Source of the DNA: a virus
Reading direction: 5' to 3' (one strand)
IMG/VR virus record: IMGVR_UViG_3300025736_000045
Span: 1 to 46,724 of that record
DNA: 46,724 bases
Below are positions 1-46,724 of the stretch, piece after piece. Under the pieces are notes generated by a model that was not told the DNA's origin, made no database searches, and saw only the letters and a program-made list of their open reading frames with translations. The position numbers and the translations under genes are program-made. Numbering within the stretch: the stretch's first letter is position 1; each line of letters starts with the position of its first letter.

Positions 1-195
1 CCGATAGAACATGAAACGGTTGGTTTTCAGTATCAAGTGTCGGAATTGCATGACCTGATTCGCAATTCTCAGCTTGTGCTTAACAGACACCTAAAAATTG
101 TCGCAAAGCAAGCCGCAAAACAAGGCAAGTTGAAAGACGCCCACACTAAAAAACCGACAGTTAAAGCAAAATCACCACTAGGATTGGTTTCATAA
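1..195 (+). CDS. C-terminal part of a paralogue of the 45714-46529 protein (5' end outside window)
   Basis: An open frame runs from base 1 to a TAA at 193-195 and gives 64 residues. Residues 4-15 (EHETVGFQYQVS) match the other protein's QHETVGFRFQVS, and the following ELHDLIR and LNRHL match its ELNDLIR and LNRYL, so the two are clear paralogues. The tail is Lys-rich and looks disordered, as in the other copy. About 200 N-terminal residues lie off the window. The function is unknown. The downstream palindrome pair suggests a DNA-binding or autoregulatory protein; that is inference. Confidence 0.85.
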   Translation, partial: PIEHETVGFQYQVSELHDLIRNSQLVLNRHLKIVAKQAAKQGKLKDAHTKKPTVKAKSPLGLVS

Positions 196-240
196 ATAAG
201 TCAACTATGAGGGGGAAAACACAGGCGGAATAATACTGAA

Positions 241-276
241 TAACGGTTAAGCTGATATTCTAACTTAACGGTTAAG
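241..276. promoter_or_regulatory. Palindrome pair downstream of the first paralogue
   Basis: TAACGGTTA (241-249) and CTTAACGGTTAAG (264-276) are palindromes around a central G, and their centres are 25 bp apart. The second is followed by AGCT-like flanks and a run of seven T, so it could also act as a weak terminator. The same arrangement, with the same 25-bp spacing but a different half-site, follows the paralogue at the other end of the window. A protein-binding site is the likely reading. Confidence 0.6.
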
Positions 277-375
277 CTGTTTTTTTAAAGTTTTAATCTG
301 CATTAAGATTTCAAAAAAGCAACAAACAAAAGAGGATGGAAAAAAACTACCAAAACAGAAAAGGGGACGTTATGA
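276..375 (+). repeat. Left copy of a roughly 100-bp end repeat
   Basis: This stretch is closely similar to 46627-46724. The last 36 bases (340-375) are identical to 46689-46724 and include the ribosome binding site AAAAGGGG and an ATG. The segment links the palindromes to the small gene at 372. Because an identical copy ends the window, assembly probably stopped in this repeat. Confidence 0.8.
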
Positions 376-509
376 GTTATGACCAAAACAAAGTCCGCAA
401 AGCCAGAATGAAACCGTTAAATGTATACCTTTCCCATGCGAAACTACCCAAACCAGAAAAAGACAATTTTAAAAGAGATTATAAAATCATAAAATCTTTG
501 GGATTATAA
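372..509 (+). CDS. Small basic protein, 45 residues
   Basis: ATG at 372 follows AAAAGGGG at good spacing, and the frame ends at TAA 507-509. The product is Lys/Arg-rich (starts MSYDQNKVRKARMKP) and has no recognisable domain or membrane segment. Its leader and start codon recur exactly at the window's right end, so a related gene probably begins there too. The function is unknown. Confidence 0.55.
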   Translation: MSYDQNKVRKARMKPLNVYLSHAKLPKPEKDNFKRDYKIIKSLGL

Positions 510-524
510 AAAAAGAGGCAGAAA

Positions 525-716
525 ATGAAAACATGTTCAATCTGTAACAAGAAAACCGAAACAATCGACACACACAAAGAGATATTTCTGGAACATGAGG
601 CGGTACAAGTGTCGATTGACATTTATGTATGGCACAATCAGGCGGGAGAACCGGCAAATATCTGTAAAGATTGTTTGATTAATTTAATGAAAAACAAGAA
701 TCAGTTTTACAAATAA
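525..716 (+). CDS. Small zinc-ribbon protein, 63 residues
   Basis: The start lies nine bases after AGAGGCAG. Two Cys pairs, CSIC near the N-terminus and CKDC near residue 50, form a typical four-Cys zinc knuckle flanking a short beta-rich core. Such proteins are common among phage early genes and may bind nucleic acid or host proteins, but no specific role can be read here. Its last codons lie inside a tandem duplication (696-756). Confidence 0.65.
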   Translation: MKTCSICNKKTETIDTHKEIFLEHEAVQVSIDIYVWHNQAGEPANICKDCLINLMKNKNQFYK

Positions 717-756
717 GATGAAAGACAAAGAATCAGTCTTACAAATAAGATGAAAG
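696..756 (+). repeat. Tandem 29-nt repeat across a gene junction
   Basis: Bases 696-724 are repeated at 728-756 with one difference, giving a period of 32. The first copy holds the last codons and stop of the upstream gene. The second lies between that gene and the next start. This is a recent local duplication. Confidence 0.85.
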
Positions 757-766
757 GAGAATGGAA

Positions 767-997
767 ATGAATATTTTCAAAAGACTTTTCAAAAGACTTT
801 TCAAGAAAAAGCAAAAATATGAAACACTTCTTGACATTGTTAAATATCTGGAAGAGTTAGACTTATCACCCGACATAAAAACGTTTACTGAAAGCGGAAA
901 ACATGTTGACCACACTTCATTTGCAGCGGGTTATTTTAATGCTATTGGACATGTAAAAGAGTTAGCATCCGATATTCATATTAACCCGATACTATAA
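767..997 (+). CDS. Unknown 76-residue protein
   Basis: The ATG at 767 is preferred over 761 because AAAGGAG lies at proper distance only from the second. The N-terminus is strongly basic with a short internal repeat (FKRLFKRLFKK), itself coded by repeated DNA. The rest (LLDIVKYLEELDLSP, FAAGYFNAIGHVKEL) looks helical. The function is not recognised. Confidence 0.6.
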   Translation: MNIFKRLFKRLFKKKQKYETLLDIVKYLEELDLSPDIKTFTESGKHVDHTSFAAGYFNAIGHVKELASDIHINPIL

Positions 998-1009
998 AAC
1001 AAACGAATT

Positions 1010-1112
1010 AACCTGTTAGTTTAAGATAGAACGTTTCGCCCCTCAGCGTAAAAATGCGTTGCCGACGGCTAATTATATCATCGGCTTAAGGGAGTGTAGC
1101 CCCGTACAGGTT
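1010..1112 (+). ncRNA. Candidate structured RNA, four helices
   Basis: An outer 7-bp stem AACCTGT (1010-1016)/ACAGGTT (1106-1112) encloses CCCT (1040-1043)/AGGG (1089-1092). That in turn encloses two hairpins: CAGCGTA-AAAA-TGCGTTG (1044-1061) and GCCGA/TCGGC (1061-1085). No open frame with a ribosome site covers it. It lies in the 168-nt gap between two small genes. The closing stem is followed by GCCA, which recalls a tRNA end, but no D, anticodon or T arm can be drawn. It could be a leader element for the gene at 1166 or a separate RNA. Confidence 0.4.
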
Positions 1113-1165
1113 GCCAATTTATTGAAACAAAGTGAGGTTAGCGTATAACAATGAAAGGGGAAACA

Positions 1166-1297
1166 ATGAGAACAAAACGAAAACAGAAAACAGCAGTGAA
1201 AAAACAGAGAAGCAAATATTCTAATAATTCCGTGTATCAACAGCTGAAAGCAAAAGGTATATCTTTAACCCGCAAATGTGAGGTGATAAAAGTGTGA
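1166..1297 (+). CDS. Small basic protein, 43 residues
   Basis: ATG at 1166 follows AAAGGGG by five bases and is preferred over the in-frame ATG at 1151. The product is very basic (MRTKRKQKTAVKKQRSK at the start) with a short hydrophobic stretch later. It could be a nucleic-acid-binding peptide. No family is recognised. Confidence 0.45.
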   Translation: MRTKRKQKTAVKKQRSKYSNNSVYQQLKAKGISLTRKCEVIKV

Positions 1298-1348
1298 AAA
1301 TAATATCTGATGAAGAGCATGTTTAAACCAAGAAAGGGGGAGGTGAGA

Positions 1349-1963
1349 ATGATAACTAAAGAATGGATTAGAGATAAAAACCCGTGTGCGAAAGCGTTAA
1401 AATGGTGGGATAAGAAAGAACGTGACCCAATGAAAATTCTCAATTTATTAATGAAAGAAAAGAAATATGATTGGGCGAATTGGTTCATCGTGAGAATAAT
1501 GACATATGCTCAGTACGTTAATTACGCTGTATATGCTGCCGAACAGGTAATAGATATATACGAGAAAAAATATCCTAACGATAACCGACCAAGAACCGCT
1601 ATAGCATCCGCAAAAAAATGCATAAAAAATCCATCTGCCAAAAACAAACATGCGGCTTCTGATGCGGCTTATGCGGCTTCTGCGGCTTATGGTGCGGCTT
1701 ATGATGCGGCTTATGCGGCTTATGGTGCGGCTTATGCGGCTTCTGCGGCTTATGGTGCGGCTTATGCGGCTTTTGATGTGGCTTCTGCGGCTTATGGTGC
1801 GGCTTCTGCGGCTTATGCGGCTTATGGTGCGGCTTATGCGGCTTTTGCGGCTGGTGCGGTTTATGCGGCTTCTTCTGCGACTTATGCGGTGGCTTCTGCG
1901 GCTGATGTGGCCATGAAGTTAAAAATTCTTAAATATGGGATAAAACTATTAAAAGAGGATTAA
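1349..1963 (+). CDS. Ala-Tyr repeat protein with an Imm5-like N-terminal region, 204 residues
   Basis: The start is taken at 1349, after GGGGGAGG. Residues 1-90 are a folded-looking helical domain (DWANWFIVRIMTYAQ, YAAEQVIDIYEKKYP, RPRTAIASAKK). This pattern, with W, R and a DxRPR-like turn before Ala-rich helices, resembles proteins annotated as putative immunity protein 5 (Imm5-like); the match is from memory of the pattern and not tested. Residues about 100-190 are almost only Ala, Tyr, Gly and Ser in units of AAY, AAS and GAAY, coded by repeated GCG-GCT-TAT. The role in the phage is unknown; a helical solenoid or immunity-type binding protein is possible. Confidence 0.7.
   Translation: MITKEWIRDKNPCAKALKWWDKKERDPMKILNLLMKEKKYDWANWFIVRIMTYAQYVNYAVYAAEQVIDIYEKKYPNDNRPRTAIASAKKCIKNPSAKNKHAASDAAYAASAAYGAAYDAAYAAYGAAYAASAAYGAAYAAFDVASAAYGAASAAYAAYGAAYAAFAAGAVYAASSATYAVASAADVAMKLKILKYGIKLLKED
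1651..1908 (+). repeat. GCGGCTTAT-type coding microsatellite
   Basis: Short units (GCGGCTTAT, GCGGCTTCT, GGTGCGGCTTAT) are repeated within the gene with nearly fixed codon choice. Synonymous sites are not randomised, so the array has grown recently by slippage or recombination. Unit number may vary between strains. Confidence 0.85.
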
Positions 1964-2024
1964 AAAATGATACCCGAAATAACCGAAATAACCGAAAGAA
2001 CAGCCAAATAAGAAAGGGGGTGAA

Positions 2025-2243
2025 GTGTTGAAAACAGGAACGATACTTTACAAGACAATAGGTGAGAACTTACTGAGAGATTGCAGCGTTGAGGATGAGT
2101 TCCCCGACACTCACAATGACGGGCAGATGTTTCTGGAGTTGTTAAGGAAAGAGGGGTTTATTAATGAGGGTAAGTTGAGTAGAAATTTTGTTCTGAATAA
2201 GTTTTTTGTAAGTCAAAATGGGAAAGACCGGAGAGTGTTATGA
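2025..2243 (+). CDS. Unknown 72-residue protein
   Basis: The frame starts with GTG at 2025 (or TTG at 2028) after AGGGGGTGA, and overlaps the next gene by four bases (ATGA), which suggests coupled translation. The acidic-basic sequence has a conserved-looking FLELLRKEGFINEGKLS stretch like a small helix-turn-helix edge, but no family is recognised. Confidence 0.5.
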   Translation: MLKTGTILYKTIGENLLRDCSVEDEFPDTHNDGQMFLELLRKEGFINEGKLSRNFVLNKFFVSQNGKDRRVL

Positions 2244-2581
2244 TAACTGAACCTGAAATAAAATGGCGGTGTTTAGCAAAAGTAGATACTAATAATATAG
2301 TGGGAAAACTGATAAGAGTTAGAAGAATAAACCGTGAAGATGTTGTGGGGCAAGCTTATTATTGTGACATAAACAATCTGCATATTGCACAAAACGAAAT
2401 AGACGGGGCACAGTGCTCTGCGGGAAACATATCACGAGCTGGTAAAGATATCAGAGCTAATTACCTGTATTCTTTTTGCTTGACGAAATTTCATGACGCT
2501 GGCGTTCAACTATTTCAATCATTTCACGGGTTGTCGGGTATAAAAGAAGTTGAAATTGAGGTAACAAACGATGAAAAATAA
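2240..2581 (+). CDS. Unknown 113-residue protein
   Basis: The gene overlaps both neighbours by a few bases, so it belongs to a translationally coupled run from 2025 to 4167. It begins with a beta-rich segment (RCLAKVDTNNIVGKLIRV) weakly like the start of the next protein (FRAIVLADLNVDIIGKTV). The two may be diverged relatives. No function is visible. Confidence 0.6.
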   Translation: MITEPEIKWRCLAKVDTNNIVGKLIRVRRINREDVVGQAYYCDINNLHIAQNEIDGAQCSAGNISRAGKDIRANYLYSFCLTKFHDAGVQLFQSFHGLSGIKEVEIEVTNDEK

Positions 2582-2999
2582 ATTCAGAGCAATCGTTCTG
2601 GCGGATTTAAATGTCGATATAATAGGAAAAACTGTACGAACGGTTGGAACTGCTGGAACAACTATTCATGAAGTTGTTGGTCTGGGTGGTCAAACAAAAG
2701 AAAGATTTGTGGATAACTCCTCTTTAAACGAGTTAATAGTCGGCAAGGATATCGGCAATGCAACAGCTAAGTTGTCTGATTTTTTATCACGACATTATCC
2801 GGTAAATGAAAAAGAGTATTGGTGTATCCATGTCAACCCAAAAATCAACGCAGGTGGGTTTGAAATTTTAACTATTACCTATTCCAGAACACCGGTAGTG
2901 CCTATTTGTCTCTCACGATTTAGTGTTGATATTTTAAGTGAATCTATTGCAGATGAATTGTTTTTAAGAATTAACGGAAAGTCATGGAAGTATAGATGA
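2571..2999 (+). CDS. Unknown 142-residue protein
   Basis: This is the second of three adjacent genes whose products open with a similar short beta motif (FRAIVLADLNVDIIGKTV here). It overlaps the upstream gene by 11 bases and the downstream frame by four. The composition is that of a soluble globular protein with no Cys cluster or membrane segment. Confidence 0.6.
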   Translation: MKNKFRAIVLADLNVDIIGKTVRTVGTAGTTIHEVVGLGGQTKERFVDNSSLNELIVGKDIGNATAKLSDFLSRHYPVNEKEYWCIHVNPKINAGGFEILTITYSRTPVVPICLSRFSVDILSESIADELFLRINGKSWKYR

Positions 3000-3013
3000 A
3001 AACGGAGGTACAA

Positions 3014-3676
3014 ATGAAGACAAGAGCAATAATTTTAGGGGAAAAGTTAAAAAATAAACATGTAGTCTTGCCCTTTGTGGTGGGTTCACAATTACCCTCT
3101 TATTTTTTAAATAATTATGCCGTTGGAAGTCTCAAAACAAACGAAGCAAGCGACATTCGTTTGGCTTGCACAACTATTCTCCATACACTTCATCCCTCTT
3201 TAGTGGACAGCTCTCATTGGCCAGAAACAATGATGGATGCTATGTGGGATGTAACTGTTATATACAAAGTATTATCTGCACGCAGATTTACACACCTTGC
3301 AAGTCCCATTACAGTATGCCAGCAATGTACATTAATTTCTATGCCGGAAGATGCTATTTTTGGAGCTTCAAATTACAATAAAATACAGTTTAAAGATATA
3401 AAATTAAAAGATAACTCAGTCAGTAACAGGCGAACAATTTTATGTGACATTTTGACTGGAATTGCACAGCAACGCAAGCTGTTTATATATGACAGAGAAT
3501 GTAACAACTTCAAGTCTTATACAATGCGGGGGATAAATAGCAGTATAAAACTGCACAAGACAGCGATAGAGGCAACAGTCGACCCGCTTGTTGTAATGAA
3601 ATCTGTCGTCTTTTATGAGGGACCGAAAAATGCAATCCAGATGCTTGAACACATTAAACTTGTTATTGAAGAATGA
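3014..3676 (+). CDS. Unknown 220-residue protein
   Basis: The ATG at 3014 follows GGAGG by five bases and is preferred over 2996. The N-terminus (MKTRAIILGEKLKNKHV) continues the theme of the two genes before it. The protein has a few scattered Cys (CQQC near the middle), but its fold is not recognised. It is probably cotranscribed with its neighbours. Confidence 0.6.
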   Translation: MKTRAIILGEKLKNKHVVLPFVVGSQLPSYFLNNYAVGSLKTNEASDIRLACTTILHTLHPSLVDSSHWPETMMDAMWDVTVIYKVLSARRFTHLASPITVCQQCTLISMPEDAIFGASNYNKIQFKDIKLKDNSVSNRRTILCDILTGIAQQRKLFIYDRECNNFKSYTMRGINSSIKLHKTAIEATVDPLVVMKSVVFYEGPKNAIQMLEHIKLVIEE

Positions 3677-3690
3677 AAGGAGAAAACAGT

Positions 3691-4167
3691 ATGGCTCGGT
3701 ATTTTATCAGGTTTAAGAAAGGAATAGAAACGTATACAGAGGCGTTAGAAGCTGTGACTAGCGTAGATAAAGACGCAAGCATAGAATATTTCAGCAACGA
3801 ATATGTCAATGTGGTCACAGTTGTTACCAAAGAAAAAGAGGTTAACGAGAAGACAATGATAAAACTCAGAGCTTCTTTGACGAAAGAAGAATACAAAGAA
3901 CCACTAGCGATTGCCCCAATAGACCCAATAATAGATGTAGATATACCAGACAAAGAAGAAGAGGGGGGCGATTTTATGTCTGCAACAGGCATACACGGTC
4001 ACGAGTTGTGGGCTATTCTGGAACGTTCGGATATAACAAATAAAATAACAGGTATCAGCATGAGTTCATCTTTTGAATTAGACACAATAAGTTGTGATGA
4101 TTTATTAGAAATGTTGAAAGATTTGATATTGCAAATTGAGGAAGCTGTAAGTAAAGATAAGGGGTAG
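3691..4167 (+). CDS. Unknown acidic 158-residue protein
   Basis: AAAGGAG lies eight bases before the ATG at 3691. The centre has an acidic linker (IDPIIDVDIPDKEEEGGDF) that separates an N-terminal part of about 75 residues from a helical C-terminal part (CDDLLEMLKDLILQIEEAVSK). Two small domains joined by a flexible hinge is the simplest reading. The function is unknown. Confidence 0.6.
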   Translation: MARYFIRFKKGIETYTEALEAVTSVDKDASIEYFSNEYVNVVTVVTKEKEVNEKTMIKLRASLTKEEYKEPLAIAPIDPIIDVDIPDKEEEGGDFMSATGIHGHELWAILERSDITNKITGISMSSSFELDTISCDDLLEMLKDLILQIEEAVSKDKG

Positions 4168-4199
4168 TATATATACTAATCAGGAAAGGAGGTGTTGTT

Positions 4200-4487
4200 A
4201 TGAGTTTAAAAGATGCTTTAAAAACTCTACGGAACGCTGTTGACGCAACTATCGAAGAGATAGGCGGCGACGCTGAAGCCGTAGCATCTAAAACACCGGA
4301 GTACGACGGTATCACTCTTGGTAAAAAACTCTATTTGGCAGACGCTATTGACGTTCTTGAGTCTTTCGAATCAGAGAAAACTAAGAAATGGAAAGTCAAC
4401 TTCGAGAAAAAAGAAGACGGCTCTATTGTTTTGAACATAAGAGACCACAAATCTCATAAGTTCGCTAAGTACATCGGGGCTGAGTAA
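4200..4487 (+). CDS. Unknown 95-residue protein
   Basis: A strong site, GGAAAGGAGGTG, precedes the ATG, so expression may be high. Helices are likely at the start (LKDALKTLRNAVDATIEEIG), followed by a small beta-like C-terminal part (WKVNFEKKEDGSIVLNI). The protein is soluble and unrecognised. Confidence 0.6.
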   Translation: MSLKDALKTLRNAVDATIEEIGGDAEAVASKTPEYDGITLGKKLYLADAIDVLESFESEKTKKWKVNFEKKEDGSIVLNIRDHKSHKFAKYIGAE

Positions 4488-4508
4488 CTAACAACAAAGA
4501 ACCACAAT

Positions 4509-4540
4509 CTGCGGGCTGGTACACCCCTGCCGGTCCGCAG
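4509..4540 (+). promoter_or_regulatory. Stable hairpin upstream of the 467-residue protein gene
   Basis: CTGCGGGCTGG (4509-4519) pairs with CCGGTCCGCAG (4530-4540), giving 11 bp with two G-U pairs and a ten-base loop, TACACCCCTG. It is followed by an A-run, not a T-run, so it is not a standard plus-strand terminator. A leader or RNA-processing hairpin is more likely. Confidence 0.55.
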
Positions 4541-4569
4541 ACTAAAAAAACGGAGGGAAAATTGGAGAA

Positions 4570-5973
4570 ATGAAAACAAAAGAAGTCAATGGATTATTTA
4601 AAACCGACGAGAAGCATAACAACAAGACAATAAAAAACATATTGCCGTATTTTTTGTATTCCGACGAGACTTCTAAAGACATCGTAGAGGTTTTAGACGG
4701 TAAAACCGTAACCGAAACAGAAAAACTGTTGGGTCTTGACACTCCAGATAAACGGAGAGTATTTGAAACTGAAATATTGCCTACAGAAGACATAGAAAAA
4801 GATGAGGGTTGGGCTATCCTCACTCAAATATTTCTCCATAAGTCAACACCGAAAGTGTTGGACAAAATGTTTTTAAAAGATGGAGTTTGCCCGTCGATGT
4901 TGACACACGGTAGTTTTGTGAAGAACAAAATTACTGTCGGCAAAAACGAGGTTAAGTTTCTCAAGACTCTAATGAACAACGGTATTCTGTCCAAAGAAGA
5001 TGTTGATAAAATCAACACAGCTAAAAAGTCAAGAAGGAAAGTCTATATGGTTGTATCAAGAAATCCAACAGACTACCTAATGGCTTCAACAGACCAAGCA
5101 TTCAGCAGTTGCATAGATTTAAAATCTCAGACAAACATTGCGGGATTAGGGGTGCTGGGGTCATTGGTTGTGCCAAGTTCGTTTATGGTTTACGTCACAA
5201 TGGGTGCGGTAAGAAAGTTCAGTTTTAAAACTAAAGATACTCTTACTCATCCGGTTATGATTCAACGAAGTTACTGCCTTGTCTTTGAAAACGGATTAAT
5301 GGGGGCTCAAAGGTGGTTTCCAAACAAAAAATATGACATGGACAGGGTGTTTAAATCTGTCTATGACAAACATTTACCGCACCTGCACTTAGATACTACG
5401 AATGATAATTACGCAAATGCCACGACAACTGCGTTTAAATTACCATTCACAAAGTTCTCGGAAGTAGCGTTACCATATGTCGACTCTGTTAGGTTAGAGT
5501 CTATCGGTGATGCAGATTTTAAACGCAAAATATTTGGACGGTACGGGTATCGCCATGAAAATTCAGAGATAAATGGGTTTCGCTTTACTAACCATCTGAT
5601 TCATCTTGCTGGGAGGCACCCGACGGGTATCTATGATTTTATCGGAAACCCAAACAGGTTAACCGACCCGATAGACGGAGGGGCAACATGTTTTAGATGC
5701 GGGAAACCTTTGGCTTCATCTTCTTGCACAATAAGAATACAGGAAATAAGCAAGTCGATGTGTGCTAAATGTGCAGCCACAATAGCCGGGTCATGTGCTA
5801 TCTGCCACAACCCACAGTTTTTTCCCACGCTATTTAAGGTTGAAAAGAAAGGCAAGACAATATATATATGCCCTATCTGTAGGGCTAGAAACGAAAGAGA
5901 ATGTTTCTGTGTTAATTGTGGGAAAAAAATAAGCACAGGGTATCTGTGTAAGGAATGTGAGGGGAAAAGATAA
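4570..5973 (+). CDS. Large zinc-ribbon protein of unknown function, 467 residues
   Basis: A central segment (SRNPTDYLMASTDQAFSSC) followed by a beta-rich region recalls a recurrent phage family with a pattern like S-x-x-P-x-D-x-L-x-x-S ... S-C, whose role is not established. The C-terminal 100 residues hold five CxxC-type pairs (CFRC, CAKC, CAIC, CPIC, CVNC) and a final CKEC, enough for three zinc ribbons. A nucleic-acid- or protein-binding role is likely. The gene runs straight into the peptidase gene and shares one base with it, so the two are probably translated together. Confidence 0.7.
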   Translation: MKTKEVNGLFKTDEKHNNKTIKNILPYFLYSDETSKDIVEVLDGKTVTETEKLLGLDTPDKRRVFETEILPTEDIEKDEGWAILTQIFLHKSTPKVLDKMFLKDGVCPSMLTHGSFVKNKITVGKNEVKFLKTLMNNGILSKEDVDKINTAKKSRRKVYMVVSRNPTDYLMASTDQAFSSCIDLKSQTNIAGLGVLGSLVVPSSFMVYVTMGAVRKFSFKTKDTLTHPVMIQRSYCLVFENGLMGAQRWFPNKKYDMDRVFKSVYDKHLPHLHLDTTNDNYANATTTAFKLPFTKFSEVALPYVDSVRLESIGDADFKRKIFGRYGYRHENSEINGFRFTNHLIHLAGRHPTGIYDFIGNPNRLTDPIDGGATCFRCGKPLASSSCTIRIQEISKSMCAKCAATIAGSCAICHNPQFFPTLFKVEKKGKTIYICPICRARNERECFCVNCGKKISTGYLCKECEGKR

Positions 5974-7439
5974 TGAAAAGTAGACGAGTCACAGCAGAAA
6001 AAGACATTAGAATTGCTGCTTTTGAACAGCAAGCTAAGCAGGACAAGTTACTCGTACGGTTATACCTTGCCTGTAACCCGTCAAAACATGAATGGAGAGT
6101 TACCGAGATAGTTGAAGACAGGTTGACAGAACTCGGTGTCAACTTTAGCGTTGACAGTTACGGTCAAATCTATCGGTTCATAAAAAATACACCGTTATTA
6201 GCCGCCCATATGGACAGCGTTATATATCATCCTGTTAAAAATGTAATCTTTGAACGTGGTACAGGGATATACAAAGGTGAAGACGGTACAATCGGAGGAG
6301 ACGATAAGAACGGTGTCTATATTTTGTTAAAACTGATAGAGAAATATAAAAATAAATTCTCATTTATCTTTTCCTGTAACGAAGAGTCTGGTGGATACAT
6401 AGGAGAATTGTTAAAAGACAAATCAACTGAAGTATCCCAATGCACATACGGGATGATACCAGACAGACGAGGTTGCTTTGACCTGATAGCAGAAAAGAAT
6501 GACTACTGCACACCTGTGTTTGAGACAGAACTATTGAAACACGTTGGACCACTCGGGTTTGCATCCGAGTCGGGTTCGTTTTCTGATTGTAATAAGATGA
6601 AAGAATATATGTCTTGTGCGAATTTCAGTTGTGGTTATTTTAATCCTCATTCAGTTGACGATTACTCGTTGTTCCATTCAATTAATAACACGTTTAAAGC
6701 TATGGAGACTTGTGTATTAAATATAAAAGGTAAATTTGAAAAACCAGCTAAACCAGAACTGGTTGTGACTAAATATCAGTCAACTTATATGCAGTCAGAT
6801 TTCCCAAGCACGAGGGTTTTAGGTCGGGAGAAAGCTATGTTACCCAAATTCACTGTTGATAGTATAAAAATGGACTACTGTTTTAATTGTCAAAAACCTT
6901 TACTAGCGACAGAACATTATGCCACAGAAGAGTTTCGGTATGGTTCACAATCAACCACATTAAGATGCAAACTGTGTAGCGGATTCGTCACAGATTATTA
7001 TTATTGTATACCTGAAGACAGAACAGAAATTGAGAATAAAAAGCTATTCAAGAGGATAACTGTACCAAAAAAACTTATCTTATCGGGTGAATTTATAACA
7101 AAAATGCACCTGACATGGGCTATTGGCTTCGGTATGAACCAAGCCAAGCCGAGATACGTTGACTATGATAAGATAAACAAATTTATAGGCAGGGATAATA
7201 GAGCAAAAGAACGGATAGTTATGCACTCAAAATCTGAGTTCTGTCTAATGTTAATAGCCAATATTGAGTGCGATAACAATATCTTTGAATGGCGAGTCAT
7301 CTGCCGACACGGCAAAAGAAATCTCGACACAAGATTTGCAAATTACGAAGATGCTGGTGACATTTTTTTCCAGATAAGAAGCGAATTCTTTGAGCATACA
7401 TACCCTCTGGAAGAGAACTTTAAATTAAACCACGCTTGA
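5973..7439 (+). CDS. M20/M42-like zinc metallopeptidase with a C-terminal zinc ribbon, 488 residues
   Basis: The clan-MH dimetal site can be followed in order: H79-x-D81 in LLAAHMDSV, the bridging Asp in GTIGGDDKNG (residues 106-114), the Glu pair at 137-138 in CNEESGG, D164 in MIPDRRG and H226 in FNPHSVDD. These are the ligands of M20, M28 and M42 aminopeptidases and deacylases. Two CxxC pairs (CFNC near 304 and CKLC) add a zinc ribbon not usual in cellular members, and about 130 more residues of unknown fold follow. No signal peptide is seen, so it acts in the cytoplasm. The substrate is unknown; peptide salvage or removal of a host amide-linked molecule are options. Confidence 0.8.
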   Translation: MKSRRVTAEKDIRIAAFEQQAKQDKLLVRLYLACNPSKHEWRVTEIVEDRLTELGVNFSVDSYGQIYRFIKNTPLLAAHMDSVIYHPVKNVIFERGTGIYKGEDGTIGGDDKNGVYILLKLIEKYKNKFSFIFSCNEESGGYIGELLKDKSTEVSQCTYGMIPDRRGCFDLIAEKNDYCTPVFETELLKHVGPLGFASESGSFSDCNKMKEYMSCANFSCGYFNPHSVDDYSLFHSINNTFKAMETCVLNIKGKFEKPAKPELVVTKYQSTYMQSDFPSTRVLGREKAMLPKFTVDSIKMDYCFNCQKPLLATEHYATEEFRYGSQSTTLRCKLCSGFVTDYYYCIPEDRTEIENKKLFKRITVPKKLILSGEFITKMHLTWAIGFGMNQAKPRYVDYDKINKFIGRDNRAKERIVMHSKSEFCLMLIANIECDNNIFEWRVICRHGKRNLDTRFANYEDAGDIFFQIRSEFFEHTYPLEENFKLNHA

Positions 7440-7463
7440 CACATATGGTACAATGATATGTGT
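7436..7463 (+). promoter_or_regulatory. Extended -10 promoter with an inverted repeat
   Basis: TATGGTACAAT (7444-7454) is an extended -10 element of the TRTGN type, 22 bases before the ATG at 7477. A TTGACA (7436-7441) sits only seven bases upstream of the -10, too near for a normal -35. ACACATAT (7439-7446) and ATATGTGT (7456-7463) form an inverted repeat over the -10, so a repressor may bind here. Confidence 0.55.
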
Positions 7464-7476
7464 GGAGGATAAGACA

Positions 7477-7677
7477 ATGAAAGACAACACAATTAAAGTA
7501 AAAAGAAAATATGAGAAAGGATTTAGACCTACAGGAAGTGCAACGTTCTATAAGAAACACAAGACATCTACACCGAAAGAGTACACAGTCAACTGTGCTA
7601 TATGTCGCAAATCAATAACCGTCAAAACTCTATCACAGGTACGGTTATGCGATGAGTGCAAAGAAAGGAAGTTTTGA
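7477..7677 (+). CDS. Small zinc-finger protein, 66 residues
   Basis: GGAGG eight bases upstream selects the ATG at 7477. The basic N-terminus is followed by CAIC and CDEC in a classic four-Cys ribbon. Its stop overlaps the next start. It is probably a nucleic-acid-binding early protein. Confidence 0.65.
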   Translation: MKDNTIKVKRKYEKGFRPTGSATFYKKHKTSTPKEYTVNCAICRKSITVKTLSQVRLCDECKERKF

Positions 7678-7979
7678 TGCCAAGAAGATATTGGTCTACA
7701 ATAGAACTCAATATACTTAAAGAGTTTTACAAAGGTAAACGGAAAGGCAAGATTACGGCTAGAGATATAGGTGATGTTATTAACCGTAGTGACGCATCTA
7801 TCCGCAGAAAAGCATGTCTATTGGGATACACGAAGTTTGACACCGATGTCATTGATACAGAGAAACTTAACCAACTAAGGAGAAAGATGGATGGACAAGA
7901 AAAACGGCAAGACAAAGTTAATCTCGGACACAGCAGTACCGATAATCGAGGGGTTGGGAATACCGATACACCGAGCTGA
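7677..7979 (+). CDS. Helix-turn-helix DNA-binding protein candidate, 100 residues
   Basis: The start at 7677 follows AAAGGAAG. Residues 1-55 (YWSTIELNILKEFYK, ITARDIGDVINRSDASI, RRKACLLGY) match the pattern of Myb/GcrA-like trihelical domains: a Trp-led first helix, then a recognition helix ending in R-R/K-A-x-x-L-G. The C-terminal 40 residues are polar and overlap the next gene. Such proteins often regulate transcription. The target is unknown. Confidence 0.6.
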   Translation: MPRRYWSTIELNILKEFYKGKRKGKITARDIGDVINRSDASIRRKACLLGYTKFDTDVIDTEKLNQLRRKMDGQEKRQDKVNLGHSSTDNRGVGNTDTPS

Positions 7980-8196
7980 AGAGATAGTTGAGATATTCCG
8001 TGGGGGTATGAACAAACGAGCCAACTTAGGCGATATCCTCAACGATTGTTACACCATATGCGAGACAGACGGAGAGCTTCTTTTAATCGGCATAATGGCT
8101 GGCACAGCTCAGGCTGAGATTACAGCCATGGAACTCGCCGGCAAAAAACCGCCGAATATTATAACACCATATTCTGATACGAAAGTGAAGCATTAG
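7891..8196 (+). CDS. Unknown 101-residue protein
   Basis: This frame starts inside the 3' end of the HTH gene (89-base overlap) in another frame, preceded by GATGGATGG. It looks like a compact helical protein (ILNDCYTICETDGELLLIG). The large overlap makes the exact start uncertain. A later start near residue 40 (MNKRANLG, after GGGGGT) would remove most of the overlap. Confidence 0.5.
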   Translation: MDKKNGKTKLISDTAVPIIEGLGIPIHRAEEIVEIFRGGMNKRANLGDILNDCYTICETDGELLLIGIMAGTAQAEITAMELAGKKPPNIITPYSDTKVKH

Positions 8197-8219
8197 TTTT
8201 TCTTTGAAAAAAAATCTCT

Positions 8220-8360
8220 TTGTAGAAAGTTTTTCCTTAACAACCTTTTCAAAGACTTAAGTAAAGTATTTTAGTATAACTAAAAGAAAGAAGTTATATT
8301 AAGTTACTTATATAATATATATATATATATATATAACTAAGGGTTTAAAAAAAAGAACTA
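8220..8360. other. AT-rich intergenic segment, possible replication origin
   Basis: Almost pure A/T, with a 26-base TA run near 8310-8335 and repeated AACTAAGGGT-like words on each side (8334, 8356). It precedes the structured RNA at 8361. An easily melted origin or a promoter region are both possible. No canonical -35/-10 pair stands out. Confidence 0.35.
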
Positions 8361-8482
8361 AGGGTGCGGCATGTTGATTCCATTGAGCCTAGCAAGGGTT
8401 CCCCATCCCTTGACACCTAGTGGCAGGTTTTTCAGTTCTATATTGGGACTGTGTTTTTCCTGCTATAACATGCTTGCACCCT
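8361..8482 (+). ncRNA. Candidate structured RNA of about 122 nt, five or more helices
   Basis: Two stacked closing stems, AGGGTGC (8361-8367)/GCACCCT (8476-8482) and GCATGTT (8369-8375)/AACATGC (8467-8473), enclose two arms. Arm one has CTAG (8389-8392)/CTAG (8417-8420) around CAAGGG (8393-8398)/CCCTTG (8407-8412). Arm two has GCAGG (8423-8427)/CCTGC (8459-8463) around CAGTTC (8433-8438)/GGACTG (8446-8451). It lies in a 395-nt gap with no credible coding frame. This is far more pairing than expected by chance in AT-rich DNA. The family is unknown to me. Confidence 0.6.
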
Positions 8483-8536
8483 AACATTAGAACACTCAAA
8501 TAACACACAGAGCGGGGTCTCTCGCTTGAGATAACC

Positions 8537-8565
8537 GTTTGGGTAGGTGTATGTATACCTCAAAC
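8537..8565 (+). promoter_or_regulatory. Hairpin ahead of the small four-Cys gene
   Basis: GTTTG and CAAAC close a hairpin whose inner part, GGTGT-ATGT-ATACC, also pairs. It lies between the structured RNA and the next ribosome site. It could be a leader hairpin. Confidence 0.35.
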
Positions 8566-8591
8566 AACAAAGATGCGACAGGAGGGCTAAT

Positions 8592-8711
8592 TTGAAAGAT
8601 GGAAGTTTGTGTGATACATGTAAAAAGAAATGTAAAGTTGACAGACCAAGTGTAGTTGATGTCTGTCCTGATTATGAGGAGGTAGACCATGGGGTTATGG
8701 AACAAAATTAA
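8592..8711 (+). CDS. Small four-Cys protein, TTG start, 39 residues
   Basis: A very strong AGGAGGG precedes TTG at 8592. The product holds CDTC, a further Cys at residue 14 and one at 25 among Lys residues, so a small zinc finger is likely. It overlaps the next gene by 23 bases and carries that gene's own ribosome site (GAGGAGG) inside its 3' end. Confidence 0.5.
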   Translation: MKDGSLCDTCKKKCKVDRPSVVDVCPDYEEVDHGVMEQN

Positions 8712-9138
8712 AAGTATGTCAGGTATGCCATCTTATTTAACAACACAACAACAGTTAGAAAGGAGCCTAAGTATGCCAGAACCACAGGGTAATAGGGGAA
8801 CATCAATAATCGAGGACGGAACAATCGAAGCCTCGCAAGTGACAATCGAGGACGGAACAATGGAAGCCTCGCAATTGACAAATGCACCCACCGAACATAA
8901 GTTTATAGATATGACAATGAAGATGGAGCAGTCAATAGAGTTGTGTGAAGATAAAGAACATGGGAACAGTATTGTTTTAAAACTTAAAGGTAAAGTTATT
9001 ATGCGGTTAGATTTCTTTGAAGGTAAGTTACACGTAATAGGTGATTACGATAAAGGGGCTGAAAAGTTTTTTGCTTTGTTGCAACGTTACGTGAATCGTT
9101 ATATAGAAGACCATACAGGTCCACCGTATCCATTTTAA
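8689..9138 (+). CDS. Unknown 149-residue protein
   Basis: The start is set by GAGGAGG. Residues about 40-65 contain a short exact-type repeat (IEDGTIEASQVT and IEDGTMEASQLT), coded by a recent DNA duplication. The C-terminal half (IVLKLKGKVIMRLDF, LHVIGDYDKGAEKFFALL) looks like a small alpha-beta fold. The function is not recognised. Confidence 0.6.
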   Translation: MGLWNKIKSMSGMPSYLTTQQQLERSLSMPEPQGNRGTSIIEDGTIEASQVTIEDGTMEASQLTNAPTEHKFIDMTMKMEQSIELCEDKEHGNSIVLKLKGKVIMRLDFFEGKLHVIGDYDKGAEKFFALLQRYVNRYIEDHTGPPYPF

Positions 9139-9161
9139 AAATCGGAAAGGAGGTGAAATAG

Positions 9162-9530
9162 ATGAAAAGACACTACCGCAAAAGAATAAATGGCAGTCTT
9201 GGTGAAGGGTTTGTTTTGTACGGGAAACCTAAAGCACCAAGTATCTATGTCGGGAAGTCAACATTATCTTTTAGTAAAGAGTTCTGTGATGAACTTAACA
9301 TTGGAACAGGGGATAGAGTTGATTTTCTTTATGACAGTAATTCAAACGAACTTGCTGTTAAGTTCGGTAAATCTGGGAGGTTGGCTATAACAAGAACCAA
9401 TAAGGATTTATCGGCTGAACCGTTGGTGAATTACACTACACCTATGAAGTGGTTTGGTATAAAACCATTACTCGGAAGGATATCTAATTACAAGAAAGTC
9501 GGGAATGACACTATTGTAATCGGGTTATAA
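9162..9530 (+). CDS. Putative AbrB-like swapped-hairpin protein, 122 residues
   Basis: AGGAGGTG precedes the ATG. Residues 30-68 (YVGKSTLSFSKEFCDELN, GTGDRVDFLYDSNSNELAV) follow the pattern of an AbrB/SpoVT-type domain: a strand, then a helix ending in L-N/G-I, then a G-D-x-V/I-D/E-F strand pair. Such domains bind DNA as transition regulators or antitoxins. The remainder is unassigned. The call rests on pattern only. Confidence 0.5.
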   Translation: MKRHYRKRINGSLGEGFVLYGKPKAPSIYVGKSTLSFSKEFCDELNIGTGDRVDFLYDSNSNELAVKFGKSGRLAITRTNKDLSAEPLVNYTTPMKWFGIKPLLGRISNYKKVGNDTIVIGL

Positions 9531-9538
9531 TAGGAAAG

Positions 9539-9603
9539 AACAGGGGCGGTGTAAAGTCGAGTGATTGTCATGTGGGGTGCAAATCCCTGCCACCGCCCCT
9601 GTT
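9539..9603 (+). ncRNA. tRNA-like RNA: 13-bp stem stacked on a T-arm
   Basis: AACAGGGGCGGTG (9539-9551) pairs perfectly with CACCGCCCCTGTT (9591-9603). Directly abutting its 3' strand is a hairpin with stem GTGGGG/CCCTGC and a seven-base loop TGCAAAT (9572-9590), the geometry of a T-arm on an acceptor stem. The 20 bases 9552-9571 are too few for D and anticodon arms, so it cannot decode. It fills the gap between two genes. A processing signal or a ligand for tRNA-binding enzymes is possible. A second such element is at 11212. Confidence 0.6.
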
Positions 9604-9617
9604 AATAAGGAGAAGAA

Positions 9618-10232
9618 ATGAAAGAGAAAGGAGAAACTGATATGAATAATCATTCCTGCAATTACTGCAATTACTGCGATTCCTGCAATTACTGCAATTA
9701 CTGCGATTCCTGCGATTACTGCTATTACTGCATTTACTGCAATTCCTGCAATTCCTGCTATTACTGCAATTCCTGCGATTCCTGCAATTCCTGCGATTAC
9801 TGCTATTCCTGCCAAAACTGCAATTACTGCAATTCCTGCTATTACTGCAAAAACTTGAAAATGACGGAATATAATTTGTTTTGTTATTCCATAAAAAATA
9901 ATGACAAAAACTCCTTCCAGCAGGTGAGATACAGAGCCTTCAATAAAGAATTGGGGAGAGATAGATACATAGAAATACTTGAAATGGTTAAAAACATATT
10001 AGACAACCAAGATAAAGATTTAAATTGTTTCTGGAAAACCATAACTCAAAAACAATGGCAAGAATTATTGGCTATTCCTGAAGCAAAAGATTTTCAAATA
10101 GGCTTCGAGTTTATTTCAGGACAAAAGATAGAAAAAAAAGAAGAGCCGATGATAACCTTGCCTAATGGAAAAAAGTTCAGTGCAAGCACCGTTCAGGAAG
10201 CAATGAAACAGTATGTGGAGGGTGGAGGATGA
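9618..10232 (+). CDS. Cys-x-x repeat protein, 204 residues
   Basis: AAGGAG precedes ATG 9618; ATG 9642 (MNNHSC, after AAAGGAG) is an alternative. Residues 14-77 have Cys at every third position, 22 in all, as units CNY, CDS, CNS, CDY and CYY. Residues about 85-204 are a separate domain (MTEYNLFCYSIKNNDK, FWKTITQKQWQELLAIPEA, FEFISG) of a type I recall from other phage proteins without known role. The Cys rod could bind metal in a metallothionein-like way or form a disulfide- or stack-stabilised solenoid. It is coupled to the next gene by ATGA. Confidence 0.75.
   Translation: MKEKGETDMNNHSCNYCNYCDSCNYCNYCDSCDYCYYCIYCNSCNSCYYCNSCDSCNSCDYCYSCQNCNYCNSCYYCKNLKMTEYNLFCYSIKNNDKNSFQQVRYRAFNKELGRDRYIEILEMVKNILDNQDKDLNCFWKTITQKQWQELLAIPEAKDFQIGFEFISGQKIEKKEEPMITLPNGKKFSASTVQEAMKQYVEGGG
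9657..9848 (+). repeat. Nine-base coding repeat (AATTACTGC / GATTCCTGC)
   Basis: About 21 tandem units of nine bases encode Cys-x-Tyr or Cys-x-Ser. TGC is used for every Cys and TAC/TCC for the third residue, so the DNA has been homogenised recently. Unit number is likely to vary. Confidence 0.9.
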
Positions 10233-10954
10233 AAGACCACGTTACCAGTTTAAGTTGGAGTAAGAGGCTCAAGGAGTGTGGGTTTCCGCAGAAGAGCGAG
10301 TTTTATTGGGTTAATTCATGTTATTCTTCTGGCTATGAGGGTGGGGATGTTATTTGGCTATGTGATAATGTATGGCATTTATACCCTATAAGACCAGATA
10401 CAAGTTATCATGAAACTGGGTTCATTAAAGGTGAATATCATGAAATACATAGGGATTTGATTAATGAAACCGAGATTAGAAAAAAGATAGACAGTATTAA
10501 GGTTTATTCAGCCCCCCTCGTTACGGAAATTTTGAGTGAGTTACCGAGTGGTATTGAGTTTGTAAAAGTAGCTGGTATTTATGGAGTTAGTTATGGTCTT
10601 ACGTTTGGGTCGAATGATACCAAAAATATCTGCAACGCATTGGCGGAGATGTATGAGTATCTGGCAAAGAACAAGTTGCTGAAGGGAAGGAAAGAAATGA
10701 GCAATAACGATTTATGGTGTTCTAAATGTAAATCTCATCATCATCCTGTGGAATGTCCTTTAGATAAAATAAAGGATAAAATAACGGTTGAGGACAGTGG
10801 GTCGGTGATGAAGATAAGCAAATTTTTGGACAGAAAAAACATTGAAGCACTATTACAGGTCTGGGGAATATCTACTGAGTTGGGGTTGAGATATAAGTTG
10901 TCTAAAGCAATTTTTGATATGGTAGAAAAATATTATGGAGGAAAAAAGAAATGA
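10229..10954 (+). CDS. Unknown 241-residue protein with a small zinc motif
   Basis: The start overlaps the preceding stop (ATGA). Residues about 165-176 have CSKCKSHHHPVEC, a compact Cys/His cluster that can bind zinc, between an N-terminal part of about 155 residues and a helical C-terminal part. No function is recognised. The position before a PGDYG-type gene is common in phage early regions. Confidence 0.6.
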   Translation: MKDHVTSLSWSKRLKECGFPQKSEFYWVNSCYSSGYEGGDVIWLCDNVWHLYPIRPDTSYHETGFIKGEYHEIHRDLINETEIRKKIDSIKVYSAPLVTEILSELPSGIEFVKVAGIYGVSYGLTFGSNDTKNICNALAEMYEYLAKNKLLKGRKEMSNNDLWCSKCKSHHHPVECPLDKIKDKITVEDSGSVMKISKFLDRKNIEALLQVWGISTELGLRYKLSKAIFDMVEKYYGGKKK

Positions 10955-11208
10955 TGAAATACAGAAAGAAACCAGTAGTGATTGAGGCAGTACAGTACAC
11001 AAAATACGGCGGATTGGTTAAGGGAATGTGTAATTCACAGTCTTGCTATACTGCGGGAAACCAAGAACCACATGTTCATACTATCCATAACAATCAAATG
11101 GTTTTATTGGAAGTTGGCGATTTTATAATTTCTGAACCAGATGGAGAGCATTTTTATCCTTGCAAACCAGATATATTTGAAGCGACATACGAGAAAGTCG
11201 AAGAATAA
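10951..11208 (+). CDS. PGDYG-type phage protein, 85 residues
   Basis: It begins MKYRKKPVVIEAVQ (after one extra Met) and has a GDFIISEPDGEHFYPCKPDIFEATYE-type ending (read here as a G-D-F-I-I strand, then FYPCKPDIFEATYE). This is the hallmark of a widespread small phage protein annotated as PGDYG or hypothetical. The biochemical role is unknown. It overlaps the upstream stop. Confidence 0.8.
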   Translation: MMKYRKKPVVIEAVQYTKYGGLVKGMCNSQSCYTAGNQEPHVHTIHNNQMVLLEVGDFIISEPDGEHFYPCKPDIFEATYEKVEE

Positions 11209-11211
11209 TAA

Positions 11212-11293
11212 GAGGGCGGTATGTTATGAGGGACAGTGTGCCTCTGCTAACGCAGGCAAAATTCACACAGGTTCAAGTCCTGTTGCCGCCCTC
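11212..11293 (+). ncRNA. tRNA-like RNA: 10-bp stem stacked on a canonical T-arm
   Basis: GAGGGCGGTA (11212-11221) pairs with TGCCGCCCTC (11284-11293), one G-U pair included. Its 3' strand directly abuts a T-arm with stem ACAGG/CCTGT and loop TTCAAGT (11267-11283). The 45 bases between hold CTGC-TAAC-GCAG (11244-11255) or, alternatively, TGCCT/AGGCA around a ten-base loop, but no normal seven-base anticodon loop, and no CCA is encoded. The span matches a tRNA, so this is a degenerate tRNA or a relative of the element at 9539. Confidence 0.6.
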
Positions 11294-11313
11294 GAGAAAG
11301 AAAGGATAAAGAA

Positions 11314-11433
11314 ATGAAAGATTGTAATGATATTTTAAGTATAGGGTTTGTCCTGATACTACTGGCTATTGTCTGTGGTATTGTGACAGGGGTATTGTGG
11401 GGATTGTATAGAATGTTTCTATGGATATTTTAA
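11314..11433 (+). CDS. Single-pass membrane peptide, 39 residues
   Basis: AAAGGATAAAGAA precedes the ATG, and the frame ends at TAA 11431-11433, immediately before the next ATG. After an eight-residue polar start, residues 9-32 are hydrophobic (ILSIGFVLILLAIVCGIVTG, then VLWGLY), one transmembrane helix. It could be a membrane-acting early peptide; holin-like activity cannot be excluded but the early location argues against it. Confidence 0.55.
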   Translation: MKDCNDILSIGFVLILLAIVCGIVTGVLWGLYRMFLWIF

Positions 11434-11823
11434 ATGAAAAAAGAAAGGACAGATAAAGGATTAATGAAAGCATGTAAAGCCAGTCAAGACGGAACTCTAT
11501 TAAAGAAATTCAATAAAGAGTCAGATATACAACGAAGAATATATAAATATCTTAAACTTAAAGGATACTTCTTTACCCGTATCAACACAGTGGGTCTATT
11601 TGACGAAAAACTGGGCGTTAGACGCAAGAACCCGTATGTAGCCAGAGGTTGCCCTGACATTCTGGTGTTCGTGCCTAAGAAGGGTATTTACGGGCTTGAG
11701 GTCAAGCGAGAGGGAGCGTATCAAAGTAAGGAGCAGAAGTTTTTCGAGAAGATGTTTAATGCAGCAGGGGGAAAGTATCATGTTGTACGAAGTGTAAATA
11801 ATTGTATGTATATAGGATTATAG
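11434..11823 (+). CDS. VRR-NUC domain nuclease, 129 residues
   Basis: The PD-(D/E)xK motif of the VRR-NUC family is complete: E29 in ESDIQRR, P74-D75 in GCPDILVF, and E89-x-K91 in GLEVKREG, followed by a Gln-bearing helix (QSKEQKFFEKMF). Stand-alone VRR-NUC proteins are frequent in phages and related to Holliday-junction and flap nucleases. A role in replication or recombination intermediates is likely. The gene is followed by a second PD-(D/E)xK nuclease. Confidence 0.85.
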   Translation: MKKERTDKGLMKACKASQDGTLLKKFNKESDIQRRIYKYLKLKGYFFTRINTVGLFDEKLGVRRKNPYVARGCPDILVFVPKKGIYGLEVKREGAYQSKEQKFFEKMFNAAGGKYHVVRSVNNCMYIGL

Positions 11824-11835
11824 AGAGGAGGCAAA

Positions 11836-12627
11836 ATGAGGGTTGGATTCCGGTGTCCAGATAATAAGACAGTCAAGTTTGAAGAGTGTCTTAAGAAATG
11901 CAGAATGAAAGAACGGTGTCTATCGTTACCGACATTAACTAACCTTGCTCAGACACGGGATTGGACAGGTGTACCGTCAACTACCCAGCTGATTAACGGG
12001 ACGATGTATTCGTTTCTTGAGATTAGACATGACTATTATCAGGCTCCTGATGAGAGAGCGTATGCTATGTTCGGGTCGAATTATCACAGCAAGAAAGGTG
12101 GGTTTGCTGATAAAATAAAAGATGCGTTAAACGAAGAGAGAATAGGTGAAGATGTCTCGGGGATATTTGACTATTACGAAGACGGGTTGTTGATAGATTA
12201 CAAGACAACAGGGTATTATAAGATTTCTAAATATTTAAAAGGTGAGACGTTATATCCGAAAGAATATAAAATTCAGCTTAACAAGTATCGGATAGAAATA
12301 GAGAAGATGGGGTTCCCTGTTAAGAAGTTGAAGAACGAAATTCTGATACGAGACCATAACTTTATGGCTAAGAAAGCCGGTGTTAAACATAAATTATATT
12401 ATCTGGATGTTCCGTTTGTGAGAGATAGTTTGATAAATAAATATTACAAGATAAAACGGAGCCGGTTAGTTGATAGTCTGAAAGAGGGTAAGTGTACTCA
12501 TTTGTGTACACCGATAGAAAGATGGCAAGACAGAAAGTGTAAAGATTATTGTCCTGTTAATTTTCATTGCCCGTATTGGCAGGAAACTTATAACAAGGAA
12601 CAGCAAATGAAACTGAAAGGAACATGA
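11836..12627 (+). CDS. Cas4/RecB-like Fe-S exonuclease, 263 residues
   Basis: The nuclease core is visible: D112 in GIFDYYEDG, D121-x-K123 in LLIDYKTT and Q147-x-x-x-Y151 in QLNKYRI. C-terminal C220, C224, C235, C239 and C245 and N-terminal C7, C18, C22 and C28 fit the arrangement that holds a 4Fe-4S cluster in Cas4 and AddB nucleases. No CRISPR array or cas1/cas2 is present, so a DNA end-processing role in phage recombination or replication is more likely than spacer acquisition. A strong GAGAGGAGG precedes the ATG. Confidence 0.8.
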   Translation: MRVGFRCPDNKTVKFEECLKKCRMKERCLSLPTLTNLAQTRDWTGVPSTTQLINGTMYSFLEIRHDYYQAPDERAYAMFGSNYHSKKGGFADKIKDALNEERIGEDVSGIFDYYEDGLLIDYKTTGYYKISKYLKGETLYPKEYKIQLNKYRIEIEKMGFPVKKLKNEILIRDHNFMAKKAGVKHKLYYLDVPFVRDSLINKYYKIKRSRLVDSLKEGKCTHLCTPIERWQDRKCKDYCPVNFHCPYWQETYNKEQQMKLKGT

Positions 12628-12628
12628 T

Positions 12629-12805
12629 ATGGCTGATAAAAAAATGGTTATGATAATGCCGACTGAAGCAGAACACGTTGCGGCTATGTCAATTTTGACA
12701 CAAAGCGTGACGTATAATCAGGTTATGGGAAATGATAAGTACGCTAAAAATTTAAAGGGGTTTAAAGAAAAATATGATAATGGGTTTGCTGGATTAACAA
12801 CTTGA
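12629..12805 (+). CDS. Unknown 58-residue protein
   Basis: AAAGG lies ten bases before the ATG, and the stop TGA lies inside the TTGACA of the downstream promoter-like site. The sequence begins MADKKMVMIMPTEAEHVAAM and looks helical. No family is recognised. Confidence 0.5.
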   Translation: MADKKMVMIMPTEAEHVAAMSILTQSVTYNQVMGNDKYAKNLKGFKEKYDNGFAGLTT

Positions 12806-12820
12806 CAATGGGGGTATAAT
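12802..12820 (+). promoter_or_regulatory. Promoter candidate with TATAAT
   Basis: A perfect TATAAT (12815-12820) lies 29 bases before the ATG at 12850. TTGACA at 12802-12807 is only seven bases away, as at two other sites in this window, instead of the usual 17. The replication module (SSB-like, helicase) follows. Confidence 0.45.
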
Positions 12821-12849
12821 CTAAATATGGATGCCTACCGGAGACCACT

Positions 12850-13032
12850 ATGACAAAGATACGAGTTCCTGAACCAACTAAGCTAGAAGTCTATTACAAT
12901 GACGGCAGTAAAGAAGTGTTAACTGGCGACGATGCTAAACATTTTATGATGTTGTGCCACCTTGGAACGTGGACAATGTTTATGCGTGGAGATAAAGCCC
13001 CTATATTTGAGTGGGAAATTAAGGACCAATAA
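12850..13032 (+). CDS. Unknown 60-residue protein
   Basis: GGAGACC precedes the ATG. It is a small beta-like protein (LEVYYNDGSKEVLTGDDA, WTMFMRGDKAP). First gene of the SSB-helicase transcription unit. The role is unknown. Confidence 0.5.
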   Translation: MTKIRVPEPTKLEVYYNDGSKEVLTGDDAKHFMMLCHLGTWTMFMRGDKAPIFEWEIKDQ

Positions 13033-13051
13033 AAAAAAGAGAGGAGGGTAG

Positions 13052-13279
13052 ATGAAAGAAATAGAAGTCCATATAACAAAAGAAGATAGTTTGAAGTTTA
13101 AGGCAACTGGGTCGAACTTAGAAGCTTCGTTTGTTGAGGTGAACGGTGAGTTTGATAGGCTTATGATTAAGGATACAAAAGATGATGCTAACCGTTTAGA
13201 TATTAACAAAGCTAAACTACGTCAGTTCCTTGAAATTGTTGAACATGTAGAAGAAATCATTAACAGAAAGGAAAGTTAA
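13052..13279 (+). CDS. Unknown 75-residue protein
   Basis: GAGAGGAGG precedes the ATG. The N-terminal half is strand-rich and the C-terminal half ends in a helix (KAKLRQFLEIVEHVEEII). It lies one base before the SSB-like gene, so it may belong to the replication module. Confidence 0.55.
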   Translation: MKEIEVHITKEDSLKFKATGSNLEASFVEVNGEFDRLMIKDTKDDANRLDINKAKLRQFLEIVEHVEEIINRKES

Positions 13280-13280
13280 C

Positions 13281-13859
13281 ATGGCAAATCAGAGAGATAT
13301 CATTACGTTTCAGGTTGAAAAACCTGTAACCGTGACACTGGATTATAACGAACCTACAACGAAAGTAGATAAGTTTAATAAGACTAACTATTTTTATGGT
13401 TGCGATAATTCAACAAGAATGTTTAAAGCTACAGAAAAGTTACATGAAATGATACAGGCATATAAACCTAAGAAAGGGTCGTCTTTCACAATAGTAAAAA
13501 GAAACAGCGAAGATAACAGTTATCAGTTCTTTGAAGTGGCTGATGCATCTACACCACCGGCAACAAGTAACGCACCAGCAAATGCACAAGGTATGGCGGT
13601 GGGGTTCACAGCAACAACAGAAGAAGAGAAGTTGTCGGTAAGTTTCAAGATGAGTTACGCTAAGGATATTGTTATTGCTTTAATGGATAACTCAAAAGAA
13701 ACTTCACCAAGTAAAGCTGTTAAACTGTTATATATTGTTTATGCAGGTATGGAAGAAATATTAACACCTGAATTGAAACCTGAAGTGAAAAAAGAAGCTA
13801 AGCCAGAACCAGAAAAACCAAAAGCGAAAGTCGCACCAGAAGACGACCTGCCGTTTTAA
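13281..13859 (+). CDS. SSB-like protein with acidic C-terminal tip, 192 residues
   Basis: It ends in a Pro/Glu/Lys-rich linker and the tip PEDDLPF. An acidic tail closing in a hydrophobic-Pro-Phe tip is the feature by which bacterial and phage single-stranded-DNA-binding proteins recruit replication and repair partners. The N-terminal part (VEKPVTVTLDY, FTIVKRNSEDNSYQFFEV) is strand-rich, compatible with an OB fold, and is followed by a disordered Ala/Pro/Thr segment near residues 90-110. A helical region (YAKDIVIALMD) precedes the tail, so it may be a fusion. Context with the helicase supports the call. Confidence 0.6.
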   Translation: MANQRDIITFQVEKPVTVTLDYNEPTTKVDKFNKTNYFYGCDNSTRMFKATEKLHEMIQAYKPKKGSSFTIVKRNSEDNSYQFFEVADASTPPATSNAPANAQGMAVGFTATTEEEKLSVSFKMSYAKDIVIALMDNSKETSPSKAVKLLYIVYAGMEEILTPELKPEVKKEAKPEPEKPKAKVAPEDDLPF

Positions 13860-13869
13860 GGAGAGGACA

Positions 13870-14280
13870 ATGGACGTAAGTGTAAGCGTAAGAGTAAGGA
13901 AAGCTATTTCTATGCTTAACTCTGTCCTTGCAGATATAGACGGAGAAGCAACTATCGACCACCAAGCACGTGTAACTGAGTGTGTTAAATACGTTGAGAG
14001 TCACCCTGTGTTTTCAAAAGACAAGAGATTGATAAAGAACGCAGACCAGTTTTTTTCTGACTTGTTAACTATCTATCCGAACTCAAACATGAGAGCTCAG
14101 CTGTGTGCGATATCTGGATGGTGGCTTAAAAAGGATAGAGGAGAGCAGAAAGATTGTATTAGGTTTATGAAGAACTGGTTTCAGAAACTTTATTCTCCGC
14201 TATACGACACGCCAATTGGACGGAAACGAGTTGTAGGGAAAGACAAAAAGGAGCCAGACATATTCAGTACACACCTTTAA
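13870..14280 (+). CDS. Unknown 136-residue protein upstream of the helicase
   Basis: A helical protein with WWLKKDRGEQKDCIRFMKNW in its second half. The place between the SSB-like protein and DnaB is where helicase loaders often sit, but no AAA motif is present, so a loader role is only a guess from position. A GGAGAGG site precedes the ATG. Confidence 0.55.
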   Translation: MDVSVSVRVRKAISMLNSVLADIDGEATIDHQARVTECVKYVESHPVFSKDKRLIKNADQFFSDLLTIYPNSNMRAQLCAISGWWLKKDRGEQKDCIRFMKNWFQKLYSPLYDTPIGRKRVVGKDKKEPDIFSTHL

Positions 14281-14293
14281 TTGAGGACCAAAA

Positions 14294-15652
14294 ATGACTG
14301 CAAAAACAAAGACTCAGTTTTTTGATGGGTACAAGATGGCGGAAGTTTATTTTTTGTGTTCTCTTTTAAATTGTGATAGGACGCACATAGAGAATATGAC
14401 CGAACTACCGCCTGAAGTATTCAGAAGCGATATGTTCAAAGACATATATATATTAGCCATGAAGCAACTGTATGATGTTGGCGACGTAGATATAAGTTTA
14501 ATATCAACAGAACTTAAAGATAAATATACAACGGTATCTTCAACTTTAGGTTCAATAATGAGATACGAATGTCTGTCGTTTAACGTCAGACTGTATGCTA
14601 AGAAACTTAAAGATTACCGGTTCTGTTTATCTTTTCACGAATTGGCGTCTTCAATATCGCCATCGTCAAGAGAGGGGCTTATCCATAATGCTGAAAAGCT
14701 GATTGACAAATGGAGAACAGTTGATGAAGAGTTTAATATGTCAGCCTTGATTGAGGACGCCATAAATGTTGTACAAGAGGCTAGCAAAAAAAGTAACCTG
14801 TTAACCGGAGTAGAGATTGTTGATGAAATCCTCGGTGGTTACAGAAAAGGTCATGTCACTGTTATAGGCGGTAGACCGTCAAACGGTAAGACAGCTTGGA
14901 TGGTAACAACAGCGAATAACCTGTTGAAAGCAAAGAAGAGAATCCTTATAGAGACAATAGAAATGACAGCTGAAGAGGTCGTGAACAGACTTGTCTCTAT
15001 GAGGACGGGTATTACATATCAACAAATCCATACAGGAGACTTTGAAGATGTTGACTGGAAAAAGTATGGGGAATGTGTTTATTCTTTAAAAAAAGAAGAG
15101 CTTATAGTTTATGATAAAAATATTAACTCTTCAAATATTATTTCTCATATAAAGAAATATCGACCTGACATTGTGTTTGTAGATTTTATACAAATACTGT
15201 ATGACCAATACTATGACGACACCAGACGAAGTGCACAGATAGGCGAGACAATGAACAAATTTAAAAACATAGCCAAGAATGAAGACGTTTCTATTGTCGT
15301 TATGAGCCAGATACGAAGACCACCCGAATATACCAAAGATATACCACGACCAAAATTGTCAGACCTTAAAGAATGTGTGATTAAGGGAACAATTGTTGGT
15401 GGTGAAAAAATTGAAGACATTGTTAAAAATAAATTACTGATAAAGTTAAAAACAGTAAATTTAAAGACAGGAGGAATTGAATATAAATATCCAGTTAATT
15501 ATATAGATAGAGGACAAATGAACTGTTATCAGGTAAAAACAAGCTCGGGCAAGACGATTACTATAAGCGACAAAACCCCATTGTTTACAGGCAAGGAATG
15601 GAAAACAGTTGACAAACTCTCTGTTAATGATAGGATAGTTATTGAAGAATGA
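14294..15652 (+). CDS. dnaB: DnaB-type replicative helicase, N-extein plus split-intein N half
   Basis: Residues 1-360 are a DnaB helicase: a helical N-terminal domain, Walker A GRPSNGKT (193-200), Walker B in IVFVDFIQ with D297, and VVMSQIRRP. The frame then leaves the helicase at SDLKE in the motif normally reading SDL-R/K-E-S-G-S, enters Cys361 and continues as a 92-residue intein N segment (CVIKGTIVGGEKIEDIV ... DRIVIEE) before stopping. The missing helicase end lies at 16326-16529. Protein trans-splicing would restore a helicase of about 427 residues. The usual block-B His is not evident; the segment reads ISDKTPLFT. Confidence 0.92.
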   Translation: MTAKTKTQFFDGYKMAEVYFLCSLLNCDRTHIENMTELPPEVFRSDMFKDIYILAMKQLYDVGDVDISLISTELKDKYTTVSSTLGSIMRYECLSFNVRLYAKKLKDYRFCLSFHELASSISPSSREGLIHNAEKLIDKWRTVDEEFNMSALIEDAINVVQEASKKSNLLTGVEIVDEILGGYRKGHVTVIGGRPSNGKTAWMVTTANNLLKAKKRILIETIEMTAEEVVNRLVSMRTGITYQQIHTGDFEDVDWKKYGECVYSLKKEELIVYDKNINSSNIISHIKKYRPDIVFVDFIQILYDQYYDDTRRSAQIGETMNKFKNIAKNEDVSIVVMSQIRRPPEYTKDIPRPKLSDLKECVIKGTIVGGEKIEDIVKNKLLIKLKTVNLKTGGIEYKYPVNYIDRGQMNCYQVKTSSGKTITISDKTPLFTGKEWKTVDKLSVNDRIVIEE

Positions 15653-15676
15653 GCTGACAGTGTGGGGGTTTTTTTT

Positions 15677-16243
15677 ATGACATATATTATTGGTGATACA
15701 CCTTGGAATAAAGGAAAGAAAATACAAACAAACACAGGAAGAACTCATTTTAAAAAAGGGTTCATTCCTTGGAATAAAAATAAAAAGACAAAAATTACCC
15801 CTGCTATAAAATTAGCATGGGAAAGAAGAAGGGGTGTCTCCATGCCAAAACCAAAAGGTTTTTCAGAAACTATGAGGAAAGTTAATCCGCCACATGGCAG
15901 AAAAGTCCATGGTGGGTATGTTCTTATTTATAAACCCAACCACCCAACCAGCAGAAAAAAACCACCAGATTATGGATATGTTTACGAACATCGGTATGTT
16001 GTGGAAAAAGCATTAGGCAGATATTTAAAATGCGGCAGAGGTAATAACTACGAACAAATACATCATTTGAATGGAGATAAAGTTGACAATAGATTAGAAA
16101 ATTTAATATTATGTTCCAGTGCAAAAGAACACAATAGAATACATTATCTTATGGAAAAATTTGTTTTTGAAATGATAAAAAACGGAGAGGTAGTTTATGA
16201 CGAAGAAAAGAAAATTTTTGTTAGAAAAAATAACAGAGATTAA
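15677..16243 (+). CDS. Free-standing HNH homing endonuclease, 188 residues
   Basis: Two NUMOD3-like modules (DTPWNKGKK and FIPWNKNKK, about residues 7-35) precede an HNH core: EH at 104-105, IHHLNGDKVDNRLENLIL at 128-145 and EHNRIH at 151-156. The ATG at 15677 has GGGGG upstream; GTG 15662 is an in-frame alternative. The gene lies exactly between the two split-intein helicase genes, and its end overlaps the second by 47 bases. It should cut intein-less dnaB alleles and spread the fractured locus. Confidence 0.88.
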   Translation: MTYIIGDTPWNKGKKIQTNTGRTHFKKGFIPWNKNKKTKITPAIKLAWERRRGVSMPKPKGFSETMRKVNPPHGRKVHGGYVLIYKPNHPTSRKKPPDYGYVYEHRYVVEKALGRYLKCGRGNNYEQIHHLNGDKVDNRLENLILCSSAKEHNRIHYLMEKFVFEMIKNGEVVYDEEKKIFVRKNNRD

Positions 16244-16529
16244 AGCTGTCGGCAAAAAAGAATGTTATGATTTAACAGTACCTGACAACCACAATTTTTT
16301 TGCAAATAATATTCTTGTTCATAATTCGGGTAGTCTGGAAGAATCAGCTGACAGTTGTATCTTGTTACACAACAATTATCTGTATTCTTTTGACCATAAA
16401 GATTACGGAAAGATAGAAGTGGCTATAGCGAAGAACAGGCACGGCAGGACAGGAGCAACAACGTTAAGTTGGTATCCTGAGATAATGATGTTTGGTCAGA
16501 AAGTTATAACAATAGGTGGGCATGATTAA
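16197..16529 (+). CDS. dnaB: Split-intein C half plus DnaB C-extein, 110 residues
   Basis: Residues 1-43 are an intein C segment: KKECYDLTVPDNHNFFANN is block F and ILVHN is block G, ending in His-Asn. Ser44 is the +1 residue and starts the helicase end SGSLEESADSCILLH. This joins exactly to SDLKE of the upstream gene to recreate the DnaB motif SDLKESGSLEE. The rest (KIEVAIAKNRHGRTG) contains the conserved arginine-finger region. GGAGAGG inside the HNH gene is its ribosome site. Confidence 0.92.
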   Translation: MTKKRKFLLEKITEIKAVGKKECYDLTVPDNHNFFANNILVHNSGSLEESADSCILLHNNYLYSFDHKDYGKIEVAIAKNRHGRTGATTLSWYPEIMMFGQKVITIGGHD

Positions 16530-16535
16530 AAAATG

Positions 16536-16563
16536 TTGACAAGCAGGACATCTATGGTACAAT
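16536..16563 (+). promoter_or_regulatory. Promoter: TTGACA-N16-TACAAT with extended -10
   Basis: TTGACA (16536-16541) and TACAAT (16558-16563) are separated by 16 bases, and TATG precedes the -10. Transcription would start near 16570. No gene follows on this strand; the first downstream element is the nested RNA structure at 16609-16703. Confidence 0.65.
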
Positions 16564-16608
16564 ACATCTGGTGGTTCTTTTTCATCTATACGTCCTTTTC
16601 TGGGTGGC

Positions 16609-16703
16609 ACCCCTGTTGGATAAAATATATTCTGCTTACACAAACAAGTAAGATATTTTATAAAGTGTGTAAAGATTTAGAAGAATATGTTGTCCGCAGG
16701 GGT
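16609..16703 (+). ncRNA. Nested-stem RNA between the converging gene blocks
   Basis: Three nested stems are present: ACCCCTG (16609-16615)/CAGGGGT (16697-16703), ATATTCT (16627-16633)/AGAATAT (16682-16688), and TTACACA (16636-16642)/TGTGTAA (16666-16672). A short T-run (16709-16714) follows, just inside the end of the convergent late gene. With the promoter at 16536 this looks like an independent small RNA gene of about 140 nt. A bidirectional terminator is the alternative. Confidence 0.55.
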
Positions 16704-16705
16704 TG

Positions 16706-19700
16706 CTACTTTTTATTTGCGTCTTCAGATATTTTCCTTCCAATATCAAGTCTAACTTCTCTATCCAAAGCTTCAGACAAACTTCTCGACAAAGCGGTCA
16801 TAGCTTGACGCCGTTTATTTAGATAAGTCTCTATGTTTATCGCTCCAGTAGCACGCTCTGTGGCTATCTCTTTTAGACGAGTCATGTAACCCGTATGGAT
16901 TCTTTCAATTTTCCATTTATATGTTGCTTTCAACATCTTCGGGTCGATAAAGTTGACCTTAACGCCAAACGCTATATCCATAATTGTCGGACTTTCAAAC
17001 GCTTTTATGTTTCTTAATCCCGGTATCTCTTTATAAATGTTACCACCCTTATGTGGAGGTTTATGGTATTTACCACCTTCAGGATAACCAAACCAACCAT
17101 AATCTTTTGCCAGTTTTGCTATATCGTTAGACAATATTGTTGGTAAGAATACAGATGCAGCTTTACCTATCAACTTAAGATTCCCTTTAGCCGTCAACGT
17201 ACCGTCAGCGTGCTTATCTTCAATGCCAACCAAATCTCTTCCTATCCAATCTTTCTGTGATTTTATCATGGTTACAAAAGATACATATGGACTGTTAATA
17301 GCATTTTTCCAATCCATACCAATCTCAGGTAACATACCAATAGGATAATAATAAGATGTATTGGTAAAACCAAATCTTCCAAATTTATCTTTACTTGGAG
17401 CCATGACATATTGAGGCATAACACCAAGCATAGGCTGCATATATTTAGGCATCTTCCGTTGTAACTCTTTGAGTTGGTCTTTAGTCAACCCGTTAGATAA
17501 TGCTGCTGCATTGTTAAGAGAATTTATTAAAGCATAATATTTGTATATAACAAGCGGTCTTGTCTTGGCTGTCTCAGCAAGAACCGGCATAGCTTTATAC
17601 GAAAATGTAATAAACGGTATTACTGTATTTTTTAAAGCTGTTATATATCTCGGGACATCACTGTAATCAAAAATGTATTTCTCAGCAAACGCCCCGGCTG
17701 TTTTAGGGTTCATACCCATATGTATTCTGGCGTGTCTAAATGCCATGTGTTTAAACAGATGTTCTTCAAACTCATATAATCTCATTGGAGTTTTAAATAT
17801 GTTACCCAGAATATCTGACATAGCTTTATGCCCATCACGTTCTATGTATCGAATTATCTCTTCAGCTTTGTGACCTTTAACAACTTTAAAAGCAAACTCC
17901 TGTGTTAACGCTGAACCGCCATGAAGAGACGACATATTCGCCAACGCTTCTTCGTAATAAGCATCTTTGTTTAACATACCTTCTACGGTTGACGGCATTA
18001 TCTTAAGTTGTTGGAAATGGTTAATACCAGCAAAATCAAGGAGCATAGTATTGGTTATAAGGTTTCTCACATGGGCTTGTGGATTATAAACAACTTTACC
18101 AGCTTTAAACAGACGCATTGAATTGTAATAAAGCGTTGCAAGTTTAGATTCCATAAATGCTGAATCCATAAGGTCAGCATGGATAGAATGATGAACCCAT
18201 TTCCCGCCAAGGTCGCCCAATGCTGTTTTGCCGGAGACATATTTCTTTTTAAATAACCCTCTTGAAACAGAGAAAGATTCACCGGCTGGCGGTAACTGCT
18301 TATATCCCATACGTTCAAGATAATTTATAGCGTCGTCACCTTTATCAAGAAACGCTTTTTTTACCATGTCATTATTTAAAACAAATTTAGGGTTTTTAAC
18401 TACTCTACTGAAATGTTCAGACGTAGCGACAGCGTGAGATATCTGCCTGTTAGTTATAAATATGTTAGCACTGGCATACTCAACCAACCCACGGTCTTGC
18501 ATACTCAAATAATCCGCAGGGTCGAAAATATCGTATTTTCTTTTCTTTAAAAACGGTGCACTAAGCCTACCCTTCTTTGTGCCGACACCTGTGGTTAAAA
18601 AAAGAGGATGATTATTAAGATACAGTTGTCTGACATAAACTTCTTCAGTCTCATTTATTAAATCCATCATCCTGTTAGACGGTAAATTCGATTCTTTAAG
18701 AATTTCAGATAACCGTTTCTGATGGACTCTTGCTAACTTGCCAGCTTCAATAGCTTCAGAATAATCTTTCGGGTTCTTGGCTATGCGGGAAAGAAATTCA
18801 ATGTTCTGGTCTACAACCTGTTGAGACTCTTTAATTCTTACAACGCCTTTAGACGCTAAACCAGAAGCCTTGCTCCTTAACCATACTTCATTTTGTCTTT
18901 TGTATTTTGATATCTCTTTATTTAAACCCTTAAGTTTCTTGCCTGTACTGGTCTTAATTTTACCCTTTGTCCTGTTAATTATTTTTCTGGCATTATCACC
19001 AATAAAGTCAGGGTCAATCTTCATTCTGCTTGCAACATATTTATCGCCTAACCCTTTAATCTTTTTACCAGTTGAAGTTTTGTCGTTAACAATATTTTGT
19101 ATTTTTAAATAACCGTCTCTCTGCTTAACTGCTTTCTCCATATTTTTCAGCGTATTGTTTTTAAGCTGATAATAGGCTATTCTCTCCGCATCTTCAGCTT
19201 GTCTGCCTAACATAACTCTATGTTGTTTTAATGTCTGTATTGGTCCTTTACTTATATCTGTTATTCCAGCCATAGTAAAAGGAACTTCTGCCTGTGTAAA
19301 ATCATAAGCTGCTTTGTAATAATCATCTAACGATGCACTTAACTCAGTTCTCATCTTCGGAGATATACGTTTTGCTAAGTTTAACCGTTCACCAGCTGCG
19401 GCAAGTCTCTTCTTGGCTAAAGCTAAAGCGTCCGGGTTACGGACAGAGTTCATTCTGACACCGGGAACTCGACCAAGAAAAGAACAAAACGCTGCGTGTT
19501 CGATATCTTTCCTGCCTTTGGTCATGGCTAATATTTTTTCAGCTATCAGGCTGCCTTCAATGTCGCTATGACCTTTATCTATTAACATTTTCTTGTAACT
19601 ATTATAGTAAGCTTTACCCTCTTTACCCATGGGTCTAAGAAGAAAAATCTCCTTAGCTTTCTGGATACTCTTGGATACAACCTTTGGTGCTCCCATCTGA

Positions 19701-20734
19701 ATTTTGCCAGATGTTTTGGATAGTAACGCTTTTTCGCCAAGTTTCAAAAATCCACCAGCCAATTTTCCAACAGATGATATTGCTATTGTAGCTTTTATCC
19801 ATACATCTGGGTCAGCGAAATCCAATATTTCAGCAGCTACATTCTGGATATAAGGGACACCGTTCTCTGTAACTCTGTCTTCTACACCAGTAAGATGGTC
19901 AAATGCTTTCTCAAACTCTTCAGTTGACATTGCTGAATTTATAAGGCTACGGAAACTCATAGATAAAAATTTAGGAGTTTTACGCAATAACCCTTTAGCC
20001 TGTTTCCATTCATTATACGATTGTTCTTGTTGCTCGCCAGACACTTTTTCAACTATTCCCATAAAGTCAGGAGCAACACTTTTCATTCCAAGCACAGTAC
20101 CTTTTCTGAATAACTGTAAAACAAAATCATTAACAGCTAACGCTTTGTCAAACAGTTTAACAGCCGAACCAAATGGACCTTCACTGAAATCTGTTTTCCT
20201 TAACTTCTCAGCACCAGCGTGGAGTTGTTCTCCAAACATAGTAACAGCAACAGAAGGGTCAACATGAGGTCCACTGGCTAGTCTATCAACAAACTCTTCC
20301 GGTGAAACATCTTTTTCCCAAAAACCTTTCTCTGGTTTTTCTAATTGTTCAAAAATATCTGAAAGCACAAGGTTTTCAATTTGGTCACCAGCTCCTTCTT
20401 TAATAAAGTTGGCAATATCGTACCCCCACGGAATCTTACCAAACCCGGCTTTCCATTGCACAGCTTCATCTTGACTTAATGGACCCGCCGGTATAAGTTC
20501 TTCAAACTCATCCGGCAACGGTTCACCAAACAAATCAGGGACAACCTGTTCGTCAACTTTTTTTTTCTTTCCATAAACAGCCGCATGTTTAGGTTCTTTA
20601 AATAAATCCCCAACAACAAGACTGTTGTCATTTTTCAAATCTTCACTTTCAGAGGAGAATAAATCTTCTTCTACAAGACTATCGTCTTCTTCATCAAAAA
20701 GATTTTCAACAACATATGTGTTTTCAGTTGGCAT
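16706..20734 (-). CDS. Large internal virion (ejection) protein, 1342 residues
   Basis: This is the last and largest gene of the late block after the fibre, the place where T7- and P22-like phages code the proteins ejected into the cell. No catalytic motif is visible. The N-terminal 80 residues are acidic and hold four short repeats (NLF at 11-13, DLF at 24-26, 43-45 and 67-69). The middle is long, basic and helical (GKKIKGLGDKYVASRMK and GKKLKGLNKEISKYKRQ are related segments). Near residue 880-1200 are amphipathic helices that could contact membrane or DNA. The assignment rests on size, position and composition. Confidence 0.7.
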   Translation of the reverse strand: MPTENTYVVENLFDEEDDSLVEEDLFSSESEDLKNDNSLVVGDLFKEPKHAAVYGKKKKVDEQVVPDLFGEPLPDEFEELIPAGPLSQDEAVQWKAGFGKIPWGYDIANFIKEGAGDQIENLVLSDIFEQLEKPEKGFWEKDVSPEEFVDRLASGPHVDPSVAVTMFGEQLHAGAEKLRKTDFSEGPFGSAVKLFDKALAVNDFVLQLFRKGTVLGMKSVAPDFMGIVEKVSGEQQEQSYNEWKQAKGLLRKTPKFLSMSFRSLINSAMSTEEFEKAFDHLTGVEDRVTENGVPYIQNVAAEILDFADPDVWIKATIAISSVGKLAGGFLKLGEKALLSKTSGKIQMGAPKVVSKSIQKAKEIFLLRPMGKEGKAYYNSYKKMLIDKGHSDIEGSLIAEKILAMTKGRKDIEHAAFCSFLGRVPGVRMNSVRNPDALALAKKRLAAAGERLNLAKRISPKMRTELSASLDDYYKAAYDFTQAEVPFTMAGITDISKGPIQTLKQHRVMLGRQAEDAERIAYYQLKNNTLKNMEKAVKQRDGYLKIQNIVNDKTSTGKKIKGLGDKYVASRMKIDPDFIGDNARKIINRTKGKIKTSTGKKLKGLNKEISKYKRQNEVWLRSKASGLASKGVVRIKESQQVVDQNIEFLSRIAKNPKDYSEAIEAGKLARVHQKRLSEILKESNLPSNRMMDLINETEEVYVRQLYLNNHPLFLTTGVGTKKGRLSAPFLKKRKYDIFDPADYLSMQDRGLVEYASANIFITNRQISHAVATSEHFSRVVKNPKFVLNNDMVKKAFLDKGDDAINYLERMGYKQLPPAGESFSVSRGLFKKKYVSGKTALGDLGGKWVHHSIHADLMDSAFMESKLATLYYNSMRLFKAGKVVYNPQAHVRNLITNTMLLDFAGINHFQQLKIMPSTVEGMLNKDAYYEEALANMSSLHGGSALTQEFAFKVVKGHKAEEIIRYIERDGHKAMSDILGNIFKTPMRLYEFEEHLFKHMAFRHARIHMGMNPKTAGAFAEKYIFDYSDVPRYITALKNTVIPFITFSYKAMPVLAETAKTRPLVIYKYYALINSLNNAAALSNGLTKDQLKELQRKMPKYMQPMLGVMPQYVMAPSKDKFGRFGFTNTSYYYPIGMLPEIGMDWKNAINSPYVSFVTMIKSQKDWIGRDLVGIEDKHADGTLTAKGNLKLIGKAASVFLPTILSNDIAKLAKDYGWFGYPEGGKYHKPPHKGGNIYKEIPGLRNIKAFESPTIMDIAFGVKVNFIDPKMLKATYKWKIERIHTGYMTRLKEIATERATGAINIETYLNKRRQAMTALSRSLSEALDREVRLDIGRKISEDANKK

Positions 20735-21366
20735 TATAATTTACCTTTTTTCTTTAACGCCGCTACAACTTCTTCTCTTGATTTGTTGTATTTCTTCATA
20801 TTGGCAGCTATAACTTTTTCTTGTTTGCCGGAAAATTCAGAAGCTTGTTGTCCACCAGACTTACCGGGCAACTTCTGGAAAAGCGGGGCTAGTGGTTCAC
20901 CTGCATTCATGGCTTGAGTAAGTGCAGCCAGTGTAACTATTACAGACGTGCCATCAGCCAAAACACCAACCATAGTATCTTTAGCTTCGTCAACTAAATC
21001 TCCACCCATACGTTGCCATTTAGCTCTTACTCCACTTGCATTTAAAGCTTTAATTATATCGGCTTCTGAATTTATGAGGGATACACGTTCCCTGCCAGCT
21101 ATCGTTTCTCTTGTTTGTAACTCTTCTGAAGTACGTCCACTAGCAGCAATACCTTCTTTTGATTTTATCTCGGCTCCTGCCCGTCTCTCTGCTGAACCTA
21201 GACTCATCTGTGTCCGTTCAGTCTCACCGGTTTCTTTCTGAGCTTGTAACTCGCCCATACGTACCATCTCATTCATCTTCTGAATATTGTCATTTAACGC
21301 ACTAAACCGACCAGACTTCTTGCCAATATCAAAGCCAGCTGTCATACTGCTGCCTAAATTAGTCAT
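20734..21366 (-). CDS. Putative internal virion protein, 210 residues
   Basis: GAGGAGG precedes the ATG, and the stop overlaps the next start (TAATG). The N-terminal half is a polar, Glu/Arg-rich helical stretch likely to form coiled coil (RMGELQAQKETGETERTQM). A small hydrophobic segment (VIVTLAALTQAMNAG) and a Lys-rich end follow. It lies between two larger ejection-protein candidates, so a core or ejection role is likely. Confidence 0.55.
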   Translation of the reverse strand: MTNLGSSMTAGFDIGKKSGRFSALNDNIQKMNEMVRMGELQAQKETGETERTQMSLGSAERRAGAEIKSKEGIAASGRTSEELQTRETIAGRERVSLINSEADIIKALNASGVRAKWQRMGGDLVDEAKDTMVGVLADGTSVIVTLAALTQAMNAGEPLAPLFQKLPGKSGGQQASEFSGKQEKVIAANMKKYNKSREEVVAALKKKGKL

Positions 21367-21386
21367 ATTATCCTCCTCTATTCTTC

Positions 21387-23027
21387 TTATTTACCATCAA
21401 GAATCGACTGTCCCATACCAACAAGCCATGCTCTAATTGAACTTAACTCACCTGCGTCTACTCCGTATTTAGCAGCTGCTTGGTCAACACTAAGTTGAGT
21501 TAATCCAGCAAGTTCTTTCATAACTTCAGCGTTAACACCAAGCATTAATTGAGCTGCCGCCATCTTAGTTGCGATGTCACCTTGTCTACCTATTTCATAA
21601 AGCTTAGCAGCCATATCTGTCATATAGTCAGCTTCAGCTTGGTCTACATCAGCCATAGCGTTCTGGTATTCAGAAGAATGTAACATGCCCGAAGCGTTAT
21701 ACCGTTTCTTGACTTCTTCTCTTCTAACGTCATACTGCTCACCAGCCCGCCTTGTTAACGCATTATAATATTCATCACTATCTGTTCCATAAACACTACC
21801 CACATCTGCTCCGATAATCCTGTTCATCTCATCCATAGCCGGTCCGCCAACACCACCGCTGCCAGCCGCACTCATTATATCTTGTCTACCCTGAGTTAAC
21901 GCTTGGTTGACACCAGAATAATCCGCACTTGGAATAAGAGCACTTAACCCTTGAGCTCCGTATCCAGCTATCTGGTTACCTAATGTACCTTTCTCAAATA
22001 AAGATTTTATCGTATCCATAATACCGGAAGATTGGTCTCCGGCAGATATACCGGTAGTTGCAGCTGTCCCACTCTTACCCCCACCAGATAGAGAACCAAA
22101 CCCGCCAGCTATATTACTAGCCCCTTTGGCTATGTTCCCAAAAGTAGACGCACCTTGTGCAGGTAAACTGAGCCCAGCAACTCCACCAGCCATAGCATCA
22201 TCACTAAGACTACCGACTGTACCAAGACCCCCGCCTAACGCTCCGCCTGCTCCAGCTGCTCCTGTTGACCAGCCAACACCTTCAGCCGGTCCAAATAACG
22301 TTTGTCCAAACGGCATAGATTTCATAAAGTTACCTGCCCCGGTCATAGCCCCTTTACCCATACCGCTTAACCCTGAACTTAACCCGCCAACTGTACCGCC
22401 ATATCCTAATCCTAACGCTCCACCTGTCATTGCCCCAAGACTACCAAGAGCCAACCCTTTCATTCCACCACCAAAAATATCACCTAACCGACCCATACCA
22501 TGCTCATCACTTCCACCCCAACCTCTAGCTGCACTGTATCCAGCCGCAATAGGTAACGACATACCACCTGTAAACGGAGCTGTCAACCCTGCTACTACAG
22601 GAACAGCTATATCCATAATAGGTCTAATCTCTTTAGGTATCCATTTATCTCTGGCTCCAACTATAACTTTAGCCTCATGCTCTTTAACAATAAGGTCATC
22701 AATTCTGTCTGGGCTTAATACATACAACCCACCATTAAGTTTGTCTTTGCCAACTTCATCACAAAACTTCTTACCATGCTTGGTTCCCCTCATAACATAC
22801 AAAGCTTCGTCATCAACACTTGATACCGTATCGAAATGATGCTCAAAATGAGCTATAAAGGGGTCTTTAAGCTCAGATAACCTATCAGTAGGGACAAACA
22901 TCGGGTAAAGTAAAAACTCGTTGTCCTGAGCTATCTTCGCAAGGGTATCAAGGCTTATCTTGTTAGTCCTGCCATTCAGCGAGCCAACAAGTTTGTCATA
23001 AGCCAGTATTCCACAATTATTTTTCAT
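21387..23027 (-). CDS. Gly-rich internal virion protein with a C39-like N-terminal domain, 546 residues
   Basis: GGAGGG six bases upstream selects the start at 23027. Residues 1-110 follow the pattern of papain-like C39 peptidases: NCGILA with Cys5, a helix (SLDTLAKIAQDN), then DPFIAHFEHHFDTV with a candidate catalytic His, then a V-D-D-E-A-L-Y strand. The usual Gln upstream of the Cys is absent with this start, so activity is uncertain. Residues about 140-330 are very Gly/Ala-rich, like membrane-inserting glycine-zipper regions. The C-terminal third is helical. A cell-wall or membrane passage role at DNA ejection is likely. Confidence 0.6.
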   Translation of the reverse strand: MKNNCGILAYDKLVGSLNGRTNKISLDTLAKIAQDNEFLLYPMFVPTDRLSELKDPFIAHFEHHFDTVSSVDDEALYVMRGTKHGKKFCDEVGKDKLNGGLYVLSPDRIDDLIVKEHEAKVIVGARDKWIPKEIRPIMDIAVPVVAGLTAPFTGGMSLPIAAGYSAARGWGGSDEHGMGRLGDIFGGGMKGLALGSLGAMTGGALGLGYGGTVGGLSSGLSGMGKGAMTGAGNFMKSMPFGQTLFGPAEGVGWSTGAAGAGGALGGGLGTVGSLSDDAMAGGVAGLSLPAQGASTFGNIAKGASNIAGGFGSLSGGGKSGTAATTGISAGDQSSGIMDTIKSLFEKGTLGNQIAGYGAQGLSALIPSADYSGVNQALTQGRQDIMSAAGSGGVGGPAMDEMNRIIGADVGSVYGTDSDEYYNALTRRAGEQYDVRREEVKKRYNASGMLHSSEYQNAMADVDQAEADYMTDMAAKLYEIGRQGDIATKMAAAQLMLGVNAEVMKELAGLTQLSVDQAAAKYGVDAGELSSIRAWLVGMGQSILDGK

Positions 23028-23454
23028 AATGTTCCCTCCGAACAATGTTCCACCGGTTTTTCGTATTTATCCAAAAAGCTAACTTAGCTTCTGGTTCCTT
23101 TAATAATAACATTTTTATCAACCCACGTATAATATCTTTTCTTCTGTACTCATAGTCTACAGCTATTGTCTGGACATAAATGATATTCCCTTGTGTAAAG
23201 TTATCCGGCAATATCCATGTCCCATGTTTATCCACAACCTCTCTCACATCTTCAGCGTTTCTTAATTTATAATATGTCATCAACCCAACAGGTTTTTTAT
23301 CTCTTATAACCCAGATATATTGACCAGCTTTAACCATCGCCTCGTGATGCAGGTAACAAACGTCAGCCGGTGTTATATCCAGTCTACCTGTAGCTTTCTC
23401 TCCAAACCTGTCAATGAACTGCACAACATCTAAAGTATCTGATATAATATCCAT
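23017..23454 (-). CDS. GNAT-family acetyltransferase-like protein, 145 residues
   Basis: The segment VQTIAVDYEYRRKDIIRGLI has the strand-loop-helix of GNAT motif A, where the R-R-K-x-I loop binds acetyl-CoA, preceded by a strand pair (YIWVIRDKKPVGLMTYY) typical of the fold. The gene is coupled to the fibre gene (TAATG) and overlaps the next gene. Modification of a virion or host protein is possible. Small GNAT genes among tail genes have been noted in other phages, with unknown substrate. Confidence 0.65.
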   Translation of the reverse strand: MDIISDTLDVVQFIDRFGEKATGRLDITPADVCYLHHEAMVKAGQYIWVIRDKKPVGLMTYYKLRNAEDVREVVDKHGTWILPDNFTQGNIIYVQTIAVDYEYRRKDIIRGLIKMLLLKEPEAKLAFWINTKNRWNIVRREHYEK

Positions 23455-26400
23455 TAATTTTTTGCTTTTAACGCTTTAACTTCAGCAGATAAATCCTGAA
23501 CAGCCTCGATAAGCAACGGTACAAGTTTCTTGTAATCTACAACCTTAATTTTATCGTAATCTATCTTATAATACTTTTCTTTATCTTTCATATACCCATG
23601 TTTTATATCTTCTGATTCATCCGTTGCTTCCTTTTTTGTAACCTTTTTACCTCTCAACTCTTTATACGTTATTTCTTTAACCGCAAATGGATAAACTTTC
23701 TCAAGTTCCTGAGCTATACAACCTGTATACAATGGGCTGTCAGATTTATATTCATCTGTAAACTTAAAATCTCTAACCTTAATTTTGTTTAAATCAGATA
23801 ATCCATATCGAGTGTTTACAACATCTTTTTTAAATCTTTGGTCAGAAACAGGTGAAGTGTCTATTGTCTCTGTTCCTATGTATAAAACAGTTGTACCCGT
23901 ACCTCTGGTGCTATCGTCTATATGAGCATCAGCATCTGAATTAACTTTGTATCCAGAAACCGAATCTTGCAATCCATTTAACTTACAATTACCAGCACTA
24001 TCAATATAAGCAACTTCTGTTTCACTATTGCTTCCTGCATATTCCCAAAAGAAACCAAATCTTCTTTCTGCTGTTCTTGCATCTATTCTAAGCCAACCAC
24101 CATCTTTATTCGAACCTTTTTCAATAATAGCTCGATTAGTGTTTATACCTATATTCATAATAGGAAGAGATGACTCCATTTCCATTCCACCTCTACCATC
24201 AGCAGCGTCATTTTCAATAATTACGCCACAATGACTTGCACCATAGAAATGACCCTCAGATAAGGGGTCGGAGGCATAATTTACATTCAAATTCCCATCA
24301 ACTTTTACATAGCCATCAGGTGATAATATAATATCACCGTCAGCTTTAATCGCATCAAACCAACCTTCAGCAAAAACTGTATTTGTAGCTCCAATATCTC
24401 GGGTACTATCTCCATCAGGTATAATGTCTGCATCTACAACATCGCCCCAAGAATCGCCACCACCTGCTCCAGCTGCTACCCAAGTTAATACGCCACTACC
24501 ATCTGTTTGAAGGACGTTAGTATCAGCACCATCATCGGGTGGTAACGTATAAACTGTATCAGCCGCTAAAGCTGGCACTTGAAAAGTTGCTTTATTTGTT
24601 CCATCTGTTGAATCTTCATATATCGCTAAGACTCCTGATGATGCAGCACCGTTTTTAACATCAAGGTTAGCATTAGCGATAACCTTATTAAATGTACCTG
24701 CTGCAGGAGTAGTGCCACCTACTATACCATCAAATGTTCCACCATTAATATCAGCAGTAGTAACTGAACCTAAATCAGTACAAGTTTGTGAAGCAGCTGT
24801 CCAAGTACCACCTATAGTAACTGCATCAGTAACCAAAGGCATCTGTATATCAAAACCTAATACATTTGCATCTTCTCTAGTGAGTTCAAAATAATCTGTA
24901 GCGTCATTAACTTGCCACTGAATATACTTATCTCCTCCACCTGCGGTAATATTACCAAAATGCTTCATTGCAATATTATCACCCCAGCCTTCCATCCCTA
25001 CTTCAAATTGACCTGCAACATAGACCTCATCATTAAGCACAAGATACCCTTGGCTTGTATCTATATTAGGGGTGTTTCCACTATCTATATACATCTCTAT
25101 ATAAGCATCACCCTCAGCAGCTTTTCTGTGAATTATAAATTTCTTACCACTAACGGCATCTCCGACATCAGTATCTTCAAAGAGAGTTACATCGCCTTCT
25201 ACATCTGGTTCTATTTTTAAGTCACCATTTACATTAGCTATCTCATCACAATCTAAAGCTGTAATACCTGTTACCGTATTATCAAATACATATGCACCTG
25301 TTCCAAGAGTTCCTGCCAATACTGAAGCTGCTGGTACACCCGTTATATTAGTAGCTACACCAGCACTTGGTGTTCCTATGTCAGGAGTAGTTAAAGTAAT
25401 ACCTGCTAATGTTAACGCAGCAGAAGTCCTATTTAATGCTACTGATGTTGTTCCTATATAAGTTACTGTATCAGGAGATAACCCTGTTATAGTAGCTACA
25501 GTAGCAGACTCGCCTGTACAACTTCCACTCGAGCCAGTACAATCCCCTGTTATGTTGCCTGTAAGACCACCTGTGGCAGTTGCAGTCCCTAAAGCTATCG
25601 TTCCACCAGCAAACGTGAGAACTTCAGCTGAATGGGTTAATGTTAAATCTGGTGTTGAAGGTGCGGAGTTCCAAGTTATTACACTTTCATTGCCTAAAAA
25701 TAAATCTGACCAAGCAATAGCTGTTGTTCCCAGAGCATCTACGTTGTCGGTGTCTGATAGTAAGGTTGTGTTTATCGCAACTGAAACGAGGTTACTTAAA
25801 GCTGTATTAGCACCACCACCTGCACCAGCATCTTGCCAAGAACAAGTCCCGTCACCATCTTCTCTGAGAAACTTTGACCCACCACCTTCACCTGTAGATG
25901 CAACAGCTGTGCCCTCATACGCACTACAACTGCTTAAAACACCTGCTGAAGGCGTGCCAAGAGCAGGTGTTGTAAGTGCAGCGTCTGTAAAAGCTGGTCC
26001 TGAAGCAACTGACACATCTTGGTCAATCCACGCTGATATATCTACACCATCTACATTACCTGCTGTTACAATGTTCGCACCGGTTATATCTCCAGTTGCT
26101 TCTAACGCCCCATTAACCGTAACGCTATCAGCCGCTATCTGTATTAAATCTGTATCGGCAGTTAACCCTATATCTCCACCGTCAACGATTAAATTACCGC
26201 CACAAGTAATATCACCTGAAGACGCTATGGTTGTAGGTGTAGCAATCGCACCGGTTAACGTTAATCCTACAAACGTTGGGCTCGAGGCTTGTTTAACTGC
26301 TTGGTCTAAATAATCTGAAAACTGGTATCCGTCCCACAAATCAGCGTTAAAGTTAGCATTAACTGTAGTTGAAGTGATAACAAAAGGAGCTGTACCGTCA

Positions 26401-28655
26401 GCTAATGTGTTTGTAAGCTGGTTATTCATGCTTACAGTAGTAACACCAGATAACGCTCCATCATCAAGTGTAGCCGTACCATCAGTTAACGATGTTCCGG
26501 TTATTGCCCCTGCTCCGAGTGTTCCGGTTGTTGTAAAACTCCCGCTTCCTAAATCTACGTTATCATTGGCTGTATGAGGAGACAGAGTTGTACTTGTTCT
26601 ATCCCACAGGTTCTCTTCTTCTACGGCATCGTCTACATAACCTTGAGTAACGAGTTTATCGTTATCACCTGTACCAGTAGAGATAGATGCTACGCTTATC
26701 TCTGTGCCGTTAATAGTAAGGTCAAGATATGTTGGTGTAACGATATCAAGATGGTTAGCGTCAGCAGACGATATGTTTGTGGAGGTATCTCTTAAATAGA
26801 GAAACTCTGTTGTATTTAAAAGTATATCATCTGAAAACTTAAAATAATCTTCATCTTCCATCCATTCTAAAAGACCAGAATGTGTCGTTCCTAAAAAGTT
26901 AAATACAATATCTGTATTGGCTGTTCCAGCGGTAAAATTATGACCTACAGGAGCACTGTAAATTAGTGTGTTTTCAGTTTCTCCGTCTATATATGTATCT
27001 TCGCCATCCCATTCTGGTTGAACATCAAAAACTATCCTATTCAAAAATAACTTATCCCATCGCTGATTAACTCCTCCACTAATAGTCATCCCCAAAGACA
27101 TATCACCATCGGTATCTGTAAGAGCATGCGGATTTGTACTACCAAAACACGGAGCAAAAAGAGCATGACTAAGTGTTGGATGCCAATTTCTCATTTGGAC
27201 ACCCAATACAAATCCAGCATTTCCATTATTATCTTTATTTGTGCCTGAAAGAATAACTGAAGAACCATAACTTTGAGAATGATTATGGACTATAAAACTG
27301 TAGTTTGTACTAGAACTATATCCTATTTGACTTTCGTTATTCGTCCCAAACGTCGCAACATTAGTGTCCATATAAAACAGGTTAGTTGCCCAATGTATAT
27401 AAGCCTGCTGTGGTATAACTAAAGCTGAAGTTCCAACAAGCTGAAGAGAATCTACAACTGTCTCGCTCACAGAAATAGTATCTGGATGCCACCAAAGATA
27501 ACTGCTGGCTTCGTCTCCCCAGAATTTAACGTCATGCTGGGTATCAGAGACACCAACTGTAACTGTTCCGTCAAATTGACTTGTTCCTTGGACATCCATC
27601 GTATCGGTACTTTGATCCCATAGCCACCTTTGTCCGGTTGTAGCCCCATAAAATAAGACATCGTACCCTGTATCATTAACTCCGACAGTTATCGCTCCTG
27701 TAAATTGGTGAAGAGTAGCGGCTACGTAGTTAAGCGTATTAGCCGAAGCTGAATAAATGTAAGTTGCTGTATCTCTGAAATCTAAATGATAGTTACTGTT
27801 AACACGAGCAGTTTTACCTGATGTGATAGAAAATATGTTATATAACGTTTCTTCGTAAGAAGTATAAAAATTAAAACCACCTCCAGCATCGTCATGGCTG
27901 ACATCACCGTAGTTAGCTTCGATTTTAGCGAATGTTTCAGTATCAAAATCCGAGACTAACCCGACGACAACTGTACATTCATTGCTACTATCATCTTTAA
28001 CTGTCTCGCCAATCGCAAAAGCTGTACCATTCCAGATATCAACAGTGTAAGTTGTCCCGCTATGGCTAAGTATTGTTACTTCAGCTCCACTTGAGTCACC
28101 CGTTATAACGTCACCATCAGCAAGACTATCAGGGTCGTTACTTAACGTCATCTTCCAACGAGACGTTTGACCTTTAAACGCTATGTTGATACCGTCATTC
28201 TCTTGCGGGTAACTACTGGAATATGTAGCTTTTAAATTAAGTAAATCATATGAACTACCGCTAGTCATATCGACTTTTTGCATTGTCCATTGACCAGACG
28301 AACTAACATCACCCCGTTGTAACCCGTAAGTCCAGAACCGTAACATATCTTCATCTGTTGTGTATTCAGCTGTTATACCAGTATCGTAGTCAGCATCATA
28401 TATAGCTGTGACATACGCTGTCCCGCCAGAGAACCCCATCCAGTTCCAAGCAGAATTAAAATAACAATAGAACCTGTCGCCGGCAGAACCGGTATACAAC
28501 AAAAATTCACCGTCTTCACCAGACCAGTCGGGTATCTCAGAGTTAACTCGCATCTGATATCTGCCGTTATTCAGCGTTACCCTGACCCAATCATAGAACT
28601 CTGTGAATGACCGATGAGTTCCGTAAGGGAAAATTATATCCGGTATTTTGCTCAT
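23454..28655 (-). CDS. Long tail fibre with C-terminal S74 intramolecular chaperone, 1733 residues
   Basis: The C-terminal 130 residues start at SDQRFKKDV (Ser1604), the Ser-Lys site of the S74 endosialidase-type chaperone, which trimerises the fibre and then cuts itself off; the segment ends in a coiled coil (LIEAVQDLSAEVKALKA). The rest is Thr/Gly/Asp-rich repetitive beta structure (LTGAIATPTTIASSGDITCG, GTPSAGVATNITG and similar), typical of long fibre shafts. The N-terminus (MSKIPDIIFPYGTHRSFTEF) probably attaches to the nozzle. It overlaps the nozzle gene by ATGA. This is the likely host-receptor-binding protein. Confidence 0.88.
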   Translation of the reverse strand: MSKIPDIIFPYGTHRSFTEFYDWVRVTLNNGRYQMRVNSEIPDWSGEDGEFLLYTGSAGDRFYCYFNSAWNWMGFSGGTAYVTAIYDADYDTGITAEYTTDEDMLRFWTYGLQRGDVSSSGQWTMQKVDMTSGSSYDLLNLKATYSSSYPQENDGINIAFKGQTSRWKMTLSNDPDSLADGDVITGDSSGAEVTILSHSGTTYTVDIWNGTAFAIGETVKDDSSNECTVVVGLVSDFDTETFAKIEANYGDVSHDDAGGGFNFYTSYEETLYNIFSITSGKTARVNSNYHLDFRDTATYIYSASANTLNYVAATLHQFTGAITVGVNDTGYDVLFYGATTGQRWLWDQSTDTMDVQGTSQFDGTVTVGVSDTQHDVKFWGDEASSYLWWHPDTISVSETVVDSLQLVGTSALVIPQQAYIHWATNLFYMDTNVATFGTNNESQIGYSSSTNYSFIVHNHSQSYGSSVILSGTNKDNNGNAGFVLGVQMRNWHPTLSHALFAPCFGSTNPHALTDTDGDMSLGMTISGGVNQRWDKLFLNRIVFDVQPEWDGEDTYIDGETENTLIYSAPVGHNFTAGTANTDIVFNFLGTTHSGLLEWMEDEDYFKFSDDILLNTTEFLYLRDTSTNISSADANHLDIVTPTYLDLTINGTEISVASISTGTGDNDKLVTQGYVDDAVEEENLWDRTSTTLSPHTANDNVDLGSGSFTTTGTLGAGAITGTSLTDGTATLDDGALSGVTTVSMNNQLTNTLADGTAPFVITSTTVNANFNADLWDGYQFSDYLDQAVKQASSPTFVGLTLTGAIATPTTIASSGDITCGGNLIVDGGDIGLTADTDLIQIAADSVTVNGALEATGDITGANIVTAGNVDGVDISAWIDQDVSVASGPAFTDAALTTPALGTPSAGVLSSCSAYEGTAVASTGEGGGSKFLREDGDGTCSWQDAGAGGGANTALSNLVSVAINTTLLSDTDNVDALGTTAIAWSDLFLGNESVITWNSAPSTPDLTLTHSAEVLTFAGGTIALGTATATGGLTGNITGDCTGSSGSCTGESATVATITGLSPDTVTYIGTTSVALNRTSAALTLAGITLTTPDIGTPSAGVATNITGVPAASVLAGTLGTGAYVFDNTVTGITALDCDEIANVNGDLKIEPDVEGDVTLFEDTDVGDAVSGKKFIIHRKAAEGDAYIEMYIDSGNTPNIDTSQGYLVLNDEVYVAGQFEVGMEGWGDNIAMKHFGNITAGGGDKYIQWQVNDATDYFELTREDANVLGFDIQMPLVTDAVTIGGTWTAASQTCTDLGSVTTADINGGTFDGIVGGTTPAAGTFNKVIANANLDVKNGAASSGVLAIYEDSTDGTNKATFQVPALAADTVYTLPPDDGADTNVLQTDGSGVLTWVAAGAGGGDSWGDVVDADIIPDGDSTRDIGATNTVFAEGWFDAIKADGDIILSPDGYVKVDGNLNVNYASDPLSEGHFYGASHCGVIIENDAADGRGGMEMESSLPIMNIGINTNRAIIEKGSNKDGGWLRIDARTAERRFGFFWEYAGSNSETEVAYIDSAGNCKLNGLQDSVSGYKVNSDADAHIDDSTRGTGTTVLYIGTETIDTSPVSDQRFKKDVVNTRYGLSDLNKIKVRDFKFTDEYKSDSPLYTGCIAQELEKVYPFAVKEITYKELRGKKVTKKEATDESEDIKHGYMKDKEKYYKIDYDKIKVVDYKKLVPLLIEAVQDLSAEVKALKAKN

Positions 28656-30628
28656 CTACCTTGACCTTTGACGTTTGATGTAAAGTTTATATTGTAAACT
28701 TCAAACCCTGTAGTTTTCGTGCTGTCATAGAGTTTAATGTCAAACTGGTTATTAGAAAGAGGAAACTCAAACGGTTTAAGATTTGTCGACTGTGTAACAG
28801 TATCAAACGCTGTCCAGCTAGTGTTCCAATCTGTCCGATAAGAGAACGATATGTCGTAGGCTCCAACCGCTTTTAACTCAACTTCCATGTGAGACGGTTT
28901 CTTGAAGTACGAAGAGTTGTCTACACCTTTCTCACCGGATTGTAATATTTTTTTAGACTGCCAATATCCGGCTATCGCAGATGTGTTATCACTTGTACCG
29001 TCATTAAATTTGTAAAGATAATTTTTATCAAGGACATACGACTGTTTACCGGTCTTCCCGTTATACGTATATATCCCGCCAGAAAACGCCATGCCGGTAA
29101 ATCCCCACCAGCTTTTTGTAAAGTAATCATAAACAACTGCAAGGTTAATTGTGGTCTGAGCATCGTCGTCATTTGTGTCTATCGGTAAAAAGAAAATTAC
29201 CCAATGTTCTTCAGGTATATTTATTGCAAACGCTTTACTCGCATAGTTGATATCAATATTGGTAAGAGCAAAATCACTGACACCGTTATCTTCAAATATA
29301 GCATCTGATATAGGTGTAGCATTGTCACCATCAAACAAATATATCTGTTTATCGGTACCGAGAAAAAACATCATCTCACCGTATTCAGGTAACTCGGCTT
29401 TAACAATAGTATTCGGAGATAACGTGCCGATATTACTCTTAACTTTCCTGACATCTATCATCGGCGACCCGCCAAGATATGTCACCCTATGAATAGACCC
29501 AGCTTTAAATATATATAATCTACCCTCAAGGTCTTCTATACCTGTTCCGCCAACATCGTTGGTTGTGAAAATATCAGTATATCCGCTTATTCCGTCATAC
29601 CATTCTGTGAAATCTTCAACATCCGACCATCTAAGCCGGTCGGGTTCTGTATAAGATGCAGTGATATGGTCTATTCTTACAACTTGAGCACCTTTATCTG
29701 TAACAACGTTTATCCCGACAGCTACCGTAGCGTCTCTGGCTTCCCTGTTAGCGGTTGTCGTCGATAAATCTATAGCACAATAAGTCCATGTATTAATTGT
29801 TAATGCAGGAACATCAACGTATTGAGGTGTTCCACCAAGGTCAGCTGTCTCAGATAACCCTATTGTTAAATCTCCAGCATCACAAGCAACACTTGATTTT
29901 ATCCAGCATCTTAATGTGTCACACGCATACAGGTCGGCTTCTGTTACATTGTAATAAGCAGCTATACCGGTTGTAAACCCATCAGCTATCGTCAAGGCTA
30001 CAGAGTTATCACCGACTTTATAATCATCTGTATCAAGAGCCGCAGACACATTTGTGTTCGCTGTCCAGACTGTCTCGCAATCGTCAACTAACGTCTCAGC
30101 TTCACAGTTAAGAGCCCATAAATGATTTTTCCAAGTCTTGATATATCCAGCTCTCGGTCCGCCTGTGATAACGGTTGTGTTCCCGCTGCCTGACCACCTG
30201 TGAATCATATCTCTTGACTCTGTGGTTAACAGAAGATACGGGACACCTTGATAATTCATAACATCAGAATGAAGATAATCGTTAGACAACGGAGCAGTTG
30301 TATCTTGTGTTATCGTATGAAACGTGCCGTCCCAAACAGCCGAGCCGGTACTATCCATATACTCCAAACCACCGTCAACAAGAGCAACAAGATATTTTAT
30401 GCCTGTTACAGATTTGACGTAACTTGCAAGACCTTTAGCGGCTGTACCGCCAATAGATGAAGAATTTACTTTTGTGTAACCTTTACGTTTCTTGAGATAA
30501 GAAAACGTTGAAGAATAAACATTATAACAATTAGGTGAATGTTTTAACTCAAGTTTCCTTGCACCTAAAGGTTTTGTAACCAGACCACCACTGAAATCGT
30601 CAAGAACAAGAACAGCATCTCTTCTCAT
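28652..30628 (-). CDS. Tail nozzle/stabilisation protein, 658 residues
   Basis: The opening (VLDDFSGGLVTKPLGARKLELKHSPNCYNV, best read as DFSGGL ... SPNC-N-V) is the signature of P22 gp10-like and T7 gp12-like proteins that form the tail nozzle under the adaptor. Strand-rich repeats consistent with a beta-propeller follow, and there are inserted domains near residues 180-320 that look carbohydrate-binding-like (beta sandwich). Start and stop overlap both neighbours by ATGA, so stoichiometry is probably coupled. Confidence 0.75.
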   Translation of the reverse strand: MRRDAVLVLDDFSGGLVTKPLGARKLELKHSPNCYNVYSSTFSYLKKRKGYTKVNSSSIGGTAAKGLASYVKSVTGIKYLVALVDGGLEYMDSTGSAVWDGTFHTITQDTTAPLSNDYLHSDVMNYQGVPYLLLTTESRDMIHRWSGSGNTTVITGGPRAGYIKTWKNHLWALNCEAETLVDDCETVWTANTNVSAALDTDDYKVGDNSVALTIADGFTTGIAAYYNVTEADLYACDTLRCWIKSSVACDAGDLTIGLSETADLGGTPQYVDVPALTINTWTYCAIDLSTTTANREARDATVAVGINVVTDKGAQVVRIDHITASYTEPDRLRWSDVEDFTEWYDGISGYTDIFTTNDVGGTGIEDLEGRLYIFKAGSIHRVTYLGGSPMIDVRKVKSNIGTLSPNTIVKAELPEYGEMMFFLGTDKQIYLFDGDNATPISDAIFEDNGVSDFALTNIDINYASKAFAINIPEEHWVIFFLPIDTNDDDAQTTINLAVVYDYFTKSWWGFTGMAFSGGIYTYNGKTGKQSYVLDKNYLYKFNDGTSDNTSAIAGYWQSKKILQSGEKGVDNSSYFKKPSHMEVELKAVGAYDISFSYRTDWNTSWTAFDTVTQSTNLKPFEFPLSNNQFDIKLYDSTKTTGFEVYNINFTSNVKGQGR

Positions 30629-31743
30629 TTAGCAACCCCGATTCTACGACTACCATATCTTTTCCTGTTTTCAAATGCGATAGCATCTGAGATAGCCTTC
30701 TCATATTTAATTAAATAAATATTCTTTGAACTGTCGTTTTGCTCTGTTGAAGTTAACCAGCAACCACCAAGGAACAGAATATTTGTTTGATTATGAGGCA
30801 TATCAGGAGCATCAGAAATCGTAAAACCGGTTTCTACACCTGCGTTTGACACTCTATAAGCTGAGTCAAGTGTTATTGTTGTAGTTGGACTTGCGTAAGC
30901 AGACGAACTTATCTTCCGCCAATCAGATGATGTATCAGAATCTACTTTAAAATATCTGCCGGCAGTCGCTTTGCTCGTTATATCCGCAGTAACCGTTGCA
31001 CTCGTACTTGCAGCCGTTGTAGTACATGCCGATGCGTCTGCATCAAAAGAGACAAGATTCGGCATATACTTGACGTACTCTGTATATAAAACCCTCGCCC
31101 TGTCTGGCGGAGGTGATAGTTCTACTTGCTGTAATCCGGCAGATGTACGTCCGGGTTTTATCCTGTAATTTATCGGCAGGTCATTTGGTTGACGTGAAAC
31201 GTTTGCGTGCCACTGTTCATCGCTATTCCATTTTGCTGTGACATCATGCCCATTTTCTTTCACAAAAAACCCAAACTCATCAACAGGTCTGAGGAAATCT
31301 TCTGGACAATCATAAGTATTTTTAAACACAACATATGAACTTTCGGTGGCATCATCTGCTCCGAGATAAGCCGGTGATATAACTCCTGTTGTTGCACCAG
31401 TATAATACCAGTCGTAAAGTTCATCGTCTTCTGAGATATATATTTTTAATGTACTTGAAGAAGAACTGTAACTACTTAACCCAGCCCAAGTACCATCAGT
31501 CAATGTTATAGCCGTCCCACCATTCTCAACAGCCACAGTTCCGGTAGCATAATCAGCAACAAGAGATATTGTTGACTCTGCTGTCATCCAGTCAAGAGTA
31601 GCCCTGACAGGTAAATCTGTTGAATAGACATAGTTTATACGGCTTTTGTATTTGTCTATAACGGATGTTTGAGATGATTGTTCTTTCATCTCTTTCATAA
31701 CGTCTTCAACCATTTGTCTGAACGGTTTTGCGTAAAGACTCAT
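30625..31743 (-). CDS. Head-tail adaptor protein candidate, 372 residues
   Basis: It lies directly before the nozzle gene. The N-terminal helices (FRQMVEDVMKEMKEQSSQT, VIDKYKSRINYVY) and later segments (LRPVDEFGFFVKENG, ARVLYTEYVKYMPNLV, KYEKAISDAIAFENRKRYG) fit the helical-bundle adaptor family of short-tailed phages, with beta-rich insertions near residues 60-140 and 240-300. No direct motif proves it; gene order is the main support. Confidence 0.6.
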   Translation of the reverse strand: MSLYAKPFRQMVEDVMKEMKEQSSQTSVIDKYKSRINYVYSTDLPVRATLDWMTAESTISLVADYATGTVAVENGGTAITLTDGTWAGLSSYSSSSSTLKIYISEDDELYDWYYTGATTGVISPAYLGADDATESSYVVFKNTYDCPEDFLRPVDEFGFFVKENGHDVTAKWNSDEQWHANVSRQPNDLPINYRIKPGRTSAGLQQVELSPPPDRARVLYTEYVKYMPNLVSFDADASACTTTAASTSATVTADITSKATAGRYFKVDSDTSSDWRKISSSAYASPTTTITLDSAYRVSNAGVETGFTISDAPDMPHNQTNILFLGGCWLTSTEQNDSSKNIYLIKYEKAISDAIAFENRKRYGSRRIGVAK

Positions 31744-31745
31744 TT

Positions 31746-31952
31746 TTATTTTTCCTTTTTATATTTCTCTATCTTTTGACGAAGATAAATCAAAGCTCCT
31801 TCACCACGTTTCATTTGGTCAACAGCTCTGTTAATGTTGTCAGCTTGTTGTTTTAAATTCCCTTCTAATACAGTTGCTTCTTTCTCAGCGTCTTTAATAT
31901 CAAAGAAATCTTTTTTTTCTTCAACTTTTTTCTCAACATCTTTTCCAGACAT
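31746..31952 (-). CDS. Small coiled-coil protein, 68 residues
   Basis: Nearly all charged helix (MSGKDVEKKVEEKKDFF, KQQADNINRAVDQMKRGEGA). It ends two bases before the adaptor gene. It may be a small structural or chaperone protein; the role is unknown. Confidence 0.55.
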   Translation of the reverse strand: MSGKDVEKKVEEKKDFFDIKDAEKEATVLEGNLKQQADNINRAVDQMKRGEGALIYLRQKIEKYKKEK

Positions 31953-31953
31953 A

Positions 31954-32370
31954 TTATTCTCCTTTTAATTTTTTGGTTATCATGCCCGCTACAAAATGAA
32001 AAAAGTGTTTGATTGTTTTAGAATCTACACCATAAGAACCAAGATAAACATTAAGAACATGCTCAGCCTCTTCTGCTGTTGCTTCACCGTTAATAATCTT
32101 TGCTCCCCACATGGATGTCAACTCGACAAACTCAGGGAAGATTTTTAAAATCCTAACATACTTGACAGGTAAAAAAAGAGAAACAACCTTGATAATCTTG
32201 TTGGAAAACGAGACGATAACTCTTGCCTTGTCCGCAATGTCAACCAACGTACCTTTTGACTGTTCAATACCTTCGGCTATTTTTTTCCAACCACAAAACC
32301 CAGAAACTTTCTCTCTCTCGGTTTCATGATAGCCGGGCAACCAGCTAAACATTTTTGTGAAGATGTTCAT
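31954..32370 (-). CDS. Unknown 138-residue protein, amphipathic
   Basis: The start at 32370 is chosen by GGAGG eight bases upstream. Residues about 55-85 (VIVSFSNKIIKVVSLFLPV) are strongly hydrophobic with Lys, like a peripheral membrane helix, and the end is basic. It stands in a group of small genes with a membrane protein at 32646, so a lysis or membrane role is possible but unproven. Confidence 0.55.
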   Translation of the reverse strand: MNIFTKMFSWLPGYHETEREKVSGFCGWKKIAEGIEQSKGTLVDIADKARVIVSFSNKIIKVVSLFLPVKYVRILKIFPEFVELTSMWGAKIINGEATAEEAEHVLNVYLGSYGVDSKTIKHFFHFVAGMITKKLKGE

Positions 32371-32372
32371 AA

Positions 32373-32549
32373 TCAAAACCTCCATTTAAACAAAGTGATA
32401 AGCCACTTCATTTTACTTTTGCCAGAAATACGGTCTTTGTTAAAAGAAACAGATACTTTATCATTGTCTCTCTCAACTTGCCTATCCCAGCTTTTTGCTT
32501 CGTGTCCCTTTACTCTTTTTTTTAAACGATGTTTTTGCAAGCTTCTCAA
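32373..32549 (-). CDS. Possible overlapping small ORF (TTG start)
   Basis: A frame in a different register from the 51-residue gene above ends two bases before the next ATG and would fill an otherwise empty gap of about 110 bases. Its product is basic and polar (KGHEAKSWDRQVERDND). The TTG start has only a weak AGAG ribosome site. It may be non-coding. Confidence 0.25.
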   Translation of the reverse strand: MRSLQKHRLKKRVKGHEAKSWDRQVERDNDKVSVSFNKDRISGKSKMKWLITLFKWRF

Positions 32550-32637
32550 TCTCTCTGGATTCTTTAAGGGTAAAATCTATCCTTTTAATACCTTGCTTCA
32601 AAACCCACTTCAAAAGCCTCAAAGCTAATCTCTTCAT
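32482..32637 (-). CDS. Small basic protein, 51 residues
   Basis: AGGAG six bases before the ATG. The product (MKRLALRLLKWVLKQGIKR at the start) is an amphipathic cationic helix followed by a Lys-rich tail, resembling membrane-active cationic peptides. It is directly downstream of the membrane protein gene at 32646, so both could act in lysis; that is inference. Confidence 0.5.
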   Translation of the reverse strand: MKRLALRLLKWVLKQGIKRIDFTLKESREIEKLAKTSFKKKSKGTRSKKLG

Positions 32638-32645
32638 TTTCTCTC

Positions 32646-32915
32646 CTACTTTTTATAACCGTTAATCCTAGTTAATACTTCTATCATTTGTCTGTGTTCT
32701 TCCCGTTGAAACCGACTCCTGTCAGATGAAGATTTGTCATGGTCTTCTATTTTGTCAGACAACTTATCAACGTTTCTAATCAAACTATCAATAGCCTTGC
32801 TAAGTTGAATCACTATAAACTTGACCAGCCAAACGCACAACAACAGTATGCCCACAGCAAGTACAATACCTAACCCATGCTTAGCACACAATTCAATTAT
32901 GTTTTCCATTAACAT
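32646..32915 (-). CDS. Single-TM membrane protein, holin-like candidate, 89 residues
   Basis: GAGGGG before the ATG at 32915 chooses this start over an upstream in-frame one. Residues about 13-35 (GLGIVLAVGILLLCVWLVKF) are one transmembrane helix, followed by a long polar amphipathic coil (IDSLIRNVDKLSDKIEDHD) and a charged end. A single N-terminal TM with a coiled coil occurs in class III holins and in XhlA-like proteins. No separate endolysin gene is next to it; the only muralytic gene seen is at 41077. Confidence 0.55.
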   Translation of the reverse strand: MLMENIIELCAKHGLGIVLAVGILLLCVWLVKFIVIQLSKAIDSLIRNVDKLSDKIEDHDKSSSDRSRFQREEHRQMIEVLTRINGYKK

Positions 32916-32934
32916 GTTACCCCTCTTGCTGTGA

Positions 32935-33312
32935 TTAATAGTGAGAATATCCAAATAAGATTGAAAGCGTACCGCTATGGTCTGGGTCGATTTTAAATCT
33001 CATAAACTTTGTAGGATACACAGTCAAAGCAACAAAGTCATCAGCCACGATAGCTGTCTTGATAGCTGAGATATCTGTCAACGAATCGCTGGATACAGTG
33101 TTTGGTGTATACCAATCTCTACCGTTGTGAGAATATTCCTGTGTAACATCAACGTCTATGCTACTGGCTGCATCAGCAAACAGCAAAAACGCCGTAACCC
33201 CAAAATCCATAAAATCAAGATTTATCGGGTCACTATAGACAGCCGTACCGCTTGTCCACGACTTGCTGCTCCAATCAGTGCCGCCGTTTGATAGATACTG
33301 AACATGTATCAT
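32935..33312 (-). CDS. Beta-rich unknown structural protein, 125 residues
   Basis: It begins MIHVQYLSNGGTDWSSKSW and ends in MRFKIDPDHSGTLSILFGYS, a pattern of a beta sandwich (discoidin/carbohydrate-binding-like or small decoration protein). It overlaps the upstream gene by ATGA. A minor virion component is likely. Confidence 0.5.
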   Translation of the reverse strand: MIHVQYLSNGGTDWSSKSWTSGTAVYSDPINLDFMDFGVTAFLLFADAASSIDVDVTQEYSHNGRDWYTPNTVSSDSLTDISAIKTAIVADDFVALTVYPTKFMRFKIDPDHSGTLSILFGYSHY

Positions 33313-33656
33313 ATCTCTCTCCTTAACTTTTCAGTATTTCTGACTTCGGGATTATCGTCAAGGATAGTCATTATATTCTTGTAAGACTCAATCTTCTTGA
33401 CAAACACAGGATTCAGTTCACCTTTTTCCATTTTCTTAACTTCATTACTCTCAGGGTCTATGGATTTAAGCTCACCTCTTTTATTCAAAGTATCCCGTAT
33501 TTCGCCCTTCAACTCTTTCGCTTTAGAATATAACCTGTCCCGTTGATATCCTGTTAACTTCTCAATTCTCTTCCCGTTATCATCAACTATTGTTAACTTA
33601 CTCTCTTTCTTTTTAGGCTCTTGAACCTCTGTCCCTGAATAATCTATTGCCGGCAT
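33309..33656 (-). CDS. Unknown charged 115-residue protein
   Basis: GGGAGGG precedes the ATG. It is a long, highly charged helix-rich protein (LTGYQRDRLYSKAKELKGEI, VKKMEKGELNPVFVKKIESY). No family is recognised. It lies in a chain of overlapping small late genes. Confidence 0.55.
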   Translation of the reverse strand: MPAIDYSGTEVQEPKKKESKLTIVDDNGKRIEKLTGYQRDRLYSKAKELKGEIRDTLNKRGELKSIDPESNEVKKMEKGELNPVFVKKIESYKNIMTILDDNPEVRNTEKLRREI

Positions 33657-33973
33657 TATACCCTCCCATCATAGTTTGAACTTCCGCAGAATGGACATCC
33701 AGCAGTTACAACGGGGTCTTTAGTTGCTGTCTCACCAGAGATAGCATCTCTTCTCTCGTTGCCATAACCACTGCCCCTCGGATGTCTGTCTGGTCTAAAT
33801 ATGAATCCACAATGGACACATCTAGTATAAGCTGACTCTTTCCCGTCACTGTTCCCGTAAGCAGGTAAATCTACGCCATCAACACGTGGATTTTTGCCAC
33901 CGGTTTGCGATGGGTGAACATCTTTAAAACTTACGCTAGGTGCGTTTGAAACTAACTTATCTTTATTTTCCAC
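33656..33973 (-). CDS. Zinc-ribbon protein of the capsid region, 105 residues, GTG start
   Basis: The start codon is GTG, and the ribosome site is weak. CVHCG near residue 52 and CPFCGSS near 93 make a widely spaced zinc ribbon. The rest is Gly/Arg-rich and probably flexible. Its start overlaps the end of the preceding gene by 11 bases. The role is unknown. Confidence 0.55.
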   Translation of the reverse strand: MENKDKLVSNAPSVSFKDVHPSQTGGKNPRVDGVDLPAYGNSDGKESAYTRCVHCGFIFRPDRHPRGSGYGNERRDAISGETATKDPVVTAGCPFCGSSNYDGRV

Positions 33974-34226
33974 GAGGTTTACCTATCTTAGTTGTTTTCC
34001 CCGTCTGACCTTTGATACCTTTACTCTGGGTACTATAATTACCTGTTGCTGCTTTTCTACCTTTAATGTCTCCAGCAAAATAGTTAACACCCGACCCATC
34101 ATCGTTACCTAACCCTCGTTTTCCATGAACATACGAAGGTCTTCCGGTATCTTTGTCAGCCCCTTTAGCCCCTTGATTATCATTAGAACCCGGAGTCTGG
34201 ATACCGCCTTCTATTGTTTTACCCAT
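33963..34226 (-). CDS. Gly/Lys-rich disordered protein, 87 residues
   Basis: AGGAGG six bases before ATG 34226. The sequence is almost free of hydrophobic residues (TPGSNDNQGAKGADKDTGRP), basic at the end (KGQTGKTTKIGKPRGK) and clearly disordered. It might bind DNA or act as an internal head component; no function is known. Confidence 0.5.
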   Translation of the reverse strand: MGKTIEGGIQTPGSNDNQGAKGADKDTGRPSYVHGKRGLGNDDGSGVNYFAGDIKGRKAATGNYSTQSKGIKGQTGKTTKIGKPRGK

Positions 34227-34428
34227 CACTTACCTCCTGTTTCCCGTAATGTTCAGCTAAAACATTTTTGATTGTTAACATCCTTTGAAACACTGTTTCC
34301 GCAGATGAACCTACCTTTGCCTTTAAATCAACAGGCACATCTTTATCCTCCATTATCCCGCCAAACGCAGTGTGATAAGCGTCATTAGCTTTACACAATT
34401 CATCATACGGCGTTTTCTTTTTAGCCAT
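34219..34428 (-). CDS. Unknown 69-residue helical protein
   Basis: GAGGAG precedes the ATG. Mostly helix (PYDELCKANDAYHTAFGGIM, VFQRMLTIKNVLAEHYG). It overlaps the next start by eight bases. No recognised family. Confidence 0.55.
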   Translation of the reverse strand: MAKKKTPYDELCKANDAYHTAFGGIMEDKDVPVDLKAKVGSSAETVFQRMLTIKNVLAEHYGKQEVSDG

Positions 34429-34440
34429 AGTTACTCCTCA

Positions 34441-34584
34441 CTATTTACTTTTTTTCTTTTTAGTTGATTTCTTCTCAACCTTAACTTCTTCTTTGGGTTG
34501 ACGTGCTCTGTCAATACATTGCGGGCAAACTTCTTTCCCGCCAATAACATCTAACTCGCTACCACAGATTTCACAATATTTCAT
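34441..34584 (-). CDS. Small zinc-ribbon protein, 47 residues
   Basis: AAAGGAG selects ATG 34584 over an upstream in-frame start. MKYCEICGSELDV and VCPQC give a classical CxxC pair set, followed by a Lys-rich tail. Likely nucleic-acid or protein binding. Confidence 0.6.
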   Translation of the reverse strand: MKYCEICGSELDVIGGKEVCPQCIDRARQPKEEVKVEKKSTKKKKSK

Positions 34585-34654
34585 AATATCTCCTTTATTT
34601 CTCCTGAAACATAGGCAGGGAAGATTTATCTCCCCCACCTATATTAATTACTTA

Positions 34655-35611
34655 TTAAGCACCATCCGCATCAACAGCAGTACCATCACCACCCCAACAT
34701 CCAGCGATACCAACTTCATCGCAAGCTGTAGGAATTTCAATTTTACCCGCATTAGTTGCTGTTACTGCGGTTGAACCATCATTAAACGTGCAATTAGAAA
34801 TCATTCCAGTGCAACCATCCACTACTGTAATAAATTTAGTGGCTTGGTCAAAGTTACAATGATTTACATTAACATCTTTTGAGTTTTCTAAAGACATATG
34901 TAATGCAACCGATGCACCGTTGTTTGATTTAAAATTACAGAATTCAATTGTATGGCAGTTATTTGGAACTGTATTACAATCAAGATTGATACCAAGACAA
35001 TCAGTACCCGGACCAAATGTACAATGACCTATCGTAGTTGCATATCCACCATAAACACTAATTCCACCGTACGTTGCAGAACAGTTCTTGAAGTAACAAT
35101 TTGTGATTGTAGCTCCAACAGAACCCGCTAGAGTAGCATATCCTGCAACTCCTTGAAGACGAATTCCATAAGTTCCGCTATTTCTTGTACAGTTAAACTG
35201 AAGCCCAGAAATATATACTCCTGAAGCATTAACAGTTAACAAGGCTACAGCGGCAGCATTCTTGATTTTAGGACCAAAGAAAGGTATTCCCTTCCCTCCG
35301 TTTGGACTAACACCGATTAGCCTCAAACCATGCTTAGCATATGAGATAGTTAAATCTTCCTCATACGTGCCGGGCTCAGACGCATCAGCATCAGGAGCTT
35401 TTGCACTAATATAGATTGTATCCTGTGTACTGGAAGAATCTATAGCTTTTTGGATAGTCGCAAATGCAGATGTAGGTTTTGACCCTGAATTACTGTCACT
35501 ACCATTATCTCCATCTACAAACCATACATCTGTATCAAACCAACCTGCAAAATCATTACCACCTACCGGAACTCCACCAAATTGTTTTACCATATCTCCA
35601 AATGTAGTCAT
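34655..35611 (-). CDS. Right-handed beta-helix virion protein, 318 residues
   Basis: After an N-terminal motif (DVWFVDGDNGSDSNSGSKP, then SAFATIQKAID) typical of pectate-lyase-like proteins, the sequence runs in turns of about 22-25 residues (ITNCYFKNCSATYGGISVYG, IGHCTFGPGTDCLGINLDC, IEFCNFKSNNGASVALHM, VNHCNFDQ). This is the periodic pattern of a right-handed parallel beta helix, with Cys and Asn stacks. No catalytic residues of polysaccharide lyases are evident. The place just after the capsid gene suggests a head decoration or head fibre rather than a tailspike. Confidence 0.7.
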   Translation of the reverse strand: MTTFGDMVKQFGGVPVGGNDFAGWFDTDVWFVDGDNGSDSNSGSKPTSAFATIQKAIDSSSTQDTIYISAKAPDADASEPGTYEEDLTISYAKHGLRLIGVSPNGGKGIPFFGPKIKNAAAVALLTVNASGVYISGLQFNCTRNSGTYGIRLQGVAGYATLAGSVGATITNCYFKNCSATYGGISVYGGYATTIGHCTFGPGTDCLGINLDCNTVPNNCHTIEFCNFKSNNGASVALHMSLENSKDVNVNHCNFDQATKFITVVDGCTGMISNCTFNDGSTAVTATNAGKIEIPTACDEVGIAGCWGGDGTAVDADGA

Positions 35612-35688
35612 TTAATTCTCCTCTTTTTTGCCAGCTCCCTTTCGGTTCAGCTTTAATCGGATAAGCCAGCTGGTCACTGTTCAGTTAA

Positions 35689-35713
35689 GGGGGTCAACCC
35701 GATTACGACCCCC
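35689..35713 (-). terminator. Hairpin downstream of the major capsid gene
   Basis: GGGGGTC (35689-35695) and GACCCCC (35707-35713) pair in the leader of the beta-helix gene. On the minus strand no T-run follows, so this is a weak terminator, attenuator or mRNA-stability hairpin. It may lower expression after the capsid gene. Confidence 0.5.
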
Positions 35714-35728
35714 CTAACCTAATTCCAA

Positions 35729-36652
35729 TTACGATACCTGTGAACCATGTATGAAGCGCCAATCTGACCAACCATACGATATTCTCGCATAGTTAGCGAA
35801 CTTGGAAATCAGTGTATCGAAGGATTTATCCTGAAAAAATTCAAGAGGAATCCTGTCAAACCAGTTAAGAAACATCTTAGCCATAGCACTATCCACGACA
35901 AACCAGTTATCTGTATCATCCATAAAATCCCAGACAGCCAGTTTATATCTGCCAAAATGGAAATTGGCATTGTTATCAGCACTATCAACTATACCCTTTG
36001 TAGCTATAAGTGTCCACGCTTTCTCTTCAAGGTTTCTCGGGACAATTAACAAGTCAGGCTGAACACTGATATACTGATTGTTATAATCTTTAAACGCAGC
36101 CATAGCTTTCCTTACCGTCTCAAGAGCCGGACCGGAAAGAGCTGATGTTCCTTTGTTACTCTGTACAGCAGAATTAGATGTTGACGTATGAGATGTGTTA
36201 CAAAGAGACAAAGACTCTGAGTTACTCAACACTGTCTCACCATTCAGAGTTATTGTTCCAGACCCAGAAAACGCATCGTTAAATACACTTGCTCCATGTT
36301 TCTCAAACGTTCTGGCAGCCGAAATCGCTAACCCCTGAGGTCTCCTCGATATAACTCCATACAAATCGTCATCCATCAATTTCCGTTCTACTTTGAACCC
36401 CTTTGCGAGTTCTACATGTGTATAAGTTACATCATACTGCTGGTCTACACTGTCATAAGAAATCTCGCCTTTAAATGCCTGCATGTCACCAAACGACCCT
36501 ATCGAACTATCTTTCTCGTAAGATGTCTTAGATGACTGGACACTGAAAATTAACGACCTCATCTCAGGCATAGCCTTAAACTGGTCACTATAAATTTTTC
36601 TCAGCCCCGGAGTTAACAGGTCTCCAAAACTTCCACTTACCGCAACTCCCAT
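35729..36652 (-). CDS. Major capsid protein, 307 residues
   Basis: The sequence (KIYSDQFKAMPEMRSLIFSV, SFGDMQAFKGEISYDSVDQQ, THVELAKGFKVERKLMDDDL, then PDLLIVPRNLEEKAWTLI) follows the HK97-fold capsid pattern of the kind found in Mu gpT-like and many environmental phage major capsids: a P-domain substrate-like strand, a spine helix and a late A-domain with PDLLIVP. The length is normal. GAGG lies near the ATG. It should form the icosahedral shell around the scaffold. Confidence 0.8.
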   Translation of the reverse strand: MGVAVSGSFGDLLTPGLRKIYSDQFKAMPEMRSLIFSVQSSKTSYEKDSSIGSFGDMQAFKGEISYDSVDQQYDVTYTHVELAKGFKVERKLMDDDLYGVISRRPQGLAISAARTFEKHGASVFNDAFSGSGTITLNGETVLSNSESLSLCNTSHTSTSNSAVQSNKGTSALSGPALETVRKAMAAFKDYNNQYISVQPDLLIVPRNLEEKAWTLIATKGIVDSADNNANFHFGRYKLAVWDFMDDTDNWFVVDSAMAKMFLNWFDRIPLEFFQDKSFDTLISKFANYARISYGWSDWRFIHGSQVS

Positions 36653-36671
36653 GATATTACCTCACATTCTC

Positions 36672-37406
36672 TTAAGTAGCGTTATATATGTTATCAACCA
36701 TCTGCAACTCACCATAAACTGTCGCATCCGGGATAACTTTGTTATCGTGTTGAGCTCTCCTCAAAGGCATAAGAGCTCTTGAAGGAGATGTTACCTGATT
36801 GTCAAGAAGCAAGAACCCTGTACCTGTTAACGTTGCATCGGTAAGGATATACCTGCCAGTTGAATCAAGGTCAATCTCTCCATAAATTGCCGCTGACCTG
36901 CCTTTAAGATTAGCGTGAACGTGCATATACGTAGCTACGGTTTCCGGTGTCTTGGTTGGTGTGCTAAGAGCTACCATAGACGCAGTCGTACTAGTTGAAG
37001 CTATGTAGATAAACTGCTCATAATCGTTCTCTGCTGACCCATTAGAAACTATCCAGTCACCAGCACAACCGTCGTGAGTTAACGTATATGTTTTTGTTGC
37101 AAATCCAGTTGTAGTCAGACAAGCACTTGTACTATTCTGATACTCAGTAAGATAAACAGCAAACGGATTAACCAGAATTTTCTTGTAATCTGATGTTCCA
37201 GCCGCTACTGTTCCACTTGAAGTTGCACCGGCATCATAATAAACACCAGCAAGGTTAACCCAAGTAGTAGCTGCTAAATCTATCTCATTTTGACCAGCTG
37301 TAACTGTCAACTGAACAGCAGAACCAGTATAGAAAGTCACACCATCAGCGACAGGTAACTTCTTGAAAACCGGCTCAGCCTGTGTTAAATCATAACTAAA
37401 CTTCAT
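36672..37406 (-). CDS. Putative capsid decoration protein, 244 residues
   Basis: Strand-rich, Thr/Ala/Gly-rich protein (VQLTVTAGQNEIDLAATTWV, TSSGTVAAGTSDYKKILVNP) coded directly before the major capsid protein. Genes of this kind and place in other phages often code head decoration or minor capsid proteins. AGGAG precedes the ATG. The fold is not proven. Confidence 0.55.
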   Translation of the reverse strand: MKFSYDLTQAEPVFKKLPVADGVTFYTGSAVQLTVTAGQNEIDLAATTWVNLAGVYYDAGATSSGTVAAGTSDYKKILVNPFAVYLTEYQNSTSACLTTTGFATKTYTLTHDGCAGDWIVSNGSAENDYEQFIYIASTSTTASMVALSTPTKTPETVATYMHVHANLKGRSAAIYGEIDLDSTGRYILTDATLTGTGFLLLDNQVTSPSRALMPLRRAQHDNKVIPDATVYGELQMVDNIYNAT

Positions 37407-37453
37407 ATCTTGTTCTCCTATATTTTATGTTTAAACGTCTCCGTCTAAACTTC

Positions 37454-37471
37454 CCTGTCTTTCACCACAGG
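37454..37471 (-). promoter_or_regulatory. Small hairpin in the leader of the decoration gene
   Basis: CCTGT/ACAGG, five base pairs with an eight-base loop, in an 82-base gap between genes that are otherwise overlapping. It may mark RNA processing or an internal promoter region; no -10/-35 pair is clear. Confidence 0.3.
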
Positions 37472-37488
37472 TAGTTTTAGCTAAGCTT

Positions 37489-37806
37489 TCACAACTTTAA
37501 CTTATTTAAAGCTGTGTCTACCGCCAGATTAGGTCTCTTTAAATTCCCGTAGTCATAAGCTCTATACGGATGTATAGACTTATCTTTCGCCATCTTATCC
37601 GTATCCGCCAAAACATTGGCTTCCGGTTCCCTCATGTCAAACTGAAAGAACCCACCACAGACATTACACTGATATCGGGCAACATCTCGTCTAACCAATT
37701 CCTTAAAAGTACCGACACCTTTACATTGATTCCCAAAAGCATCGTGAAACGGGCACATCAAAACAGTCGATTTCGCTTCCGCAACATATTTGTCTGAGAC
37801 AAACAT
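37489..37806 (-). CDS. Zinc-binding protein, 105 residues
   Basis: CPFH near residue 18, C28 and CNVCGG near residue 48 suggest one zinc site. ATG 37806 or the in-frame GTG 37812 may start it; AGGAG inside the scaffold gene serves either. It is coded between scaffold and capsid genes. The role is unknown. Confidence 0.55.
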   Translation of the reverse strand: MFVSDKYVAEAKSTVLMCPFHDAFGNQCKGVGTFKELVRRDVARYQCNVCGGFFQFDMREPEANVLADTDKMAKDKSIHPYRAYDYGNLKRPNLAVDTALNKLKL

Positions 37807-37808
37807 AA

Positions 37809-38672
37809 TCACACAGCTCCTTGTTTCGCTTTAGCTTTAGGCAAAGAACGACTACGAGTATAAAATTCTTTACCTAAAATAGGGTTATTACTCCTATACT
37901 TTTTCATTTCTTCTGAAGTAATACCCATCTTATTAGCCACAGCCAACTCATTAGCAGTCAGCTCTTCTCCAGCTCCCACCTCTTCAGCGTTAGTAGAAGA
38001 AGACGTTATAACAGATGCAGCCGCCCCTCTTTTGTTGCGACTCTCATCAGTGTTTGCAGGTTTACCTTTATCTTTTTCATTCATAATTTTCTCCGCAATA
38101 GCCATGGCAATTTCCGGTCCTCTCGGGTTTTTCATGTCAGCAAGTTCGGGATGTTTGATATAAACACCTTCTATAACTTTAGCAAACGGTACTTCAGCTA
38201 CTTTCTTTACACCTCTGGCAACAGCTATAAGTTCAGGATGTTTCGTATAAACATTTCTATTGGCATCTTCCCTGTCTCTTTGAGCTGTGCTCACGGTGTT
38301 ATCAATCTCAAGCTTACCCATAATCGCTTGTTCCCGCTTATCAACAATTGCTTCCATCATCAACCTGTTACCACCAAAAACATCACCTGCTTCAGTCAAC
38401 TCTTTCGCTTTATCCATCTTCTGTTCATACGTCATTCCACCGCTTTGTGCAGCAACCTTCTGCTCAGGTTTCTTTTGTGTAGTAGAAAACCCTCTAATCA
38501 ACGCCTCGACTTCAGAAGATATCTCATCTTCAGTCATCCCTATCTCGTCATCTTGGTTCTCTTCAGGTTTTTCTTCAACCTTACCTTCTGCTTCTTTACC
38601 ACCAGCTTCAACTTTAGTCTCCTCGACTTTAACTTCACCGGCAGTTTCTTCTTTCTTGACATCATCAACCAT
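37809..38672 (-). CDS. Scaffolding protein, 287 residues
   Basis: The start at 38672 follows GGAGG. The N-terminal 75 residues are extremely acidic and Lys/Glu-rich (VKVEETKVEAGGKEAEGKVE), the centre is helical (MTYEQKMDKAKELTEAGDVF), and the C-terminal end is basic (YTRSRSLPKAKAKQ). An acidic, helical protein with a basic capsid-binding tail coded between portal and capsid is the usual scaffold. It overlaps the upstream gene by eight bases. Confidence 0.75.
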   Translation of the reverse strand: MVDDVKKEETAGEVKVEETKVEAGGKEAEGKVEEKPEENQDDEIGMTEDEISSEVEALIRGFSTTQKKPEQKVAAQSGGMTYEQKMDKAKELTEAGDVFGGNRLMMEAIVDKREQAIMGKLEIDNTVSTAQRDREDANRNVYTKHPELIAVARGVKKVAEVPFAKVIEGVYIKHPELADMKNPRGPEIAMAIAEKIMNEKDKGKPANTDESRNKRGAAASVITSSSTNAEEVGAGEELTANELAVANKMGITSEEMKKYRSNNPILGKEFYTRSRSLPKAKAKQGAV

Positions 38673-38907
38673 CTGTTCCTCCATTCTCTTTTGACAATAT
38701 CTCATCTTCTATATGTTTCGGCGTATCAATAAACCTCTCTATCATAGAAGCTTCAACACACCGTTTAAACGCTTTATCAAACTCTCTGTTTACCACCGCA
38801 ACCCGACTTTCCCGTTCAAGCCGACTTTGTTCTTCTCTAAGTCTCCTCACAATATCAGCCCAAACCTTTGAACCACGGAATATATTATAATCTCTTGCAT
38901 TCAACAT
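38665..38907 (-). CDS. Unknown 80-residue helical protein
   Basis: A single charged helix region (IVRRLREEQSRLERESRVAV) likely to form coiled coil. Start and stop overlap the portal and scaffold genes. It may be a small head-assembly factor. Confidence 0.55.
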   Translation of the reverse strand: MLNARDYNIFRGSKVWADIVRRLREEQSRLERESRVAVVNREFDKAFKRCVEASMIERFIDTPKHIEDEILSKENGGTDG

Positions 38908-41090
38908 CAGACAAGCATCTCCTCTTCCCCGCCCATAACTTCTTCAGCCGGAACTTGTTCGCCATCTGGCGACTCAGGTTCACCCTGAGGCATTGCAGCC
39001 CCACGCTGGGAAGCTAGTGCTTGGACAGTTTTAGCCATCTGAATTTCTATATCTATAAGTCTTATATCAACTAACTTTTTCTTCTCAATAGGTAACTCCT
39101 GATACTCTTCTGATTCAACAAAATCTTGAAGTCCCATATATATAACTATCGGGTTATCACCTTCTTTAGTCACAGGTAACGTTCCCTGTTTCATAAGAGC
39201 TATCTCGTCATCTACAGTTTTAGCTATCTGCTGTTGGTCGATAGGCTTAGGACCGAGATACCGTTCAACATCAACTTTACCGGCAGCCTTTAAAGTGTCT
39301 GAACTTAACTCATAAAATCCTCCTATGTTAGCTTGAACAAACGGGTTTGCAGCCATCAGATTATATAGATTTATCTGAGTCTCCCGTTCTACAGATTTTG
39401 ACCCACCGGTTACATCAAGTTCCATGTAGACATCGAAGTTACCGGCTATATCTTCTGGTGTCAACCCACGTGGGAACACTATCTCTGCATCATCACCAAG
39501 TAACCGTTCACCCATCTCTCTTGGCATTTTTTCCTGATACTGAGACAACATATATCTTATAACTCTAGCAAAATATTTTTGTTCTTTCACAGCAAACATA
39601 GCTTGCCGCTGTTCACCCTGATTAATTATCGCTAACGTTCCTCGTGCTGTAGCTTTCGTCCGGTTAGTCGGCGACTCTTGACCTGACTGATACGAACCAA
39701 TAGATGTTACCGACTCGATAATTTCCATTATCAACTTCTCTTCCTGAAACGAAACAAGAGCATTGTTTGGTATCGGCATCCATTTAAAATCGTTAATATC
39801 ATCTAACGGTAACGATATACCCGGAGCCATCTTAATTTTGTCTGGGTTAAACATTGCCCCAGCCCTAAACACTGATGGCGGTATAATCGTCATACTAGCT
39901 AAATCTAACCGCTGGTTATGGATAGTATCCATTTCTTTCTGTAACTCAACAACGAAATCAGCGATTCCTCTGCCGTATGCTTTAAACAACCGTTTAACAA
40001 ACTGACCGATAAAGATAGGTCTCTGGTTTATTCTGGATATGTTCAGTAACGGCATAATCCCTAAAAACGTTTTAGACTGTTTCTCTATCCACGCAATACA
40101 TTGGATATCACCTTTACCGGGGATATTAACTATACCGTACCACTCTATCAATTCACCTTTATTACTCCCCAGTTCAGCTGCTAACTTCACTCCCATAGCA
40201 TCATTAGTTGTTTCACTCAACGTACCGGATTGACTCGGCATAGTATCCGAAGCAAACGCTTTAACTTTATCTATATTCTCAAAAAATCCTAACTTACCGT
40301 TTTGTTCCAACTCGTTAACCGTTGGTCTTGTCCGATGCCAGATATGTTCCATCTTAGACTCTTCTCCTATCGGCTCGATGTTAACAGGGAACCCGACATC
40401 ATCTAAGGAAAGAAGTTCAGGTATACATTTTACAAACTTCTTATATTCATATTTGACTTCATATTCTTCAATATCTGCTATCTTAACTTTTTTTTGCTGA
40501 CCAAACAAATTAAACATAACATTTTTAAACTTATTAGCTTTCGCCTCAACCCTAGGTATCTTCCGCTGAACCCATTTATATTCTTCTATCCATCTGACCT
40601 TTGTAACTTTTGTCCCATACAGTAAATCACACTTTAACGTATCACTCACATAGTCACCAAAATCACATGACCGTAACGAATATTTCATCCACTTCGTGAC
40701 AGGTTCAACTGAACTGATATCCTCTGAAGCTTGAGGTTTGAAATATGTGAGGTTCTCGTTATAAATCATTGGATACAACTTTGAATGTAACAACTCCACA
40801 ACCATAGCTGTAACCATAGTGTTAACATTTGCACAACCTTGAAACGGTTCTCTTTTTGCCTGAGTTTTCCCTTCATAAACATCAATGATATCTTTCAACC
40901 TTGAAAACAACCCAGCTCTTGCCGTTTCATCAGCTACCACATCGTTAACAACCCGTTCAGCAAGAATCGCTTTCTGCTCTTCCGATATCACACCGTTAAA
41001 CATCAGCTCGGCATTTTCTTTTTTTATTTTTGCTATAACCTGTTGCTCTTCTTTTAACTGGATATCTTTTTTTACTTTACTCACTTTCAA
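38907..41090 (-). CDS. Portal protein, 727 residues, TTG start
   Basis: The start is TTG at 41090 overlapping the transglycosylase stop, with GGAAGAGG upstream. Length, gene order and segments such as ETARAGLFSRLKDIIDVYEG, PFQGCANVNTMVTAMVVELL, YGRGIADFVVELQKEMDTI and IHNQRLDLASMTIIPPSVF (the tunnel-helix region of P22-like portals) identify a podovirus portal. The C-terminal Glu/Gln-rich tail is disordered. It forms the dodecameric DNA channel and the docking site for terminase and adaptor. Confidence 0.85.
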   Translation of the reverse strand: MKVSKVKKDIQLKEEQQVIAKIKKENAELMFNGVISEEQKAILAERVVNDVVADETARAGLFSRLKDIIDVYEGKTQAKREPFQGCANVNTMVTAMVVELLHSKLYPMIYNENLTYFKPQASEDISSVEPVTKWMKYSLRSCDFGDYVSDTLKCDLLYGTKVTKVRWIEEYKWVQRKIPRVEAKANKFKNVMFNLFGQQKKVKIADIEEYEVKYEYKKFVKCIPELLSLDDVGFPVNIEPIGEESKMEHIWHRTRPTVNELEQNGKLGFFENIDKVKAFASDTMPSQSGTLSETTNDAMGVKLAAELGSNKGELIEWYGIVNIPGKGDIQCIAWIEKQSKTFLGIMPLLNISRINQRPIFIGQFVKRLFKAYGRGIADFVVELQKEMDTIHNQRLDLASMTIIPPSVFRAGAMFNPDKIKMAPGISLPLDDINDFKWMPIPNNALVSFQEEKLIMEIIESVTSIGSYQSGQESPTNRTKATARGTLAIINQGEQRQAMFAVKEQKYFARVIRYMLSQYQEKMPREMGERLLGDDAEIVFPRGLTPEDIAGNFDVYMELDVTGGSKSVERETQINLYNLMAANPFVQANIGGFYELSSDTLKAAGKVDVERYLGPKPIDQQQIAKTVDDEIALMKQGTLPVTKEGDNPIVIYMGLQDFVESEEYQELPIEKKKLVDIRLIDIEIQMAKTVQALASQRGAAMPQGEPESPDGEQVPAEEVMGGEEEMLV

Positions 41091-41574
41091 CCTCTTCCGG
41101 GGTTATGTGCATAAAATATTTAGAAATATAATCTTTAGTCTCTTTAGACATTTCTTTCTCACCTCGGATAATCTTAACACCTGCTGTTGGTCCGGCATTA
41201 TACATTATCAACCGGTTTTTGATACTGTCTTCAACACCATAGTTTTTGATATATGTAGGTATTTTAGTATTCATATACCAACCACCAATAGACCGGTTTA
41301 TCTCTGGGTCTTTCATTTGACTCATCTTGTATGGTGTATCTGGAAAATCTTTATTCCAATCAGCCAACGCTCCGCCTTCCATTATCTGCATCAACCCCTG
41401 AGCACCTTTAGGGCTGACAGCATTAGGGTCACCCTCAGATTCGATAGTCTCAACAATAGACGTATCGACTTCACAAGGATTGTTAACAGCTTGACTTAAC
41501 TGATGAGCAGCAGAATCTTGATACGTTGTATCTACAACATTTCCAGCTGCTTGAATATCGTTGAGTCCACCCAT
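41077..41574 (-). CDS. Lytic transglycosylase (SLT domain), 165 residues
   Basis: The core VETIESEGDPNAVS (catalytic Glu45 in IES), then KGAQGLMQIM, matches the soluble lytic transglycosylase lysozyme-like fold, and later NRLIMYNAGPTAG fits the family's Y-N-x-G motif. It lacks a signal peptide. Its place between terminase and portal suggests a virion-bound enzyme that opens peptidoglycan at entry. It is also the only muralytic gene seen, so it may serve in lysis. Confidence 0.8.
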   Translation of the reverse strand: MGGLNDIQAAGNVVDTTYQDSAAHQLSQAVNNPCEVDTSIVETIESEGDPNAVSPKGAQGLMQIMEGGALADWNKDFPDTPYKMSQMKDPEINRSIGGWYMNTKIPTYIKNYGVEDSIKNRLIMYNAGPTAGVKIIRGEKEMSKETKDYISKYFMHITPEEVESE

Positions 41575-41690
41575 TACCTGCTTCTCCTTCTCTTACCTGC
41601 CGGTTTACAACCACCTCGTTTCAACCCACCCCGTCTTATACTTGGCTTGGGACTTCTTGCTCTTGGACCTCTTCCATCTCTATTCGGCAT
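41574..41690 (-). CDS. Arg/Gly/Pro-rich protamine-like peptide, 38 residues
   Basis: AAGGAG precedes the ATG, and the stop overlaps the next start (TAATG). The peptide is MPNRDGRGPRARSPKPS then I-R-R-G-G-L-K-R-G-G-C-K and a final basic KRRRSR; Arg and Lys make up about a third. Similar short basic peptides condense DNA or bind RNA. Its place in the packaging cluster suggests a packaged-DNA or terminase accessory role. Confidence 0.55.
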   Translation of the reverse strand: MPNRDGRGPRARSPKPSIRRGGLKRGGCKPAGKRRRSR

Positions 41691-41700
41691 TTAACTCTCC

Positions 41701-41832
41701 TTACTTTTTGTCACCCCAAGGTCGGGGTTCATGTGTATAATTCGCTTTCTTAGGTTTATTGTCTCTCGGTATTTTCGTCTCACTATACTGTTTAGCGAAC
41801 TCATCAAACTTTTTCTTTTTACTCTCTGCCAT
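41701..41832 (-). CDS. Small basic protein, 43 residues
   Basis: GGAGGAG precedes the ATG. MAESKKKKFDEFAKQYSE is a charged helix, followed by a Pro/Lys-rich tail (PRDNKPKKANYTHEPRPWG). No family. It is the first of two tiny basic genes downstream of the terminase nuclease gene. Confidence 0.5.
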   Translation of the reverse strand: MAESKKKKFDEFAKQYSETKIPRDNKPKKANYTHEPRPWGDKK

Positions 41833-41840
41833 ATCTCCTC

Positions 41841-42698
41841 CTAATAGCCTGTATACGCAGACGCCGTTTCCCGGTTTCTTGTAAACACATAAGCCGGCTT
41901 AACCGGTTGAATCCGAACATGGTCAAACAACACAGTTGTAACATATCTTAACCCATCAAACAAATGGTCATAATAAAAATCTTTAATCGGTTTATCATCT
42001 ATACCTTTAACATACCCACCCATAAACCCGGATACTAGAATCGGACACCTCTCAGAGTCTACCTTTAACCTGACCATAGTATCTTTCCCAACTTGCATCG
42101 GGTTAACCAGAGCTCGGATAAGGTTGATACCAGTCATAATTTCTAACACTTTATATTTAATTCTAATCTTAAAATCGTGTCTCAAGATATCAGCCGTTGA
42201 CCGTTCAGACTGGTCATTCGCATGAGAAACAGCCGGGTCTCCGGCATCTTTAAATGAACATCCGGGAAACAGTTCTTTCGACACTTTCTTAACCATAGAC
42301 GCAAAGTTTTGAATAATGATATTGTTACCAAACAACTCAGCCAACACGTTCAACCCCCCATTCCCATCAAGTTGAACCCAGACACAAGCTGGATGCCGGT
42401 AGCCGAAGTCCCAACCTCTCCAGATATCCCGATACGGGTTATGTTTAAGTTTGACAACATTGCTATCCATAGAGAACTTATCATAAACCCTAGCCCCTTC
42501 GGTCTTAGTAAAATCTAACTCCATCTCTTGCCGCCACTTATCTTCAGAATCATAAGTCGCCCGCACATCATCTGCCCATTGACTTGTTTTATTCGGGTCA
42601 GCTGAATAATGGAGGAAAACAACTTTAAACTTGTTATTCTCGTTTTCCTTTACATGCAACCCTTTAACTTCTTCTTTACAACCATCTACAATTATCAT
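41841..42698 (-). CDS. terL: Large terminase, nuclease-domain half (TerL-C), 285 residues
   Basis: RGWDFGYRHPACVW gives the first metal-binding Asp of the RNase-H-like terminase nuclease. KDAGDPAVSHAND gives the second, and YYDHLFDGLRYV the last acidic residues. The N-terminal 75 residues (KFKVVFLHYSADPNKTSQWA, WRQEMELDF) are the normal linker between the ATPase and nuclease parts. The frame opens with its own ATG coupled by ATGA to the preceding 99-residue gene. It must work together with the separate ATPase half at 42994-43695. Confidence 0.88.
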   Translation of the reverse strand: MIIVDGCKEEVKGLHVKENENNKFKVVFLHYSADPNKTSQWADDVRATYDSEDKWRQEMELDFTKTEGARVYDKFSMDSNVVKLKHNPYRDIWRGWDFGYRHPACVWVQLDGNGGLNVLAELFGNNIIIQNFASMVKKVSKELFPGCSFKDAGDPAVSHANDQSERSTADILRHDFKIRIKYKVLEIMTGINLIRALVNPMQVGKDTMVRLKVDSERCPILVSGFMGGYVKGIDDKPIKDFYYDHLFDGLRYVTTVLFDHVRIQPVKPAYVFTRNRETASAYTGY

Positions 42699-42994
42699 TG
42701 GATTCCTGTTGAATGATGTCTTGAATACGTGTTTAACAATTCATCTAACATATTGTTTCTAGTCTGCCCACCTTCTAACGGACCACCACCTTGCATCTTG
42801 CCAACGCCAGCAGCCGGAGCCATACCAGCCGGAGCCATTTGACTTTGTACAGGAGCCATAAGCTGACCAGCCCCCGCACCAGCAGCAGGATACCCAGCCG
42901 GGCTATTAGCAGCGTTAGAATATATCTGGCTAATCATATCTGGTTGAACTAAACTCATAGGGTCTTGCTGTCGATTATTTGAAAACCCGTTCAT
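42695..42994 (-). CDS. Low-complexity protein lying between the two terminase halves, 99 residues
   Basis: It has AGGAGG upstream and overlaps TerL-N (TAATG) and TerL-C (ATGA), so it is translated between them. The sequence is rich in Ala, Gly, Pro, Met and Gln (SPAGYPAAGAGAGQLMAPVQ) with polar helical ends (SLVQPDMISQIY, NNMLDELLNTYSRHH). It has no intein, HNH or intron features. It could be a small virion protein or a linker or partner of the split motor. Confidence 0.65.
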   Translation of the reverse strand: MNGFSNNRQQDPMSLVQPDMISQIYSNAANSPAGYPAAGAGAGQLMAPVQSQMAPAGMAPAAGVGKMQGGGPLEGGQTRNNMLDELLNTYSRHHSTGIQ

Positions 42995-43695
42995 TAATCG
43001 TCCTCCTTCTTAACATCATGAACTAACCTATAAAACAAATTTCTTTTCCCATTAGGAGTTGACACCCCAACTAACCGCCCGCCACCTTCAAGTGTCGCAT
43101 TCATCGCTGCATACGTTTCTTCTGCCCGTTCCTGAAAACTCCATTCATCACACATAATCGCACTAGCCGTATAACTTCTAACCGCATCACTATCCTGTGA
43201 CAACCCGGATATCTCAGATTCCATTGTTGGAAAACTAAGTTTAGGCGGTTTATTGGCAAGTTTATGTCGAATCTTAGCTTTTGGCGGTAACCGGTCATAC
43301 ATAAATTTGACTCTACTAAGAAGAGATAACTGTCTGGCTAACCCAGCGTCATCTTCTTTTTTAGATATAAAATATATTATCTGTCCTTTATACTGAGTAG
43401 CTAACCATAAGTGTAACGCACAGAACAACCAAGAGACAATCATCTGGCGAGATTTGACTACTAACATCATACTGCAAGTCAACCATTCTTTGATAAGGAC
43501 TTTGATATAATCCTGTTGCGGGAACCGTTTTATCGGGCACCCATGGTCATGGGGGTCTAAAGTGTAACACAAGTCAAACACAAATTCATAAGGGTCGATA
43601 ATATTAGCCGCCTGCCCGACTTTTGCTCCTAACATATTGGCAACTTCTTGACCGAAATTTATATCTTTAATATCCGATACATTGGTCTTAACCAC
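42994..43695 (-). CDS. terL: Large terminase, ATPase-domain half (TerL-N), 233 residues
   Basis: Walker A-like MLVVKSRQMIVSWL (a deviant type seen in terminases), Walker B AIMCDEW with catalytic Glu, and the coupling motif VSTPNGKRN define the packaging ATPase. A Gln-bearing adenine motif (FPQQDYIKVLI) precedes it. The protein stops shortly after the coupling motif at VHDVKKEDD, where an intact terminase would continue into the nuclease. With the 285-residue half the sum is about 518, a normal TerL length. Confidence 0.88.
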   Translation of the reverse strand: MVKTNVSDIKDINFGQEVANMLGAKVGQAANIIDPYEFVFDLCYTLDPHDHGCPIKRFPQQDYIKVLIKEWLTCSMMLVVKSRQMIVSWLFCALHLWLATQYKGQIIYFISKKEDDAGLARQLSLLSRVKFMYDRLPPKAKIRHKLANKPPKLSFPTMESEISGLSQDSDAVRSYTASAIMCDEWSFQERAEETYAAMNATLEGGGRLVGVSTPNGKRNLFYRLVHDVKKEDD

Positions 43696-43697
43696 TG

Positions 43698-44606
43698 TTA
43701 CCCTCCAGCTTTAATACCAGCTGCAATATTGTTAATTTCTATAGCCGCTTTCTTTTGCTGTTCCGGGTCAGGTACATATTTTCTTATAACCCCGGCTACC
43801 CTAACGATAATCGCTTTAATACTTTGCAACGTTATCTGGACTGTATGAGCATCTTCCAGCTCAGCTATAACTTTTGTCAGATTCCGTATCTCTTTGATAA
43901 GGGTCAACTTGAACTTAGCATCTTTAAATTCAGCATCAATTTTCAATGCTGAACTTAACATATCCTGAATAATAGCCAACTCTTCTCTCAGATTTAATTG
44001 GCTATCGCTTGATAACAACGCAAACACGCTTTTATCTTGCTCTTTACTTACAAACCGATACTTCCGGTCTTGCGGTATAAACTCGCCATACGCTCCGGGT
44101 ATAATCTCATCAGGAGCTCCAACCACAGATTCTTCTCTACTAAACCCACTCACGTTACCTGAGATTAACCGTTCTTTAGTATCTATCGCCATAATCTTAT
44201 CCTGAACATCCTGTGACACCGGCTCAAGCGGCGGTGATTCATCAGGTTTCCGTTGATTCCGGTATTCTCGTTTAACAAACAAATCCAACGCTTTAACCAA
44301 CCCGTCATTAACTTTCTCAGCCCCGGCGATTCTATAAACCCGGGCTGCCCCGGACCGTTTGATTTTTCTAATAAAGATACCGAATCGGGCAAGTTGACGT
44401 TTCTGTTGGTTAACACCTCCGTGGAATTTGCATTTATCAGCAAACAAGATACATTTTGCTCTGCATCGTACAAGGATATCCTGTTTCAAATGTCCACAAC
44501 ACTGGTAAAGGTCAGTAGTTATGTGACCCCGGTTCTCTTTACCAATCTTAAACTCGGACTTAATAACATCCGCAGCGTTGTTTAGACACACTTCTTTCTT
44601 ATCCAT
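43698..44606 (-). CDS. terS: Small terminase / DNA-recognition protein candidate, 302 residues
   Basis: It is the first late gene, immediately before the terminase ATPase. The N-terminal part has a Cys/His cluster (C36, C37, H39, C48, C52, C59, H62, ending CKFHGG), like the zinc-binding HGG motif of some terminase-associated proteins. The C-terminal half is helical (LREELAIIQDMLSSALKI, LTLIKEIRNLTKVIAELE), fit for oligomerisation. No ribosome site precedes the ATG, and a promoter -10 lies eight bases away, so the mRNA may be leaderless. Confidence 0.6.
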   Translation of the reverse strand: MDKKEVCLNNAADVIKSEFKIGKENRGHITTDLYQCCGHLKQDILVRCRAKCILFADKCKFHGGVNQQKRQLARFGIFIRKIKRSGAARVYRIAGAEKVNDGLVKALDLFVKREYRNQRKPDESPPLEPVSQDVQDKIMAIDTKERLISGNVSGFSREESVVGAPDEIIPGAYGEFIPQDRKYRFVSKEQDKSVFALLSSDSQLNLREELAIIQDMLSSALKIDAEFKDAKFKLTLIKEIRNLTKVIAELEDAHTVQITLQSIKAIIVRVAGVIRKYVPDPEQQKKAAIEINNIAAGIKAGG

Positions 44607-44614
44607 CAGCGGGA

Positions 44615-44643
44615 ATTATATCATAATCAATTTCAAATAGCAA
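44615..44643 (-). promoter_or_regulatory. Late promoter for the whole minus-strand block
   Basis: Read on the minus strand: TTGCTA (44638-44643), 17-bp spacer, TATAAT (44615-44620). The -10 ends eight bases before the ATG of the terS candidate, so the transcript would start at or next to the start codon. It is the only good sigma70-type promoter seen ahead of the 28-kb late block. Confidence 0.65.
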
Positions 44644-45284
44644 GAAGTATCTTTGAGACCTATGTCAAATATAGGTCTAAATGAAACAGAATGATAGCTC
44701 TCGCTTTAGTTGTTGGCTTACCTATATCTTGGTATACCTAAGGGGTTAAAGTGGCTTAGAAGGGCTTATTTAATAGTTGACAGGTTTGGTTAGTGTAAAG
44801 AAAAGATTATAAGAAAGGTATAAGAAAAGGTATAAGAAAGAATATTCATTAAAGAAAGAATTAAAAGAATTATAAAGAATTAATTCAAAAGAATTACTAA
44901 GTATATATATATATATATTAATATACTAAGAACTCTTGGTAGTAATTCTTTGAAAGGATTCTTAAGGAAAACTTTCTTATCTCGTTTCAGAATTATTTCG
45001 GGGTTTATGTATAGCGTTAAGCTCCGCTCAGCTGTAGCGTTCACCCGGGGTTCGTGTGCCCCGGTTCACTGCTTCGCTCGCTCACGTTCTTCCCCATTCT
45101 TGAGCTACCCCTTATTAGGAATCTTTTCCGCTTTCTTGGGTTTGTTGTCAAACATAAAATTACCACCCTCCCCTTTCAGGTCAGTGGAAATTAAGAATCT
45201 AGTGGCGACAATTATCTAGCCACCACGATAGGGAGTCTACTACTATACATTAATATAGAAATGGCAGCCCCCCGTTTCGGGTTT

Positions 45285-45345
45285 ACCGGTGTATGACCGG
45301 TTTATTATTGGGATATCATTGGTCTATCACCGGTTTTGTGCCGGT
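45285..45345. repeat. Cluster of ACCGGT palindromes
   Basis: ACCGGT occurs at 45285-45290, 45296-45301 and 45329-45334, with a partial CCGGT at 45341-45345. Distances of 11, 33 and 12 bases approximate whole helical turns, so the copies lie on one DNA face, as in operator or iteron clusters. Confidence 0.5.
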
Positions 45346-45358
45346 CTACTTAAAAATA

Positions 45359-45392
45359 TTTACTCGGCACACGTTTACTCACACATTTACTC
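45359..45392 (+). repeat. Three TTTACTC direct repeats
   Basis: TTTACTC at 45359, 45374 and 45386, just downstream of the ACCGGT cluster. Iteron-like, possibly bound by a replication or regulatory protein. The function is inferred from arrangement only. Confidence 0.45.
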
Positions 45393-45551
45393 ATAGTCAA
45401 TCTTCCGTCTATATAGGGAACGCGTGTATATCATTACGCCTAATTATTATCCTATCACTGATTATCTGACAACACAGGAAATATATCTCCGTTCCATTAT
45501 CAACATATAAATTATTATATCGACGGTACGAAAATTATTATACTCAAAAGC

Positions 45552-45570
45552 TTGACACGTATGATATAGT
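45552..45570 (+). promoter_or_regulatory. Extended -10 promoter for the 271-residue protein gene
   Basis: TATGATATAGT (45560-45570) is an extended -10, and TTGACA (45552-45557) sits seven bases before TATAGT as at 7436 and 12802. The leader of about 135 bases contains the palindrome pair at 45647-45688, so the gene may be controlled by its own product. Confidence 0.5.
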
Positions 45571-45646
45571 TAAAACATAAACATTAGAATGTAATTGCTC
45601 TTTTACAACTTAACTTTTTTTCTTCCGTGTTTATCCTTTGCAAAAC

Positions 45647-45688
45647 AGCAAAACGGTTTTGCTAAACAACGGGCAAAACGGTTTTGCT
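45647..45688. promoter_or_regulatory. Palindrome pair upstream of the 271-residue gene
   Basis: AGCAAAACGGTTTTGCT (45647-45663) and a copy with one changed outer base (45672-45688) are 25 bp apart, between the promoter and the ribosome site. The same pair recurs after the gene. Likely binding sites of the encoded protein or hairpins in its mRNA. Confidence 0.65.
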
Positions 45689-45713
45689 AAACGCAGATAA
45701 GGAGGAAATAAAC

Positions 45714-46529
45714 ATGGGTAAAAAAACAGCAAAAAAAAGCACTGATAACACACAGGGTATTCTCAGAGTTAACTGGGAAAAAATGGTTGAGGCTATTAAA
45801 ACTGCCAGTAACCTAAGCTCATCTTACACTGACAAATTGACTATAGTTGTCGAGCTAGAGAATAAATTCGATTTCCGCCGTCAATATCATCCGGTTATGG
45901 TCAAGGGCAAAAAAGGCTATAAAGCATTGTCGATAAAAGAATATTGCAAGGTCCATTTACAGTGCAATGAAATTTTGTATGACAATATTCTAATAGGCCT
46001 CCAGTGGGGTTACACTGCCAGCGTGCAGGATAGAAAGTTCCAGAGTCTCATCAAACCGCTATTAAAAAATATTGACAAGGCTCGGCTCGACGCCGACCTG
46101 CAAAAAACATTGCCTAATGCGGTTAGAATTGCGAAAAAATACGCCGATTTGCCGAAAAACATCACGTCGGAAATATTGACGTGTAAACCTAAGGAAATAG
46201 CGGACGTTAAACCTGTACTGTTTGCTCTCGCTGGGTTGCCCGAAATATCCCACAAACAGCCAGAATTTTTCCGCAACTTGCCCACGGGATACGACTATAA
46301 TAGTAATCCTCTGCTCACAGTGAAATGGCAGCGCATGGACAGCGAAAAACCCGTACAACATGAAACAGTTGGATTTCGCTTCCAAGTGTCCGAATTGAAT
46401 GACCTAATTCGGCAAGGTCATGCAGTGCTAAACCGATATCTGGCAGGCGTGAAAAAACAGAAAATCCTAAAAAACGCCCACGACAAATCGCCCGACAAAT
46501 CGCCAATGGAGATAGTAGTATCAGCGTAA
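45714..46529 (+). CDS. Palindrome-flanked protein of unknown family, 271 residues
   Basis: AAGGAGG eight bases before ATG 45714 chooses this start. The protein is basic and helical; LSIKEYCKVHLQCNEILYDN followed by LIGLQWGYTAS could be a helix-turn-helix. The C-terminal domain (HETVGFRFQVSELNDLI) is shared with the partial gene at 1-195, and the tail is Lys-rich. The gene is flanked on both sides by the same palindrome pair, as expected for an autoregulated DNA-binding, partition-like or replication-initiation protein. None of these can be chosen from sequence alone. Confidence 0.7.
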   Translation: MGKKTAKKSTDNTQGILRVNWEKMVEAIKTASNLSSSYTDKLTIVVELENKFDFRRQYHPVMVKGKKGYKALSIKEYCKVHLQCNEILYDNILIGLQWGYTASVQDRKFQSLIKPLLKNIDKARLDADLQKTLPNAVRIAKKYADLPKNITSEILTCKPKEIADVKPVLFALAGLPEISHKQPEFFRNLPTGYDYNSNPLLTVKWQRMDSEKPVQHETVGFRFQVSELNDLIRQGHAVLNRYLAGVKKQKILKNAHDKSPDKSPMEIVVSA

Positions 46530-46587
46530 CATTGCAACATCAACTAATCCGCAGAGGATAAACACGGAGGGAAAAAAACAGCAAAAC

Positions 46588-46636
46588 AGCAAAACGGTTT
46601 TGCTAAACAACGAGCAAAACGGTTTTGCTCTTTTTT
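46588..46636 (+). terminator. Palindrome pair ending in an intrinsic terminator
   Basis: AGCAAAACGGTTTTGCT stands at 46588-46604 and again at 46613-46629, 25 bp apart. The second can fold as GAGCAAAA-CGG-TTTTGCTC followed by TTTTTT (46612-46636), a good Rho-independent terminator for the upstream gene. The site may serve both as terminator and as protein-binding palindrome. Confidence 0.65.
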
Positions 46637-46724
46637 AAAGTTTCAATACAAATTGAGATTTCAGAAAAGAGACAAACAAAAGGGAACGAAAAAAACTACC
46701 AAAACAGAAAAGGGGACGTTATGA
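46627..46724 (+). repeat. Right copy of the roughly 100-bp end repeat, ending in a start codon
   Basis: Similar to 276-375, with the last 36 bases identical. It ends with ATG at 46721-46723 behind AAAAGGGG, so another gene related to the one at 372 begins at the window's edge. Confidence 0.8.

What the first reader, a model, noticed from the sequence alone, without database searches (positions are those of the whole stretch)
15374..16325. Fractured dnaB: split intein halves with a free HNH endonuclease gene between them
The helicase breaks at SDLKE/SGSLEE. The first gene continues into a 92-residue intein N segment from Cys361 and stops. An HNH gene with NUMOD3-like modules follows. The next gene begins with 43 residues of intein C segment ending in VHN before Ser. 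Fractured genes with split inteins are known from environmental phages, where the inserted endonuclease was described as Vsr-like; an HNH enzyme in that slot is, to my knowledge, a less described variant. All three frames are packed with the HNH 3' end carrying the ribosome site of the C half.
Basis: partly seen in the sequence, partly recalled or inferred. Interest (0 to 1): 0.85.

Follow-up and report, generated by a model that had tools for sequence, protein, structure and literature searches.

The report
Phage helicase gene fractured by split intein
In this environmental phage the replicative helicase gene is broken in two; each piece carries half of a self-joining protein (a split intein) and a selfish DNA-cutting gene of the HNH kind sits between them, a rarer version of a known arrangement, with a short copy of the helicase sequence just before the cutter gene that may switch that gene off.

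Summary
DnaB is split at SDLKE^SGSLEE: ORF 14294-15652 ends in a 92-aa intein N half, ORF 16197-16529 begins with a 43-aa intein C half, and an intact HNH_3 endonuclease gene (ATG 15677-16243) lies between. Both halves match intein profiles; joined, they match DnaB inteins best. This is a Dassa-type fractured gene, most likely reassembled by trans-splicing. HNH in the slot is a minority occupant, not unique: of the fractured loci I collected, 19 carry Vsr-like enzymes, several GIY-YIG, one LAGLIDADG, and HNH recurs in a split DnaE (L221) and probably a split ribonucleotide reductase (L200). The one published 'HNH' case I found (phage MIJ3) has no HNH match and looks Vsr-like. Particular to this locus: (i) an 18-nt direct repeat (17/18) puts a copy of the dnaB C-extein sequence at the N-half stop, 15 nt before the HNH start, like the homing-site-like operators of T4 intron endonucleases; (ii) N half and HNH share one frame, separated only by a TGA made by the repeat's single mismatch; (iii) the near-universal block B histidine is threonine. 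No close relative, empty site or second assembly was found; splicing, homing and repression are untested.

The parts
14294..15373 (+). DnaB N-extein (360 aa; DnaB N domain, Walker A/B, up to SDLKE)
   Evidence: Pfam DnaB_C 8.1e-38 over residues 170-360; phrog_19 4.3e-46
15374..15649 (+). intein N half, 92 aa, Cys1; block B reads ISDKT instead of TxxH
   Evidence: Pfam PF14890 1.5e-4; alignment to same-site DnaB inteins
15644..15661 (+). 18-nt copy (17/18) of dnaB C-extein sequence spanning the N-half stop; candidate operator or insertion footprint
   Evidence: 17/18 match; 0 of 3000 shuffled sequence pairs reach it
15677..16243 (+). HNH endonuclease gene (188 aa from ATG; GTG at 15662 is an alternative start); WNK-repeat N terminus, HNH_3 nuclease domain with IHHLNGDKVDNRLENL
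   Evidence: Pfam HNH_3 5.7e-8, phrog_10730 8.3e-16, alignment
16197..16325 (+). intein C half, 43 aa, block F YDLTVPDNHNFF and block G NNILVHN; overlaps the HNH gene by 47 nt; GGAGAGG about 7 nt before the ATG
   Evidence: Pfam PF14890 8.7e-10; TIGR01443 1.7e-8
16326..16529 (+). DnaB C-extein (67 aa, starts Ser+1, carries the KNRHGRTG segment)
   Evidence: Pfam DnaB_C profile positions 196-254, 1.8e-9
16338..16355 (+). partner copy of the 18-nt repeat in the C-extein (+13 to +30 from the splice junction); candidate HNH recognition sequence

Best explanation
This is a fractured gene. A DnaB-type mini-intein at a known DnaB insertion site (E^SGS) has been split at its usual endonuclease position, and a separate HNH homing endonuclease gene occupies the gap. 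The helicase is made as two proteins whose intein halves find each other and trans-splice, rebuilding a 427-aa DnaB. The HNH enzyme cuts intein-less dnaB alleles of co-infecting phages and so spreads the whole intein-HNH cassette. Shown by sequence: the split, both intein halves, the HNH gene and its intact motif, the shared low G+C of the intein and HNH. Inferred: trans-splicing, homing, and that the enzyme reads the dnaB C-extein.
For: Intein and DnaB profiles on both halves, with the DnaB profile continuing without a gap across the junction. The joined intein is closest to DnaB inteins. Contiguous inteins at the same E^SGS junction occur in a phage contig (L071) and in cyanobacterial, proteobacterial and other genomes. 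Cys1, block F Asp/His, block G His-Asn and Ser+1 are present. The break separates the ATPase core from the KNRHGRTG segment (the DnaB arginine-finger region, from general knowledge), so a function for the unspliced halves is unlikely. The C half has its own ribosome site and start right after an in-frame TAG, as expected of a real gene rather than a frameshift error. The same layout recurs in more than 25 viral loci with other occupants. Intein halves and HNH share GC3 0.23-0.26 against 0.35-0.39 in the exteins. The HNH motif is intact.
Against: The block B histidine, kept in all 16 same-site inteins aligned, is Thr here. Loss of this residue usually abolishes splicing, although bulky -1 residues rescue it in a DnaB intein (PMC6333167) and -1 is Glu here. 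No intein-less or contiguous relative of this dnaB was found and no second assembly of the junction. The N half is below the curated cut-offs of both intein libraries.
Confidence: 0.78

Rival explanations
1. Genes in pieces without splicing: the intein has lost activity (block B His to Thr) and the two DnaB fragments work as a non-covalent complex, held together by the intein halves, as Aeromonas phage Aeh1 NrdA does without an intein.
For: Missing block B histidine. Aeh1 precedent (PMC3653736, PMC2988022). TerL in the same genome also appears to be encoded as two separate ORFs with no intein seen.
Against: All other splice residues are kept, and the C half is strongly conserved (NNILVHN^S). 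The break falls inside the RecA-like core of a hexameric ATPase. Bulky -1 residues compensate for the histidine in a DnaB intein.
Confidence: 0.12
2. UGA readthrough: the N half and HNH are in one frame, so some translation yields a DnaB-intein N-HNH fusion of about 650 aa; the arrangement is an N-half-endonuclease fusion recently separated by one stop.
For: Same frame with one TGA, and the TGA comes from the only changed base in the 18-nt repeat. N-half plus GIY-YIG fused in one ORF exists in L182 (Pfam) and by sequence in L127 and L200.
Against: TGA ends 16 of 49 likely genes in this window, so it is an ordinary stop. HNH has its own ATG with a G5 tract upstream. Sharing a frame has a one-in-three chance.
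Confidence: 0.06
3. Assembly or sequencing error: a normal in-frame intein with embedded HNH was broken by base errors.
For: Only one assembly of the junction was found.
Against: Two separate errors would be needed (a stop and a frameshift), and they would have to create a start codon with a ribosome site at the natural split point. Similar layouts are common in other contigs.
Confidence: 0.03

Closest known systems
Fractured genes with split inteins (Dassa et al. 2009, NAR 37:2560; known to me from memory and from citing papers, full text not held)
   Same: Conserved replication enzyme split by an intein whose halves flank a free-standing endonuclease gene, in environmental phages
   Different: Occupant is HNH_3, not the Vsr-like family; host gene is DnaB at E^SGS; block B His absent; dnaB-derived repeat at the slot
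L221 (IMG/VR): DnaE split intein with HNH_3+NUMOD3 ORF overlapping both halves
   Same: HNH endonuclease ORF in the slot of a split intein, overlapping the neighbouring half genes
   Different: Host gene DnaE; no extein repeat at the junction (11/18 at best)
Pseudomonas phage MIJ3 PolB split intein with orf154 (PMC6892783)
   Same: Reported as an HNH enzyme between split intein halves
   Different: orf154 has no HNH match; it scores weakly with the Vsr-like slot enzymes
Contiguous DnaB inteins at E^SGS (for example L071, L078, L092, L094) and PaV-LD/Npu/Ssp DnaB inteins
   Same: Same insertion site (first group) and closest intein sequences
   Different: One polypeptide; TxxH present; LAGLIDADG insertion (L071) or no endonuclease
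T4 intron endonucleases I-TevI, I-TevII, I-TevIII with homing-site-like operators (PMC2988022)
   Same: Sequence resembling the host-gene target lies directly upstream of the endonuclease ORF (15/20 for I-TevI; 17/18 here)
   Different: Those are intron-encoded; here the gene sits in a split intein and neither target nor operator has been shown

Membership tests
Fractured gene (split intein plus free-standing endonuclease) | conserved enzyme gene interrupted by both intein halves in separate ORFs | tested here: met
Fractured gene (split intein plus free-standing endonuclease) | endonuclease ORF between the halves | tested here: met
   HNH_3 5.7e-8
Fractured gene (split intein plus free-standing endonuclease) | trans-splicing of the host protein | not testable with these tools
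   needs co-expression
Vsr-like slot endonuclease family | homology to Vsr-like slot enzymes | tested here: not met
   profile built from 11 slot enzymes scores 8 others at E 6.9e-6 or better but the window protein at E 5
Class 1 intein | Cys/Ser1, block F Asp/His, block G His-Asn, +1 nucleophile | tested here: met
   alignment
Class 1 intein | block B TxxH | tested here: not met
   ISDKT in place of (A/V)TxxH; hence filed as an intein by profile and other blocks, but non-canonical
HNH homing endonuclease | HNH nuclease motif | tested here: met
HNH homing endonuclease | NUMOD3 DNA-binding module (common, not obligatory) | tested here: not met
   no Pfam NUMOD3 match up to E 1; N-terminal WNK repeats resemble NUMOD3-bearing L002
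HNH homing endonuclease | cleavage of the empty site and gene conversion | not testable with these tools
   no purified protein, no empty allele found
T4-type autorepressing endonuclease | homing-site-like sequence just upstream of the ORF | tested here: inconclusive
   17/18 identity to the dnaB C-extein, but the homing site itself is not known
T4-type autorepressing endonuclease | overlap with the endonuclease promoter | tested here: inconclusive
   10/12 sigma-70-like site 15609-15636, but such sites are no more frequent than in shuffles
Group I intron | intron RNA in the insert | tested here: not met
   no Rfam family reached its gathering score in the window

The most novel reading that the evidence does not exclude
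The HNH enzyme recognises the dnaB C-extein sequence GAAGAATCAGCTGACAGT; the near-identical copy 15 nt before its own gene is an operator it binds without productive cutting, so the endonuclease represses itself inside a fractured gene, and the copy's single changed base also supplies the stop codon that ends the split-intein N half. The copy would record how the endonuclease gene entered the intein, and the intein would splice without a block B histidine.
Probability: 0.25. Interest if true: 0.72.

Novelty: new variant of a known kind. Interest (0 to 1): 0.5.

Why it matters
How an endonuclease gene gets into an intein and turns it into a split one is still open. This locus carries a candidate trace, a copy of the host-gene target at the insertion boundary that also makes the stop codon, and it names an 18-bp sequence to test by gel shift and cleavage. 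It also shows that the slot is taken by several endonuclease classes, and offers a natural DnaB-type split intein lacking the block B histidine for mechanism and protein-engineering work.

Tried and rejected
Stop-codon recoding: rejected, TGA ends 16 of 49 likely genes. Group I intron: no Rfam match. Close relatives or an empty dnaB site: none in viral contigs; identical portal genes in three other contigs show the phage recurs, but by their lengths and the portal's position those contigs should not reach dnaB. The junction itself was not found again. PDB homologue of the HNH protein: none. Single-sequence AlphaFold of the HNH protein: useless, pLDDT 38. Extein repeats at the slot of 20 other fractured loci and of L221, L200, L126, L189, L115, L116, L160, L182, Amona, VPALA and MIJ3: best 14/18, background, so the repeat is particular to this locus. 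The phage MIJ3 'HNH' precedent was checked and not upheld.

Full report
What is there. The 46.7-kb window is a virus record. ORF 14294-15652 encodes DnaB up to SDLKE (residue 360) and then 92 residues beginning with Cys. ORF 16197-16529 begins with 43 residues ending in NNILVHN and then SGSLEE. The DnaB_C profile runs 3-197 on the first and 196-254 on the second, so removing the 92 and 43 residues restores an unbroken helicase of 427 aa. The intein profiles match both segments, and the joined 135-aa intein is closest to DnaB inteins of known structure (4o1r, 1mi8). Between them lies an HNH endonuclease gene, with HNH_3 in Pfam at 5.7e-8, several HNH PHROGs, and the intact sequence IHHLNGDKVDNRLENL aligning with HNH enzymes of other phages.

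Gene packing. The N half ends at TGA 15650-15652. The HNH gene most likely starts at ATG 15677 after a G5 tract. The HNH gene ends at 16243 and overlaps the C half by 47 nt; the C half has GGAGAGG just before its ATG and an in-frame TAG just upstream. The N half and the HNH gene are in the same frame, so the only stop between them is the TGA. TGA is a normal stop in this genome (16 of 49 likely genes).

Intein anatomy. Twenty-four genome stretches and one phage contig match HN^SG(S/T)xE(E/Q)xAD, so E^SGS in DnaB is a known intein site; those with both ends in hand are contiguous. Against 16 of them plus the neighbouring-site PaV-LD intein, this intein keeps Cys1, block F and block G but reads ISDKT where all others have TxxH. 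[quoted passage not shown] In the Ssp DnaB intein, however, bulky residues at -1 rescue a His-to-Ala mutant, and natural CDC21-1 inteins lack the histidine (PMC6333167). Here -1 is Glu. Splicing is therefore likely but not certain.

How common the arrangement is. The C-half search and a ribosome-site-plus-HN^SG pattern brought in many split loci. Among occupants scored against a profile built from 11 of them, 19 are Vsr-like (16 IMG/VR loci, MIJ3, VPALA, KP13-7), though 11 of these 19 match by construction. GIY-YIG is found in L031 and L189 by Pfam and in L115 by sequence only; it is fused to the N half in L182 (Pfam), and by sequence in L127 and L200. LAGLIDADG is annotated in Pectobacterium phages Amona and Abuela. 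A C5 methyltransferase sits in L008. HNH_3 plus NUMOD3 lies between the halves of a DnaE intein in L221, and a weaker HNH match lies in a ribonucleotide reductase slot in L200. Phage MIJ3's published 'HNH' occupant (PMC6892783) has no HNH match and carries the EYNGLYWH...FDNEW pattern of the Vsr-like group, with a weak profile score (6.9e-6). HNH in the slot is thus a recurrent minority, and I found no published upheld case; the founding paper was not available to me, and it may list some.

The repeat. GAAGAATGAGCTGACAGT (15644-15661) spans the N-half stop and ends 15 nt before the HNH ATG. GAAGAATCAGCTGACAGT (16338-16355) codes EESADS in the C-extein, 13-30 nt past the splice junction. The single difference turns TCA (Ser) into TGA (stop), in the same reading frame. 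None of 3000 shuffled pairs reaches 17/18. Elsewhere in the window one other site matches the extein flanks at 17/18, a T-rich one, so chance placement within 90 nt of the junction is roughly 0.002-0.01 after allowing for the choice of regions (my estimate); this is a post hoc observation. In 31 other fractured loci checked the best value is 14/18. T4 intron endonucleases carry just such a homing-site-like operator upstream of the ORF (I-TevI 15/20; [quoted passage not shown] PMC2988022). A promoter-like site lies just upstream (15609-15636) but is not significant. The copy may be an operator, a footprint of how the gene entered the intein, or chance; the first two both predict that the HNH enzyme binds this 18-bp sequence.

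Origin. Intein halves and HNH share low G+C at third positions (0.23-0.26) against 0.35-0.39 for the exteins, consistent with a cassette acquired together. The N-terminal WNK repeats of the HNH enzyme match a NUMOD3-bearing phage HNH protein (L002) that stands among other phage genes with no intein seen beside it, so the enzyme looks like a shuffled free-standing phage HNH enzyme that settled in the intein.

Limits. One assembly, no close relatives, no empty allele. Splicing, cutting, homing and repression are inferred.

Noticed in passing
window 41841-42698 (-), 42695-42994 (-), 42994-43695 (-): The large terminase appears to be in two pieces: an ATPase-like half (by sequence) and a nuclease half (PHROG terminase match) separated by a 99-aa Gly/Pro/Ala-rich ORF; no intein seen.
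   Followed up: partly
L008:2937-3983: The slot of a split-intein DNA polymerase B holds a C5 cytosine methyltransferase (Pfam 1.3e-49) instead of an endonuclease.
   Followed up: partly
L221:1255-2067 (-): HNH_3 plus NUMOD3 ORF between the halves of a split intein in DnaE, overlapping both half genes.
   Followed up: partly
L182:2446-3612, L127, L200:986-2170: Ribonucleotide reductase N half, intein N half and a GIY-YIG enzyme fused in one ORF, with the C half in a separate ORF.
   Followed up: partly
L107 (Pectobacterium phage Amona) 2534-5644: Helicase split by an intein with a LAGLIDADG ORF overlapping the C half gene; block B His present.
   Followed up: partly
L116:3619-4671 (-): Split-intein slot occupant with a weak match to phage endonuclease I and a PD-(D/E)XK-like EVKG motif.
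   Followed up: no
LR588166 126270-127952: Phage MIJ3 orf154, annotated HNH homing endonuclease III, has no HNH match and looks Vsr-like.
   Followed up: yes
window 11214-11293: tRNA-like gene with an unusual two-base anticodon call.
   Followed up: no
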